A stretch of DNA of 64,000 bases, from positions 195,041 to 259,040 of the forward strand of contig NZ_LQBK01000002.1 of NCBI RefSeq assembly GCF_001483755.1, written 5' to 3'. The position numbers and the translations under genes were made by a program. Shown one piece after another: positions 1 to 64,000 of the stretch (positions are counted from its first letter, which is position 1; every line of letters starts with the position of its first letter). The DNA is from Kocuria rosea subsp. polaris. GTDB taxonomy: Bacteria > Actinomycetota > Actinomycetes > Actinomycetales > Micrococcaceae. Below the pieces are notes generated by a model. It ran no database searches. It had not been told where the DNA came from and saw nothing but the letters and a program-made list of their open reading frames with translations.

Positions 1-88
1 GGGTGCGGCGGCGGCGGTGCGGACGCCCCCATGCTACTCGGGGGTCCGGCGGGCGGATCCGGCGCGCGGGCGGCCCGTCCCGCCCGGA

Positions 89-118
89 TTGCACCCCGCC
101 GCCCGGGTCGCCTAGGAT
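89..118 (+). promoter_or_regulatory. Promoter upstream of tRNA-Trp/secE
   Basis: TTGCAC at 89-94 and TAGGAT at 113-118 are separated by 18 bp, a good sigma-A-type pair in very GC-rich DNA. Transcription would start near 125, about 120 nt before tRNA-Trp, and could continue into secE-nusG. A second possible -10 (TAGAGT, 176-181) has no convincing -35. Bases 1-88 hold no supported gene; 21-47 can form a small imperfect GC hairpin, possibly the end of an upstream unit. Confidence 0.5.
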
Positions 119-244
119 GGTCCACTGGTGTCATCGACGCCTGCTCCGCCGCGCCGTCGCGGCGAGGCCGGGTGGTAGAGTCGGTGACCGGGTCCGAGCG
201 ATCGAGGCCGGTGTTCCGACGCCGGGCGAGCTCGCGAGGCACGT

Positions 245-317
245 AGGGCAGTGGCGCAATTGGTAGCGCAGCGGTCTCCAAAACCGCAGGTTGCAGGTTC
301 GAGTCCTGTCTGCCCTG
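245..317 (+). tRNA. tRNA-Trp (CCA anticodon)
   Basis: A complete 73-nt cloverleaf can be folded by eye. The acceptor stem AGGGCAG (245-251) pairs with CTGCCCT (310-316) and is followed by discriminator G. The D arm contains the usual AATTGGTAG, the anticodon loop CTCCAAA carries CCA, and the T loop is TTCGAGT. The 3' CCA is not encoded. A tRNA-Trp just before secE-nusG is a common arrangement in actinobacteria. It decodes UGG. Confidence 0.96.
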
Positions 318-428
318 CTCCAGTCCGGGGCGGTTCCCGGCACCCCGGACCGGGGTGCCGGGAGCGGCCGCGGCGACGGCGGGCCGGCAGCACCGCGCGG
401 CACGCACGAGTCCACACAGGGAGAGCCG

Positions 429-701
429 ATGTCGCAGACCACCGCCGGCCGGGCGTCGGGACAGCCCCCGGAGCAGGGGGCCGAGAGCCCCCGCGGTGTC
501 TTCGGGCGCCTGTTCCTGTTCCTGCGCCAGGTCGTGGGTGAGCTCCGGAAGGTCGTCACCCCCACCCGGCACGAACTGGTCAACTACGTCCTGGTCGTCC
601 TCGTGTTCGTCGCGTTCATGATGGTGCTCATCTCGGTCCTGGACCTCGGGTTCGGGCAGGCCGCCCTGTGGATCTTCGGGGAGGGGGACGCCGCCGGCTG
701 A
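429..701 (+). CDS. secE: Preprotein translocase subunit SecE
   Basis: SecE is the small essential membrane subunit that clamps SecY in the SecYEG export channel. The 90-residue product has a polar N-terminal part, a conserved amphipathic stretch ([20 protein letters not shown], about residues 36-55) and one transmembrane helix (about residues 56-77). The actinobacterial single-TM form fits this length. The ATG at 429 is chosen because AGGGAG lies 5 nt upstream; an in-frame upstream start at 291 would overlap the tRNA. nusG follows 83 bp downstream, the conserved secE-nusG pair. Confidence 0.97.
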
Positions 702-784
702 TCCGGGCGGCGCACGGACCGGCACGGCCGGCCACCGTGACCCAGCAGAGCACGACATCCACGAAAGAACGTGAGGGAGATCCA

Positions 785-1639
785 GTGACCGAGCACGAGC
801 TCGAAAACGGCACCGAGGCACCGGCCGAGGTCGACCAGCAGGCTCCGGAGCTGCCGGAGGCCGAGACCTCCGTGCAGGAGGACGACTTCGCGGCCGCCCA
901 CGAGCCGGACGAGGCCCCGGCGGCCGCGGACGCGGCTCCCGCCGAGCCGGCCGGCCCCGAGGCCGACGGGCCCGCGGAGGACGAGGTCCCCGCCGAGGAG
1001 GCCCCGGCCGCCGAGGACGAGGCGCCCGCCGTGGACCCCGTCGAGGAGTTCAAGTCGAAGCTGCGCCGCCAGGAGGGTGACTGGTACGTCATCCACACCT
1101 ACGCCGGCTACGAGAACCGCGTGAAGACGAACCTCGAGACCCGCATCCAGTCCCTCAACATGGAGGACGACATCTTCCAGATCGAGGTGCCGATGGAGGA
1201 GGTCGTCGAGATCAAGAACGCCCAGCGCAAGATCGTGCGCCGGGTGCGGATCCCCGGCTACGTCCTGGTGCGGATGAACCTCACCGACGCCTCCTGGGGC
1301 GCGGTCCGCCACACCCCGGGCGTCACCGGCTTCGTCGGACAGGACGCCTACAACCCCGTGCCGCTGCGCCTCGACGAGGTCTTCGAGATGCTCAACCCGG
1401 TCTTCGAGGCCCCGCAGGGCGCGGGCGGCGAGACGGCGGCCCAGCCCAGCGCGCAGCCGCAGGTCGACGTCGACTTCGAGGTCGGCGAGTCCGTCATCGT
1501 CAAGGAGGGCCCGTTCGAGACCCTCCCCGCCACGATCTCCGAGATCAAGGTGGAGTCCCAGCAGCTCGTCGTCCTCGTGTCGATCTTCGAGCGCGAGACC
1601 CCCGTGACCCTCGGCTTCAACCAGGTCTCCAAGATCTGA
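785..1639 (+). CDS. nusG: Transcription termination/antitermination protein NusG
   Basis: NusG binds RNA polymerase and modulates pausing and Rho-dependent termination, and can link transcription to translation. The 284-residue product has a roughly 95-residue acidic, Ala/Glu/Pro-rich N-terminal extension, then the NGN domain (starts near [15 protein letters not shown], about residue 99) and a C-terminal KOW domain (about 230-284, around [17 protein letters not shown]). E. coli NusG is about 180 residues; the extension is typical of actinobacteria. The GTG at 785 is chosen because GAGGGAG precedes it; the longer open frame from 668 lacks a ribosome site and overlaps secE. Confidence 0.97.
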
Positions 1640-1787
1640 GCCCCGCGGGCCGCTCCGGCCCGCCCCAGTTCCCGGCCCCTGCGGCGCATGCTTCGCCGCC
1701 GGGACCGCCCGGCCGCCGCGCCACGGCGGCCACCCGCCGTCGTACGCTCCTGTGCGCCGGTACGTCCAGCAGAAGAAGGACCAGCAC

Positions 1788-2219
1788 ATGGCTCCCAAGA
1801 AGAAGAAGGTCTCCGGCCTCATCAAGCTGCAGATCCAGGCAGGCGCCGCCAACCCGGCGCCCCCCGTGGGCCCGGCCCTCGGTCAGCACGGCGTGAACAT
1901 CATGGAGTTCTGCAAGGCCTACAACGCGGCCACGGAGTCCCAGCGCGGCAACATCGTGCCCGTGGAGATCACGGTCTACGAGGACCGCTCGTTCACCTTC
2001 ATCACGAAGACCCCGCCCGCCGCGCAGCTGATCAAGAAGGCCGCCGGCATCACCAAGGGCTCCGGCGTCCCGCACACCCAGAAGGTCGGCAAGCTCAGCA
2101 TGGACCAGGTGCGCGAGATCGCCGAGACCAAGAAGGAAGACCTCAACGCCAACGACGTCGACGCCGCCGCGAAGATCATCGCCGGCACCGCCCGCTCCAT
2201 GGGCATCGAGGTCGAGTGA
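1788..2219 (+). CDS. rplK: 50S ribosomal protein L11
   Basis: L11 builds the base of the 50S stalk and binds 23S rRNA in the GTPase-associated region. The 143-residue product has the typical N-terminal domain with the Pro-rich helix ([19 protein letters not shown]) and the C-terminal rRNA-binding domain ([15 protein letters not shown] onward). The ATG at 1788 gives the family-standard MAPKKKK start, with AGAAGAAGGA upstream. The 148-bp gap after nusG contains a hairpin near 1679-1700 and a possible -10 (TACGCT, 1743-1748). rplA follows 88 bp later. Confidence 0.98.
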
Positions 2220-2307
2220 TCAGCCTCGGCTGACACCACCCACCGATATTGACGTGGCAGGGCCGAGCGCGGCCCGCAGACCACAACTGCACAAGGAGAA
2301 GAAGCAG

Positions 2308-3015
2308 ATGGCAAAGCGCAGCAAGGCATACCAGGCGGCCGCCGCCAAGATCGACGAGGGCGCGCTGTACGCCCCGGCCGAGGCCGTGGCCCTGGCCAAG
2401 GAGCTCGACACCGCGAAGACCGACTCCACCGTGGAGGTCGTCCTCCGCCTGGGCGTCGACCCCCGCAAGGCCGACCAGATGGTCCGCGGCACCGTGAACC
2501 TGCCCAACGGCACCGGCAAGACCGCCCGCGTCGTCGTCTTCGCGACCGGCGACAAGGCCGCCGCCGCCGAGGAGGCCGGGGCGGACCACGTCGGCTCCGA
2601 CGACCTGATCGCCCGCATCCAGGGCGGCTGGACCGACTTCGACGCCGCCGTGGCGACCCCGGACATGATGGGCAAGGTCGGCCGCCTGGGCAAGGTCCTC
2701 GGTCCCCGCAACCTGATGCCGAACCCCAAGACCGGCACCGTCACCATGGACGTGACCAAGGCCGTCAACGACATCAAGGGCGGCAAGATCGACTTCCGCG
2801 TCGACAAGCACTCGAACCTGCACTTCATCGTGGGCAAGACGTCCTTCGACGTGCAGAAGCTCGCGGAGAACTACGGCGCCGCCCTCGAGGAGATCCTGCG
2901 CCTGAAGCCCTCCGCGTCGAAGGGCCGCTACATCACGAAGGCGACCGTCTCGACCACGTTCGGCCCGGGCATCCCGGTCGACCCGAACGTCACCGAGGTC
3001 GTCGTCGGCGCCTGA
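2308..3015 (+). CDS. rplA: 50S ribosomal protein L1
   Basis: L1 forms the mobile L1 stalk that moves deacylated tRNA out of the E site, and in many bacteria represses its own L11-L1 mRNA. The 235-residue length and the conserved signature ([20 protein letters not shown], about residues 121-140) identify it. The ATG at 2308 follows AAGGAGAAGAAGC and gives the normal MAKRSKAY start. It is cotranscribed with rplK and ended by a strong hairpin 37 bp downstream. Confidence 0.98.
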
Positions 3016-3051
3016 CGCCGTGCACCGGAGCCCGCGGGGCTCCGACGGGTG

Positions 3052-3080
3052 GGGGCCCGGCCGATGCGGCCGGGCCCCTT
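3052..3080 (+). terminator. Hairpin terminator after rplA
   Basis: A perfect 12-bp stem (3052-3063 with 3067-3078) has a 3-nt loop and is followed by TT. It separates the rplKA unit from the acetyltransferase gene. Confidence 0.75.
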
Positions 3081-3160
3081 GCCGTCCGACGGGAGCAGTC
3101 CTCCCACGACCCAGCAGCCGGCGGGAGTCCGCCGGCGCCCACGGAACGGAGATCCCCCAC

Positions 3161-4312
3161 GTGAGCGAGCACCCCCCAGTGCGCATCGAGCAGATGCGCA
3201 TCCCCGACGAGTTCGACGACGCCGCCCAGCAGCTGCTGGGGCGCGTCGCGGAGCTCGTGCGCCGGTCCCGGCAGCACGTGTGGGGGATCTCGGACCTCAC
3301 CGGCGATGCCCAGGAGCTCTACCGGGACCTGCACGACCCCTTCGAACGCGTCGTCGTCCTGCTCGCGTGGACCCAGGACCGGCTCACGGGACGCGCCGAG
3401 GTCCGGATGCCCCTGGTCGCGCTCACCGACTCCGCCCACATCACCGTCGACGTGGACCCCGACGTCACCTCCCAGGGCACCGGCACCGAGCTGCTGGCCG
3501 CCGCCGAGCAGCTCGCCGTGGGGGAGTCCCGGCGGCACCTGCGGATCCAGACCGAGCACCCGGGGCCGCAGGAGATCCAGGGCGACGGCAGCGTCACCGG
3601 GGTCTTCCCCGTGATCACACCGGGCATGGTCGAGTGGGTGGACGCCGCGGACGGCTCGGGCCGGCTGCCGGTGTCCAACCGGCAGACCCGCTTCGCCCTC
3701 AGCGCCGGCTACCGGCTCGAGTCGGTGAGCGACTTCGGGGTGCTGGACGTCCCGCTGCCGCCCCGGAGGGTCGAGGCCCTGCTGCGCGAGGTCGCCGCCT
3801 CGCCGGCGCCGGAGCCCTACCGGATCCACGTCTGGAGCGGGCCCGCCCCCGAGGAACGGCTCGACGAGCTCGCCGCCCTGCACTCGCGGATGGCCGCCGA
3901 CTCCTTCCTGGCCCCCGTGGTCCCCGCCGACCCCGAGCCCTGGGACGCCGAGCGCGTGCGGCGCACCGAGCAGCTGCGCGCCGAGGCGGGCAACCGGTCC
4001 CTCGTGGCGGTGGCCGAGCACGAGCCCAGCGGGCGGCTCGTCGGGATGACCGAGATCGTCCTGGCGGGGGAGGCCCCGCCCATCGGCATGCAGGACGAGA
4101 CCGTGGTCCTGCGCGAGCACCGCCGCCGGTGGCTCGCCACCCGGCTGAAGCTGGCGAACCTGCAGCAGCTCGAGCGGCTGGCGCCGAGCGTGCGCACGGT
4201 CTACTCCTGGAGCCACAGCGGCGACGACCGGATGAGCCGGGTCAACGGGCGACTGGGCTTCCGGGTGGCCGGGCGCAGCGGCGTGTGGGCCCGGGACTTC
4301 CCCGCGGCCTGA
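3161..4312 (+). CDS. GNAT-family N-acetyltransferase (substrate unknown)
   Basis: The 383-residue product resembles two-domain GNAT proteins of actinobacteria. The C-terminal half contains LVGMTEIVLAGE, then ETVVLREHRRRWLATRLKLANLQQLE, which matches the acetyl-CoA-binding loop and helix, and the closing SRVNGRLGFRVAGR strand-helix typical of GNATs. The N-terminal half (about 30-200) looks like a degenerate first GNAT repeat. The GTG at 3161 is preferred because the frame upstream runs into the rplA terminator. It stands between rplA and rplJ, where most bacteria have nothing, with terminators on both sides. The substrate cannot be told from the sequence. Confidence 0.8.
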   Translation: MSEHPPVRIEQMRIPDEFDDAAQQLLGRVAELVRRSRQHVWGISDLTGDAQELYRDLHDPFERVVVLLAWTQDRLTGRAEVRMPLVALTDSAHITVDVDPDVTSQGTGTELLAAAEQLAVGESRRHLRIQTEHPGPQEIQGDGSVTGVFPVITPGMVEWVDAADGSGRLPVSNRQTRFALSAGYRLESVSDFGVLDVPLPPRRVEALLREVAASPAPEPYRIHVWSGPAPEERLDELAALHSRMAADSFLAPVVPADPEPWDAERVRRTEQLRAEAGNRSLVAVAEHEPSGRLVGMTEIVLAGEAPPIGMQDETVVLREHRRRWLATRLKLANLQQLERLAPSVRTVYSWSHSGDDRMSRVNGRLGFRVAGRSGVWARDFPAA

Positions 4313-4361
4313 GCGACCGCGCGGGACCGGCGGCCGGACCGACGAACGGGCCGGCCCCGAT

Positions 4362-4390
4362 TTGGCCGCGGCGGCTCCCTCGGGTAGCGT
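4362..4390 (+). promoter_or_regulatory. Promoter of the rplJL operon
   Basis: TTGGCC (4362-4367) and TAGCGT (4385-4390) are spaced by 17 bp. The predicted start near 4397 leaves a leader of about 235 nt before rplJ. Confidence 0.65.
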
Positions 4391-4396
4391 GGGACT

Positions 4397-4631
4397 CACC
4401 AAAGACCGCCGGTCGTGGTCCCCCCTGCCCGTGCACCCCGTTTCGGAGCGCGCATCACGGGAGGACCGCCGTAAGAGTTCCGCCAGGAACCGCCAGCGCA
4501 GGTGAACCAGCACAGCGAGCACGTCCCGTCCTGCACGGGGCGCGACGCCGAGCCCCGGGCATCTGCGCGGGGCTTTTTCTGTGCCCGGGCCCTTCCGGCA
4601 GCGACCGGCATCGAAGACCGGAAGGAGTACC
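4397..4631 (+). promoter_or_regulatory. rplJ leader (probable L10-responsive leader)
   Basis: The 319-bp gap between the acetyltransferase gene and rplJ holds the promoter and this leader. Visible elements are a small hairpin GTTCC-gcca-GGAAC (4477-4490), a further GC-rich fold around 4522-4545, and a T-tract terminator at 4551-4580. L10-L7/L12 complexes are known to bind a leader fold upstream of rplJ in several bacterial phyla and control expression. The conserved L10 binding fold was not checked by a model. Confidence 0.55.
4551..4580 (+). terminator. Attenuator-like terminator in rplJ leader
   Basis: The stem AGCCCCG (4551-4557) / CGGGGCT (4568-4574) is followed directly by TTTTCT. It is one of the few hairpins in this window with a real T tract and ends 50 bp before the rplJ start, so it fits an attenuator for rplJL. 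The upstream acetyltransferase gene ends more than 230 bp earlier. Confidence 0.7.
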
Positions 4632-5156
4632 ATGGCGAACCCGGAAAAGGCAGCCGCGGTCGCCGAGTTGAAGGAGATGTTCTCCAACTCGGACGCCGCT
4701 GTCCTGACTGAGTACCGCGGCCTCACCGTGGCCCAGCTCAAGGAGCTGCGCCGCTCGCTCGGTGAGAACGCCGAATACGCCGTGGTGAAGAACACGCTGA
4801 CCGCGATCGCGGCCAAGGAGCTGGGCATCGACGCGTTCGACGGCCAGCTCGCCGGCCCGAGCGCGATCGCCTTCATCTCGGGGGACCCCGTCGAGGCCGC
4901 CAAGAGCCTGCGTGACTTCGCCAAGGCGAACCCGCAGCTCGTCGTCAAGGGCGGTTACCTCGAGGGCAAGGCCCTGAGCGACGCGGAGATCAAGCAGCTC
5001 GCGGACCTCGAGTCCCGCGAGGTGCTGCTGGCCAAGGTGGCCGGTGCCGCCCAGGCGTCCCTGTCCCAGGCCGCGGCGCTGTTCCAGGCCCCGCTGTCGA
5101 AGACGGTCCGCACGGCCGAGGCGCTGCGCGCCAAGGTCGAGGAGCAGGACGCCTGA
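4632..5156 (+). CDS. rplJ: 50S ribosomal protein L10
   Basis: L10 anchors the L7/L12 dimers on the 50S stalk and binds rRNA beside L11. The 174-residue product has the usual N-terminal rRNA-binding domain ([31 protein letters not shown]) and a C-terminal helix that recruits L7/L12. The ATG at 4632 has GAAGGAG 6 nt upstream; a longer in-frame reading from 4581 would start inside the attenuator T tract. It forms an operon with rplL, 99 bp downstream. Confidence 0.98.
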
Positions 5157-5255
5157 CCAGCATCCCCGCCGCGAGGCACATTCTCACCACGGAACCAGAC
5201 CGTCCCGCGCCGACGAAACCCGGCCGGGGCACACCATCGAAAAGGAGCCACAACC

Positions 5256-5639
5256 ATGGCCAAGCTCACCACCGCTGAACTGATCGACGCGTTCAAGGAG
5301 CTCTCCCTCATCGAGCTCTCCGAGTTCGTGAAGGCCTTCGAGGAGACCTTCGACGTCACCGCCGCCGCCCCCGTGGCCGTCGCCGGTGCCGCCGCTCCGG
5401 CCGCCGCCGCCGAGGAGGCCGAGGAGCAGACCGAGTTCGACGTCGTCCTCGAGGCCGCCGGCGAGAAGAAGATCCAGGTCATCAAGGAGGTCCGCGCGCT
5501 GACCTCCCTCGGCCTCAAGGAGGCCAAGGACCTCGTGGACTCGGCCCCCAAGGCCGTCCTCGAGGGCGCCAACAAGGAGGCTGCGGACAAGGCCAAGGAG
5601 GCCCTCGAGGGCGCCGGCGCCACCGTCACCCTCAAGTAG
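5256..5639 (+). CDS. rplL: 50S ribosomal protein L7/L12
   Basis: L7/L12 is the multicopy stalk protein that recruits translational GTPases such as EF-Tu and EF-G (both encoded downstream in this window). The 127-residue product shows the N-terminal dimerisation helices, an Ala-rich hinge (about residues 34-54) and the C-terminal factor-binding domain ([20 protein letters not shown]). AAAGGAG precedes the ATG. A 15-bp terminator follows. Confidence 0.98.
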
Positions 5640-5683
5640 GACCCAGCAGCACCCCGGACGCGTTCCCTCGGCGAACGCTCCAG

Positions 5684-5716
5684 CGAGGCCCCGGACGCAC
5701 GGCGTCCGGGGCCTCG
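5684..5716 (+). terminator. Terminator after rplL
   Basis: A perfect 15-bp stem (5684-5698 / 5702-5716) with a 3-nt loop lies 45 bp after rplL. It separates rplJL from gcvP. Confidence 0.8.
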
Positions 5717-5877
5717 TGCCGTGCCCGGCCGTTCTGTGGGAGACTGGGCGCACAACCACATCGGCCGCCCGTGCGCCGCAGTGCCGACCGCCGCCGAGCG
5801 CGGCCCGGCCGGCGGAGCGCGCGGGTGGGGGCCTCGGAGGGGAGACCGGACGGGCCCCGACCCACGAGGAGCTGACC

Positions 5878-8772
<2,895 letters not shown>

Positions 8773-8831
8773 GCCCGGGTGCGCCGGGCCCCGGGGGCCG
8801 CTGAGACCCGGAGCACGAAATCTCTCATCCT

Positions 8832-8863
8832 ACGAGCGGTGGGCGCCGGCGTCCACCGCTCGT
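8832..8863 (+). repeat. Perfect inverted repeat abutting the rpoB promoter
   Basis: ACGAGCGGTGG (8832-8842) is repeated inverted at 8853-8863 around a 10-nt nearly palindromic centre. It ends 1 bp before the rpoB -35. It could be the gcvP terminator (no T tract) or a DNA operator. Part of it, AGCGGTGGGCGCC (8835-8847), recurs as a direct repeat at 8933-8945 in the rpoB leader. Confidence 0.6.
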
Positions 8864-8864
8864 G

Positions 8865-8893
8865 TGGACAGAGTCGCGATCGGGGCCTATGCT
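8865..8893 (+). promoter_or_regulatory. rpoB promoter
   Basis: TGGACA (8865-8870) and TATGCT (8888-8893), spacing 17 bp, form the clearest sigma-A-type promoter in the window. Transcription from about 8900 gives a leader of about 150 nt before rpoB. Confidence 0.75.
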
Positions 8894-9049
8894 GGATCTT
8901 TGCGTTGTCCCTCATTCTGCGTGCCTTCATATAGCGGTGGGCGCCCCCGGGGAGCGAACCAGCATCGTCAGCCCGCTGGCCCTCGCACACCCGTATCCCC
9001 GAGCCGGGAACTGCGCGATTCAACTGCAGGTCTGTGGAAGGAATCCATC

Positions 9050-12559
<3,510 letters not shown>

Positions 12560-12620
12560 TCCCCCTCGGTCCACCCCGACGAGACGTCAACTTTTCCAGA
12601 GAAAGAGATAAAGGACCCTC

Positions 12621-16505
<3,885 letters not shown>

Positions 16506-16551
16506 GGTCGGCGTCCCCCGACAGGACGTGGTCACTCCCGTGATCACCAGG

Positions 16552-16591
16552 CAGCCCCGTTCCGGAAGACCCGTCTTCCGGGGCGGGGCTG
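16552..16591 (+). terminator. Terminator after rpoC
   Basis: An 18-bp stem (16552-16569 / 16574-16591, two G-U pairs) with a 4-nt loop ends the rpoBC transcript before the catabolic block. There is no T tract. Confidence 0.75.
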
Positions 16592-16667
16592 TCCCCGTCC
16601 CGCGGCGGGCCGCGGCACACGTCCGCGGTGCACGGCCGGGGACCAGGAAGGAGCGTCAGGAGCCACC

Positions 16668-17432
16668 ATGGCGAACTCACCCACCGGGGAGTCCGTGCTC
16701 GAGCGGGCGGACCGGATCCTCGCGGCGTTCACCGCCGAGAACTCCCGGCTGACGGGGGGCCGGATCGCGGCCCTCACCGGCCTGCCCACGGCCACCGCGC
16801 ACCGGCTGGCCCGGGACATGGCCCGCCAGGGCTGGCTCGAGCGGGTGGAGGGCGGGCACTACGTGATCGGCACCCGGCTGTGGGAGCTGGCCAACCGCTC
16901 CTCGCGCGAGCTCGGGCTGGCGCGCGCCGCCCGCCCGTTCATGGGCGACATCCACGCGGTGCTGCGCCAGCACGTGCAGCTCGGCATCGTGGAGGGCCGC
17001 GAGGTGCTGCTCGTGGAGCGGCTCTCGCACCCCCGGGCGGTGCCCGTGCGCGCCGAGGTCGCGGGCCGGCTGCCCCTGCACCTCTCGGCCACGGGCCTGG
17101 TCCTGCTGGCGCACGCGCCGCAGGAGTACCGGGAGGAGTACCTCCGGGGCCCCCTCGACGCGTTCACCGAGCTCTCCCCGACGGACCCCGGGCTGCTGGC
17201 CGCGGAGCTCGAGCGGATCCGCGGCGCGGGCCACGCCCTGCAGACCGGCTACCTCGAGGCGGGGACGGCGGGCATCGCCGTGCCCGTGCGGGGCCGCGGC
17301 GACCAGGTGGTGGCGGGCCTGGGCGTCATCACCCCCGCGGGCGACCCCGCCGCGCGCGCCGGCGCGATCGTCCAGGCGCTGCACACCGCCGCGCACGGCA
17401 TCCGCCGGACGCTGCGGGACGCCTCCCGCTGA
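16668..17432 (+). CDS. IclR-family transcriptional regulator (probable pobA regulator)
   Basis: The 254-residue product has an N-terminal winged helix-turn-helix (about residues 12-68: LTGGRIAALTGLPTATAHRLARDM, then wing GGHYVIGTRLW) and a C-terminal IclR effector domain (about 75-245). IclR proteins of the PobR/PcaR type sense aromatic acids and control their catabolic genes. It lies directly upstream of pobA in the same direction, so control of pobA is the simplest inference; a 15-bp palindrome stands between them. AGGAG precedes the ATG. It is clearly different from the second IclR regulator at 25985, so the block has two regulators. Confidence 0.85.
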   Translation: MANSPTGESVLERADRILAAFTAENSRLTGGRIAALTGLPTATAHRLARDMARQGWLERVEGGHYVIGTRLWELANRSSRELGLARAARPFMGDIHAVLRQHVQLGIVEGREVLLVERLSHPRAVPVRAEVAGRLPLHLSATGLVLLAHAPQEYREEYLRGPLDAFTELSPTDPGLLAAELERIRGAGHALQTGYLEAGTAGIAVPVRGRGDQVVAGLGVITPAGDPAARAGAIVQALHTAAHGIRRTLRDASR

Positions 17433-17515
17433 ACCGACCGCGCCGCCGAACCGGCCGCGCCGCCGAACCGGCCGCGCCGCCGAACCGGCCGCGCCGCCGG
17501 ACCCGCCGCCCCGCC
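17431..17515 (+). repeat. 17-bp tandem repeat array
   Basis: Four consecutive copies of the unit GAACCGGCCGCGCCGCC (first copy with one change) begin at 17431, inside the stop codon of the IclR gene, and run to 17498; a degenerate fifth copy reaches 17515. The unit length is not a multiple of 3, so it does not encode a protein repeat. It may fold as GC-rich RNA and end the upstream transcript. Confidence 0.85.
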
Positions 17516-17525
17516 GCCGCTCCCG

Positions 17526-17540
17526 TCCCGTTCAACGGGA
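17526..17540 (+). promoter_or_regulatory. Candidate operator upstream of pobA
   Basis: TCCCGTTCAACGGGA is a perfect 7-bp inverted repeat about a single C, 70 bp before pobA. A second dyad CTGTGG-N6-CCACAG lies at 17544-17561. IclR proteins bind such short palindromes, and an IclR gene is adjacent. No clear -35/-10 pair was found. Confidence 0.45.
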
Positions 17541-17609
17541 AGACTGTGGTGCCGCCCACAGCCCGCTGGGACACTGGACACGATTCCCGTCGTATCACCA
17601 GGAGCACTC

Positions 17610-18809
17610 ATGAGCGCACAGCGCACCGTTCTCAGCACCCAGGTCGGCATCGTGGGCGGCGGCCCGGCCGGGCTGATGCTCGCCCACCTGCTCGGCCGCG
17701 CCGGCATCGACAGCATCGTCGTCGAGAAGCGCGACAAGGACACCATCCACGCCACCCACCGGGCCGGCATCCTCGAGGCCCCGACCGTGCGGATGCTGGT
17801 CGAGGAGGGCGTCGACGGGCGCGTGCTCACCGAGGGCCACGAGCACGAGGGCACCGTGCTGCGCTTCCAGGGCGAGAGCCACCGCATCGACTTCAAGGAG
17901 CTCGTCGGCGAGTCCGTGTGGCTCTACCCGCAGAACGAGGTGTTCCTGGACCTGGCCGAGGCCCGCGAGCGCGACGGCGGGGACGTGCGCTGGTCGGTCA
18001 CCGGCACCGAGGTCCTGGACCTGACCACCGACCGGCCGGGCATCCGCTTCACCGACGCCGCGGGCGAGGACTTCGAGATCCGCTGCGAGGTCCTCGTGGG
18101 CGCCGACGGCTCGCAGAGCATCTGCCGCCGCGCGATCCCCGAGCAGGAGCGCACCGACAACTTCATCGAGTACCCCTTCGCCTGGTTCGGGATCCTCGCC
18201 GAGGCCCCGCCGAGCGCCCCGGAGCTCATCTACGCGAACTCCGAGCACGGCTTCGCCCTCGTCTCCCAGCGCAGCGACACCGTCCAGCGGATGTACTTCC
18301 AGTGCGACCCGGACGAGGACGTCGACGACTGGGACGAGGAGCGGATCTGGGCCGAGCTCCAGCGCCGCGTCGCGGGCCCCGACGGCCTGCGGCTCCAGGA
18401 GGGGCCCATCTTCGACAAGACGGTGCTGAAGTTCCGCTCCTACGTCTGCGAGCCCCTGCGCCACGGCAACCTGTTCCTCGTGGGCGACGCCGGCCACACG
18501 GTGCCCCCGACCGGGGCCAAGGGCCTGAACCTGGCGTTCTGCGACGTTCGCGTGCTCGCCCCGGCGCTCGTGGAGTTCTTCCGCTCCGGCGACGACTCCG
18601 GGCTGGCCGGGTACTCGGCCACGGCGCTGGAGCGCGTCTGGAAGGCCCAGAACTTCTCCTACTGGGCCACCCAGCTCATGCACACCCAGCCGGGGGAGAA
18701 CCCCTTCAACCAGAAGCGCCGGCACGGCGAGTTCAAGGCCATCACCGGCTCGGCGCGCGGGGCCGCCTACTTCGCGGAGTCCTACACGGGCTGGCCCGAC
18801 GACCGCTGA
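17610..18809 (+). CDS. pobA: 4-hydroxybenzoate 3-monooxygenase
   Basis: PobA is the FAD-dependent hydroxylase that converts 4-hydroxybenzoate to protocatechuate with NAD(P)H and O2. The 399-residue product has the Rossmann GGGPAG (16-21), the DG motif (VLVGADGSQS) and the second FAD motif LVGDAGHTVPPTGAKGLN (near 289-306), plus the substrate-region HGFALVSQRSDTVQRMYFQ, as in the Pseudomonas enzyme. AGGAG lies 5 nt before ATG. It feeds protocatechuate to the pca genes immediately downstream. Its own palindrome and a separate promoter region before pcaH suggest that it is a separate unit from pcaHGBDCFIJ. Confidence 0.95.
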   Translation: MSAQRTVLSTQVGIVGGGPAGLMLAHLLGRAGIDSIVVEKRDKDTIHATHRAGILEAPTVRMLVEEGVDGRVLTEGHEHEGTVLRFQGESHRIDFKELVGESVWLYPQNEVFLDLAEARERDGGDVRWSVTGTEVLDLTTDRPGIRFTDAAGEDFEIRCEVLVGADGSQSICRRAIPEQERTDNFIEYPFAWFGILAEAPPSAPELIYANSEHGFALVSQRSDTVQRMYFQCDPDEDVDDWDEERIWAELQRRVAGPDGLRLQEGPIFDKTVLKFRSYVCEPLRHGNLFLVGDAGHTVPPTGAKGLNLAFCDVRVLAPALVEFFRSGDDSGLAGYSATALERVWKAQNFSYWATQLMHTQPGENPFNQKRRHGEFKAITGSARGAAYFAESYTGWPDDR

Positions 18810-18842
18810 CGGCCGCGCCCGTCGACTGTGACCCCAGAATAA

Positions 18843-18891
18843 GTTCGCACAACGAACACATGTGCGAATGCTGCACCGGATGCGCTAGCCT
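18843..18891 (+). promoter_or_regulatory. pca operon promoter with overlapping IclR-type operator
   Basis: TTCGCACA (18844-18851) and TGTGCGAA (18861-18868) form a perfect 8-bp inverted repeat with a 9-bp spacer. Nested in it, GTTCG-N5-CGAAC (18843-18857) is a second dyad of IclR-site type. TAGCCT (18886-18891) is a good -10; a -35 at 17-bp spacing would be TGCGAA (18863-18868), inside the right half-site. The -35 is weak, as expected for a regulated promoter. A CGGAGA/TCTCCG hairpin (18892-18905) sits at the predicted start. Confidence 0.6.
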
Positions 18892-18976
18892 CGGAGAGTT
18901 CTCCGCGCAGGCGCCGATCACGGCGGGCGCGACGCCCGCCGGTGCGGCAGCCACCTCGCGACAAAGGAGCTGAACC

Positions 18977-19798
18977 ATGACCGACCAGGACCAGGGGACG
19001 GGGGAGGCCTTCGTGCACCTCACCCCGAAGGGACCCGACGACGCGGCCGACACGCAGGCCGACCTCGACCGCGAGATGGCGCAGGTCGCCGAGGACTACG
19101 CGGCGTCGGGGCGCACCGAGACGCAGCCGCGCCTGGACTACGCGCCCTACCGCAGCTCGATCCTGCGGCACCCCACCAAGGACCTGCACCACGCGGACCC
19201 CGAGACCATCGAGCTGCACGCCCCCGCCTTCGGCGAGCGGGACGTGCACCGGCTCGAGTCGGACCTGACCATCCAGTCGGGCGGGGAGCCCATCGGCGAG
19301 CGGATCAAGATCCGCGGCCGGGTCCTCGACGGCGACGGCCGGCCCGTGCGGAACCAGCTCGTGGAGATCTGGCAGGCCAACGCGGCCGGGCGCTACATCC
19401 ACAAGCGGGACCAGCACCCCGCGCCCATCGACCCGAACTTCACGGGCGTGGGCCGGTGCCTGACCGGCGACGACGGCTCCTATGAGTTCGTCACCATCAA
19501 GCCCGGACCGTACCCCTGGAAGAACCACCACAACGCCTGGCGGCCCGCGCACGTGCACTTCTCGCTGTTCGGCACGGACTTCACCCAGCGGATGATCACC
19601 CAGATGTACTTCCCCTCCGACCCGCTGTTCGCCCTGGACCCGATCTTCCAGTCCATCGTGGACCCGAAGGCCCGCGAACGGCTCGTGGCCCGGTACGACC
19701 ACGACACCTCGGAGCACGAGTGGCTGCTCGGCTACACGTGGGACATCGTGCTCAGCGGCTCGAACCGCACCTGGACGGAAGGCGACTCCAATGTCTGA
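18977..19798 (+). CDS. pcaH: Protocatechuate 3,4-dioxygenase beta subunit
   Basis: PcaH carries the catalytic Fe(III) and opens the protocatechuate ring to 3-carboxy-cis,cis-muconate. In the 273-residue product the iron ligands can be assigned as Tyr140 (GRYIHKRD), Tyr179 (GPYPW), His192 and His194 (AHVHF). Their spacing of 39, 13 and 2 equals that of the Pseudomonas putida ligands 408, 447, 460 and 462. AAAGGAG precedes the ATG. It is the first gene of the pcaHGBDCFIJ run, and its last 8 bp overlap pcaG, so the two subunits are translationally coupled. Confidence 0.97.
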   Translation: MTDQDQGTGEAFVHLTPKGPDDAADTQADLDREMAQVAEDYAASGRTETQPRLDYAPYRSSILRHPTKDLHHADPETIELHAPAFGERDVHRLESDLTIQSGGEPIGERIKIRGRVLDGDGRPVRNQLVEIWQANAAGRYIHKRDQHPAPIDPNFTGVGRCLTGDDGSYEFVTIKPGPYPWKNHHNAWRPAHVHFSLFGTDFTQRMITQMYFPSDPLFALDPIFQSIVDPKARERLVARYDHDTSEHEWLLGYTWDIVLSGSNRTWTEGDSNV

Positions 19799-20375
19799 GA
19801 CCCCGGCGAACCGCAGGCTCCCGGCCACCCCCGGCCAGACCATCGGGCCGTTCTTCGGCTACGCGCTGCCCTACGACAAGGGCGAGCTGCTCGTGCCGCT
19901 CGGGCACCCGCAGGCGGTGCGCCTGCACGGCACGGTCACCGACGGCCACGGCGAGCACGTGCCGGACGCGATGCTCGAGATCTGGCAGGCCGACGGCAAC
20001 GGCGACGTGCCCACCGCGACCGGCTCGCTCGTGCGCGACGGCTGGACCTTCACCGGCTTCGGCCGCGCGTCCGTGGACAACGAGGGCCACTACACCTTCA
20101 CCACCGTGGACCCGGGGCCGACCGAGCCCGGCAAGGCGCCGTTCATCACGCTGACGGTCTTCGCCCGCGGCCTGCTCAACCGGCTGTTCACCCGCATCTA
20201 CCTGCCGGAGGACACCGAGGCGCTGGCGAACGACCCGCTGCTGGGCTCGCTGCCCGAGGACCGGCGCCGCACGCTGATCGCCGAGCGCGAGGCCGACGGC
20301 TCCCTGCGCTTCGACGTCCGCATGCAGGGCCAGGACGAGACCGTCTTCCTCACCTACCCGAACCTCGAGCAGTGA
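19791..20375 (+). CDS. pcaG: Protocatechuate 3,4-dioxygenase alpha subunit
   Basis: PcaG is the non-iron partner of PcaH in the (alpha-beta-Fe) dioxygenase. The 194-residue product has the same fold signature (PGQTIGPFFGYALPYDKGELL, MLEIWQADGNGDV) but lacks the iron-binding Tyr/His set, as expected for alpha. The ATG at 19791 overlaps the end of pcaH by 8 bp. A 34-bp perfect palindrome follows 5 bp after the stop. Confidence 0.96.
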   Translation: MSETPANRRLPATPGQTIGPFFGYALPYDKGELLVPLGHPQAVRLHGTVTDGHGEHVPDAMLEIWQADGNGDVPTATGSLVRDGWTFTGFGRASVDNEGHYTFTTVDPGPTEPGKAPFITLTVFARGLLNRLFTRIYLPEDTEALANDPLLGSLPEDRRRTLIAEREADGSLRFDVRMQGQDETVFLTYPNLEQ

Positions 20376-20380
20376 CCCGC

Positions 20381-20414
20381 CCGTGCGGGAGCCCCGGCCG
20401 GGGCTCCCGCACGG
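20381..20414 (+). repeat. 34-bp perfect palindrome between pcaG and pcaB
   Basis: Every base from 20381 to 20397 is complementary to 20398-20414. The RNA would form a roughly 15-bp GC stem with a tight loop. There is no T tract. It lies inside the presumed operon, 49 bp before the pcaB start, so it could be a partial terminator or an mRNA-processing or stabilising element. Confidence 0.9.
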
Positions 20415-20463
20415 CACCGCCGACCACGACGCACGACCGGACGACCACCGAAGGAGGACGCGC

Positions 20464-21921
20464 ATGACCGACGCCGGGCTGCTCCGCCCCGGGGCCCACC
20501 GGGGCGACGCGCACACGGACGACACCGCCGTGCTCCAGGCGCTGCTCGACGTCGAGGCCGCCTGGGTCGCCGCGCAGGCGGACGCCGGGCTCGCCCCCCG
20601 CGCCGCCGCGGAGTCCGCCCGCGCGGCCGCCCGCGCCGCCGACTACGACGCCGGGGACATCGCCCGGCGCGCCGAGGGCGGCGGCAACCCGGTCATCCCG
20701 CTCCTCGCCGACTACCGGCGCCGGCTGGGGGAGCTCGACCCCGACGCCGTGCGCTTCGTGCACCGCGGCCTGACCAGCCAGGACGTCATGGACACCGCCA
20801 TGATGCTCCTGGTCCGGCGCGCCGCCGAGCCCCTGGGACGGCAGCTGTGCGGCACCGCGGACGCCCTGGCCCGGCTGGCGCAGACCCACCGCGGCACCCT
20901 CCAGGCCGCCCGCACCCTGACGCAGCACGCGCTGCCCACCACCTTCGGCCTCAAGGCCGCCGGCTGGCTCGCCGGACTGCAGGACCTCGAGGCGGACCTC
21001 GCCGGGCTCACCCGGCTGCCGGTGTCCTGGGGCGGGGCCGCCGGCACCCTCGCCGGGAGCATCGCGCTCTTCCCCGGCACGCCCGACGCCGCCGAGCAGG
21101 CCGTCGAGCTCGCCCGCCGCTGGGCCGGCGAGCTGGGGCTGAGCATGCCGGCGCACGTGTGGCACACCAGCAGGCGGCCGGTCCTGCGCACCGCGGAGAC
21201 CCTGGCCGCCGTCTGCGCGGCCCTGGGCCGGATCGCCAACGACGTGCTGCTCCTCTCCCGCCCCGAGCTCGGCGAGCTGCGCGAACCGGCCGCTGAGGGG
21301 CGCGGCGTGTCCTCCGCGATGCCCCAGAAGCAGAACCCGGTGCTCTCCGTGCTGCTCAAGCGCACCGCCCTGACCGCGCCCCAGCTCGTCGCCCAGCTCC
21401 ACCTCGCCGCCGCCCAGTACGTCGACGAGCGCCCCGACGGCGCGTGGCACACGGAGTGGCCGGCGCTGCGGGAGCTGGCCCGGCTCGCCGTGGCGGCGTC
21501 GTCGCACGCGGCCGAGCTCACGGCGGGCCTGACCGTGGACCTCGCCCGGATGCGGGCCAACCTGGACGCGTCCGGGCCCGCCGTGCTCGCCGAGCGGATC
21601 AGCGCGGCGCTCGCGCCGCTGCTGCCGCCCGCCGCCGACGGCGCCACGGGGAAGCAGCAGGTCCAGGCGGTCGTGCGCGAGCACGCGAGCGACCGGCAGG
21701 GCATGCTCGACGCCCTCGAGGGCCTCGCCGCGGGCACCCTCCTGGCGGACGGCACCCCCGTGGACCGGGGGGTCGTGACCCGGCTGCTCGACCCCGCCGG
21801 CTACCTCGGCGCCAACGACCTGCTGATCGACCGGGTGCTCGAGCGGCACGACCGGTCGGCGAACGATCCTTCGACCACGTCCGGCGGGTACGCCGGGACC
21901 AGCGCCAGGAGCACCGCATGA
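20464..21921 (+). CDS. pcaB: 3-carboxy-cis,cis-muconate cycloisomerase
   Basis: PcaB lactonises 3-carboxymuconate to 4-carboxymuconolactone. The 485-residue product belongs to the fumarase/aspartase superfamily; the signature loop GVSSAMPQKQNP is at about residues 281-292 and the first conserved region (FVHRGLTSQDVMDTA) near residue 98. GAAGGAGG precedes the ATG; an in-frame upstream start at 20383 would fall inside the palindrome. The stop overlaps the pcaD start (ATGA), indicating coupling. Confidence 0.95.
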   Translation: MTDAGLLRPGAHRGDAHTDDTAVLQALLDVEAAWVAAQADAGLAPRAAAESARAAARAADYDAGDIARRAEGGGNPVIPLLADYRRRLGELDPDAVRFVHRGLTSQDVMDTAMMLLVRRAAEPLGRQLCGTADALARLAQTHRGTLQAARTLTQHALPTTFGLKAAGWLAGLQDLEADLAGLTRLPVSWGGAAGTLAGSIALFPGTPDAAEQAVELARRWAGELGLSMPAHVWHTSRRPVLRTAETLAAVCAALGRIANDVLLLSRPELGELREPAAEGRGVSSAMPQKQNPVLSVLLKRTALTAPQLVAQLHLAAAQYVDERPDGAWHTEWPALRELARLAVAASSHAAELTAGLTVDLARMRANLDASGPAVLAERISAALAPLLPPAADGATGKQQVQAVVREHASDRQGMLDALEGLAAGTLLADGTPVDRGVVTRLLDPAGYLGANDLLIDRVLERHDRSANDPSTTSGGYAGTSARSTA

Positions 21922-22763
21922 GCGTCCCCGTCCTCACCCTCGTCGAGTTCGCCGACCGGCCGGCACCGTCCGCGCAGGCCCCGCTGCTGGTGCTCGGCCC
22001 CTCGCTGGGCACGTCCGTGACGTCGCTCTGGTCGGGCGTGGCCCGGCGGCTCGGGGCCGACGTGCGGGTGCTGGGCTGGGACCTGCCCGGGCACGGCGCC
22101 TCCGCACCCACCGACGAGCCGTTCACCGTGGCCGAGCTCGCCCGGGCGGTGCTGACGGCCGTGGACCGCCACCGCGCGGCGCCCAGGGCCGAGATCGAAC
22201 GACCGTTCTTCTACGCGGGCTGCTCGATCGGCGGGTGCGTGGGGCAGCAGCTGCTCCTCGACGCCCCGGAGCGGGTCCGCGCCGCCGCGCTGGTCGGCAC
22301 CGCCGCCCGGGTGGGGGAGCCCGGTGCCTGGGCGCAGCGTGCCGAGCTCGTGGCCGCGGCCGGCACCCCCACCCAGGTCGTGGGCTCCGCGCAGCGGTGG
22401 TTCGCCCCGGGCTTCATCGAGCGGGACGCGGCCACCACCACGGCCCTGCTGCACGACCTGCAGGGCGCGGACCGGTTCTCCTACGCCCGGGCCTGCGAGG
22501 CCCTCGCCGCCTTCGACGCGCACGCGGAGCCCGCCCCGGCCGACGTCCCCGTGCTCGCCGTGGTGGGCGCGCACGACGTCGCGACGCCGCCGGAGTCGGT
22601 GGCGCGGCTCGCGGAGGCGACCGGCGGGCGTCTCGTCGTCGTCGAGGGCGCCGGCCACCTGGTGCCCGCCGAGGCCCCGCAGGACGTGGCGCGGCTGCTG
22701 GACGAGCACTTCGGCCGGCAGGCCCCCACGACGACCACGACCCCCGAAGGAGCACGAGCATGA
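21918..22763 (+). CDS. pcaD: 3-oxoadipate enol-lactonase
   Basis: PcaD hydrolyses beta-ketoadipate enol-lactone to beta-ketoadipate. The 281-residue product is an alpha/beta hydrolase: nucleophile elbow GCSIGG with Ser103, acid Asp220 (VVGAHD) and His247 (GAGHLVP). In many actinobacteria PcaD is fused to PcaC as PcaL; here pcaC is a separate gene whose ATG overlaps the pcaD stop (ATGA). Its start overlaps pcaB in the same way. Confidence 0.94.
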   Translation: MSVPVLTLVEFADRPAPSAQAPLLVLGPSLGTSVTSLWSGVARRLGADVRVLGWDLPGHGASAPTDEPFTVAELARAVLTAVDRHRAAPRAEIERPFFYAGCSIGGCVGQQLLLDAPERVRAAALVGTAARVGEPGAWAQRAELVAAAGTPTQVVGSAQRWFAPGFIERDAATTTALLHDLQGADRFSYARACEALAAFDAHAEPAPADVPVLAVVGAHDVATPPESVARLAEATGGRLVVVEGAGHLVPAEAPQDVARLLDEHFGRQAPTTTTTPEGARA

Positions 22764-23167
22764 GCAGCAACCCCCGGCGCACCGAGCAGGAGGCGCACGC
22801 GGACGGCATGGCGGTGCGCCGCGAGGTGCTCTCCGACGCCCACGTGGACCGCGCCGAGGCCGGCAAGGACGCCTTCACCGCCGAGTTCCAGGACTTCATC
22901 TCCCGCTACGCGTGGGGCGAGATCTGGACCCGGCCGGGACTGGACCGGCGGATGCGCAGCGCCGTCACCCTGACCGCGCTGATCGCCGCCGGGCACTGGG
23001 AGGAGTTCGAGATGCACGTCCGCGCCGCCCTGCGCAACGGCCTGGAGCGGGACGAGATCAAGGAGATCCTGCTGCAGTCGGCGATCTACCTCTCCGTGCC
23101 CTCGGCCAACAACGCCTTCAAGCACGCCAAGCAGGTCCTCGACGCCCTCGACGCCGAGGGCGCCTGA
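22760..23167 (+). CDS. pcaC: 4-carboxymuconolactone decarboxylase
   Basis: PcaC decarboxylates 4-carboxymuconolactone to the enol-lactone used by PcaD. The 135-residue product has the AhpD-like CMD fold with the typical helix pair RMRSAVTLTALIAAGHWEEFEMHVRAAL and GLERDEIKEILLQSAIY. The ATG at 22760 overlaps the pcaD stop and has GAAGGAG 6 nt upstream. The separate PcaC contrasts with the PcaL fusion of other actinobacteria. Confidence 0.94.
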   Translation: MSSNPRRTEQEAHADGMAVRREVLSDAHVDRAEAGKDAFTAEFQDFISRYAWGEIWTRPGLDRRMRSAVTLTALIAAGHWEEFEMHVRAALRNGLERDEIKEILLQSAIYLSVPSANNAFKHAKQVLDALDAEGA

Positions 23168-23291
23168 GTCCTGCGCGGCCCCGCGCCGCGCCCCCGTGCC
23201 GGTCGCGCCCCGTGACCGACGCCCCACCACCCCGAGACCCCGGGACCCCGACCCCCGTGACCGACCTGCAACGACGCAAGTGAGGAACACC

Positions 23292-24485
23292 ATGACCCAG
23301 GCCTACATCTACGACGCCGTCCGCACGCCCTTCGGCCGCTTCGGCGGCGCCCTGGCGGGCGTGCGCCCCGACGACCTGGCCGCCCTCGTGGTCGGCGAGC
23401 AGCTCCGGCGCGCATCCGCGCTGGACCCCGCCGCGATCGACGAGGTCGTGCTCGGCAACGCCAACGGCGCCGGCGAGGAGAACCGCAACGTCGCCCGCAT
23501 GGCCACGCTGCTGGCCGGGCTCCCCGTGGAGCTGCCCGGCACCACCGTCAACCGGCTGTGCGGCTCCTCCCTGGACGCGGCGATCATCGCGTCCCGGCAG
23601 ATCGCCGCGGGCGAGGCCGACGTGATGCTCGTCGGCGGCGTCGAGTCCATGAGCCGGGCCCCCTGGGTGCTCCCGAAGACGGAGAAACCCTACCCGGCCG
23701 GCGACATGACCCTGGCCTCCACCACGCTGGGCTGGCGGCTCGTCAACCCGAGCATGAACTCCGCGTGGACCGTGTCCCTGGGGGAGGCCACCGAGCAGCT
23801 CGCCGAGCGGCACGGCATCACCCGCGACCGCATGGACGAGTTCGCGCACCGCTCCCACCAGCTCACCCAGCAGGCCTGGGACGAGGGCTTCTACGCGGAC
23901 CTCACCGTCCAGGTCCCCGGCACCGAGCTGACCCAGGACGAGTCAGTCCGCGCGTCCTCGACCGTCGAGAAGCTGGGCGGGCTCAGGACCGTCTTCCGCT
24001 CGGCGGAGCAGGGCGGCACCGTCACCGCCGGCAACGCCTCGCCGCTCAACGACGGCGCCTCCGCCGCCCTGCTGGGCTCCGAGAAGGCCGCCGAGCTGAC
24101 CGGCCTGCAGCCCCTCGCCCGCATCGCCGGCCGGGGCGCGGCCGCCAACGAGCCGCAGTTCTTCGGCTTCGCCCCGGTCGAGGCCGCGAACCTCGCCCTG
24201 CGGCGCGCCGGGATCGGCTGGGACGACGTCGCCGCCGTCGAGCTCAACGAGGCCTTCGCCGCTCAGTCCCTCGCGTGCGTCGACGCCTGGGGGATCGACC
24301 CGGGAATCGTCAACCGGCACGGCGGCGCCATCGCCATCGGCCACCCCCTCGGGGCCTCCGGGACCCGCATCCTCGGCACGCTCGCGCGGTCCCTGCAGGC
24401 CTCCGGGCAGCGCTGGGGCGTCGCGGCCATCTGCATCGGCGTGGGCCAGGGCCTCGCCGTCGTGCTCGAGAACGAGAACGCCTGA
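23292..24485 (+). CDS. pcaF: Beta-ketoadipyl-CoA thiolase
   Basis: PcaF cleaves 3-oxoadipyl-CoA with CoA into succinyl-CoA and acetyl-CoA. The 397-residue thiolase has the acyl-binding Cys90 (NRLCGSS), His351 (IAIGHPLGASG) and proton-donor Cys381 (ICIGVGQG). The ATG at 23292 gives MTQAYIYDAVRTPFGRFGG, the usual start; the longer frame from 23196 lacks support. pcaF precedes pcaIJ, although PcaIJ acts before it. A general acetyl-CoA acetyltransferase is the alternative, but the context is decisive. Confidence 0.93.
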   Translation: MTQAYIYDAVRTPFGRFGGALAGVRPDDLAALVVGEQLRRASALDPAAIDEVVLGNANGAGEENRNVARMATLLAGLPVELPGTTVNRLCGSSLDAAIIASRQIAAGEADVMLVGGVESMSRAPWVLPKTEKPYPAGDMTLASTTLGWRLVNPSMNSAWTVSLGEATEQLAERHGITRDRMDEFAHRSHQLTQQAWDEGFYADLTVQVPGTELTQDESVRASSTVEKLGGLRTVFRSAEQGGTVTAGNASPLNDGASAALLGSEKAAELTGLQPLARIAGRGAAANEPQFFGFAPVEAANLALRRAGIGWDDVAAVELNEAFAAQSLACVDAWGIDPGIVNRHGGAIAIGHPLGASGTRILGTLARSLQASGQRWGVAAICIGVGQGLAVVLENENA

Positions 24486-24535
24486 GACCCGCGAGGGACC
24501 CGGGCGAAGAAGACCACCGAAGAGAGGCACAACGC

Positions 24536-25228
24536 ATGCTGAACATCGCAGACAGCTGCGCGCAGGCCGTGGCCCCGATCCACGACGGCGCGACCGTCAT
24601 GATCGGCGGCTTCGGCGTGGCCGGCCAGCCCGTCGAGCTCATCGACGCGCTGATCGACCACGGCGCCACCGACCTGACGGTCGTGAACAACAACGCCGGC
24701 AACGGCGACGTGGGCCTGGCCCGGCTGATCCAGCTGGGGCGCGTGCAGAAGATCATCTGCTCCTTCCCGCGCCAGTCCGACTCGTGGCACTTCGACGAGA
24801 AGTACCGGGCCGGGCAGATCGAGCTCGAGGTCGTCCCCCAGGGCAACCTCGCCGAGCGCATCCGCGCCGCCGGCGCCGGCATCGGGGCGTTCTTCACCCC
24901 CACCGGCTACGGCACCCCGCTCGCCGAGGGCAAGGAGGTCCGCGAGATCGACGGCCGCCACTACGTCCTGGAGCATCCCATCAAGGCCGACTTCGCCCTG
25001 ACCAAGGCGCACGTCGCGGACCGGGCGGGCAACCTCGTGTACCGCAAGACGGCGCGCAACTTCGGCCCCATCATGGCCGCCGCGGCCGCCACCTCCATCG
25101 TGCAGGTCGCGGAGCTCGTGGAGCGCGGCGGGCTGGACCCCGAGGTCGTCGTGACCCCGGGCATCTACGTGGACACCGTCGTGCGGATCGACGCGCCGGC
25201 CCAGACCGACCCCCGAGAGGAGCTCTGA
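24536..25228 (+). CDS. pcaI: 3-oxoadipate CoA-transferase subunit A
   Basis: PcaI, with PcaJ, moves CoA from succinyl-CoA to beta-ketoadipate. The 230-residue subunit has the CoA-transferase type I signature GATVMIGGFGVAGQPVELI near residues 19-37 and the A-subunit motif GKEVREIDGRHYVLE. AGAGAGGCA precedes the ATG at 24536. pcaJ starts 1 bp after the stop. Confidence 0.95.
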   Translation: MLNIADSCAQAVAPIHDGATVMIGGFGVAGQPVELIDALIDHGATDLTVVNNNAGNGDVGLARLIQLGRVQKIICSFPRQSDSWHFDEKYRAGQIELEVVPQGNLAERIRAAGAGIGAFFTPTGYGTPLAEGKEVREIDGRHYVLEHPIKADFALTKAHVADRAGNLVYRKTARNFGPIMAAAAATSIVQVAELVERGGLDPEVVVTPGIYVDTVVRIDAPAQTDPREEL

Positions 25229-25229
25229 C

Positions 25230-25907
25230 ATGAGCGAGAACACCGTGGACGTCGTGCCCATGACGTCCGAGACCCCGCTCGCCCCGGAGGAGCTGGCCCG
25301 CCTGGTGGCCCGCGACATCCCGGCCGGCTCCTACGTCAACCTCGGCATCGGCCAGCCGACCCTGGTCTCCAACTACCTGACCGCCGAGGACGACGTCACC
25401 CTGCACACCGAGAACGGCATGCTCGGCATGGGCCCCGAGGCCCACGGCGACGAGGTCGACGCCGACCTCATCAACGCGGGCAAGATCCCCGTGGTCGAGA
25501 CGCCGGGCTGCTCGTACTTCCACCACGCGGACTCCTTCGCCATGATGCGCGGCGGGCACCTCGACTGCTGCGTGCTCGGCGCGTTCCAGGTGGACCGGAA
25601 GGGCAACCTCGCCAACTGGCACACGGGCAAGCCGGACGCGATCCCCGCGGTGGGCGGGGCCATGGACCTGGCCACCGGTGCGAAGATGACGTTCGTGATG
25701 ATGTCCCTGCAGACCAAGAAGGGGCAGTCGAAGCTCGTGGAGCAGTGCACCATGCCGCTCACCGGCGTGGGCTGCGTCTCGCGGATCTACACCGACCAGG
25801 CCGTGTTCCTCATCGAGGAGGACGGCGTCTCGGTGCGCGAGACCTTCGGGACGAGCTTTGAGGAGCTCCGGCAGATCGTCGACGTCCCGCTGCGGCCCGC
25901 CCGCTGA
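25230..25907 (+). CDS. pcaJ: 3-oxoadipate CoA-transferase subunit B
   Basis: PcaJ contributes the catalytic glutamate: Glu61 in the SENG-type motif (here TENGMLG), preceded by [11 protein letters not shown]. The 225-residue length is normal. GAGAGGAG lies at the end of pcaI, just upstream of the ATG. It is the last enzyme gene of the operon; the pcaR-type gene starts 77 bp later. Confidence 0.95.
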
Positions 25908-25984
25908 GCACCGCACCGACCCGGGGGGAGCGGCGGCCGGCACCGGCCGCCGCGCCCCCGGACGAGGCCCACAGGAGGCCACCG

Positions 25985-26797
25985 ATGACCGAGCAGGACC
26001 CCACCGCCCCGGCGGGGGAGCGGAGCAGCCCGGGACAGTTCGTGCAGTCGCTGGCGCGCGGGCTCGGCGTGATCACGGCCTTCGACGCCCGGCACCCCCG
26101 GATGACCCTCAGCGACGTGGCCCGGCGCACCGGGCTCACCCGCGCCACCGCACGCCGGTTCCTGCTCACCCTCGAGGAGCTGGGCTACGTCCGGACCGAC
26201 GGGCGCCTCTTCGAGCTCACCCCCATGGTCCTCCAGCTCGGCTACTCCTACCTCTCCTCGCTGTCGCTGCCGGCCCTGGCCGCCCCGCACCTCGAGACGC
26301 TCTCGGCGCAGGTCGAGGAGTCCACGTCCGCCTCCGTGCTGGACGGCTCCGACATCGTCTACGTGGCCCGGGTCTCCACGCACCGGATCATGACCGTGGC
26401 GATCGCCGTGGGCACCCGTTTCCCCGCCCACGCCACGTCCATGGGCCGGGTCCTGCTCGCCGCGCTGGACGCGGAGCAGCTCGCCGGGTACTTCCGCACG
26501 GCGCGCATCGAGCGGCTGACCGCCCACACCCTCACCGACCGCGCCGCCCTCGAGGCGGACCTGCGGCAGGTGCGCGCCCAGGGGTGGGCCCTCGTGGACC
26601 AGGAGCTCGAGGTGGGGCTGCGCTCGGTCGCCGCCCCGGTGACCGACGGCACCGGCCGCGTGGTCGCGGCCGTGAACGTCTCCATGCGCGTGGGGATGCC
26701 CGGGGCGAGCGCCGGGGACCCGGTGGACGACGTCGTGCCGCCACTGCTCGAGTGCGCCCGGCGGATCTCCGCCGACCTCGCCGCGACCGGGCGCTGA
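25985..26797 (+). CDS. pcaR: IclR-family regulator, PcaR/PcaU type
   Basis: The 270-residue product has a winged HTH (about 20-80: [24 protein letters not shown], wing [23 protein letters not shown]) and the IclR effector domain. [18 protein letters not shown] and the SYLSSLSLP segment match beta-ketoadipate pathway regulators, which respond to beta-ketoadipate or protocatechuate. It follows pcaJ in the same direction and probably controls the promoter at 18843-18891. CAGGAGG lies just upstream of the ATG. Whether it activates or represses cannot be told here. Confidence 0.87.
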
Positions 26798-26813
26798 CCG
26801 TACGCCGGGACCG

Positions 26814-26858
26814 CGCCGGCCGGACGGGCGGGCCCGCGTTTTCCCGCCCCGGCCGGCG
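26814..26858 (+). terminator. Terminator after pcaR
   Basis: The outer stem 26814-26821 / 26851-26858 (8 bp) and inner stem 26826-26832 / 26843-26849 (7 bp) give a long two-part hairpin. It closes the catabolic block and physically overlaps the rpsL -35. Confidence 0.6.
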
Positions 26859-26869
26859 TCTGATAGGCT
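26841..26869 (+). promoter_or_regulatory. Promoter of the str operon (rpsL)
   Basis: TTCCCG (26841-26846) and TAGGCT (26864-26869) are spaced by 17 bp; the start would be near 26876. The -35 lies in the right arm of the pcaR terminator. Confidence 0.6.
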
Positions 26870-26875
26870 GTCGAG

Positions 26876-27132
26876 GAATTGAACGGTCATCCCTCGGCGC
26901 CCGCCGCCCCTGGAGGCCGGAGAAATCATGGCAGAACGGACTCGGTCCTCTGGTACGCGGTGTGTACCAAAATGCCATCCTTTTCGTCTGCCCAGCTACC
27001 TTCGGCGCGGCGACCGTGGTGCCCGCCCGCCGGGCCCACACCGAGCGCCGCACCCGCACCAGGCCCCGGCCGGGAGCGGGGAGCCGAACACCCAGCGGGC
27101 CGCTGACGCGTCCCGTCCGATCAGGAGACACT
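26876..27132 (+). other. Long rpsL leader region
   Basis: The 335-bp gap between pcaR and rpsL holds the terminator, the promoter and this roughly 257-nt leader. It can form a hairpin GGTAC-N7-GTACC (26952-26968) and further GC stems. An ATG at 26928 opens a frame that runs into rpsL out of frame and looks non-coding. No known riboswitch was recognised. Confidence 0.5.
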
Positions 27133-27507
27133 GTGCCTACAATCCAGCAGCTGGTCCGCAAGGGCCGGACCCCGAAGGTCGTCAAGACCAAGGCGCCCGC
27201 ACTCAAGGGCAGCCCCATGAAGCGCGGTGTGTGCACCCGCGTGTACACCACCACGCCGAAGAAGCCGAACTCCGCGCTGCGCAAGGTCGCCCGCGTGAAG
27301 CTCAACGGCGGCGTCGAGGTCACGGCCTACATCCCCGGTGAGGGCCACAACCTCCAGGAGCACTCCATCGTGCTCGTCCGCGGCGGTCGCGTGAAGGACC
27401 TCCCCGGTGTCCGCTACAAGATCGTCCGCGGCGCGCTCGACACCCAGGGTGTCAAGGGCCGCCAGCAGGCCCGTTCCCGTTACGGCGCCAAGAAGGAGAA
27501 GAAGTAA
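27133..27507 (+). CDS. rpsL: 30S ribosomal protein S12
   Basis: S12 lies at the decoding centre and controls accuracy. The 124-residue product has the invariant [17 protein letters not shown] with the lysine equivalent to E. coli K42 (old K43) and [11 protein letters not shown] with K87/88, both wild type, so streptomycin sensitivity is predicted at this locus. The GTG at 27133 (AGGAG 6 nt upstream) gives the family-standard start. The stop TAA shares its last A with the rpsG ATG. Confidence 0.98.
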
Positions 27508-27977
27508 TGCCTCGTAAGGGTCCCGCTCCCAAGCGCCCGCTCGTCGTCGACCCGGTCTACAGCTCCCCGGTCGTCACGCAGCTGATCAACAAGGTCCTCC
27601 AGGACGGCAAGAAGTCCACCGCCGAGCGCATCGTCTACGGCGCCCTCGAGGGCGTCCGGGCGAAGTCCGGCGCCGACCCGGTCGCCACCCTCAAGAAGGC
27701 CCTGGAGAACGTCAAGCCGGCCCTCGAGGTGAAGTCCCGCCGCGTCGGCGGCGCCACCTACCAGGTGCCCGTCGAGGTCAAGCCGGGCCGCGCCCAGGCG
27801 CTGTCCCTGCGCTGGCTCGTCGGCTACTCCAAGATCCGCCGTGAGAACACCATGACCGAGCGTCTGCAGAACGAGATCCTGGACGCGTCCAACGGTCTCG
27901 GTGCCGCCGTGAAGCGCCGCGAGGACACCCACAAGATGGCGGAGTCCAACAAGGCCTTCGCCCACTACCGCTGGTAG
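27507..27977 (+). CDS. rpsG: 30S ribosomal protein S7
   Basis: S7 nucleates assembly of the 30S head and contacts E-site tRNA. The 156-residue product has the standard [18 protein letters not shown] start and ends AHYRW as in other bacteria. TAATG overlap with rpsL indicates translational coupling. A 13-bp stem-loop separates it from fusA. Confidence 0.98.
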
Positions 27978-27986
27978 AATCTTCCA

Positions 27987-28017
27987 GGCCTGTCGGCCCC
28001 ATCCGGGCCGGCAGGCC
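27987..28017 (+). terminator. Intercistronic stem-loop between rpsG and fusA
   Basis: A 13-bp stem (27987-27999 / 28005-28017, one G-U) with the loop CATCC stands 9 bp after rpsG. There is no T tract; it may attenuate or stabilise the str mRNA rather than end it. Confidence 0.5.
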
Positions 28018-28046
28018 GCCGGCACCATCTCCGAAAGGGAACCACC

Positions 28047-30161
<2,115 letters not shown>

Positions 30162-30190
30162 GCACCACCCCCTCGGCCCCGGCCGGGAAT

Positions 30191-30220
30191 TTCATCAAAC
30201 AAGTACAGCCAAAGTAGACT
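30191..30220 (+). promoter_or_regulatory. Possible tuf promoter
   Basis: TAGACT (30215-30220) is a good -10 in an AT-richer stretch; TTCATC (30191-30196, spacing 18) is a weak -35. An internal promoter in the fusA-tuf gap is common and would let EF-Tu exceed its operon partners. Confidence 0.45.
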
Positions 30221-30320
30221 TGCAGAGGTTTCAGTACTGCTGAGCGCCTCAAGCTCCCCCCACACCACGCGGCGGGGAAGTGCTGAGCAAGTTTCGACAA
30301 ATGTTCTAGGAGGAACAACC

Positions 30321-31511
<1,191 letters not shown>

Positions 31512-31534
31512 TCCCCGGACTGCTCGATCCGCCC

Positions 31535-31572
31535 GGAACCCCCCCGTCGCTCCTGGAGCGGCGGGGGGTTCC
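31535..31572 (+). terminator. Terminator 1 after tuf
   Basis: GGAACCCCCC pairs with GGGGGGTTCC (one bulged C), extended by CGCTC/GAGCG across the loop CTG. This strong hairpin lies 24 bp after tuf. Confidence 0.8.
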
Positions 31573-31635
31573 GCGCGTCCCGGGCCGGGCACAGCTCCGC
31601 CGGGGCCGCGGGCCGGTGCGCACCGTGGCGGCGGA

Positions 31636-31671
31636 GCCCCGTCCGCGCCGCGTCGGCGGCGCGGACGGGGC
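31636..31671 (+). terminator. Terminator 2 after tuf
   Basis: A perfect 15-bp stem (31636-31650 / 31657-31671) with a 6-nt loop follows the first hairpin, giving a tandem stop between tuf and the rpsJ promoter. Confidence 0.65.
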
Positions 31672-31742
31672 CCCGCGGCCGGCGCGCCCGTGACGGGTCG
31701 GCAGGACGCCGGCCGACCCCGAGCCCGGGGCCGGCCGCGCGT

Positions 31743-31771
31743 TTGCGCCGGTCTGCCATCTCTGGCAGGAT
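31743..31771 (+). promoter_or_regulatory. Promoter of the S10 operon
   Basis: TTGCGC (31743-31748) and CAGGAT (31766-31771) are spaced by 17 bp. It lies after the tandem terminators and about 340 bp before rpsJ. Confidence 0.6.
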
Positions 31772-31777
31772 GGAGGA

Positions 31778-32112
31778 CGTTGTTCAAGCGCCGACGCGTG
31801 CTCTCAACGGTTCGAACCGGCAGACCCCAGGACACCATCGGGTCCCGAAGCAGAACCGGGGGCCAGCAGCTCGTGGAAGCTGCCACGCACGGACCACATA
31901 CAGCCCACCCCGAGTAGCGGACCCGGTGTGCCCTCGTGTTCTGCACGAGGCGACACGCCCGAGTTCGGGGGTCGGAGCTCCAGCAGGGTGAGGAACCCGG
32001 ATCCTTCCGGATTCAGTCTGCGTGGAGGGGCGCCCACCAGGCGGCGCCATGCACAAGGAGTCCCCAGGCTCCGTCACAGGGAAGTACGTTCAAGAAAGAG
32101 AGTCACGACGCC
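31778..32112 (+). promoter_or_regulatory. Long structured leader of rpsJ
   Basis: The 601-bp gap between tuf and rpsJ holds two terminators, a promoter and this roughly 335-nt leader. Visible folds are CCTCGTG/CACGAGG with a 5-nt loop (31932-31950, extendable by GTGTG/CGACAC pairing) and a small GGATCC/GGATTC fold near 32000. In E. coli the S10 leader is bound by L4; whether this one is cannot be judged by eye. Small frames inside it do not look coding. Confidence 0.45.
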
Positions 32113-32421
32113 ATGGCGGGACAGAAAATCCGCATCCGGCTGAAGTCTTATGACCACGAGGTCATCGACGTCTCGGCCCGGAAGATCGTTGAGACGGTGA
32201 CGCGCGCAGGCGCCACGGTGGTCGGCCCCGTGCCGCTGCCCACGGAGAAGAACGTGTACTGCGTCATCCGCTCGCCGCACAAGTACAAGGACAGCCGTGA
32301 GCACTTCGAGATGCGCACGCACAAGCGGCTGATCGACATCATCGACCCCACGCCGAAGGCTGTCGACTCGCTCATGCGCCTCGACCTGCCGGCTGACGTG
32401 AACATCGAAATCAAGCTGTAA
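32113..32421 (+). CDS. rpsJ: 30S ribosomal protein S10
   Basis: S10 is a 30S head protein that also forms the NusB-S10 antitermination complex and links NusG to the ribosome. The 102-residue product has [19 protein letters not shown] and the conserved [23 protein letters not shown] end. The ATG at 32113 is the family start; longer frames extend into the leader. It is the first gene of the S10 cluster. Confidence 0.98.
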
Positions 32422-32437
32422 AGAGGATCGCATCCCA

Positions 32438-33094
32438 ATGACTACCACTTTCGAACGCCAGGTGAAGGGCCTGCTGGGCACGAAGCTCGGCATGACCCAG
32501 GTCTGGGACGAGAACGGGAAGTTCGTGCCGGTGACCGTCGTCAAGGCGGACTCCAACGTCGTGACCCAGCTGCGCAACCAGGACCGGGACGGCTACTCCG
32601 CCGTGCAGATCGGATTCGGTGCGATCGACCCCCGCAAGGTCACCCAGCCGCTGGCCGGCCACTTCGAGAAGGCCGGCGTGACGCCGCGCCGCCACGTCGT
32701 GGAGCTGCGCACCGCCGACGCGGACACCTACGAGCTGGGCCAGGAGCTCTCCGTCGAGCTCTTCGAGGCCGGCCAGAAGGTCGACGTGATCGGCAAGACC
32801 AAGGGCAAGGGCACGGCCGGTGTCATGAAGCGCCACGGCTTCTCCGGCGTCGGCGCCTCCCACGGTGCCCACAAGAACCACCGCAAGCCGGGATCCATCG
32901 GCGGCGCGTCCTACCCCGCTCGCGTGTTCAAGGGCATGCGCATGGCGGGCCGCATGGGCGCCGTCCGTCACACGACGCAGAACCTCACCGTTCACGCCGT
33001 GGACGCCGAGAACTCCCTGCTGCTCATCAAGGGTGCCCTGCCGGGCCCCAAGGGTTCGGTCGTCCTCGTCCGCACCGCAGTGAAGGGAGCCTGA
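32438..33094 (+). CDS. rplC: 50S ribosomal protein L3
   Basis: L3 initiates 50S assembly and reaches towards the peptidyl-transferase centre. The 218-residue product has [17 protein letters not shown] at the N terminus and the central loop [23 protein letters not shown] followed by [21 protein letters not shown]. It begins 16 bp after rpsJ. Confidence 0.98.
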
Positions 33095-33101
33095 TTAGAC
33101 C

Positions 33102-33725
33102 ATGGCAACTCAGACCGTCAACGTCGAACTGCCCGCCGAGATCTTCGACGTCCAGACCAACGTGCCCCTGCTGCACCAGGTCGTCGTCGCTCAGCTGGCC
33201 GCGGCCCGCCAGGGCACGCACAAGACCAAGAACCGCGCCGAGGTCTCCGGCGCCGGCCGCAAGCCCTTCAAGCAGAAGGGCACCGGCCGCGCGCGCCAGG
33301 GCTCGATCCGCGCCCCGCACATGACCGGCGGCGGCGTGGTGCACGGCCCCACCCCGCGCGACTACAGCCAGCGCACCCCCAAGAAGATGAAGGCCGCCGC
33401 CCTGCGCGGAGCCCTCTCGGACCGGGCGCGCAACAACCGCATCCACGTGGTCGAGTCGATCGTGGAGGGCACCGTGCCCAACACGAGGACCGCCCGGGAG
33501 ACGCTGCGCGGACTCTCCGACCGCAAGAACCTGCTGGTCGTGCTGCACCGCTCGGACGACGTGTCCGCGCTGTCGGTGCGCAACCTCGACGACGTGCACA
33601 CCCTCTACGCGGACCAGCTCAACACGTACGACGTGCTGGTCTCCGACGACGTGGTCTTCACCAAGGACGCGTTCGAGTCCTTCGTGGCGGCCGCCAGCAA
33701 GAAGAAGCAGGAGGACGCCAAGTGA
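33102..33725 (+). CDS. rplD: 50S ribosomal protein L4
   Basis: L4 binds 23S rRNA near the exit tunnel; its loop ([19 protein letters not shown]) is visible at about residues 47-65. In E. coli L4 also represses the S10 operon. The 207-residue product begins 7 bp after rplC, and its TGA overlaps the GTG of rplW. Confidence 0.97.
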
Positions 33726-34027
33726 GCGCGACCACCATCAAGGATCCCCGGGACGTCATCATCGCGCCGGTCGTCTCGGAGAAGTCCTACGGGCTCATCG
33801 ACGAGGGCCGCTACACGTTCTTCGTGGCGTCCGACTCGAACAAGACGCAGATCAAGTACGCCGTGGAGCAGATCTTCGGCGTCAAGGTCGAGTCCGTGAA
33901 CACCATCAACCGTGCCGGGAAGCGGAAGCGCACGCGCTTCGGCTGGGGTCAGCGCAAGGGCACCAAGCGTGCCGTTGTGACCCTGAAGGAAGGCACCATC
34001 GACATCTTCGGCGGTCCGCTCGCCTGA
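33722..34027 (+). CDS. rplW: 50S ribosomal protein L23
   Basis: L23 sits at the tunnel exit and is the docking site for trigger factor and SRP. The 101-residue product has [27 protein letters not shown] and [25 protein letters not shown]. The GTG start at 33722 overlaps the rplD stop by 4 bp. Confidence 0.97.
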
Positions 34028-34057
34028 GCGGAGACCACTTTAACGAGGAACTGACAC

Positions 34058-34897
<840 letters not shown>

Positions 34898-34909
34898 GGA
34901 GCCTGACAC

Positions 34910-35191
34910 ATGCCACGCAGCCTGAAGAAGGGCCCTTTCGTCGATCAGCACCTTTATCTGAAGGTCGCCAAGGAGAACGACAAGGGCACCAAGAACGTCA
35001 TCAAGACGTGGTCCCGCCGCTCGATGATCGTCCCCGACATGCTGGGACACACGATCGCCGTGCACGACGGACGCAAGCACATCCCCGTGTTCATCACCGA
35101 GTCGATGGTCGGGCACAAGCTCGGCGAGTTCGCCCCCACGCGGACCTTCCGCGGCCATGTGAAGGACGACAAGAAGGGCAAGCGCCGCTGA
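34910..35191 (+). CDS. rpsS: 30S ribosomal protein S19
   Basis: S19 forms with S13 the part of the 30S head that touches A-site tRNA. The 93-residue product has [19 protein letters not shown] and [20 protein letters not shown]. It starts 12 bp after rplB. Confidence 0.98.
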
Positions 35192-35244
35192 TCCTCCGGG
35201 ATCCCGCAGCGTGAGCACTTCGAGAAGACGAGAGAAGGAAAGCA

Positions 35245-35610
35245 ATGGAAGCCAAGGCATCTGCGCGCTACATCCGCGTGACGCCTATGAAGGCCCGGCG
35301 CGTCGTCAACCTGATTCGTGGCCAACAGGCGAATGAGGCTCTGGCGATTCTGAAGTTCGCCCCCCAGGGTGCTTCGGAGCCGGTGTTCAAGGTCCTCCAG
35401 TCGGCGGTCGCCAACGCGCGCCAGCTGGCGGACCGCGACGGCCTGCCGTTCAAGGAGGAGGAGCTCGTGGTGAGCGAGGCCTTCGTCGACGAGGGGCCGA
35501 CCATGAAGCGGTTCCAGCCGCGGGCCCAGGGCCGCGCCTACCGCATCAACAAGCGCACGAGCCACATCACCGTGATCGTGGCGAGCCCTGACAGCGAGGA
35601 GGTCCGCTAA
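35245..35610 (+). CDS. rplV: 50S ribosomal protein L22
   Basis: L22 lines the exit tunnel with a long beta hairpin. The 121-residue product has [21 protein letters not shown] and the hairpin segment [33 protein letters not shown] precedes the ATG. rpsC begins on the next base after the stop. Confidence 0.98.
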
Positions 35611-36456
35611 GTGGGACAGAAGATCAACCCGCACGGGTTCCGGCTGGGCATCACCACCGACCACGTGTCGCACTGGTACGCGGACTCCACCAAGGAGGGC
35701 CAGCGCTACAAGGACTACGTCCGTGAGGACATCAAGATCCGCAAGCTCATGTCCACGGGCATGGAGCGGGCCGGCATCTCCAAGGTCGAGATCGAGCGGA
35801 CCCGGGACCGCGTGCGCGTGGACATCCACACCGCCCGCCCCGGCATCGTCATCGGCCGCCGCGGCGCCGAGGCCGACCGCATCCGCGGCGAGCTCGAGAA
35901 GCTCACGGGCAAGCAGATCCAGCTGAACATCCTCGAGGTCAAGAACCCCGAGGTGGACGCCCAGCTGGTCGCCCAGGGCGTCGCCGAGCAGCTCGCCTCC
36001 CGCGTGGCCTTCCGCCGCGCCATGAAGAAGGCCATCCAGTCGGCGCAGCGCGCCGGCGCGAAGGGCATCCGGATCCAGTGCGCCGGCCGCCTCGGCGGCG
36101 CCGAGATGAGCCGCTCGGAGTTCTACCGCGAGGGACGCGTGCCCCTGCACACCCTGCGGGCGAACATCGACTACGGGTTCTTCGAGGCCAAGACCACCTT
36201 CGGCCGCATCGGCGTGAAGGTCTGGATCTACAAGGGCGACCTGACCGCGAAGGAACTGGCGGCCCAGCAGGCCGCCGCTCCCTCGCGCGGCCGCGGCGGC
36301 GACCGTGACCGTCGTGGCGGTCCCGGCGAGCGTCGCGGCGGCGGCGACCGCCGTCGCACCGACCGTAACGACCGTGGCGGACGCCGTGAGCGCAACGACT
36401 CCGCCGCCTCCCCGGCCCCGGCCGCGGGGGCGACCAACGCAGAGGGTGGTAAGTAA
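35611..36456 (+). CDS. rpsC: 30S ribosomal protein S3 with RGG-rich tail
   Basis: S3 forms part of the mRNA entry tunnel and its helicase activity. The 281-residue product has the KH domain ([19 protein letters not shown], about 71-89) and the C-terminal S3 domain. Beyond about residue 215 it carries a tail rich in Arg, Gly and Asp ([19 protein letters not shown] and onward, with runs of RRGG and DRGG). E. coli S3 has 233 residues. The GTG start directly follows the rplV stop. S5 in this window has a related RGG-rich extension. Confidence 0.97.
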
Positions 36457-36873
36457 ATGCTCATCCCACGTCGTGTGAAGTTCCGCAAGCAGCACCACCC
36501 GAAGCGGTCGGGCGCTGCCAAGGGCGGCACCACCGTCGCCTTCGGCGAGTGGGGCATCCAGGCGCTCACGCCGGCCTACGTGACGAACCGTCAGATCGAG
36601 GCCGCGCGTATCGCCATGACCCGCCACATCAAGCGTGGCGGCAAGGTCTGGATCAACATCTACCCGGACCGCCCCCTGACCAAGAAGCCCGCCGAGACCC
36701 GCATGGGCTCCGGCAAGGGCTCTCCCGAATGGTGGGTCGCCAACGTCAAGCCCGGGCGCGTGATGTTCGAGCTCTCCGGTGTCTCCGAAGAGGTCGCGCG
36801 CGAGGCCCTGCGGCTGGCGATCCACAAGCTCCCGATGAAGGCACGCATCGTGCGTCGCGAAGGTGGTGAATGA
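36457..36873 (+). CDS. rplP: 50S ribosomal protein L16
   Basis: L16 helps place A-site tRNA. The 138-residue product has [15 protein letters not shown] and the conserved [24 protein letters not shown] loop, which carries the arginine hydroxylated in some bacteria. It begins directly after the rpsC stop and its TGA overlaps the first ATG of rpmC. Confidence 0.98.
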
Positions 36874-36875
36874 GA

Positions 36876-37151
36876 ATGGCTGTTGGATCCAAGGATCTGA
36901 GCATCGAGAACCTCGCGGCCCTCGACAAGGACTCTCTGGGTGAGGCGCTGCGCAAGGCGAAGGAGGAGCTGTTCAACCTCCGCTTCCAGTCCGCAACCGG
37001 TCAGCTCGAGAACAACGGCCGCCTCAAGGCCGTCAAGCGCGACATCGCGCGCATCTACACGGTGCTGCGCGAGCGCGAGCTCGGCATCCGGCCCCAGGCG
37101 GGCGACGCCGAGAACACCGCCGAGAACACCTCCGAGGAGGACGCCAAGTGA
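36876..37151 (+). CDS. rpmC: 50S ribosomal protein L29
   Basis: L29 is a small helical protein at the tunnel exit next to L23. The ATG at 36876 gives [17 protein letters not shown], the usual actinobacterial start (91 residues); the ATG at 36870, overlapping the rplP stop, adds two residues and is a real alternative. The core [38 protein letters not shown] is typical; the C-terminal acidic tail is family-variable. Confidence 0.95.
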
Positions 37152-37438
37152 CCGAGCAGATCAACAACGGGGCCGAGCAGGCCGCCGAGCGCGGTGACCG
37201 CAAGAGCCGTCGTGGCTACGTGGTCTCCGACAAGATGGACAAGACCGTCGTGGTCCAGCTGCAGGACAACGTCAAGCACTCGCTGTACGGCAAGGTCATG
37301 CGGCGCTCCTCGAAGGTCAAGGCCCACGACGAGCAGAACACCGCCGGCGTCGGCGACCTCGTCCTGATCTCCGAGACCCGCCCGCTGTCCGCCACCAAGC
37401 GGTGGCGGATCGTGGAGATCCTCGAGAAGGCCAAGTGA
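37148..37438 (+). CDS. rpsQ: 30S ribosomal protein S17
   Basis: S17 binds 16S rRNA helices 7 and 11. The 96-residue product has an extra N-terminal segment of about 20 residues, then [31 protein letters not shown]. The GTG start at 37148 overlaps the rpmC stop. It is the last gene of this unit; a 15-bp terminator follows. Confidence 0.97.
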
Positions 37439-37468
37439 GCCAGGCTCGCTAGAGCCGGCCACGGCCGT

Positions 37469-37503
37469 GACGGCCCGTCCCTCCGCGCGAGGGGCGGGCC
37501 GTC
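37469..37503 (+). terminator. Terminator after rpsQ
   Basis: A 15-bp stem (37469-37483 / 37489-37503, one G-U) with the loop CGCGC ends the S10 unit and splits it from rplN. Confidence 0.8.
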
Positions 37504-37543
37504 CTCCGTTCACCGCCCCGCACGGAGGGCCTCTCCGCTGTGC

Positions 37544-37794
37544 TAGGCTGGTGAGCTTGTATGGGCCGATTTGTCCGCCCGTACGACCCACAGCTCTTCG
37601 TGCCAGCGCATAATGACCGCGTGCAGGGCGCCCCCGTGCCACCTGGTGGCGGGTTCAGATGCTCCTGGCATGGAGGGCTGGCCCGGTCCGGCGTGCGACG
37701 CCGGGGGAGGGCACATCATCCGACAAGCTGTTCCGCAAGGCCCGCACCGTGCTCTCGATCGGTGTTGGAACCGGCGTGACGACAGGAGTAATCA
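37544..37794 (+). promoter_or_regulatory. rplN promoter (-10) and leader
   Basis: The 356-bp gap between rpsQ and rplN holds the terminator, the -10 TAGGCT (37544-37549, no clear -35) and a leader of about 240 nt. Another AT-rich hexamer, CATAAT, is at 37609-37614. Several GC stems are possible but no known motif was recognised. The spc cluster is thus separately transcribed. Confidence 0.45.
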
Positions 37795-38163
37795 GTGATT
37801 CAGCAGGAGTCGCGACTGAAGGTCGCCGACAACACGGGTGCGAAGGAAATCCTCACCATCCGTGTTCTCGGTGGATCCGGACGTCGCTACGCAGGCATCG
37901 GCGACATCATCGTCGCCACCGTCAAGGACGCGATCCCGGGCGGCAACGTGAAGAAGGGCGACGTGGTCAAGGCCGTCATCGTCCGCACCAAGAAGGAGCG
38001 CCGTCGTCCGGACGGCTCCTACATCAAGTTCGACGAGAACGCCGCAGTGATCCTGAAGAACGACGGTGACCCCCGTGGTACCCGCATCTTCGGCCCCGTG
38101 GGCCGCGAGCTGCGCGACAAGAAGTTCATGAAGATCATCTCGCTGGCCCCGGAGGTGCTCTGA
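37795..38163 (+). CDS. rplN: 50S ribosomal protein L14
   Basis: L14 lies at the subunit interface and binds the silencing factor RsfS. The 122-residue product starts with GTG (AGGAG 8 nt upstream) and reads [28 protein letters not shown], ending with the conserved [10 protein letters not shown]. It is the first gene of the spc cluster. Confidence 0.98.
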
Positions 38164-38165
38164 CC

Positions 38166-38510
38166 ATGGCGAAGTTCAAGATCAAGACCGGCGACCTGGT
38201 GCAGGTCATCTCCGGCAGCAAGGACAACAAGGGCAAGCAGGGCAAGGTCCTGCGCGTGATCCCCGAGACCTCCCGCGTGGTCGTGGAGGGCATCAACGTG
38301 ATCACCCGCCACCGCAAGGCCTCCATGCAGGGCGAGGCCGGCGGCATCGACAAGGTCGAGGCCCCGATCCACGTGTCCAACGTGGCGCTCGTGGACCCGG
38401 AGACCAACAAGCCGACCCGCGTCGGCTACCGCACCGAGACCGTGGAGCGCGACGGACGCCAGAAGACCGTCCGCGTCCGCGTCTCCAAGAGCACCGGCAA
38501 GGACCTGTGA
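38166..38510 (+). CDS. rplX: 50S ribosomal protein L24
   Basis: L24 is an early 50S assembly protein. The 114-residue product has the KOW motif [25 protein letters not shown] near the N terminus and [18 protein letters not shown]. It begins 2 bp after rplN. Confidence 0.97.
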
Positions 38511-39079
38511 TGACCGAAACCACCGAGATCAGCGTGTCCCCGCGCTTCAAGGACAAGTACCAGGAGACCGTCGTCCCCGCGCTGCAGGAGCAGTTCGGCT
38601 ACGGCAACGTCATGGAGATCCCGCGCGTCGTCAAGGTCGTCGTGAACATGGGCGTCGGCGACGCCGCGAAGGACTCGAAGCTCATCGACGGCGCCGTCCG
38701 CGACCTCACCGCCATCACGGGCCAGAAGCCGCTCGTGACCCGTGCGAAGAAGTCCATCGCGCAGTTCAAGCTCCGCGAGGGCATGCCGATCGGTGCGCAC
38801 ACCACGCTGCGCGGCGACCGCATGTGGGAGTTCCTCGACCGCCTGGTGACCCTGGCCCTGCCGCGCATCCGCGACTTCCGCGGTCTGTCCGACCGCCAGT
38901 TCGACGGCAACGGCAACTACACCTTCGGCCTCACCGAGCAGTCCATGTTCCACGAGATCGACCAGGACCGCATCGACCGGGTCCGTGGCATGGACATCAC
39001 GGTGGTCACCACCGCGAAGACCGACGACGAGGGCCGCGCGCTGCTGAAGGCGCTCGGTTTCCCCTTCAAGACCAACTAA
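38510..39079 (+). CDS. rplE: 50S ribosomal protein L5
   Basis: L5 binds 5S rRNA in the central protuberance. The ATG at 38510 overlaps the rplX stop (TGATG) and gives 189 residues; a GTG one codon earlier is possible. [41 protein letters not shown] and [27 protein letters not shown] are diagnostic. rpsH follows after 85 bp, with no rpsN (S14) between them. Confidence 0.97.
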
Positions 39080-39164
39080 TCTCGCTACGTTCCAGGTCCG
39101 GCCGGGCGCCCACGGGCGCCGCCAGGTGCGGAAACCGGGACGAGGAAGGGCACGTGCCCCCAAA

Positions 39165-39563
39165 ATGACAATGACAGATCCTGTCGCGGACATGCTGACG
39201 CGTCTGCGCAACGCCAACTCCGCCTACCACGACTCCGTGAGCATGCCGTACTCGAAGCTCAAGGCCCGCGTGGCGGACATCCTCAAGGCCGAGGGCTACA
39301 TCGCGGACTACAAGGAGGAGGCGGCCGAGGTCGGCAAGACCCTGACGCTCTCCCTGAAGTTCGGCCCCAACCGCGAGCGCTCCATCGCGGGCGTCCGGCG
39401 CATCTCCAAGCCGGGCCTGCGCGTGTACGCCAAGTCCACCAACCTCCCGAAGGTCCTGGGCGGCCTGGGCATCGCCATCCTGTCCACCTCTTCCGGGCTG
39501 CTGACCGACAAGCAGGCCGCGAAGAAGGGCGTGGGCGGCGAAGTCCTCGCGTACGTCTGGTAA
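39165..39563 (+). CDS. rpsH: 30S ribosomal protein S8
   Basis: S8 is a primary 16S rRNA binder, and in E. coli the repressor of the spc operon. The 132-residue product begins [23 protein letters not shown] and ends [12 protein letters not shown]. The ATG at 39165 is the usual actinobacterial start; ATG 39171 is possible. An upstream in-frame start at 39126 is not supported. Confidence 0.97.
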
Positions 39564-39586
39564 CCCGGAACAGAAAGGAAGAGAAC

Positions 39587-40123
39587 ATGTCACGTATCGG
39601 ACGTCTCCCCATCTCTGTGCCGGCCGGTGTGGAGATCAAGGTCGACGGCAACGTCGTCTCCGTCAAGGGCGCCAAGGGCGAGCTGCAGCACACCGTTGCC
39701 AGCCCGATCACCGTCGCGCTCGAGGACAGCACCCTCACCGTCACCCGACCCGACGACGAGCGCGAGTCCCGCTCGCTGCACGGCCTCACCCGCACCCTGA
39801 TCGCCAACATGATCCAGGGCGTCACCCAGGGCTACTCCAAGGGCATCGAGATCGTGGGCACCGGGTACCGCGTGCAGGCCAAGGGCCAGGACCTCGAGTT
39901 CGCCCTCGGCTACAGCCACCCGATCACCTTCAAGGCCCCGGAGGGCATCTCGTTCGCCGTCGAGGGCGTCAACAAGCTCTCGGTCAACGGCATCGACAAG
40001 CAGCAGGTCGGCGAGGTCGCCGCGAAGATCCGCAAGCTCCGCGCCCCCGAGCCCTACAAGGGCAAGGGCGTGCGGTACGCCGGCGAGCAGATCCGCCGCA
40101 AGGCCGGAAAGGCTGGTAAGTAA
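39587..40123 (+). CDS. rplF: 50S ribosomal protein L6
   Basis: L6 lies near the sarcin-ricin loop. The 178-residue product has [45 protein letters not shown] and the end [28 protein letters not shown] precedes the ATG. rplR starts 2 bp after. Confidence 0.98.
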
Positions 40124-40125
40124 TC

Positions 40126-40497
40126 ATGGCTCTGAAGATCAAGGGCAAGTCCAAGGCCGCCGCCCGCAGCCGCCGCCACGCCCGGGTGCGCAAGCACCTG
40201 GCCGGCACGGCCGCGCGCCCGCGCCTGGTCGTCAACCGCTCGGCCCGCCACGTGTTCGTCCAGGTCGTCGACGACACCCAGGGTGTCACCGTCGCCTCGG
40301 CCTCGACCATGGAGGCCGACCTGCGCGGTGCCGACGCGGACAAGACCGCGAAGGCCAAGCGCGTGGGTGAGCTCGTGGCCGAGCGCGCCAAGGCCGCCGG
40401 TGTCGAGGCCGTCGTGTTCGACCGCGGCGGCAACAAGTACCACGGTCGCGTGGCGGCTGTCGCCGACGGCGCCCGCGAAGGAGGTCTGGCACTGTGA
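40126..40497 (+). CDS. rplR: 50S ribosomal protein L18
   Basis: L18 binds 5S rRNA with L5. The 123-residue product has [26 protein letters not shown] and ends [15 protein letters not shown]. Its TGA overlaps the GTG of rpsE. Internal AAGGAGGT at the 3' end serves rpsE. Confidence 0.98.
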
Positions 40498-41225
40498 GTG
40501 AGCAGAACAACGAGAAGGAAACCCAGGTGACCGAAGCGAGCACCGCCTCCACGGAGGCGACCGGGGCCCAGCAGACCACCGAGACCACCCGTTCCCAGGA
40601 CTCCCGCGGCGACCGCGGGGGCCGTGGTGAGCGCGGCGGCCGCGGTGAGCGCGGGGGCCGTGGTGAGCGCGGCGGCCGCGGCGGCCGCGGCGGCCGCGAC
40701 GAGGAGAAGGACAAGTTCCTCGAGCGCGTCGTGACCATCAACCGCGTCTCCAAGGTCGTCAAGGGCGGTCGTCGCTTCAGCTTCACCGCCCTCGTCGTCG
40801 TCGGCGACGGCAACGGCATGGTCGGGGTCGGCTACGGCAAGGCCAAGGAGGTGCCGGCCGCGATCTCGAAGGGCGTCGAGGAGGCGAAGAAGAACTTCTT
40901 CCGCGTCCCGCGCATCGAGGACCGCACCATCCCGCACCGCGTGCAGGGCGAGGCCGCCGCCGGTGTCGTCATGCTGCGCCCGGCGACCCCGGGTACCGGT
41001 GTGATCGCCGGTGGTCCGGTCCGCGCCGTGCTCGAGTGCGCCGGCATCCACGACGTGCTGTCGAAGTCCCTCGGCTCGTCGAACCAGATCAACATCGTGC
41101 ACGCAACCATCGAGGCGCTCCGCCAGCTCGAGGAGCCGGCGGCCGTCGCGGCCCGTCGTGGGCTGCCGATGGACGAGGTCGTCCCCGGTCCGTTGCTGCG
41201 CTCGATCCAGAAGGCAGGTGCCTGA
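40494..41225 (+). CDS. rpsE: 30S ribosomal protein S5 with RGG-repeat extension
   Basis: S5 lines the mRNA entry tunnel with S3 and S4 and influences accuracy. The S5 core ([22 protein letters not shown] onward, about residue 72) is preceded by a roughly 70-residue extension: a Thr/Glu-rich part, then repeated RGGRGE units (about 41-68). E. coli S5 has 167 residues; this one has 243. The GTG at 40494 has AAGGAGGT 7 nt upstream; a GTG at 40528 is possible but less supported. It overlaps rplR, and its TGA overlaps the rpmD ATG. Confidence 0.97.
40614..40697 (+). repeat. 18-bp tandem repeat within rpsE
   Basis: Four full 18-bp units and a 12-bp partial unit alternate between CGCGGGGGCCGTGGTGAG and CGCGGCGGCCGCGGTGAG versions. 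They are in frame and encode RGGRGE repeats. Alternation of two nucleotide versions suggests duplication of a 36-bp block. Confidence 0.9.
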
Positions 41226-41434
41226 TGTCCGGCAAGCGTATCCAGCCCGACGGCACGGAGCTGCGCATCACGCAGGTCCGGTCGGTGGTCGGCCAGAAGC
41301 AGAACATGCGGAACACCCTGCGGTCCCTCGGCCTCAAGCGGCCGGGCAACGTCGTGGTCCGCAAGGCCGACGGCGTGACCGCGGGCATGGTCAACACCGT
41401 CGCCCACCTGGTCAAGGTCGAGGAGGCCAAGTAA
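41225..41434 (+). CDS. rpmD: 50S ribosomal protein L30
   Basis: L30 is a small 50S protein absent from some bacteria. The 69-residue product has [30 protein letters not shown], the family core. The ATG at 41225 shares its A with the rpsE stop (TGATG). rplO starts 2 bp after. Confidence 0.97.
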
Positions 41435-41436
41435 CC

Positions 41437-41937
41437 ATGGCAGAGAACACTGCTGAGAACACCGCCCCGAGCACCGCTCAGGGCAACGAGAAGGTGCACG
41501 CGCTCAAGGTGCACCACCTGCGTCCGGCCCCGGGCGCGAAGACCGCCAAGACCCGCGTGGGTCGCGGTGAGGGCTCCAAGGGCAAGACCGCCGGCCGCGG
41601 CACCAAGGGCACCAGTGCCCGGTACCAGGTCAAGGCGGGCTTCGCGGGCGGGCAGCTGCCGCTGCACATGCGCCTGCCCAAGCTGCGCGGGTTCAAGAAC
41701 CCGTTCCGCGTGGAGTACCAGGTCGTCAACCTGGACAAGCTCACCGAGCTCTTCCCGGAGGGCGGCGAGGTGACCGTGGACACGCTCGTGGCCCGCGGCG
41801 CCGTCCGCAAGAACCAGCCCGTCAAGGTGCTGGGCTCCGGCGAGATCGCGGTCGCGGTCGACGTCAAGGCGCACGCCTTCTCGGGCTCCGCCGCGGAGAA
41901 GATCGCCGCCGCCGGCGGCAGCACCACCGCGCTGTGA
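41437..41937 (+). CDS. rplO: 50S ribosomal protein L15
   Basis: L15 is a late-assembly 50S protein. The 166-residue product has [35 protein letters not shown] and the L15 signature around [27 protein letters not shown]. Its N terminus is slightly extended ([14 protein letters not shown]). Two strong terminators separate it from secY. Confidence 0.98.
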
Positions 41938-41943
41938 GCGCGG

Positions 41944-41979
41944 GCCGCGGGGACCGGGCGCACGCCCGGTCCCCGCGGC
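41944..41979 (+). terminator. Terminator 1 after rplO
   Basis: A perfect 17-bp stem (41944-41960 / 41963-41979) lies 6 bp after the stop codon. Confidence 0.8.
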
Positions 41980-41985
41980 ACCCAC

Positions 41986-42027
41986 GGATCAGGCCCCGTC
42001 CACGCCAGCGTGGGCGGGGCCTGATCC
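41986..42027 (+). terminator. Terminator 2 after rplO
   Basis: A 20-bp stem (41986-42005 / 42008-42027, one G-U) immediately follows the first hairpin. Two hairpins in tandem imply an efficient stop before secY. Confidence 0.8.
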
Positions 42028-42092
42028 GTCGGCGGGGCCAGCCCGCCGCGTCGGCGCGCGCCCCGGGGGAGTCCCCGGCGCGGCGCGTTCGT

Positions 42093-42098
42093 TAGACT
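42093..42098 (+). promoter_or_regulatory. secY promoter -10
   Basis: TAGACT is preceded by T and stands 107 bp before the secY start. No convincing -35 is seen; a short CGGGGGA/TCCCCGG dyad (near 42064-42078) occupies that region. Confidence 0.5.
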
Positions 42099-42204
42099 TG
42101 CCGGAGTTCTCCGCGCCCACGCCTGTGCGCGGACCCAGGACCGAGCTCCGCCCCACCACCCCCCGCCGCCGGATGCCGGTCGGACCCAGTCTCTAGGAGG
42201 ACAT

Positions 42205-43515
42205 GTGCTCAGCGCTTTCGGACGGGCGTTGCGAACCCCCGACCTGCGACGCAAGCTGGGGTTCACCCTCGCCCTCATCGTGCTCTACCGCCTGGGCACG
42301 TTCATCCCGGCGCCGGGCGTCGACTACGGCAACGTGCAGCAGTGCCTGGAACTGGGGTCCACCACGGGCGGCGTGTACGACATGGTGAACCTCTTCAGCG
42401 GCGGCGCCCTGCTGCAGCTGTCGGTCTTCGCCCTGGGCGTGATGCCCTACATCACCGCGAGCATCATCGTGCAGCTGCTGCGCGTGGTCATCCCGCGCTT
42501 CCAGGAGCTGCACGAGGAGGGCGCGCAGGGACAGACGCAGCTGACCCAGTACACCCGCTACCTGACCATCGGCCTCGCGCTGCTCAACGCCACCACGGTG
42601 GTCTCGCTCGCCCGGTCCGGGGCCCTGCTGGGGGACTGCCCCCTGCCGATCATCCCCGAGGACACCTGGCTGACCGTGCTGATCATCATCATCACCATGA
42701 CCGCCGGCACGGCGATCATCATGTGGCTGGGGGAGCGGATCACGGAGAAGGGCGTGGGCAACGGCATGTCGCTGCTCATCTTCACCTCCATCGCCGCGAC
42801 CTTCCCGTCCGCCCTCGGCGAGATCCTGCGGACCCGGGGCTGGGGCGTGTTCCTCTCGGTGCTGGCCGTGGGGCTCGTGGTGATCACCTGCGTGGTCTTC
42901 GTGGAGCAGTCCCAGCGCCGCGTGCCCGTGCAGTACGCCAAGCGGATGGTGGGCCGGCGCACCATCGGCGGCACCACCACCTACATCCCGCTCAAGGTCA
43001 ACATGGCCGGCGTCATCCCCATCATCTTCGCCTCCTCGATGCTGATGCTGCCCGGCATGCTCGCCCAGTTCGGGATGCCGGACGACGGCACGGACATCCC
43101 CGGCTGGGTGAACTGGATCAACAGCTACCTCGTCACCGGCGACCACCCCGTGTACATGGTGATGTACTTCCTGATGATCGTGTTCTTCACGTACTTCTAC
43201 GTGTCGATCACCTTCAACCCGGAGGAGGTCTCCAACAACATGAAGCGCTACGGCGGCTTCATCCCGGGGATCCGCGCCGGCCGGCCCACCGAGAAGTACC
43301 TCGCCTACGTGCTCAGCCGGATCACGTTCCCGGGCGCCCTGTACCTGGGCATCGTGTCGATGATCCCGCTCGTGGCGCTCGTGCTGATCGACGCCAACCA
43401 GAACTTCCCGTTCGGCGGGCCGTCGCTGCTCATCATGGTGGGCGTGGGCCTGGACACGGTGAAGCAGATCGAGGCCCAGCTGCAGCAGCGCAACTACGAG
43501 GGACTGCTGCGCTGA
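42205..43515 (+). CDS. secY: Preprotein translocase subunit SecY
   Basis: SecY is the ten-helix channel of the Sec export machinery. The 436-residue product has the plug/TM2 region, the cytoplasmic loop GERITEKGVGNGMSLLIF, GGTTTYIPLKVNMAGVIPIIFASSML and RPTEKYLAYVLSRITFPGALYL. The GTG at 42205 (MLSAFGRALRTPDLRRK) is the actinobacterial start, with CTAGGAGG 4-5 nt upstream; the ATG at 42203 is in another frame. Its partner secE is at 429. Confidence 0.98.
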   Translation: MLSAFGRALRTPDLRRKLGFTLALIVLYRLGTFIPAPGVDYGNVQQCLELGSTTGGVYDMVNLFSGGALLQLSVFALGVMPYITASIIVQLLRVVIPRFQELHEEGAQGQTQLTQYTRYLTIGLALLNATTVVSLARSGALLGDCPLPIIPEDTWLTVLIIIITMTAGTAIIMWLGERITEKGVGNGMSLLIFTSIAATFPSALGEILRTRGWGVFLSVLAVGLVVITCVVFVEQSQRRVPVQYAKRMVGRRTIGGTTTYIPLKVNMAGVIPIIFASSMLMLPGMLAQFGMPDDGTDIPGWVNWINSYLVTGDHPVYMVMYFLMIVFFTYFYVSITFNPEEVSNNMKRYGGFIPGIRAGRPTEKYLAYVLSRITFPGALYLGIVSMIPLVALVLIDANQNFPFGGPSLLIMVGVGLDTVKQIEAQLQQRNYEGLLR

Positions 43516-43522
43516 CCGGCGC

Positions 43523-43551
43523 CCCGGGCGCCCCGCGCCGGGGCGCCCGGG
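43523..43551 (+). terminator. Hairpin between secY and adk
   Basis: A perfect 12-bp stem (43523-43534 / 43540-43551) with a 5-nt loop. TAGACT (43561-43566), a possible adk -10, follows it. Confidence 0.65.
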
Positions 43552-43560
43552 ACGTCCCGA

Positions 43561-43566
43561 TAGACT
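43561..43566 (+). promoter_or_regulatory. Possible adk promoter -10
   Basis: TAGACT lies 35 bp before the adk ATG and just after a hairpin. No -35 was recognised, so this is tentative. Confidence 0.4.
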
Positions 43567-43601
43567 GTGACCGCAGCCACCACCGACCGCAAGGAGACTT
43601 C

Positions 43602-44165
43602 ATGACCCGCATGCTCATCATCGGCCCCCCCGGCGCAGGCAAGGGCACGCAGGCCGTGCGCATCTCGGAGCAGCTCGGCATCCCGGCGATCTCCACCGGG
43701 GACATCTTCCGGGCGAACATCAAGGGCCGGACCGCGCTGGGCGAGGAGGCCAAGAGCTACATCGACGCCGGCGACCTCGTCCCGGACTCGGTGACCAACC
43801 GGATGGTGCGCGAGCGCCTCGCCGAGACGGACACGGCCGACGGCTTCCTGCTCGACGGCTACCCGCGCAACGCCGCGCAGGTGGAGGAGCTCGACGCCAT
43901 CCTCGCCGAGCTGGGGCAGGAGCTCGACGTCGTGCTGAAGCTGACCGCCGATCGCGACGAGCTCGTCCAGCGGCTCCTCGGGCGCGCCCAGAAGGAAGGG
44001 CGCACCGACGACACCGAAGCGGTCATCCGGCACCGTCTCGACGTGTACGACGCGGAGACCGCCGCGGTCGTCGACGTCTACGACCGGCGCGGCATCGTCC
44101 GCGAGGTCGACGGCCTGGGGACCGTCGACGAGGTCTCCCGGCGGATCATGAGCGCGCTGTCCTGA
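43602..44165 (+). CDS. adk: Adenylate kinase
   Basis: Adk interconverts AMP, ADP and ATP. The 187-residue product is the short form, without the long LID zinc domain. It has the P-loop GPPGAGKGTQ (8-17), the AMP-site GYPRN and LID arginines. AAGGAG precedes the ATG at 43602. The secY-adk-map order is widely conserved. Confidence 0.98.
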   Translation: MTRMLIIGPPGAGKGTQAVRISEQLGIPAISTGDIFRANIKGRTALGEEAKSYIDAGDLVPDSVTNRMVRERLAETDTADGFLLDGYPRNAAQVEELDAILAELGQELDVVLKLTADRDELVQRLLGRAQKEGRTDDTEAVIRHRLDVYDAETAAVVDVYDRRGIVREVDGLGTVDEVSRRIMSALS

Positions 44166-44193
44166 CGCACCGTCCCGCACCACCGACGCCGTG

Positions 44194-44219
44194 ACACCCC
44201 CGGACACCCCCGGGGGTCT
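44194..44219 (+). terminator. Possible hairpin between adk and map
   Basis: ACCCCCGG and CCGGGGGT segments can pair around a short loop, followed by ACGTTT. The fold has competing registers, so the assignment is weak. Confidence 0.35.
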
Positions 44220-44279
44220 CACGTTTAACCCACCACAGCCGCGAGCTCCCCACCCGGAGCGGCTCGGAAGGAAGACCGC

Positions 44280-45116
44280 ATGTTCGGCCGCCGCCGGATC
44301 GAGTACAAGACCAACGCCCAGCTGCGCGCCATGCAGCGCGCCGGGGTGGTGACCTCGCGCGCCCTCGACGCCGCCGTGGCGGCCGCCGTGCCCGGCGCGA
44401 CCACCGCGTCCCTCGACGACGTCTTCCGCTCGGTGCTCGACGAGCACGGGGCGAGCTCCAACTTCCTCGGCTACTTCGGCTATCCCGCCGCGGTGTGCGT
44501 GTCCGTCAACGAGGTCGTGGTGCACGGCATCCCCGGGGAGCAGGTGCTGCAGGAGGGGGACATCCTCTCCGTGGACGGCGGGGCGATCGTCGACGGCTGG
44601 CACGGGGACTCGGCGCGCACCGTGCTGCTGGGCCGCCCCGACCCCGCCGACGCCGAGCTCTCCGACGTCACCCGCCGCGCCATGTGGCACGGCATCGCCG
44701 CGGCGGCGACCGGCACCCACGTCGGCGACATCGGCGCGGCCGTGGAGGACTACGTGCGGAAGGCCTCCGGGCACCGCTTCGGGATCCTCGAGGAGTACGT
44801 GGGCCACGGCATCGGCTCCAAGATGCACATGGCCCCCGACGTGCTCAACTTCCGCAGCACCGACCGCGGCCCCCGCCTGCGCGCCGGGATGGCGCTGGCC
44901 ATCGAGCCGATGCTCGTGCGCGGCGGGATCGGCACCCGCGTGCTCGACGACGAGTGGACCGTGGTCACCACGGACGGGGCCCGCTCGAGCCAGTGGGAGC
45001 ACTCCGTGGCCCTGCACGCCGACGGCGTCTGGGTGCTCACGGCCGAGGACGGCGGGGCCTCGGAGCTCGAGCCCCTCGGCGTGCGCCCCGTCCCGATCCC
45101 GGAGGACCTGCCGTGA
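44280..45116 (+). CDS. map: Methionine aminopeptidase, type I
   Basis: MetAP removes N-terminal methionine from new proteins. The 278-residue product has all five metal ligands in order: two Asp in [14 protein letters not shown], His in EYVGHGIG, Glu in AIEPML and Glu in SQWEHS. The substrate-site His is in [17 protein letters not shown] precedes the ATG. The TGA overlaps the proposed GTG start of rlmN. Confidence 0.97.
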
Positions 45117-46342
45117 GCGCCCGCCCCCCGACCGTCCAGGACCCGCGACCCCGCGAGGAGAACACCGTGGCCCAGCAGCCGCAGCAGACCACCACGACCC
45201 GCACGCCCGTCGAGCTCACCGTGAAGCCGCGGCCCGGCCAGCTGACCTTCTCCGCGCCGCGCCGCGGGAAGCCCCCGCGCCACCTCGCCGACTTCGACAT
45301 GGCGGGCCGCCGGCAGTTCCTCGCCGAGCTGGGCCACCAGCCCTTCCGGGCGGGCCAGCTCTCCCGGCACTACTTCGACCGGTTCGCCACCGCGCCGGAG
45401 GACATGACCGACCTGCCCGCCGCCGGGCGGGAGGAGCTCGTGTCCCAGGCCCTGCCGCCGCTGCTGACGACCGTGCGCAGCCTGGAGGCCGACCAGGGCG
45501 CCACCGTCAAGAACGTGCACCGGTGCTTCGACGGGGCCACCGTGGAGTCCGTGCTGATGCGCTACACCAACCGGGTCACCATGTGCATCTCCTCGCAGGC
45601 CGGGTGCGGCATGAACTGCCCCTTCTGCGCGACCGGCCAGGCGGGACTGACCCGCAACCTCTCGACCGCGGAGATGGTCGAGCAGGTCGTGCAGGGGGCC
45701 CGGATGCTCCGCGGCGGGCGCGTCGGGCGGGCCGAGCAGGAGCCGCTGCGGGTCTCGAACATCGTCTTCATGGGCATGGGGGAGGCCCTGGCCAACTACA
45801 AGGCGTCGATCGGGGCGATCCACCGCCTCATCGACCCGTCCCCGGAGGGCCTCGGGATCTCCGCCCGCGGGATCACCATGTCCACCGTGGGCCTCGTGCC
45901 CGGCATCCGGAAGTTCACGCAGGAGAAGCTGCCGGTCACCCTGGCGCTGTCCCTGCACGCCCCCGACGACGAGCTGCGGGACGAGCTCATCCCGATCAAC
46001 ACCCGCTGGAAGGTCGACGAGGCCCTCGACGCGGCCTACGAGTACTACCAGGCCACCGGCCGGCGGGTCTCGATCGAGTACGCCCTGATCCGGGACATCA
46101 ACGACCACGGGTGGCGGGCCGACCTGCTCGGGGAGAAGCTCAACGCCCGCGGCGGGGGCTGGGTGCACGTGAACCCGATCCCGCTCAACCCGACGCCGGG
46201 CTCCAAGTGGACCGCGTCCCGGCCGGGCGTGGAGCAGAACTTCGTGGAGCGGCTGCGCGCCCACGGCATCCCCACCACCGTGCGGGACACCCGCGGCTCC
46301 GACATCGACGGGGCCTGCGGGCAGCTCGCCGCGACCGTCTGA
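45113..46342 (+). CDS. rlmN: Dual-specificity rRNA/tRNA adenine-C2 methyltransferase RlmN
   Basis: RlmN is a radical-SAM enzyme that methylates C2 of A2503 in 23S rRNA and A37 of some tRNAs. The CxxxCxxC cluster ligands are C165, C169 and C172 (CGMNCPFC). Conserved [19 protein letters not shown] and the end [10 protein letters not shown] with the catalytic Cys are visible. The GTG at 45113 (409 residues, GGAGG upstream) overlaps the map stop; the GTG at 45167 also has a good site (GAGGAG) and gives a 391-residue form. Either start keeps all domains. A strong terminator follows. Confidence 0.95.
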
Positions 46343-46382
46343 GCGCCGTCGCCCCCGGTCCGCCGGATCCGGCCGGGCCCCC

Positions 46383-46417
46383 CGGGGCCGCCTCCCGCGT
46401 TGCGGGAGGCGGCCCCG
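46383..46417 (+). terminator. Terminator after rlmN
   Basis: A perfect 16-bp stem (46383-46398 / 46402-46417) with the loop GTT lies 41 bp after the stop. Confidence 0.8.
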
Positions 46418-46429
46418 ATCCCGTAGAGT
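46400..46429 (+). promoter_or_regulatory. infA promoter overlapping the rlmN terminator
   Basis: TTGCGG (46400-46405) and TAGAGT (46424-46429) have 18-bp spacing. The -35 begins in the terminator loop. The transcript would start near 46436 with a leader of about 170 nt before infA. Confidence 0.5.
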
Positions 46430-46607
46430 GTCCTGTTGGTTGTCTGTGCTCCAGCGATTCCGCACTCATCGGACCGCGCCGACCCTCACCGTGCACCACG
46501 AACGGTGATGGTGCACGCGCACGGGTCCGCGGCGGCGTTTAACGACGATGTACACCCGAAACCCTGCCCGCCGCCCCGGCGGGGGGCACCTGAAGTTAGC
46601 GGAGGAT

Positions 46608-46829
46608 ATGGCCAAGAAAGACGGAGTCATCGAGATCGAAGGCACTGTGGTCGAGGCTCTGCCCAACGCGATGTTCCGCGTTGAGCTGAACAACGGTCAC
46701 CTGGTCCTCGCCCACATCTCCGGGAAGATGCGACAGCACTACATCCGGATCCTCCCCGAGGACCGCGTGGTGGTGGAGCTCAGCCCGTACGACCTCACTC
46801 GCGGTCGTATCGTCTACCGCTACAAGTAG
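46608..46829 (+). CDS. infA: Translation initiation factor IF-1
   Basis: IF-1 blocks the A site during initiation. The 73-residue OB-fold product [27 protein letters not shown] is standard. GGAGG lies 5-6 nt before the ATG at 46608. It is followed by rpmJ, rpsM and rpsK, the conserved order. Confidence 0.98.
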
Positions 46830-46884
46830 GACCGGCGGCCGTCCGGGCCGCACACCACTCGAGAGAACGACGCGAAGGAATGCG

Positions 46885-46998
46885 ATGAAGGTCCAACCGA
46901 GCGTGAAGCCGATCTGCGACAAGTGCAAGGTGATCCGCCGCAACGGGCGGGTCATGGTGATCTGCGAGAACCCGCGCCACAAACAGCGTCAGGGCTGA
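46885..46998 (+). CDS. rpmJ: 50S ribosomal protein L36
   Basis: Reading from ATG 46885 gives 37 residues: [20 protein letters not shown] continuing [17 protein letters not shown], then TGA. The zinc ligands Cys11, Cys14, Cys27 and His32 are all present, so this is the zinc (C+) form. GAAGGAA precedes the start. It is too short for most ORF cut-offs. Its position between infA and rpsM is typical. Confidence 0.97.
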
Positions 46999-47168
46999 GA
47001 GGCCCCGACCACCCCACGCAAGTGGATCGACATAGGCACCGCTCCCGACCGGAGAGATCCAGGCGGGCGCCCCCGGTACAGAGGCCGGGGACCGGCGGAC
47101 GGACATGACGTCCCCGACCGGACAGCGATGCTCCAGACCTCTGGAACAGCACAAGGAGAACCGCCGAT

Positions 47169-47537
47169 ATGGCTCGTCTCGCAGGCGTCGACCTTCCCCG
47201 TGAGAAGCGGTTGGAGATCGCGCTCACCTACATCTACGGCGTGGGACGCACCCGCGCGCTGGCCACCCTGGACGCCACCGGCATCTCGGGCGACCTGCGC
47301 GTGCGCGAACTCACCGACGCCCAGCTCGTGGAGCTGCGCGACTACATCGAGGACAACTACAAGGTTGAGGGTGACCTCCGGCGCGAGGTGGCCGCCGACA
47401 TCCGCCGCAAGGTCGAGATCGGCAGCTACCAGGGCATCCGGCACCGCCGCGGCCTGCCGGTGCACGGTCAGCGCACCAAGACCAACGCCCGCACCCGCAA
47501 GGGTCCGAAGCGCACGGTCGCCGGCAAGAAGAAGTAG
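47169..47537 (+). CDS. rpsM: 30S ribosomal protein S13
   Basis: S13 forms bridges to the 50S central protuberance. The 122-residue product begins [26 protein letters not shown] and ends in a basic tail with [28 protein letters not shown] precedes the ATG. The 170-bp gap after rpmJ shows no recognised motif. Confidence 0.98.
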
Positions 47538-47628
47538 CCCGCTGCCGCCCGCGCGCCGGGACCCCACGGTCCCCCGGGCGGCCCACCACCACTCTTCACC
47601 GCTCTTCAAAACTTTGTAGGAGATTTCC

Positions 47629-48033
47629 ATGCCCCCGAAGACTCGCGCGACGGCTGCCCGCAAGCCGCGTCGCAAGGACAAGAAGAACGTCACCCAGGGC
47701 CAGGCCCACATCAAGTCGACGTTCAACAACACCATCGTCACCATCACCGATCCCTCCGGCGCCGTCCTGTCCTGGTCCTCCGCCGGCGAGATGGGTTTCA
47801 AGGGCTCTCGCAAGTCCACCCCCTTCGCGGCCCAGATGGCCGCCGAGGCCGCCGCCAAGCGCGCGCAGGAGCACGGCATGCGCAAGGTCGACGTGTTCGT
47901 CAAGGGCCCGGGCTCCGGGCGCGAGACCGCCATCCGCTCCCTGCAGGCCACCGGCCTCGAGGTCGGCTCCATCTCGGACGTCACCCCGAGCGCGCACAAC
48001 GGTTGCCGCCCGCCGAAGCGCCGCCGCGTCTGA
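47629..48033 (+). CDS. rpsK: 30S ribosomal protein S11
   Basis: S11 supports the 30S platform near the E site. The 134-residue product has [19 protein letters not shown] and ends [23 protein letters not shown] precedes the ATG. rpsD (S4), which follows rpsK in many bacteria, is missing; a strong terminator and then rpoA follow. Confidence 0.98.
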
Positions 48034-48039
48034 TGTGAG

Positions 48040-48077
48040 CACGCGCACCGGGACCCCGCGGGGTCCCGGTGCGCGTG
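48040..48077 (+). terminator. Terminator after rpsK
   Basis: A 17-18-bp stem (48040-48057 / 48060-48077) starts 6 bp after rpsK. It separates rpsMK from rpoA. Confidence 0.8.
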
Positions 48078-48116
48078 CCGACAACGGACCGGGCACCGGT
48101 CCGCACCCATCAACTG

Positions 48117-48147
48117 TTTTCCACCATTTGCGCGCGTCATATAGCGG
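48117..48147 (+). promoter_or_regulatory. Probable rpoA promoter
   Basis: TTTTCC (48117-48122) and TATAGC (48140-48145) are 17 bp apart in an unusually AT-rich patch. The 11-mer TCATATAGCGG (48137-48147) also occurs upstream of rpoB (8927-8937). The -10 lacks the final T, so the exact hexamer is uncertain. Confidence 0.4.
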
Positions 48148-48170
48148 ATGCCCGCTGAAAGGAAACATCA

Positions 48171-49178
48171 GTGCTCATCGCACAGCGCCCCACCCTCTCT
48201 GAAGAGGTCGTGGCCGACAACCGGTCCCGCTTCGTGATCGAACCGCTCGAGCCCGGCTTCGGCTACACCCTCGGCAACTCCCTCCGCCGCACCCTCCTGT
48301 CCTCGATCCCCGGTGCTGCCGTGACCAGCATCCGGCTCGACGGGGTGCTCCACGAGTTCTCCACCGTGGAGGGCGTCAAGGAGGACGTCTCCGAGGTCAT
48401 CCTCAACATCAAGAAGCTCGCCGTCTCCTCGGAGCAGGACGAGCCCGTCGTCGCCTACCTGCGCAAGCAGGGCCCCGGCGTCGTCACCGCGGCGGACATC
48501 ACGGCCCCCGCCGGCGTGGAGATCCACAACCCGGACCTGCACATCGCGACCCTCAACGCGAAGGGCCAGCTCGAGCTCGAGCTGACCATCGAGCGCGGGC
48601 GCGGCTACGTCTCCGCCGCCCAGAACAAGGCCGGGGACGCGGAGATCGGGCGCATCCCGGTCGACTCGATCTACTCGCCCGTCCTGAAGGTGACCTTCCG
48701 CGTGGAGGCCACCCGTGTGGAGCAGCGCACCGACTTCGACAAGCTGGTCCTGGACGTGGAGACCAAGGAGGCCATCACCCCGCGTGACGCCGTGGCCTCC
48801 GCCGGCACCACCCTGGTCGAGCTGTTCGGTCTCGCCCGGGAGCTCAACACGGCCGCCGAGGGCATCGAGATCGGGCCCTCGCCGACCGATGCCGCGATGG
48901 CCGCCGACATGGCGCTGCCCATCGAGGACCTCGAGCTCACCGTGCGGTCCTACAACTGCCTCAAGCGCGAGGGCATCCACACCGTGGGTGAGCTCGTGGG
49001 CCGTTCCGAGGCGGACCTGATGGACATCCGCAACTTCGGCGCCAAGTCGATCGACGAGGTCAAGGCCAAGCTCGTCGACCTCGGGCTGTCCCTCAAGGAC
49101 TCGCCCCCCGGCTTCGACCTCGCCGCTCGCGCCGCCGCGATCGACGACGAGAACCCGTTCGACGACGACGACCACTAG
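48171..49178 (+). CDS. rpoA: DNA-directed RNA polymerase subunit alpha
   Basis: RpoA dimerises to start RNA polymerase assembly; its C-terminal domain binds UP elements and activators. The 335-residue product has the N-terminal domain ([28 protein letters not shown]) and the C-terminal helix-hairpin-helix domain ([32 protein letters not shown]), followed by an acidic tail. The GTG at 48171 has GAAAGGAA upstream. rplQ follows. Confidence 0.98.
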
Positions 49179-49245
49179 TCCTTCCCGCTGAAGTCCCACC
49201 GGCCGCCCGGCACGGACGGGACGAACTTCCAGGAGATCAACAACC

Positions 49246-50007
49246 ATGCCTACTCCCACCAAGGGACCCCGCCTCGGAGGCGGACCCGCGCACGAGCGCC
49301 TGATGCTGGCGAACCTGTCGCAGCAGCTGTTCGAGCACAAGCGCATCACCACCACCGTGACGAAGGCGAAGCGGATGCGTCCCTACGCCGAGCGCCTGAT
49401 CACCTTCGCCAAGCGCGGTGACCTGGCCGCCCGCCGTCGCGTGCTGGCGCAACTGAGCGACAAGTCCGTGGTGCACGAGCTGTTCACGACCATCGCCTCG
49501 GCGATGGAGGACCGCAACGGCGGCTACACCCGGATCACGAAGATCGGCAACCGCAAGGGCGACAACGCCCCCATGGCCGTGATCGAGCTCGTGATGGAGC
49601 CCGTCGCGACCAAGGCCACCGTCGCCGAGGCCGAGCGCGCCACCGAGAAGGCCGCCCCGGCCCCCGCCGCCCCGGTCGACACCCCGGCCGACTCCACCGC
49701 CGGTGAGGTCGCCGCCGAGGAGATCCCCGCCGACGAGCAGGCCCCCGAGGTCGGCTCCGAGCAGGCCGCCGAGGTCGCCGCCGAGAACACCGACGCGGAG
49801 TTCCCCGGCTCGCACGCCCCGCTCGAGTCCGGCGAGGCCCCCGAGGGCTTCGAGGTCAAGGGCAACAAGAACTCGATGAAGTACCACGTGCCCGGCTCGC
49901 GCTGGTACACGGGGACCACCGCCGAGATCTGGTTCGACTCCCCGGCCAACGCCGAGGCCGCCGGCTTCCAGCCGGCCGGTGGCGCCGCCGCGCAGAAGAT
50001 GCGCTGA
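49246..50007 (+). CDS. rplQ: 50S ribosomal protein L17 with extra C-terminal domain
   Basis: Residues 1 to about 117 are a normal L17 ([22 protein letters not shown] and on to MAVIELVME), a tunnel-exit protein. After it comes an acidic Ala/Glu/Pro linker (about 118-190) and a C-terminal module (about 195-253: [22 protein letters not shown] then [18 protein letters not shown]). The module resembles the small domain NCBI names sunset in other actinobacterial proteins. E. coli L17 has 127 residues; this has 253. Similar fusions are known to me in Micrococcales. What the module does is unknown. Confidence 0.96.
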
Positions 50008-50032
50008 CCGGGCCCGCTCGGACAGACACCGT

Positions 50033-50065
50033 GACGCCGCCGGGGACCTGGTCCCCGGCGGCGTC
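50033..50065 (+). terminator. Terminator after rplQ
   Basis: A perfect 15-bp stem (50033-50047 / 50051-50065) with the loop CTG lies 25 bp after rplQ. Confidence 0.75.
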
Positions 50066-50119
50066 GTCGTGCCCGCCGACCCCCTGACCACACCCCAGGA
50101 GCACCCCCAGGAGCTGAGC

Positions 50120-51088
50120 ATGAGCCCGTCCGTCCCCGCCGTGCGCGTGAGGATCGACCTCGCCTACGACGGCGCGCCGTTCTCCGGGTGGGCCCGGCAG
50201 CCGGGGCTGCCCACCGTCCAGGGAGCCCTGGAGGACGCCCTCGCCGTGCTGGTCCGCCGGGACGTGCGGGTCGCGGTGGCCGGGCGGACGGACACGGGCG
50301 TGCACGCGCGCGGCCAGGTGGTGCACCTGGACCTCGCGCCGGCGGAGTGGGCCGCGCTGGCCCGCGGCCGGGACGAGGACCCGGCGCTCGCCCTCGAGCG
50401 CCGCCTGACCGGGGCGCTGGCGCACGTCCTGGGCCGCGGCCGCCGGGAGCGGGGGCTGCCGGAGTGCCCGGGGGCGGTGGTCGTCCGCCGCGCGAGCGCC
50501 GCCCCGGCCGGCTTCGACGCCCGCTTCTCCGCCGTCTCCCGCCGGTACAGCTACCGGATCGACGACGGCGCGGCGGGCCGGGACCCGCTGACCCGGCACC
50601 TGACGTGGTGGTCGAAGGACGTGCTCGACGTCCCCGTGATGGCCGGGGCGGTGCGGGAGCTGGTGGGCCTGCACGACTTCCTGTCCTTCTGCCGCCCGCG
50701 CGAGGGCGCCACCACGGTGCGGGAGGTCCTGGACGTGTCCGTCGCCCGGGACCCCGGCGGGCTGGTGGTGCTGGAGATCGAGGCGGACGCCTTCTGCCAC
50801 CACATGGTCCGCTCCGTCGTCGGCGCGGCCGCGCGCGTGGGCGCGGGCCGCGAGGACCCCGACTGGCTCGGCCGGCGGCTCGCGGAGCGGGTCCGGGACG
50901 CCCGGGTGCTGATGGCCCCGGCGCACGCCCTCGTGCTCGAGGAGGTCCGCTACCCGGGGGACGCCGCCCTGGGGGAGCGGGCCGAGCGCACCCGGGCGCT
51001 GCGCGATCCCGTGGGTCCCCGCCGGCCGCCCCGGGACGGGGACGGGCCGGCGGGCGCCGGCGGTCCCGGCCGCCCGCGGGGAGATTGA
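50120..51088 (+). CDS. truA: tRNA pseudouridine(38-40) synthase TruA
   Basis: TruA makes pseudouridine at positions 38-40 of the tRNA anticodon arm. The 322-residue product has RIDLAYDGAPFSGWARQPGLPTVQG and the catalytic Asp in AGRTDTGVHARGQV. FCHHMVRSVVGAA is the conserved C-terminal motif. The C-terminal tail (about 290-322) is Pro/Arg/Gly-rich and divergent. The ATG at 50120 has AGGAG 5-6 nt upstream. rplQ-truA-rplM-rpsI is a common order. Confidence 0.95.
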   Translation: MSPSVPAVRVRIDLAYDGAPFSGWARQPGLPTVQGALEDALAVLVRRDVRVAVAGRTDTGVHARGQVVHLDLAPAEWAALARGRDEDPALALERRLTGALAHVLGRGRRERGLPECPGAVVVRRASAAPAGFDARFSAVSRRYSYRIDDGAAGRDPLTRHLTWWSKDVLDVPVMAGAVRELVGLHDFLSFCRPREGATTVREVLDVSVARDPGGLVVLEIEADAFCHHMVRSVVGAAARVGAGREDPDWLGRRLAERVRDARVLMAPAHALVLEEVRYPGDAALGERAERTRALRDPVGPRRPPRDGDGPAGAGGPGRPRGD

Positions 51089-51118
51089 CCGCCGGATCCT
51101 CCGGGTGTATGGCCCGAG

Positions 51119-51147
51119 TGGTCAACGGCCGCTCCATCCGGTAACGT
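51119..51147 (+). promoter_or_regulatory. Promoter of rplM-rpsI
   Basis: TGGTCA (51119-51124) and TAACGT (51142-51147) are spaced by 17 bp. The leader to rplM is about 195 nt; no known motif was recognised in it. Confidence 0.6.
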
Positions 51148-51348
51148 GGGGTGCTGTTGTGCGTGTCCCGCCTCGGTTCACGTGTACCCGGATCCGCCGT
51201 CCAGTTGCAGGACGCATGGCGGTCCGGTGCACCGGGGTCTCGGGCACCGGATGCAGCTCGGCCCTCACCCGAGCCCCGGACGGCACACCGAGAAACGGCG
51301 TGATCCCAACTAGCGCCACCGAGATAACCCGAACGAAGGCAAACTAAC

Positions 51349-51792
51349 GTGCGTACGTACACCCCGAAGCCCGGTGACATCCAGCGCCAGTGGCACGTCA
51401 TCGATGCCACCGACGTCGTCCTGGGTCGTCTTGCCAGCCAGACCGCAACGCTGCTGCGCGGAAAGCACAAGCCGACCTTTGCTCCCCACGTGGACGCCGG
51501 TGATTTCGTCATCATCATCAACGCCGAGAAGGTGGCCCTGACCGGCTCCAAGCTCGAGAAGAAGCGGGCCTACCGCCACTCCGGCTACCCGGGCGGGCTC
51601 AAGTCCAGCTCCTACGCCGAGCTGCTGGAGAAGCACCCGGTCCGCGCCGTGGAGAAGGCCATCCGTGGCATGCTCCCGAAGAACAAGCTGGCCGCCCAGC
51701 AGATGTCCAAGCTCAAGGTCTACGCCGGCCCGGAGCACCCGCACGGTGCCCAGCAGCCGCAGACCTTCGAGTTCACCCAGGTCGCCCAGTAA
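51349..51792 (+). CDS. rplM: 50S ribosomal protein L13
   Basis: L13 is an early 50S assembly protein. The 147-residue product has [39 protein letters not shown] and ends with the [12 protein letters not shown] motif. The GTG at 51349 is the actinobacterial start. rpsI follows 33 bp later. Confidence 0.98.
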
Positions 51793-51825
51793 CCGGGCCT
51801 ACGACAGAAACTAGCGAGGAACATC

Positions 51826-52332
51826 GTGGCTCAGAATACTGAAGAGCAGAACATCGTGGACGGCGAGGAGCAGCTGAGCAGCTACACCTCCGAGTCCGCC
51901 CCCGCCGAGGAGACCGAGGTCGCCGCCGAGCGCCCGGCCCTGACCGTCTCCGGCCAGGCCGTCGGCCGCCGCAAGGAGGCCGTGGCCCGCGTGCGCGTCG
52001 TCCCCGGCTCCGGCCAGTGGACCGTGAACGGCCGCACCCTGGAGAACTACTTCCCGAACAAGCTGCACCAGCAGGAGGTCAACGACCCCTTCAAGGTGCT
52101 CGAGCTCGAGGGCGCCTACGACGTCATCGCCCGCATCCACGGCGGCGGCCCCTCCGGCCAGGCCGGCGCCCTGCGCCACGGCGTGGCGCGCGCGCTGAAC
52201 GAGATCGACGTGGAGAACAACCGCCCGACCCTCAAGAAGGCCGGCTTCCTGACGCGCGACCCGCGCGTCATCGAGCGCAAGAAGGCCGGGCTCAAGAAGG
52301 CCCGCAAGGCCCCGCAGTACTCGAAGCGCTGA
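51826..52332 (+). CDS. rpsI: 30S ribosomal protein S9
   Basis: S9 reaches the P-site tRNA with its C-terminal SKR. The 168-residue product has a roughly 40-residue acidic N-terminal extension, then [25 protein letters not shown] and the end [11 protein letters not shown]. The GTG start follows AGCGAGGAA. A 20-bp terminator follows. Confidence 0.98.
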
Positions 52333-52364
52333 TCGGAGGGCCGGCCCGGCCCGCCCTCGGCCCC

Positions 52365-52410
52365 ACGGACCCCGTCCGACCCGGTGCACCCCGGGTCGGA
52401 CGGGGTCCGT
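52365..52410 (+). terminator. Terminator after rpsI
   Basis: A perfect 20-bp stem (52365-52384 / 52391-52410) with a 6-nt loop is followed by TCGTT. It is the longest perfect terminator here. Confidence 0.85.
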
Positions 52411-52451
52411 TCGTTAACGCCCGCCTGCCGCCGTCCGGGGCGCGGGGAACG

Positions 52452-52457
52452 TAGGAT
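52452..52457 (+). promoter_or_regulatory. glmM promoter -10 (leaderless type)
   Basis: TAGGAT stands only 8 nt before the glmM ATG, so transcription should start at or next to the start codon. The G-run between them may also act as a weak ribosome site. Confidence 0.55.
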
Positions 52458-52465
52458 GGGGGGCG

Positions 52466-53821
52466 ATGTCTAGATTATTCGGAACGGACGGCGTGCGCGG
52501 GCTCGCGAACGACCTCCTCACAGCCAACATGACCCTGGACCTGGCCCAGGCGGCCGCGATCGTGCTCGGCCACGGCCACGCACGCGAGGGGCGGCGCCCC
52601 ACGGCGGTCGTCGCGCGGGACGGCCGCGCCAGCGGCGAGTTCCTCAGCGCGGCCGTCACCGCGGGCCTGGCCGGGTCGGGCGTGGACGTCCACGACGCCG
52701 GCGTCCTGCCGACCCCCGCGCTGGCCTACCTCGTGGCGGACGTCGACGCCGACTTCGGCGTGATGATCTCCGCCTCGCACAACCCGGCCCCCGACAACGG
52801 GATCAAGTTCCTGGCCCACGGCGGGCGGAAGCTGCCCGACCGGGTGGAGGACGAGATCCAGCAGGTCTACGAGTCCGGGGACTTCCGGCGCCCCACCGGC
52901 GCCGGCGTCGGGCGCATCCACCTGCTCACGGACGCGGAGGACCGCTACGTCCTGCACCTCGTGGGCGCCATCCCGCACCGGCTGGAGGGGCTGCGCGTGG
53001 TCCTGGACTGCGCCAACGGCGCGGCCAGCGGGGTGTCCCCGGACGCGTTCCGCGGCGCGGGCGCCGAGGTGCACGTCATCGGCGCGGAGCCCGACGGCCT
53101 GAACATCAACGACGGCTGCGGCTCGACCCACCTGGAGCCCCTCCGGCGGGCCGTCGTCGAGCTCGGCGCCGACCTCGGGATCGCGCACGACGGCGACGCC
53201 GACCGCTGCCTCGCCGTGGACGCCACGGGCCGGGAGGTGGACGGGGACCAGATCATGGCGATCCTGGCCCTGGCGCTCAAGGACGCGGGCCGGCTCGTGG
53301 ACGACACGCTCGTGGCCACCGTGATGAGCAACCTCGGGCTCAAGCTCGCCCTGCGCGAGGCCGGGATCGACGTGCGCGAGACCGCCGTGGGGGACCGCTA
53401 CGTCCTCGAGACGATGACCGAGCACGGGTACAACCTGGGCGGCGAGCAGTCCGGCCACGTCATCATGTCCGACTTCGCCACCACCGGCGACGGGCTGCTG
53501 ACCGGGCTGATGCTGGCCTCGCGCGTGGCCCAGACCCGTGCGCCGCTCGCGGACCTGGCCCGGGTCATGACGCGGCTGCCGCAGGTGCTGCTCAACGTGC
53601 GCGGCGTGGACCGCGCCGCGGTGGGCTCCAACCCCGGGGTGCAGGCCGCCGTCGCGGAGGTCGAGCAGCGCCTCGGCGAGACGGGCCGCGTGCTGCTGCG
53701 GCCCTCGGGGACCGAGCCCGTGGTCCGCGTGATGGTCGAGGCGGCGTCCGAGGACGTCGCCCGGGCCGAGACGGAGTTCCTCGCCGCCGTGGTGGAGCGC
53801 GAGCTGGCCCTGACCGTCTGA
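52466..53821 (+). CDS. glmM: Phosphoglucosamine mutase
   Basis: GlmM converts glucosamine-6-phosphate (made by GlmS, at 59705) to glucosamine-1-phosphate for peptidoglycan. The 451-residue product has the phosphoserine loop [15 protein letters not shown] (Ser104), the metal loop HDGDADRC, the sugar loop GEQSGH and the phosphate-binding [12 protein letters not shown]. The ATG at 52466 ([12 protein letters not shown]) is the only sensible start. Confidence 0.98.
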
Positions 53822-53850
53822 GCCGCCCGTCCCGCCCCGGGACGCGAGGG

Positions 53851-53880
53851 AGGCCCGCACCGTGATCACGGTGCGGGCCT
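53851..53880. terminator. Bidirectional terminator between glmM and mscL
   Basis: A perfect 30-bp palindrome centred on TGATCA lies between the convergent glmM and mscL genes and would form the same hairpin in both transcripts. Confidence 0.8.
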
Positions 53881-53901
53881 CCGGCGCGTCCGGGGACGGG
53901 G

Positions 53902-54294
53902 TCAGGTGCGCCGGTGCAGGGCGTCGCGGATCTCGGTGAGCAGCTGCACCTGGGCGTCGGCCTCCTCCTCGGCCGGGTCGACGCCGAGGCGGCGGTTGCG
54001 GGCCTCGATCATCCTGTTCATGGGCAGCACGATCGCGAAGTACACGGCGGCGGCCACGAGCAGGAAGTTCACGAGCGCGGTGAGCAGGACGCCGAACCGG
54101 ACGTCGTTGCCGTTGACGGTGAGCACCGCGAAGGAGTCGAAGTTCGGCGAGCCGACCAGCGCGGAGATGAGCGGCATCAGCACCGCCTCGACCATGGCGT
54201 TGACCACCTGGGCGAAGGCCGCGCCGATGATCACGGCCACGGCCAGGTCCAGCACGTTGCCCTTCATGATGAATTCCTTGAACCCCTTGAGCAT
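53902..54294 (-). CDS. mscL: Large-conductance mechanosensitive channel MscL
   Basis: MscL opens under membrane tension to release solutes in osmotic downshock. The 130-residue product has MLKGFKEFIMKGNVLDLAVAVIIGAAF (N-terminal helix and TM1), TM2 around GVLLTALVNFLLVAAAVYFAIVLPM and the C-terminal cytoplasmic helix. The ATG at 54294 is the family start; a GTG two codons upstream is possible. A -10 TACGCT is 6 nt upstream, so the mRNA may be leaderless. Confidence 0.97.
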   Translation of the reverse strand: MLKGFKEFIMKGNVLDLAVAVIIGAAFAQVVNAMVEAVLMPLISALVGSPNFDSFAVLTVNGNDVRFGVLLTALVNFLLVAAAVYFAIVLPMNRMIEARNRRLGVDPAEEEADAQVQLLTEIRDALHRRT

Positions 54295-54300
54295 GCTCAC

Positions 54301-54306
54301 AGCGTA
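54301..54306 (-). promoter_or_regulatory. mscL promoter -10 (leaderless type)
   Basis: On the minus strand TACGCT is followed by GTGAGC and then the mscL ATG. The 6-nt spacing puts the transcript start at the ATG. Confidence 0.5.
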
Positions 54307-54379
54307 GAGGGTGACCGCCGGGCCGGGGCGCCGGGACGCGGGCGACGGCCGCGCACGCGGGGCCGGTCCCTGGCCGGGG

Positions 54380-55237
54380 TCAGCCGGCGGCGGGCCCGTA
54401 GTCCGGGGCCGGCGGCAGGCCCGAGAACTCCTCGAGCGTGGCCGCGCCCGAGCGCACCAGCTCCCGGGCCCGCTCCGGGCCCAGGTAGCGCAGGTGCCAC
54501 GGCTCGTACCAGTAGCCGGTGGTGCCGTGCTCGCCCCACGGGTAGCGGACCACGAAGCCGTGCTCCGGCCCGTGCTCGGCCACCCACGCGGCGGCGGCCG
54601 TGCCGTCGAAGCACACCTGCAGGTCGCACCCGGAGCCGTCGCCGACGTCCACGGCCAGGCCCGTCTGGTGCTCCGAGTGGCCCGGCCGGGCGGACGCCGT
54701 GTCGGCGGCCGCGCGGCCCTTCCGCGCGACCCACCCGGCGTACGTGCCGGACTGCTCGGCGAAGGAGCGGTAGCCCGACACGATCCGGATCGGCACGCCG
54801 TCCGCCCGGGCCGCGGCGAGCAGCCCCCGCGCCGCGGCGGCCGCCTCGGGGCGCAGGAGGTGCCCCTCGACGTCCTCGAGCGCGGCGGGGGCCCAGTCCG
54901 GCGGGTCCAGGGGCCGCCGCTTGTTGACCACCACGGCGAGCGAGGCGGGGTCGTCGAGGTCGGGACCCGCACCCGGCTCCGCGGCGGGACCGGTGCCCGG
55001 TGCTGTCGTCGCCGCACCGGGCGGAGGCGCCGCGGCGGAGGGGGCCGAACCGGAGGGGGCGGGGCCGGAGGACGCCGGGCCGGAATGAGCCGGGCCGGAG
55101 GACGCCGGGACGGAGGGCGCGGCGGCGGCCGGTGGGGTCCCGGCGGGCTCCGGGGGAGCGCCCCCGGGATCCGGCGCGCACCCGGTCACGAGCAGCACGG
55201 CGGCCAGCAGGAGGGCGCCGGTGCGCGGGGCGCCCAT
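54380..55237 (-). CDS. D,D-carboxypeptidase-like lipoprotein (peptidase M15B, VanY family)
   Basis: The 285-residue product has a lipoprotein signal (about 1-20, lipobox LVTGC, Cys20), a Ser/Pro/Ala/Gly-rich linker (about 23-80) and a VanY-type zinc peptidase domain. The SxHxxGxAxD-like motif is SEHQTGLAVD (188-197) and the second is EPWHLRY (His248). Such enzymes trim the terminal D-Ala of peptidoglycan stem peptides or L,D/D,D bonds outside the membrane. Its ATG overlaps the coaA stop by 1 bp (TGATG on the minus strand). Nothing suggests vancomycin resistance: there is no vanHAX context. Confidence 0.88.
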   Translation of the reverse strand: MGAPRTGALLLAAVLLVTGCAPDPGGAPPEPAGTPPAAAAPSVPASSGPAHSGPASSGPAPSGSAPSAAAPPPGAATTAPGTGPAAEPGAGPDLDDPASLAVVVNKRRPLDPPDWAPAALEDVEGHLLRPEAAAAARGLLAAARADGVPIRIVSGYRSFAEQSGTYAGWVARKGRAAADTASARPGHSEHQTGLAVDVGDGSGCDLQVCFDGTAAAAWVAEHGPEHGFVVRYPWGEHGTTGYWYEPWHLRYLGPERARELVRSGAATLEEFSGLPPAPDYGPAAG

Positions 55238-56193
55238 CAGTTCTTGCGCAGGAGCACGCGCCGGATGGAGTGGTCGGAGTCCTTGGAGAGGATCAGCCGG
55301 GCGCGGCCGCGCGTCGGCTGCACGTTCTCGATCAGGTTCGGCTCGTTGATCCGCCGCCAGATGCCGGTGGCGGTGGCCACGGCCCCGTCGTCGGAGAGGT
55401 CGGCGTAGCGGTGGAAGTAGGACCCGGGGTCGGCGAAGGCCGAGTAGCGCAGGGCCTGGAAGCGCTCCACGTACCACCGCTCGATGTCCCCGGGCCGGGC
55501 GTCCACGTAGATCGAGAAGTCGAAGAAGTCGCTCAGCGCCAGCGCCGCCCGGTCCCCGGGGCCCACCTTGGCGGGGGCGAGGACGTTGAGCCCCTCGATG
55601 ATGACCACGTCCGGGCGGGTCACCACGATCTCCTCGCCGGGCAGGATGTCGTAGCTGTGGTGCGAGTACCGGGGGGCCCGCACCTCGGGGGCGCCCGACT
55701 TGATCTTCGCGACGAAGCGCAGCAGGGCGCGCCGGTCGTAGGACTCCGGGAACCCCTTGCGGTCCATGAGCCCGCGGCGCTGGAGCTCCGCGTTGGGGTA
55801 CAGGAACCCGTCCGTGGTGATGAGCTGCACGTTGGGGGTGGACGGCCACCGGGACAGCAGCTCGCGCAGGAGCCGGGCGGTGGTGGACTTGCCGGCGGCC
55901 ACGGACCCGGCGATGCCGATCACGAACGGCGTCCGGGCGTGCTCCTCGCCCAGGAAGGCGTTGGTCGAGGCGTTGAGCCGGTTCGAGGACTCGTCGTAGA
56001 GGGTCAGCAGCCGCGAGAGGGGGAGGTACACCTCGCGCACCTCCTCGACGTCGAGCCGGTCGCCGAGGCCGCGCAGGTTCTCGATCTCCCGGGAGGTGAG
56101 CGGGACGTCGATCTCGTGGGAGAGCCGCGACCAGGTCTGCCGGTCGAGCTCCACGAAGGGCGAGGTGCGGTCGCTCAGCGTAGATGCGGTCAT
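55237..56193 (-). CDS. coaA: Pantothenate kinase, type I
   Basis: CoaA phosphorylates pantothenate, the first step of CoA synthesis, and is usually inhibited by CoA. The 318-residue product has the P-loop [12 protein letters not shown] (93-104), [24 protein letters not shown] and the C-terminal [18 protein letters not shown]. The ATG at 56193 ([18 protein letters not shown]) is the family start; the frame open upstream to 56340 is not supported. A TAGACT -10 lies 7 nt upstream, so it may be leaderless. It is coupled to the VanY-like gene. Confidence 0.97.
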
Positions 56194-56200
56194 CGACCAC

Positions 56201-56206
56201 AGTCTA
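56201..56206 (-). promoter_or_regulatory. coaA promoter -10 (leaderless type)
   Basis: On the minus strand TAGACT is followed by GTGGTCG and then the coaA ATG. There is no ribosome-binding site in these 7 nt. Confidence 0.55.
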
Positions 56207-56285
56207 GACCGAGCCCGGACGCGTGCGGCGAACGGCAGACAGGCGCGGTACCCGGGTGTAGATTTGGTCTCGACCGGGCACCGGC

Positions 56286-56301
56286 TGTGATCTGCCTCAC
56301 A
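56286..56301 (+). promoter_or_regulatory. CRP/GlxR-type binding site upstream of mtlA
   Basis: TGTGATCTGCCTCACA matches the CRP/GlxR consensus TGTGA-N6-TCACA in both half-sites. It lies in the divergent coaA-mtlA gap, 64 bp before the mtlA ATG. Mannitol genes are classical targets of cAMP-dependent regulation in other bacteria. Confidence 0.65.
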
Positions 56302-56365
56302 GTGGCACGCTGTGCGGGCGCTCCGCCGGAGGAGCACCACCTCGTTCGAGAGTCAGGACAGCACC

Positions 56366-58435
56366 ATGGCGACGGCAACGACCTCAGACACCACAGCACC
56401 GGCGGGAGGGCGGTCGACGGCCGCCCGCGCGCACGTCCAGCGGTTCGGCACGTTCCTGTCGGGGATGATCATGCCCAACATCGGGGCGTTCATCGCCTGG
56501 GGCCTGATCACCGCGTTCTTCATCGAGGCGGGCTTCACCCCGTTCGGCCCGCTGGGCGGGTTCGGCGAGAACGCCGAGGGCGAGCCGTACACGGGCCTGG
56601 TGGGCCCGATGATCACCTACCTGCTGCCGCTGCTCATCGCCTACACGGGCGGGCGGATGGTCTACGACGTCCGCGGCGGCGTGGTCGGGGCGATCGCCAC
56701 GATGGGCGTGATCGTGGGCACCGACATCCCCATGTTCATCGGCGCGATGCTCATGGGCCCGCTCACCGCGTGGCTGATGAAGAAGGTCGACAGCATCTGG
56801 GACGGCAAGATCAAGCCCGGCTTCGAGATGCTGGTGAACAACTTCTCGGCCGGCATCCTGGCCGCGCTCATGGCCATCTTCGGCTTCTTCCTGGTGGGCC
56901 CCGCCGTGCTGGCCTTCTCCAACGCGGCCGCGGCCGCGGTGGACTTCCTGGTGACCCGGGGGCTGCTGCCGCTGACCTCGATCCTGATCGAGCCCGCGAA
57001 GGTCCTGTTCCTGAACAACGCCATTAACCACGGCATCCTCACCCCGCTCGGCACCGCCCAGGCCCTGGAGCAGGGCAAGTCCATCCTCTTCCTGCTCGAG
57101 GCCAACCCCGGTCCCGGTCTGGGCATCCTGCTGGCCTACACGGTCTTCGGCCGCGGCGCGGCGCGGGCCTCGGCCCCCGGCGCGGCGCTGATCCACTTCG
57201 TGGGCGGGATCCACGAGATCTACTTCCCGTACGTGCTGATGAAGCCGGCGCTGATCCTGGCGGCGATCGCCGGCGGCATGACCGGGGTCTTCACCCTGAC
57301 CCTCTTCGACGCCGGCCTGCGCGCCCCGGCCGCCCCGGGCTCGATCATCGCCGTCTTCGCACAGGCCACCACCGACAGCTACGTGGGGGTGGCGATCGCG
57401 GTGACGGCCGCCACCGCGGTGTCCTTCTTCGTGGCCTCGATCATCCTCAAGGCCTCCAAGGACAAGGGCGAGGGGGACCTCACGGAGGCCACCTCCCGGA
57501 TGGAGACCATGAAGGGCAAGAAGTCCTCCGTGGCCTCCTCGGTGGTCGGCACCAGCGGCGGCGCGGACACCGGCGGGGACAGTGCCCGCGAGCTGGCCGA
57601 GGGCGGACCGGTGCAGCGCATCGTGTTCGCGTGCGACGCCGGCATGGGCTCCTCCGCGATGGGCGCCTCGGTGCTGCGGAACAAGGTCAAGGCGGCCGGC
57701 TTCGGCGACGTCAAGGTCACCAACGCGGCGATCGCCAACCTCACCGACGACTTCGACATCGTGGTCACCCACCAGGACCTGGCCACCCGCGCCCGGCCCA
57801 AGGTGCCCAGCGCCTCGGTGGTGACCGTCGACAACTTCATGGGCAGCCCCCGCTACGACGAGATCGTCGAGGCCGTGCAGCAGCGCAACGGCGCCACCGT
57901 CCCGGCGGGAGCGGGCGGCGCGGCGGCGCCGGCCGCCGCCGGGAGCGAGCCCGCCGGCGGTGACGCCGTGGCGGAGCCGGACGAGGACGCCGGCGCGTCC
58001 GGGGCCCCGATCCTCACCAAGGACCGGATCGTGATGGACGGCGGCGCGCAGAACGCCGGGCAGGCCATCGACGAGGCCGGAGGCCTGCTCGTGGCCGCCG
58101 GCGCCGTGACCGACGAGTACGTGACCTCCATGCACGAGCGCGAGGAGTCGGTGTCCACGTTCATGGGCAACGGCCTCGCCATCCCGCACGGCACCAACCA
58201 GGCGAAGGACAGCATCCGCGCCTCGGCCCTGTCGGTCGTGAAGTACCCCGAGGGGCTGGACTGGAACGGCAAGCCCGTCACCTGGGTGATCGGCATCGCC
58301 GGCAAGGACAACGAGCACCTCGCGATCCTGTCCCGGGTCGCGAAGATCTTCGGCAACAAGGAGAAGGTGCGGCAGCTCGACGAGGCGAGGACCTCCGACG
58401 AAGTGCTCGACCTGCTGGGGAAGGTGAACGACTGA
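56366..58435 (+). CDS. mtlA: Mannitol-specific PTS enzyme IICBA
   Basis: MtlA takes up mannitol and phosphorylates it to mannitol-1-phosphate. The 689-residue protein has the full single-chain order: EIIC membrane domain (about 25-350: FGTFLSGMIMPNIGAFIAWGLITAFF, GGIHEIYFPYVLMKP), EIIB (about 410-510, phospho-Cys423 in FACDAGMGSSAMG), a Gly/Ala/Pro linker and EIIA (about 545-689, phospho-His608 in AIPHGTN). The ATG at 56366 follows CAGGACAG; the earlier in-frame start at 56312 is not supported. mtlD overlaps by 1 bp. EI and HPr are encoded elsewhere. Confidence 0.96.
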   Translation: MATATTSDTTAPAGGRSTAARAHVQRFGTFLSGMIMPNIGAFIAWGLITAFFIEAGFTPFGPLGGFGENAEGEPYTGLVGPMITYLLPLLIAYTGGRMVYDVRGGVVGAIATMGVIVGTDIPMFIGAMLMGPLTAWLMKKVDSIWDGKIKPGFEMLVNNFSAGILAALMAIFGFFLVGPAVLAFSNAAAAAVDFLVTRGLLPLTSILIEPAKVLFLNNAINHGILTPLGTAQALEQGKSILFLLEANPGPGLGILLAYTVFGRGAARASAPGAALIHFVGGIHEIYFPYVLMKPALILAAIAGGMTGVFTLTLFDAGLRAPAAPGSIIAVFAQATTDSYVGVAIAVTAATAVSFFVASIILKASKDKGEGDLTEATSRMETMKGKKSSVASSVVGTSGGADTGGDSARELAEGGPVQRIVFACDAGMGSSAMGASVLRNKVKAAGFGDVKVTNAAIANLTDDFDIVVTHQDLATRARPKVPSASVVTVDNFMGSPRYDEIVEAVQQRNGATVPAGAGGAAAPAAAGSEPAGGDAVAEPDEDAGASGAPILTKDRIVMDGGAQNAGQAIDEAGGLLVAAGAVTDEYVTSMHEREESVSTFMGNGLAIPHGTNQAKDSIRASALSVVKYPEGLDWNGKPVTWVIGIAGKDNEHLAILSRVAKIFGNKEKVRQLDEARTSDEVLDLLGKVND

Positions 58436-59580
58436 TGAAGTGCGTGCACTTCGGGGCCGGCAACATCGGCCGGGGCTTCGTCGGCCTGCTCATGCATCGT
58501 TCGGGCTACGAGGTCGTGTTCGCCGACGTGGCGGCCCCCCTGATCGACGCGCTGGCGTCGACCCCCAGCTACACGGTGCACGAGGTCGGCGCCGGCTCCC
58601 GCGACACGGTCGTCGAGGGGTACCGGGCGGTCAACTCGGCGGACGACCCGGAGGCCGTGGTCGCGGAGATCGCCACGGCGGACGTGGTCACCACCGCGGT
58701 GGGCGCGCACATCCTGAGGTTCGTGGCGCCCCTCGTGGCGCGCGGCATCGCCGCGCGCCCGGACGGCGCCGCGCCCGTGGCGGTCATGGCGTGCGAGAAC
58801 GCCCTGTCCGCCACGGACCTGCTCGCGGAGGCCGTCCGCGCCGAGTACGACGGCGAGGACCTCGACCGGCGGGCGGTGTTCGCGAACACCGCCGTGGACC
58901 GGATCGTGCCCCAGCAGGACGGCGGCGGGCTCGACGTGGTGGTGGAGCAGTTCCACGAGTGGGTCATCGACCGCACCCCCTTCGCGGGGCGGGAACCGGT
59001 CATCGAGGGGGCGACGTACGTCGACGACCTCGTGCCCTACATCGAGCGCAAGCTGTTCACCGTCAACACCGGCCACGCCGCGTGCGCGTACTTCGGCTAC
59101 CGCGCCGGCCGGCACCGCATCGCGGAGGCGATCGCCGACCCCGGGATCCGGGAACGGGTCGCCGCGGCGCTCGCGGAGACGCAGGCACTGCTCGTCGCCA
59201 AGCACGGGTTCGACGAGCAGGAGCACGCCCGGTACGTCGCGAAGATCCTCGACCGCTTCGCCAACGAGCACCTCCCGGACACCGTCGAGCGCGTGGGCCG
59301 CGCCCCGCTGCGCAAGCTCGGCCGGCACGAGCGCTTCGTGGGCCCGGCCGCCGAGCTGGCCGAACGCGGCCTGGGCACCGACGGGCTGCGCGCGGCCGTG
59401 GCCGCCGCCCTGCGCTTCGACCCGGCCGACGACCCGGAGGCCGTCCGGCTCGGCGAGATCCTCGGCACGCTGGCCCCGGCCGACGCCGTCCGGGAGATCA
59501 CGGGGCTGGATCCCGGGCACCCGCTCTTCCCGCCGCTCGAGGACCTGGTGGCCGACGCGGCCCGGGAGCGCCGGGGCTGA
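58435..59580 (+). CDS. mtlD: Mannitol-1-phosphate 5-dehydrogenase
   Basis: MtlD oxidises mannitol-1-phosphate to fructose-6-phosphate with NAD+. The 381-residue product has the N-terminal GAGNIGRGFVG (7-17), the conserved ERKLFTVNTGHA, and the C-terminal domain of polyol-specific long-chain dehydrogenases. The ATG shares its A with the mtlA stop. Its product, fructose-6-phosphate, is also the substrate of GlmS encoded next. Confidence 0.97.
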   Translation: MKCVHFGAGNIGRGFVGLLMHRSGYEVVFADVAAPLIDALASTPSYTVHEVGAGSRDTVVEGYRAVNSADDPEAVVAEIATADVVTTAVGAHILRFVAPLVARGIAARPDGAAPVAVMACENALSATDLLAEAVRAEYDGEDLDRRAVFANTAVDRIVPQQDGGGLDVVVEQFHEWVIDRTPFAGREPVIEGATYVDDLVPYIERKLFTVNTGHAACAYFGYRAGRHRIAEAIADPGIRERVAAALAETQALLVAKHGFDEQEHARYVAKILDRFANEHLPDTVERVGRAPLRKLGRHERFVGPAAELAERGLGTDGLRAAVAAALRFDPADDPEAVRLGEILGTLAPADAVREITGLDPGHPLFPPLEDLVADAARERRG

Positions 59581-59594
59581 CCGAGCCCCACGGA

Positions 59595-59619
59595 AGGGCC
59601 CACAGGCGGGCCGGGCCCT
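59595..59619 (+). terminator. Hairpin after mtlD
   Basis: AGGGCCC (59595-59601) pairs with GGGCCCT (59613-59619) around an 11-nt loop. It is weaker than the other terminators. Confidence 0.4.
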
Positions 59620-59691
59620 GTCCCCAGAAGAGACGGGAACACGGCGCGGCCCGCCCGGTCCCGCACGCCCGGCCGGGCGGAATCCATGCGG

Positions 59692-59697
59692 TACTGT
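59692..59697 (+). promoter_or_regulatory. glmS promoter -10 (leaderless type)
   Basis: TACTGT is 7 nt before the glmS ATG, with no ribosome site between. There is no space for a glmS ribozyme in such a transcript. Confidence 0.5.
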
Positions 59698-59704
59698 GAA
59701 GCGC

Positions 59705-61597
59705 ATGTGTGGAATTGTTGGATATGTGGGCCCCTCCTCCCAGCGGACGGACGAGCGCGGCACCGGCTCCGGGCACGACGCCCTGGACGTGCTCGTGGAG
59801 GGCCTGCGGCGCCTCGAGTACCGCGGCTACGACTCCGCGGGAGTGGCCGTGGTCTCGGACGGCACCGTCGGCTTCCGCAAGAAGGCCGGCAAGCTGCTGA
59901 ACCTCGAGCAGGAGCTGCTCGACAGCCCGCTGCCCCGCGCCACGACCGGCATCGGGCACACCCGCTGGGCCACCCACGGCGGGCCCTCGGACGTCAACGC
60001 CCACCCGCACGTCGTGGACGGCGGCCGGCTCGCCGTGATCCACAACGGCATCATCGAGAACTTCGCCGAGATCAAGCGCGAGCTGGTCGAGAAGGGCCAC
60101 GCGTTCGTCTCGGAGACCGACACCGAGGTCGCGGCCGTGCTCCTGGCCGACACCTACAACGACCTCGGCGACCAGGACCTCACCGCCGCCATGCAGGTCG
60201 CGTGCCGCCGGCTGGAGGGGGCGTTCACGCTCCTGGCCGTGCACGTCGACCACCCCGGGCGCGTCGTCGCGGCCCGGCGCAACTCCCCGCTGGTGCTCGG
60301 GCTCGGCGAGGGCGAGAACTTCCTCGGCTCCGACGTCTCCGGGTTCATCGACTACACGCGCGATGCCGTGGAGCTGGGCCAGGACCAGGTCGTGTCCATC
60401 ACGGCCGACGACTACGAGATCACCGACTTCCACGGCAACCGCGCCGACGGCAAGCCGTTCCGGGTGCTGTGGGACGCGGCCGCCGCCGAGAAGGGCGGCT
60501 TCCCGTCCTTCATGGAGAAGGAGATCAACGAGCAGCCCTCCGCCGTGGAGCAGACGCTCATGGGCCGCACCGACCCCGACGGCAACCTGGTCCTCGACGA
60601 GCTGAAGATCGACGAGGCGGTGCTCCGCGCCGTGGACAAGATCGTCGTCGTCGCCTGCGGGACCGCCGCCTACGCGGGGCAGGTCGCCCGCTACGCGATC
60701 GAGCACTGGTGCCGGATCCCCACCGAGGTCGAGCTCGCGCACGAGTTCCGCTACCGGGACCCGATCGTCAACGAGCGGACCCTGGTGGTCGCCCTCTCCC
60801 AGTCGGGCGAGACCATGGACACCCTCATGGCGGTCCGGCACGCCCAGGAGCAGGGGGCCAAGGTCGTGGCCATCTGCAACACCAACGGCTCCACGATCCC
60901 GCGCGAGGCCGACGCCGCGCTCTACACCCACGCCGGCCCCGAGATCGCGGTGGCCTCGACCAAGGCGTTCCTGGCCCAGATCACCGCCGCCTACCTGCTG
61001 GGCCTGTACCTGGCCCAGCTGCGCGGCAACAAGTACAAGGACGAGATCGGGCAGATCCTCGCCGAGCTCGAGGCCATGCCGGCCAAGATCCAGCAGGTCA
61101 TCGACACCCAGGCCGGGATCAAGGCGCTCGCCCAGTCGATGAAGGACGCCGCGTCGGTGCTCTTCCTGGGCCGCCACGTCGGCTTCCCGGTCGCCCTCGA
61201 GGGAGCGCTCAAGCTCAAGGAGATCGCGTACATCCACGCCGAGGGCTTCGCCGCCGGCGAGCTCAAGCACGGGCCGATCGCCCTCATCGAGGAGGGGCAG
61301 CCCGTGTTCGTCATCGTCCCCTCCCCGCGCGGGCGGGACTCCCTGCACGCGAAGGTCGTCTCCAACATCCAGGAGATCCGCGCCCGCGGGGCCGTGACGA
61401 TCGTCATCGCGGAGGAGGGGGACGAGGCCGTCGCCGACTACGCCAACCACATCTTCCGCGTGCCGCAGTCCCCGGTGCTGCTCCAGCCGCTGCTGACCAC
61501 CGTCCCGCTGCAGATCTTCGCGTGCGAGCTGGCCTCGGCCAAGGGCTACGACGTGGACCAGCCCCGCAACCTCGCGAAGTCCGTGACCGTCGAGTAG
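59705..61597 (+). CDS. glmS: Glutamine--fructose-6-phosphate aminotransferase (isomerizing)
   Basis: GlmS makes glucosamine-6-phosphate from fructose-6-phosphate and glutamine. The ATG at 59705 gives MCGIVGYVG, exposing the catalytic Cys2 after Met removal; a start three codons upstream would block it. The 630-residue product has the Ntn glutaminase domain (RRLEYRGYDSAG, GHTRWATHGGPS) and two SIS domains (ALSQSGETMDTL; KELKHGPIALIEE-like segment ELKHGPIALIEEGQP), ending NLAKSVTVE. Confidence 0.98.
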   Translation: MCGIVGYVGPSSQRTDERGTGSGHDALDVLVEGLRRLEYRGYDSAGVAVVSDGTVGFRKKAGKLLNLEQELLDSPLPRATTGIGHTRWATHGGPSDVNAHPHVVDGGRLAVIHNGIIENFAEIKRELVEKGHAFVSETDTEVAAVLLADTYNDLGDQDLTAAMQVACRRLEGAFTLLAVHVDHPGRVVAARRNSPLVLGLGEGENFLGSDVSGFIDYTRDAVELGQDQVVSITADDYEITDFHGNRADGKPFRVLWDAAAAEKGGFPSFMEKEINEQPSAVEQTLMGRTDPDGNLVLDELKIDEAVLRAVDKIVVVACGTAAYAGQVARYAIEHWCRIPTEVELAHEFRYRDPIVNERTLVVALSQSGETMDTLMAVRHAQEQGAKVVAICNTNGSTIPREADAALYTHAGPEIAVASTKAFLAQITAAYLLGLYLAQLRGNKYKDEIGQILAELEAMPAKIQQVIDTQAGIKALAQSMKDAASVLFLGRHVGFPVALEGALKLKEIAYIHAEGFAAGELKHGPIALIEEGQPVFVIVPSPRGRDSLHAKVVSNIQEIRARGAVTIVIAEEGDEAVADYANHIFRVPQSPVLLQPLLTTVPLQIFACELASAKGYDVDQPRNLAKSVTVE

Positions 61598-61630
61598 TCC
61601 GCGCCCCTCGAGCGGTCCGCGACCGTTCCG

Positions 61631-61675
61631 CCGCCGGCCCGCCGCCCCGGATCCTCCCGGGCGGCGGGCCGGCGG
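61631..61675 (+). terminator. Terminator after glmS
   Basis: A perfect 17-bp stem (61631-61647 / 61659-61675) with an 11-nt loop. The acpS -10 begins 5 bp after it. Confidence 0.75.
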
Positions 61676-61679
61676 TCGT

Positions 61680-61685
61680 TAGGCT
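61680..61685 (+). promoter_or_regulatory. acpS promoter -10 (leaderless type)
   Basis: TAGGCT followed by GGGACC and then the acpS ATG; the 6-nt spacing places the transcript start at the ATG. Confidence 0.55.
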
Positions 61686-61691
61686 GGGACC

Positions 61692-62063
61692 ATGATCATC
61701 GGCACCGGCATCGACGTGGTGGACATCGCCCGCTTCGAGGAGCAGATCGCCCGCACCCCCGGCCTCGTGGCCCGGCTGTTCACCCCGCTCGAGCGGGACC
61801 TGCACGTCCGGTCGCTCGCGGCGCGCTTCGCGGCCAAGGAGGCGGCGGCCAAGGCGCTCAAGGCCCCGCCCGGCATGATCTGGCAGCACTGCTGGATCGA
61901 GAAGGACCCCTCCGGCGCCCCGGTGCTGTGCACCGAGGGGACGGTGGCCGAGGAGGCCCGCCGGCAGGGCATCGACCGGTGGCACCTCACCATGACGCAC
62001 GACGGCGGGATCGCGATGGCCATGGTCATCGCCGAGCGCGCCGGGGGCGGGGGACCGGCGTGA
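61692..62063 (+). CDS. acpS: Holo-[acyl-carrier-protein] synthase
   Basis: AcpS transfers 4'-phosphopantetheine from CoA to apo-ACP. The 123-residue product has the Mg-binding GIDVVDI (Asp8) and [13 protein letters not shown] (Glu50), and the end [19 protein letters not shown]. CoA is supplied by a pathway starting with CoaA encoded nearby. Its TGA overlaps the GTG of the next gene. Confidence 0.97.
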
Positions 62064-63628
62064 TCGCGGCGTGGACCGGGGAGCAGGTGCGGGCGGCCGA
62101 GACGCCCTTCCTCGACCGGGGGCACGGCCCCGCCCTGATGCGGCGGGCCGCCCACGGCCTGGCCCTGGCCTGCGCGCAGCATCTGCGCGGGCGCCGGGGA
62201 CGGGTCGCCGGGGCCCGCGTGCTCGTGCTCGCCGGGACCGGCAACAACGGCGGGGACGGGCTGTGGGCCGGGGCGGAGCTCGCCCGCCGCGGCGCCTCCG
62301 TGCTCGCCGTGGCGGTCGGCGACCGGCTGCACCCCGAGGGCGCCGCGGCCCTGGCGGCCGCGGGGGGCCGGGTGCTGCGCGCCGGGGACGGCGGCCCCGC
62401 CCTCGGGCCGGCGGCCGAGCACGTGCTCGGCGCCGACCTCGTGCTCGACGCCGTGCTGGGCACCGGCGCCCGGGGCGGGCTGCGCGGGCCGGCGGCGGAG
62501 CTCGTCCGCACGGTCCTGGAGCGGTGGCCCCGCGAGGGGGGACCGGCGGTCGTGGCGTGCGACGTCCCCTCGGGCGTCTCCGCCGACACGGGGGCGGTGG
62601 CCGGGCCGGTCCTGCCCGCGGACCTCACCGTGACGTTCGCCGGGGCCAAGGCCGGGCTGTTCCTGCCCCCCGGGGACCGCTGGTGCGGGCAGGTGCGGAC
62701 CGTGCCCCTCGGGATCGAGGACGCCCTGCCCGCCCCCGCCCTGCGCCGCCTGGAGCCCGACGACGTCGCGGCCCTGTGGCCGCGGCCGGGAGCCGCCTCC
62801 CACAAGTACTCCCGGGGCGTGGTGGGCGTCGTCGCCGGATCCCCGACCTATCCCGGGGCGGCGCTGATGTGCACGCGCGCCGCCGTGGACGCCGGCGCCG
62901 GCATGGTCCGCCACCTCGGCGACGCCGCGATCCGCTCCCTCGTGACCCTCACCAGCCCCGAGGTCGTGGCCTCCGAGGACCACCCCGACGACGTCCACGT
63001 CCAGGCGTGGGTCGTCGGCCCCGGCGCCGTGGGCGACGCCGCCCAGGAGTCGCGGATCGGCGCCGTGCTCGCGGGCGGGCTGCCGGCGGTCGTCGACGCC
63101 GGCGCGCTCGACGCGGCGGCCCGGGCCGCCGCCGACGGGATCCTCGGCCCCGGGAAGGTCCTGACCCCGCACGCCGGGGAGCTCGAACAGGTGCTCGCCT
63201 GGCTCGCCGCCCTGGGCGGCGGCGGGGAGGCCCCCGACCGGGCGGCGATCGAGGCCGAGCCCGCCCGGTGGGCGCGCGCGGCCGCGGAGGCCACCGGCGC
63301 CGTCGTCGTCCTCAAGGGCGCCACCACCCTCGTCGCGGCCCCGGACGGGACGCTGCTCTCCCAGGCCGACGGCAGCCCGTGGCTGGCCACCGCCGGCAGC
63401 GGGGACACCCTCGCGGGGATCATGGGCGCAGCGCTCGCGGGCTGCGCGGAGGACCCGGACGCCTTCGCCGCCGCGGGGGAGTGGGCGCGCGGGGAGACCC
63501 GGCTCGCGGTGGCCGCCGCCCTCGCGGTCGCCGTGCACGGCCGGGCGTCCCGGCTCGAGGGGCTCGGCCCGGTCCCGCCCACGGCGCTGTCCGCGAACGT
63601 GCGCACGGTCCTGCGCCTGGGCCCCTGA
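62060..63628 (+). CDS. nnr: Bifunctional NAD(P)HX epimerase / ADP-dependent NAD(P)HX dehydratase
   Basis: This enzyme repairs hydrated NAD(P)H. The 522-residue product has an N-terminal YjeF_N epimerase domain (about 1-215, nucleotide loop GTGNNGGDG) and a C-terminal ribokinase-like dehydratase (about 235-520, [43 protein letters not shown]). The GTG at 62060 overlaps the acpS stop (GTGA). The acpS-nnr pairing is typical of actinobacteria and many other bacteria. Confidence 0.94.
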
Positions 63629-63631
63629 GGG

Positions 63632-63667
63632 CGGGTCCCGGCCCCGGCGGACCGCCCGCGGGACCCG
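63632..63667 (+). terminator. Terminator after nnr
   Basis: CGGGTCCCG (63632-63640) pairs with CGGGACCCG (63659-63667) across an 18-nt GC-rich loop that can fold further. Confidence 0.55.
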
Positions 63668-63685
63668 GACGGCTCCCGGCCCCGC

Positions 63686-63691
63686 TAAGGT
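63686..63691 (+). promoter_or_regulatory. Possible glgX promoter -10
   Basis: TAAGGT lies 70 bp before the glgX ATG, with AGGAG available 8 nt before the start codon. No -35 was recognised. Confidence 0.4.
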
Positions 63692-63761
63692 TGTACCCAC
63701 TTGCCCCATACCCAGCCCGCTGACGGTGACCCCTGCCCGGCGGTACGACAGGAGATCCCCT

Positions 63762-64000
63762 ATGGAAGTCTGGCCAGGTCAGCCCTATCCCCTCGGAGCC
63801 ACCTTCGACGGGACCGGCACGAACTTCGCCCTCTTCAGCGAGGCCGCCGAGAAGGTCGAGCTGTGCTTGTTCGAGGAGGACGGCACGGAGACCCGCATCG
63901 AGGTCACGGCCCAGGACAGCTACGTCTGGCACTGCTACCTCCCGGCCGTCCAGCCCGGGCAGCGCTACGGCTACCGGGTGCACGGACCGTGGAACCCCGC
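63762..64000 (+). CDS. glgX: Glycogen debranching protein GlgX (partial, 5' end)
   Basis: The frame is open from ATG 63762 to the end of the window (79 residues, truncated by the window). The start [20 protein letters not shown] followed by [20 protein letters not shown] and [12 protein letters not shown] is the N-terminal CBM48 domain of GlgX/TreX enzymes, which cleave alpha-1,6 branches during glycogen breakdown. CAGGAG precedes the ATG. The catalytic domain lies outside the window, so GlgX versus TreX cannot be separated. Confidence 0.9.

Follow-up and report, generated by a model that had tools for sequence, protein, structure and literature searches.

The rplQ gene of Kocuria rosea subsp. 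polaris raises the question of why ribosomal protein L17 (bL17) should carry a second module at its C terminus and what that module might do. In the window, by which we mean the whole stretch of 64,000 nucleotides analyzed here, the rplQ open reading frame (ORF) occupies positions 49246 to 50007 (plus strand), starts with ATG, and has a Shine-Dalgarno-like AGGAG, read from the sequence, 5' of it at 49231 to 49235 (plus strand). The product has 253 amino acids versus 112 positions in the generic L17 model, which agrees with the original prediction that the protein has twice the normal L17 length.

Layout of the rplQ product

We divided the product into four parts, all on the plus strand. A bL17 core spans residues 1 to 120 (49246 to 49605), based on its match to PF01196 and on pLDDT values of 86 to 97 in the blocks covering residues 11 to 120. 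An acidic Ala/Glu/Pro linker of 66 residues follows (residues 121 to 186; 49606 to 49803), with a net charge of -13 by charge count. The C-terminal module covers residues 187 to 245 (49804 to 49980), as delimited by AlphaFold2 confidence, dN/dS, and freedom from indels, and the ORF ends with eight further residues (246 to 253) and the stop codon (49981 to 50007). Pfam matched Ribosomal_L17 (PF01196) at residues 20 to 116 (132.9 bits versus a cutoff of 27; E value, 8.1e-39) and nothing else in the product.

Within the module, the NCBIfam profile NF051437, the sunset domain, matched residues 204 to 245 (49855 to 49980, plus strand) over positions 1 to 42 of its 42 (70.5 bits versus a cutoff of 27; E value, 8.5e-20). 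The whole product scored 354.9 bits against NF051448, "50S ribosomal protein L17, sunset domain variant" (cutoff, 280), with residues 1 to 245 aligned to positions 1 to 229 of 229; the entire architecture was matched, and we saw no difference. The L17-sunset fusion is already named in NCBIfam, and by profile score the rplQ product is a member of NF051448. Other NCBIfam variants place the same module on other host proteins: NF051449 (L4), NF051450 (L20), NF051451 (S2), and NF051433 (ArfC).

AlphaFold2 modeled residues 185 to 253, with 68 related rows, at a mean pLDDT of 88.8. In the full-length model, the core and the module were confident and the linker was not: residues 123 to 136 formed a helix, and residues 141 to 180 were of low confidence (pLDDT, 41 to 52), consistent with the flexible tether that had been predicted. 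The pTM of this model was 0.48, and we therefore do not use it to infer how the module packs against L17. The models supported a folded module on a tether predicted to be disordered and acidic. The proposed architecture of L17, acidic linker, and C-terminal module was borne out by PF01196, the net charge of -13, NF051437, NF051448, and all 27 Kocuria ORFs described below.

The gene lies in what we take to be an S13-S11-rpoA-L17 run. By eye, the ORF 5' of rplQ (48171 to 49178) is presumably rpoA and the one 3' of it (49979 to 51088) presumably truA-like. The gap between S11 and rpoA (48034 to 48170 in the window) lacks rpsD (S4), unlike in Tsukamurella, and the single S4 match in this genome is on a different contig (positions 36593 to 36850 of contig C3 of genome G000). 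Long antisense ORFs cross rplQ on the minus strand (49237 to 50121 and 49524 to 51551); as the DNA is GC rich, they are in all likelihood shadow frames. The S9 ORF (51826 to 52332) has an acidic N-terminal extension of about 45 residues by eye, which resembles the 46-residue uS9 extension of Cutibacterium acnes described in excerpts of PMC10085706.

Conservation and spread of the sunset domain

The module's best named matches were from Kocuria, with up to 97% identity among the best 80 of 397 loci, from which this genome's own copy is possibly missing. All 27 genomes of the genus had one sunset match (E value up to 0.01) and one L17 match, and in all 27 the ORFs read as L17 plus module, the frames of the two matches being of equal length when compared by eye. 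The only PF01196-type match in the genome of the window was rplQ. In Kocuria, the only L17 gene bears the only sunset domain (27/27 genomes), which is a new observation here. Because this single L17 gene carries the module, every Kocuria ribosome should carry it unless it is cleaved.

Among the 27 Kocuria sequences, the median pairwise dN/dS was 0.143 for the core, 0.343 for the linker, and 0.145 for the module, as determined from 349, 320, and 324 of 351 pairs, respectively, which are not independent of each other. Amino acid identity followed the same order of parts (0.899, 0.627, and 0.863), and indels occurred in the linker only. The module is constrained as strongly as the L17 core.

The scan of the order covered 396 genomes, of which 118 had a sunset match and 278 had none at an E value of 0.001; in a sample of 396 genomes from the phylum, 39 had a match (34 over the cutoff) and 357 had none at the same threshold. 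The module is missing from most genomes scanned and must therefore be dispensable for ribosomes as such. We classified 109 of the 118 match-bearing genomes of the order, those with the stronger matches, and in 89 of the 109 one or more ribosomal proteins bore the module. Among the matches listed, 150 distinct ORFs were classified (locus L003, a repeat of L001, was excluded): 56 L17, 37 L4, 9 L20, 4 NuoE, 3 S16, and 41 others. L17 hosts were named by phmmer and the other groups by BLAST clustering followed by NCBIfam on a subset (5/37 L4, 5/9 L20, 1/4 NuoE, and 1/3 S16). All five L4 hosts and all five L20 hosts tested passed their sunset-variant models; the one NuoE host and the one bS16 host tested, together with two uL22 hosts, were over the cutoff for the generic sunset domain only and matched no sunset-variant model. 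The uL22 hosts (L234 and L236), named by NCBIfam and Pfam, come from another family of the phylum. We met no uS2 host among the ORFs examined, though NCBIfam has a uS2 model.

The 41 other hosts comprised 1 pyrophosphatase, 18 Cys-free single hosts, and 22 Cys-type hosts. The membrane pyrophosphatase (L061, positions 1 to 3342) has two tandem C-terminal sunset domains and is truncated by the edge of the locus, which leaves it below full-length cutoffs; it passed ArfC_sunset by summed score (120 versus 100). A hydrophobic N-terminal stretch was present in 12 of the 18 Cys-free single hosts, in the part examined, and shared neighbor genes exist for the membrane-anchored hosts. Pfam matches among the exported hosts examined included SNase (two hosts), choline-binding repeats (one), and GmrSD_C (one). 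The four NuoE hosts of complex I (L008, L021, L042, and L106) have both a long low-complexity tail and a sunset domain.

The window's own family has 27 genomes with a match, of which we classified 24: 9 had the module on L17 (one of them also on L4), 9 on L20, and 1 on L4, and 5 had membrane-anchored sunset copies only. Several genomes of the order had the module on two ribosomal proteins, and G150 and G277 had it on three. The named loci, taken as the best 80 of 397 in a search with L17 and L4 modules, are a biased sample (61 L17 and 19 L4 hosts). The module ended no more than 27 residues from the C terminus in 256 of 256 ORFs, with some species counted twice, and the tether before it had 47 to 98 residues in the 50 of 56 L17 hosts in which it could be measured. 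An L17-sunset gene close to actinobacterial ones was also seen in a MAG titled Acidobacteria (L225), perhaps through contamination, and a Tsukamurella record labeled plasmid 22 (NZ_LR134464.1; L296) carries rpsK-rpsD-rpoA-rplQ and is perhaps a piece of chromosome.

These surveys substantiated the likeness that had been proposed between the module and a domain of other actinobacterial proteins, some of them secreted (order scan, Pfam, and signal-peptide rule). The profile search proposed alongside it identified residues 204 to 245 as the sunset domain and found relatives outside L17. The original prediction had also suggested that a tether on L17 could place the module where nascent chains emerge. 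As a general function this was not supported, because other hosts of the module belong to the large subunit (uL4, bL20, and uL22), to the small subunit (bS16), or to no ribosome at all (NuoE and a membrane pyrophosphatase).

The module is also present in a ribosome of known structure. In uL4 of C. acnes (PDB 8crx, chain e; six PDB entries share the sequence), it lies at residues 237 to 294 (E value, 8.8e-25 to the module profile), so that the host is uL4 in C. acnes and bL17 in Kocuria. Excerpts of PMC10085706, the paper to which 8CRX belongs, describe a solvent-exposed uL4 extension that exceeds its E. coli counterpart by 100 residues, has no cryo-EM density, and is "likely disordered." Absent density in that account fits either flexibility or loss. 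The words "sunset" and "Ada" are absent from the text of PMC10085706, and the excerpts of PMC13392368 held nothing bearing on the module. Among the matches listed, we found no open-access papers on the sunset module, and "sunset domain" itself led to one unrelated paper.

A tree of 109 modules implied at least 13 host changes, in a weakly resolved topology (63 columns; 46 of 102 inner branches open). We compared 18 pairs of ribosomal protein modules that share a genome; in 5 of them, the two modules resembled each other more closely than in any cross-host pair involving other genomes of the family, most strongly in G094 (97% versus at most 73%) and G136 (87% versus at most 59%), followed by G249 (83%), G229 (81%), and G235 (75%). 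The other 13 of the 18 pairs gave no sign of recent copying (e.g., G315, 51%). A survey in which all 40 genomes had an L17 match yielded 30 loci, of which 22 were module free, 3 had the module, and 5 were unparsed; the 22 module-free L17s of these relatives have similar acidic tails of 40 to 92 residues with charges of -7 to -23. The shared tail suggests that the module was gained on, or lost from, a preexisting tail, and it weakens the idea that the linker was purpose-made as a tether for the module. We found no case for a phage origin (18 phage records by tblastn, all with E values of 5 to 9) or for a plasmid origin (9 plasmid records by tblastn, mostly weak: Tsukamurella rplQ at 3e-10, Arthrobacter at 3e-8, six thermonuclease matches at 6 to 7, and one Priestia match at 2).

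Two classes of module and a weak likeness to Ada

The Cys-free and Cys-type profiles align with each other (99.5% probability; E value, 3e-22). Two Cys columns were present in 21 of 21 Cys-type modules counted, one of the 22 being left out because it fell below the 35-bit limit. Cys occurred in 0 of 129 modules of the Cys-free class, in which Trp (126 modules) or Tyr (3 modules) occupies the second Cys column. With a crude signal-peptide rule, positives numbered 20/22 Cys-type hosts, 2/56 L17, 0/37 L4, 1/3 S16, 0/4 NuoE, 0/9 L20, and 13/19 others; the "secreted" class was assigned by host cluster after the sequences had been inspected, and the rule does not distinguish a signal peptide from the N-terminal membrane stretch present in many of the others. 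From these residues we infer that the exported form of the domain probably has a disulfide and that the cytosolic form has Trp in its place. A zinc site in the module was rejected, since neither the Cys-free class nor the module of the window has cysteines.

Structure comparison of the module model pointed, weakly, to the N-domain of Ada. The two best Foldseek matches were Ada N-domains (E value, 0.61), and all three VIA matches with a Z score of at least 2 (1u8b, 1wpk, and 1zgw) were Ada N-domains with Z scores of 3.4 to 3.8 over 55 to 58 residues; the best had a Z score of 3.8 and a root mean square deviation of 3.9 over 58 residues. At the sequence level, PF02805 (Ada_Zn_binding; cutoff, 23) had no match at an E value of 10 in the rplQ product and none in its module alone. 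It was the only Pfam family matched in both sets of modules, by 9 of 69 Cys-free (best E value, 0.001) and 6 of 21 Cys-type modules (0.0018); an anti-LPS family was matched by just as many Cys-type modules (6/21; best E value, 0.016). The hhalign probability versus Ada was 14% for the Cys-free profile and 74.5% for the Cys-type profile.

With a model built from nine Ada domains, median module scores exceeded those of shuffled and reversed controls, with overlapping distributions: 9.1 bits versus 0.0 for shuffles in Cys-type modules and 3.1 versus -1.2 in L17 modules. Of the Cys-type shuffles, 100 of 210 scored above 0, with a maximum of 7.4 versus 16.3 for real modules, and Cys-free shuffles reached 10.0 versus 14.2. 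The four cysteines of Ada serve as zinc ligands. All four were invariant in the nine Ada domains, whereas Cys-free sunset modules have none. On this weak likeness, the sunset module is probably a distant, Cys-less relative of the Ada domain and not a member of that family.

Possible roles of the module on ribosomes

The C-terminal position, the acidic tether, the strong constraint, and the interchangeable hosts fit a tethered docking domain. We propose, with a probability of about 40%, that the sunset module of the cytosolic, Cys-free class is a protein interaction domain that a flexible, acidic linker tethers to its host, giving the ribosomes of this lineage a free-swinging handle for a common partner. 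The tether would let the module swing free of the ribosome, the module would dock the ribosome to the partner, and the point of attachment would matter little provided that it faces solvent. We infer that the module binds something, that the partner is protein and not RNA, and that the attachment site is of little importance. The mean module charge was -4.0 on L17, -1.8 on L20, -1.1 on L4, and 0.0 on NuoE, and the stretch before the module was acidic on average in all Cys-free classes except the L20 hosts (+0.4). Cytosolic modules that are acidic on average speak against contact with RNA, which makes RNA binding less likely. With one sunset gene per Kocuria genome, no sunset domain is required of the partner, which would be either some other kind of molecule or the same module on an adjacent ribosome. 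A single partner for all classes is unlikely, since hosts that are secreted or membrane anchored may act in other compartments. Counting against docking, 13 of the 18 within-genome pairs lack recent copying, many relatives lack the module, and the fold could be a stability cap.

A wider form of the docking proposal seems to us somewhat doubtful. It holds that the module is a mobile C-terminal handle in Actinomycetota, a Cys-free cytosolic edition of a domain that is mostly secreted and probably disulfide bonded; that copies of it have been added to five or more ribosomal proteins (bL17, uL4, bL20, bS16, and uL22, with uS2 as a sixth by its NCBIfam model), NuoE, and a membrane pyrophosphatase; and that it serves to dock or cluster ribosomes, along with other large assemblies, whatever the attachment site. 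Ribosome organization by a portable handle was not found in the open-access papers searched.

It is unlikely that the module is only an inert or stabilizing cap that shields the tail from proteolysis or arose by hitchhiking. Its C-terminal place in all 256 ORFs and its absence at an E value of 0.001 from 278 of 396 genomes of the order would suit a cap; however, its constraint equals that of the L17 core, 22 module-free L17s retain their acidic tails, and it has been gained repeatedly on new hosts. Less likely again is homotypic clustering, in which sunset domains would bind each other and gather ribosomes, for example, in stationary phase, even though Kocuria keeps one sunset gene in 27 of 27 genomes, so that no second sunset protein is available, and the genomes with the module on two or three ribosomal proteins are also in its favor. 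Nucleic acid binding inherited from an Ada-type DNA-binding domain is improbable: the three VIA matches, the PF02805 matches in 9/69 Cys-free and 6/21 Cys-type modules, and the two exported copies examined that sit on SNase-type nucleases (L239 and L251) are set against Cys-free modules that have no Cys (0/129) and whose mean charge, NuoE hosts apart, is negative, and against an hhalign probability of only 14% for their profile versus Ada.

Least probable is a tunnel exit device, in which the module, close to L17, would sample nascent chains or recruit an exit factor. In its favor, bL17 and uL22 lie near the exit in bacterial ribosomes and the L17 tethers have 47 to 98 residues; against it, the same module is found on bL20 (in 9 of the 24 genomes classified in the window's family), bS16, NuoE, and the membrane pyrophosphatase. 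The bL17, uL22, and uL4 versions alone may have such a role, which is not needed to explain the module.

For C. acnes, these results mean that a uL4 extension reported as likely disordered contains a conserved, predicted-folded domain and is not just a random tail. The single copy in Kocuria makes a clean deletion test of the docking proposal possible. If the module does dock ribosomes, then this lineage would have a genetically portable means of positioning whole ribosomes in which the point of attachment is freely exchanged.
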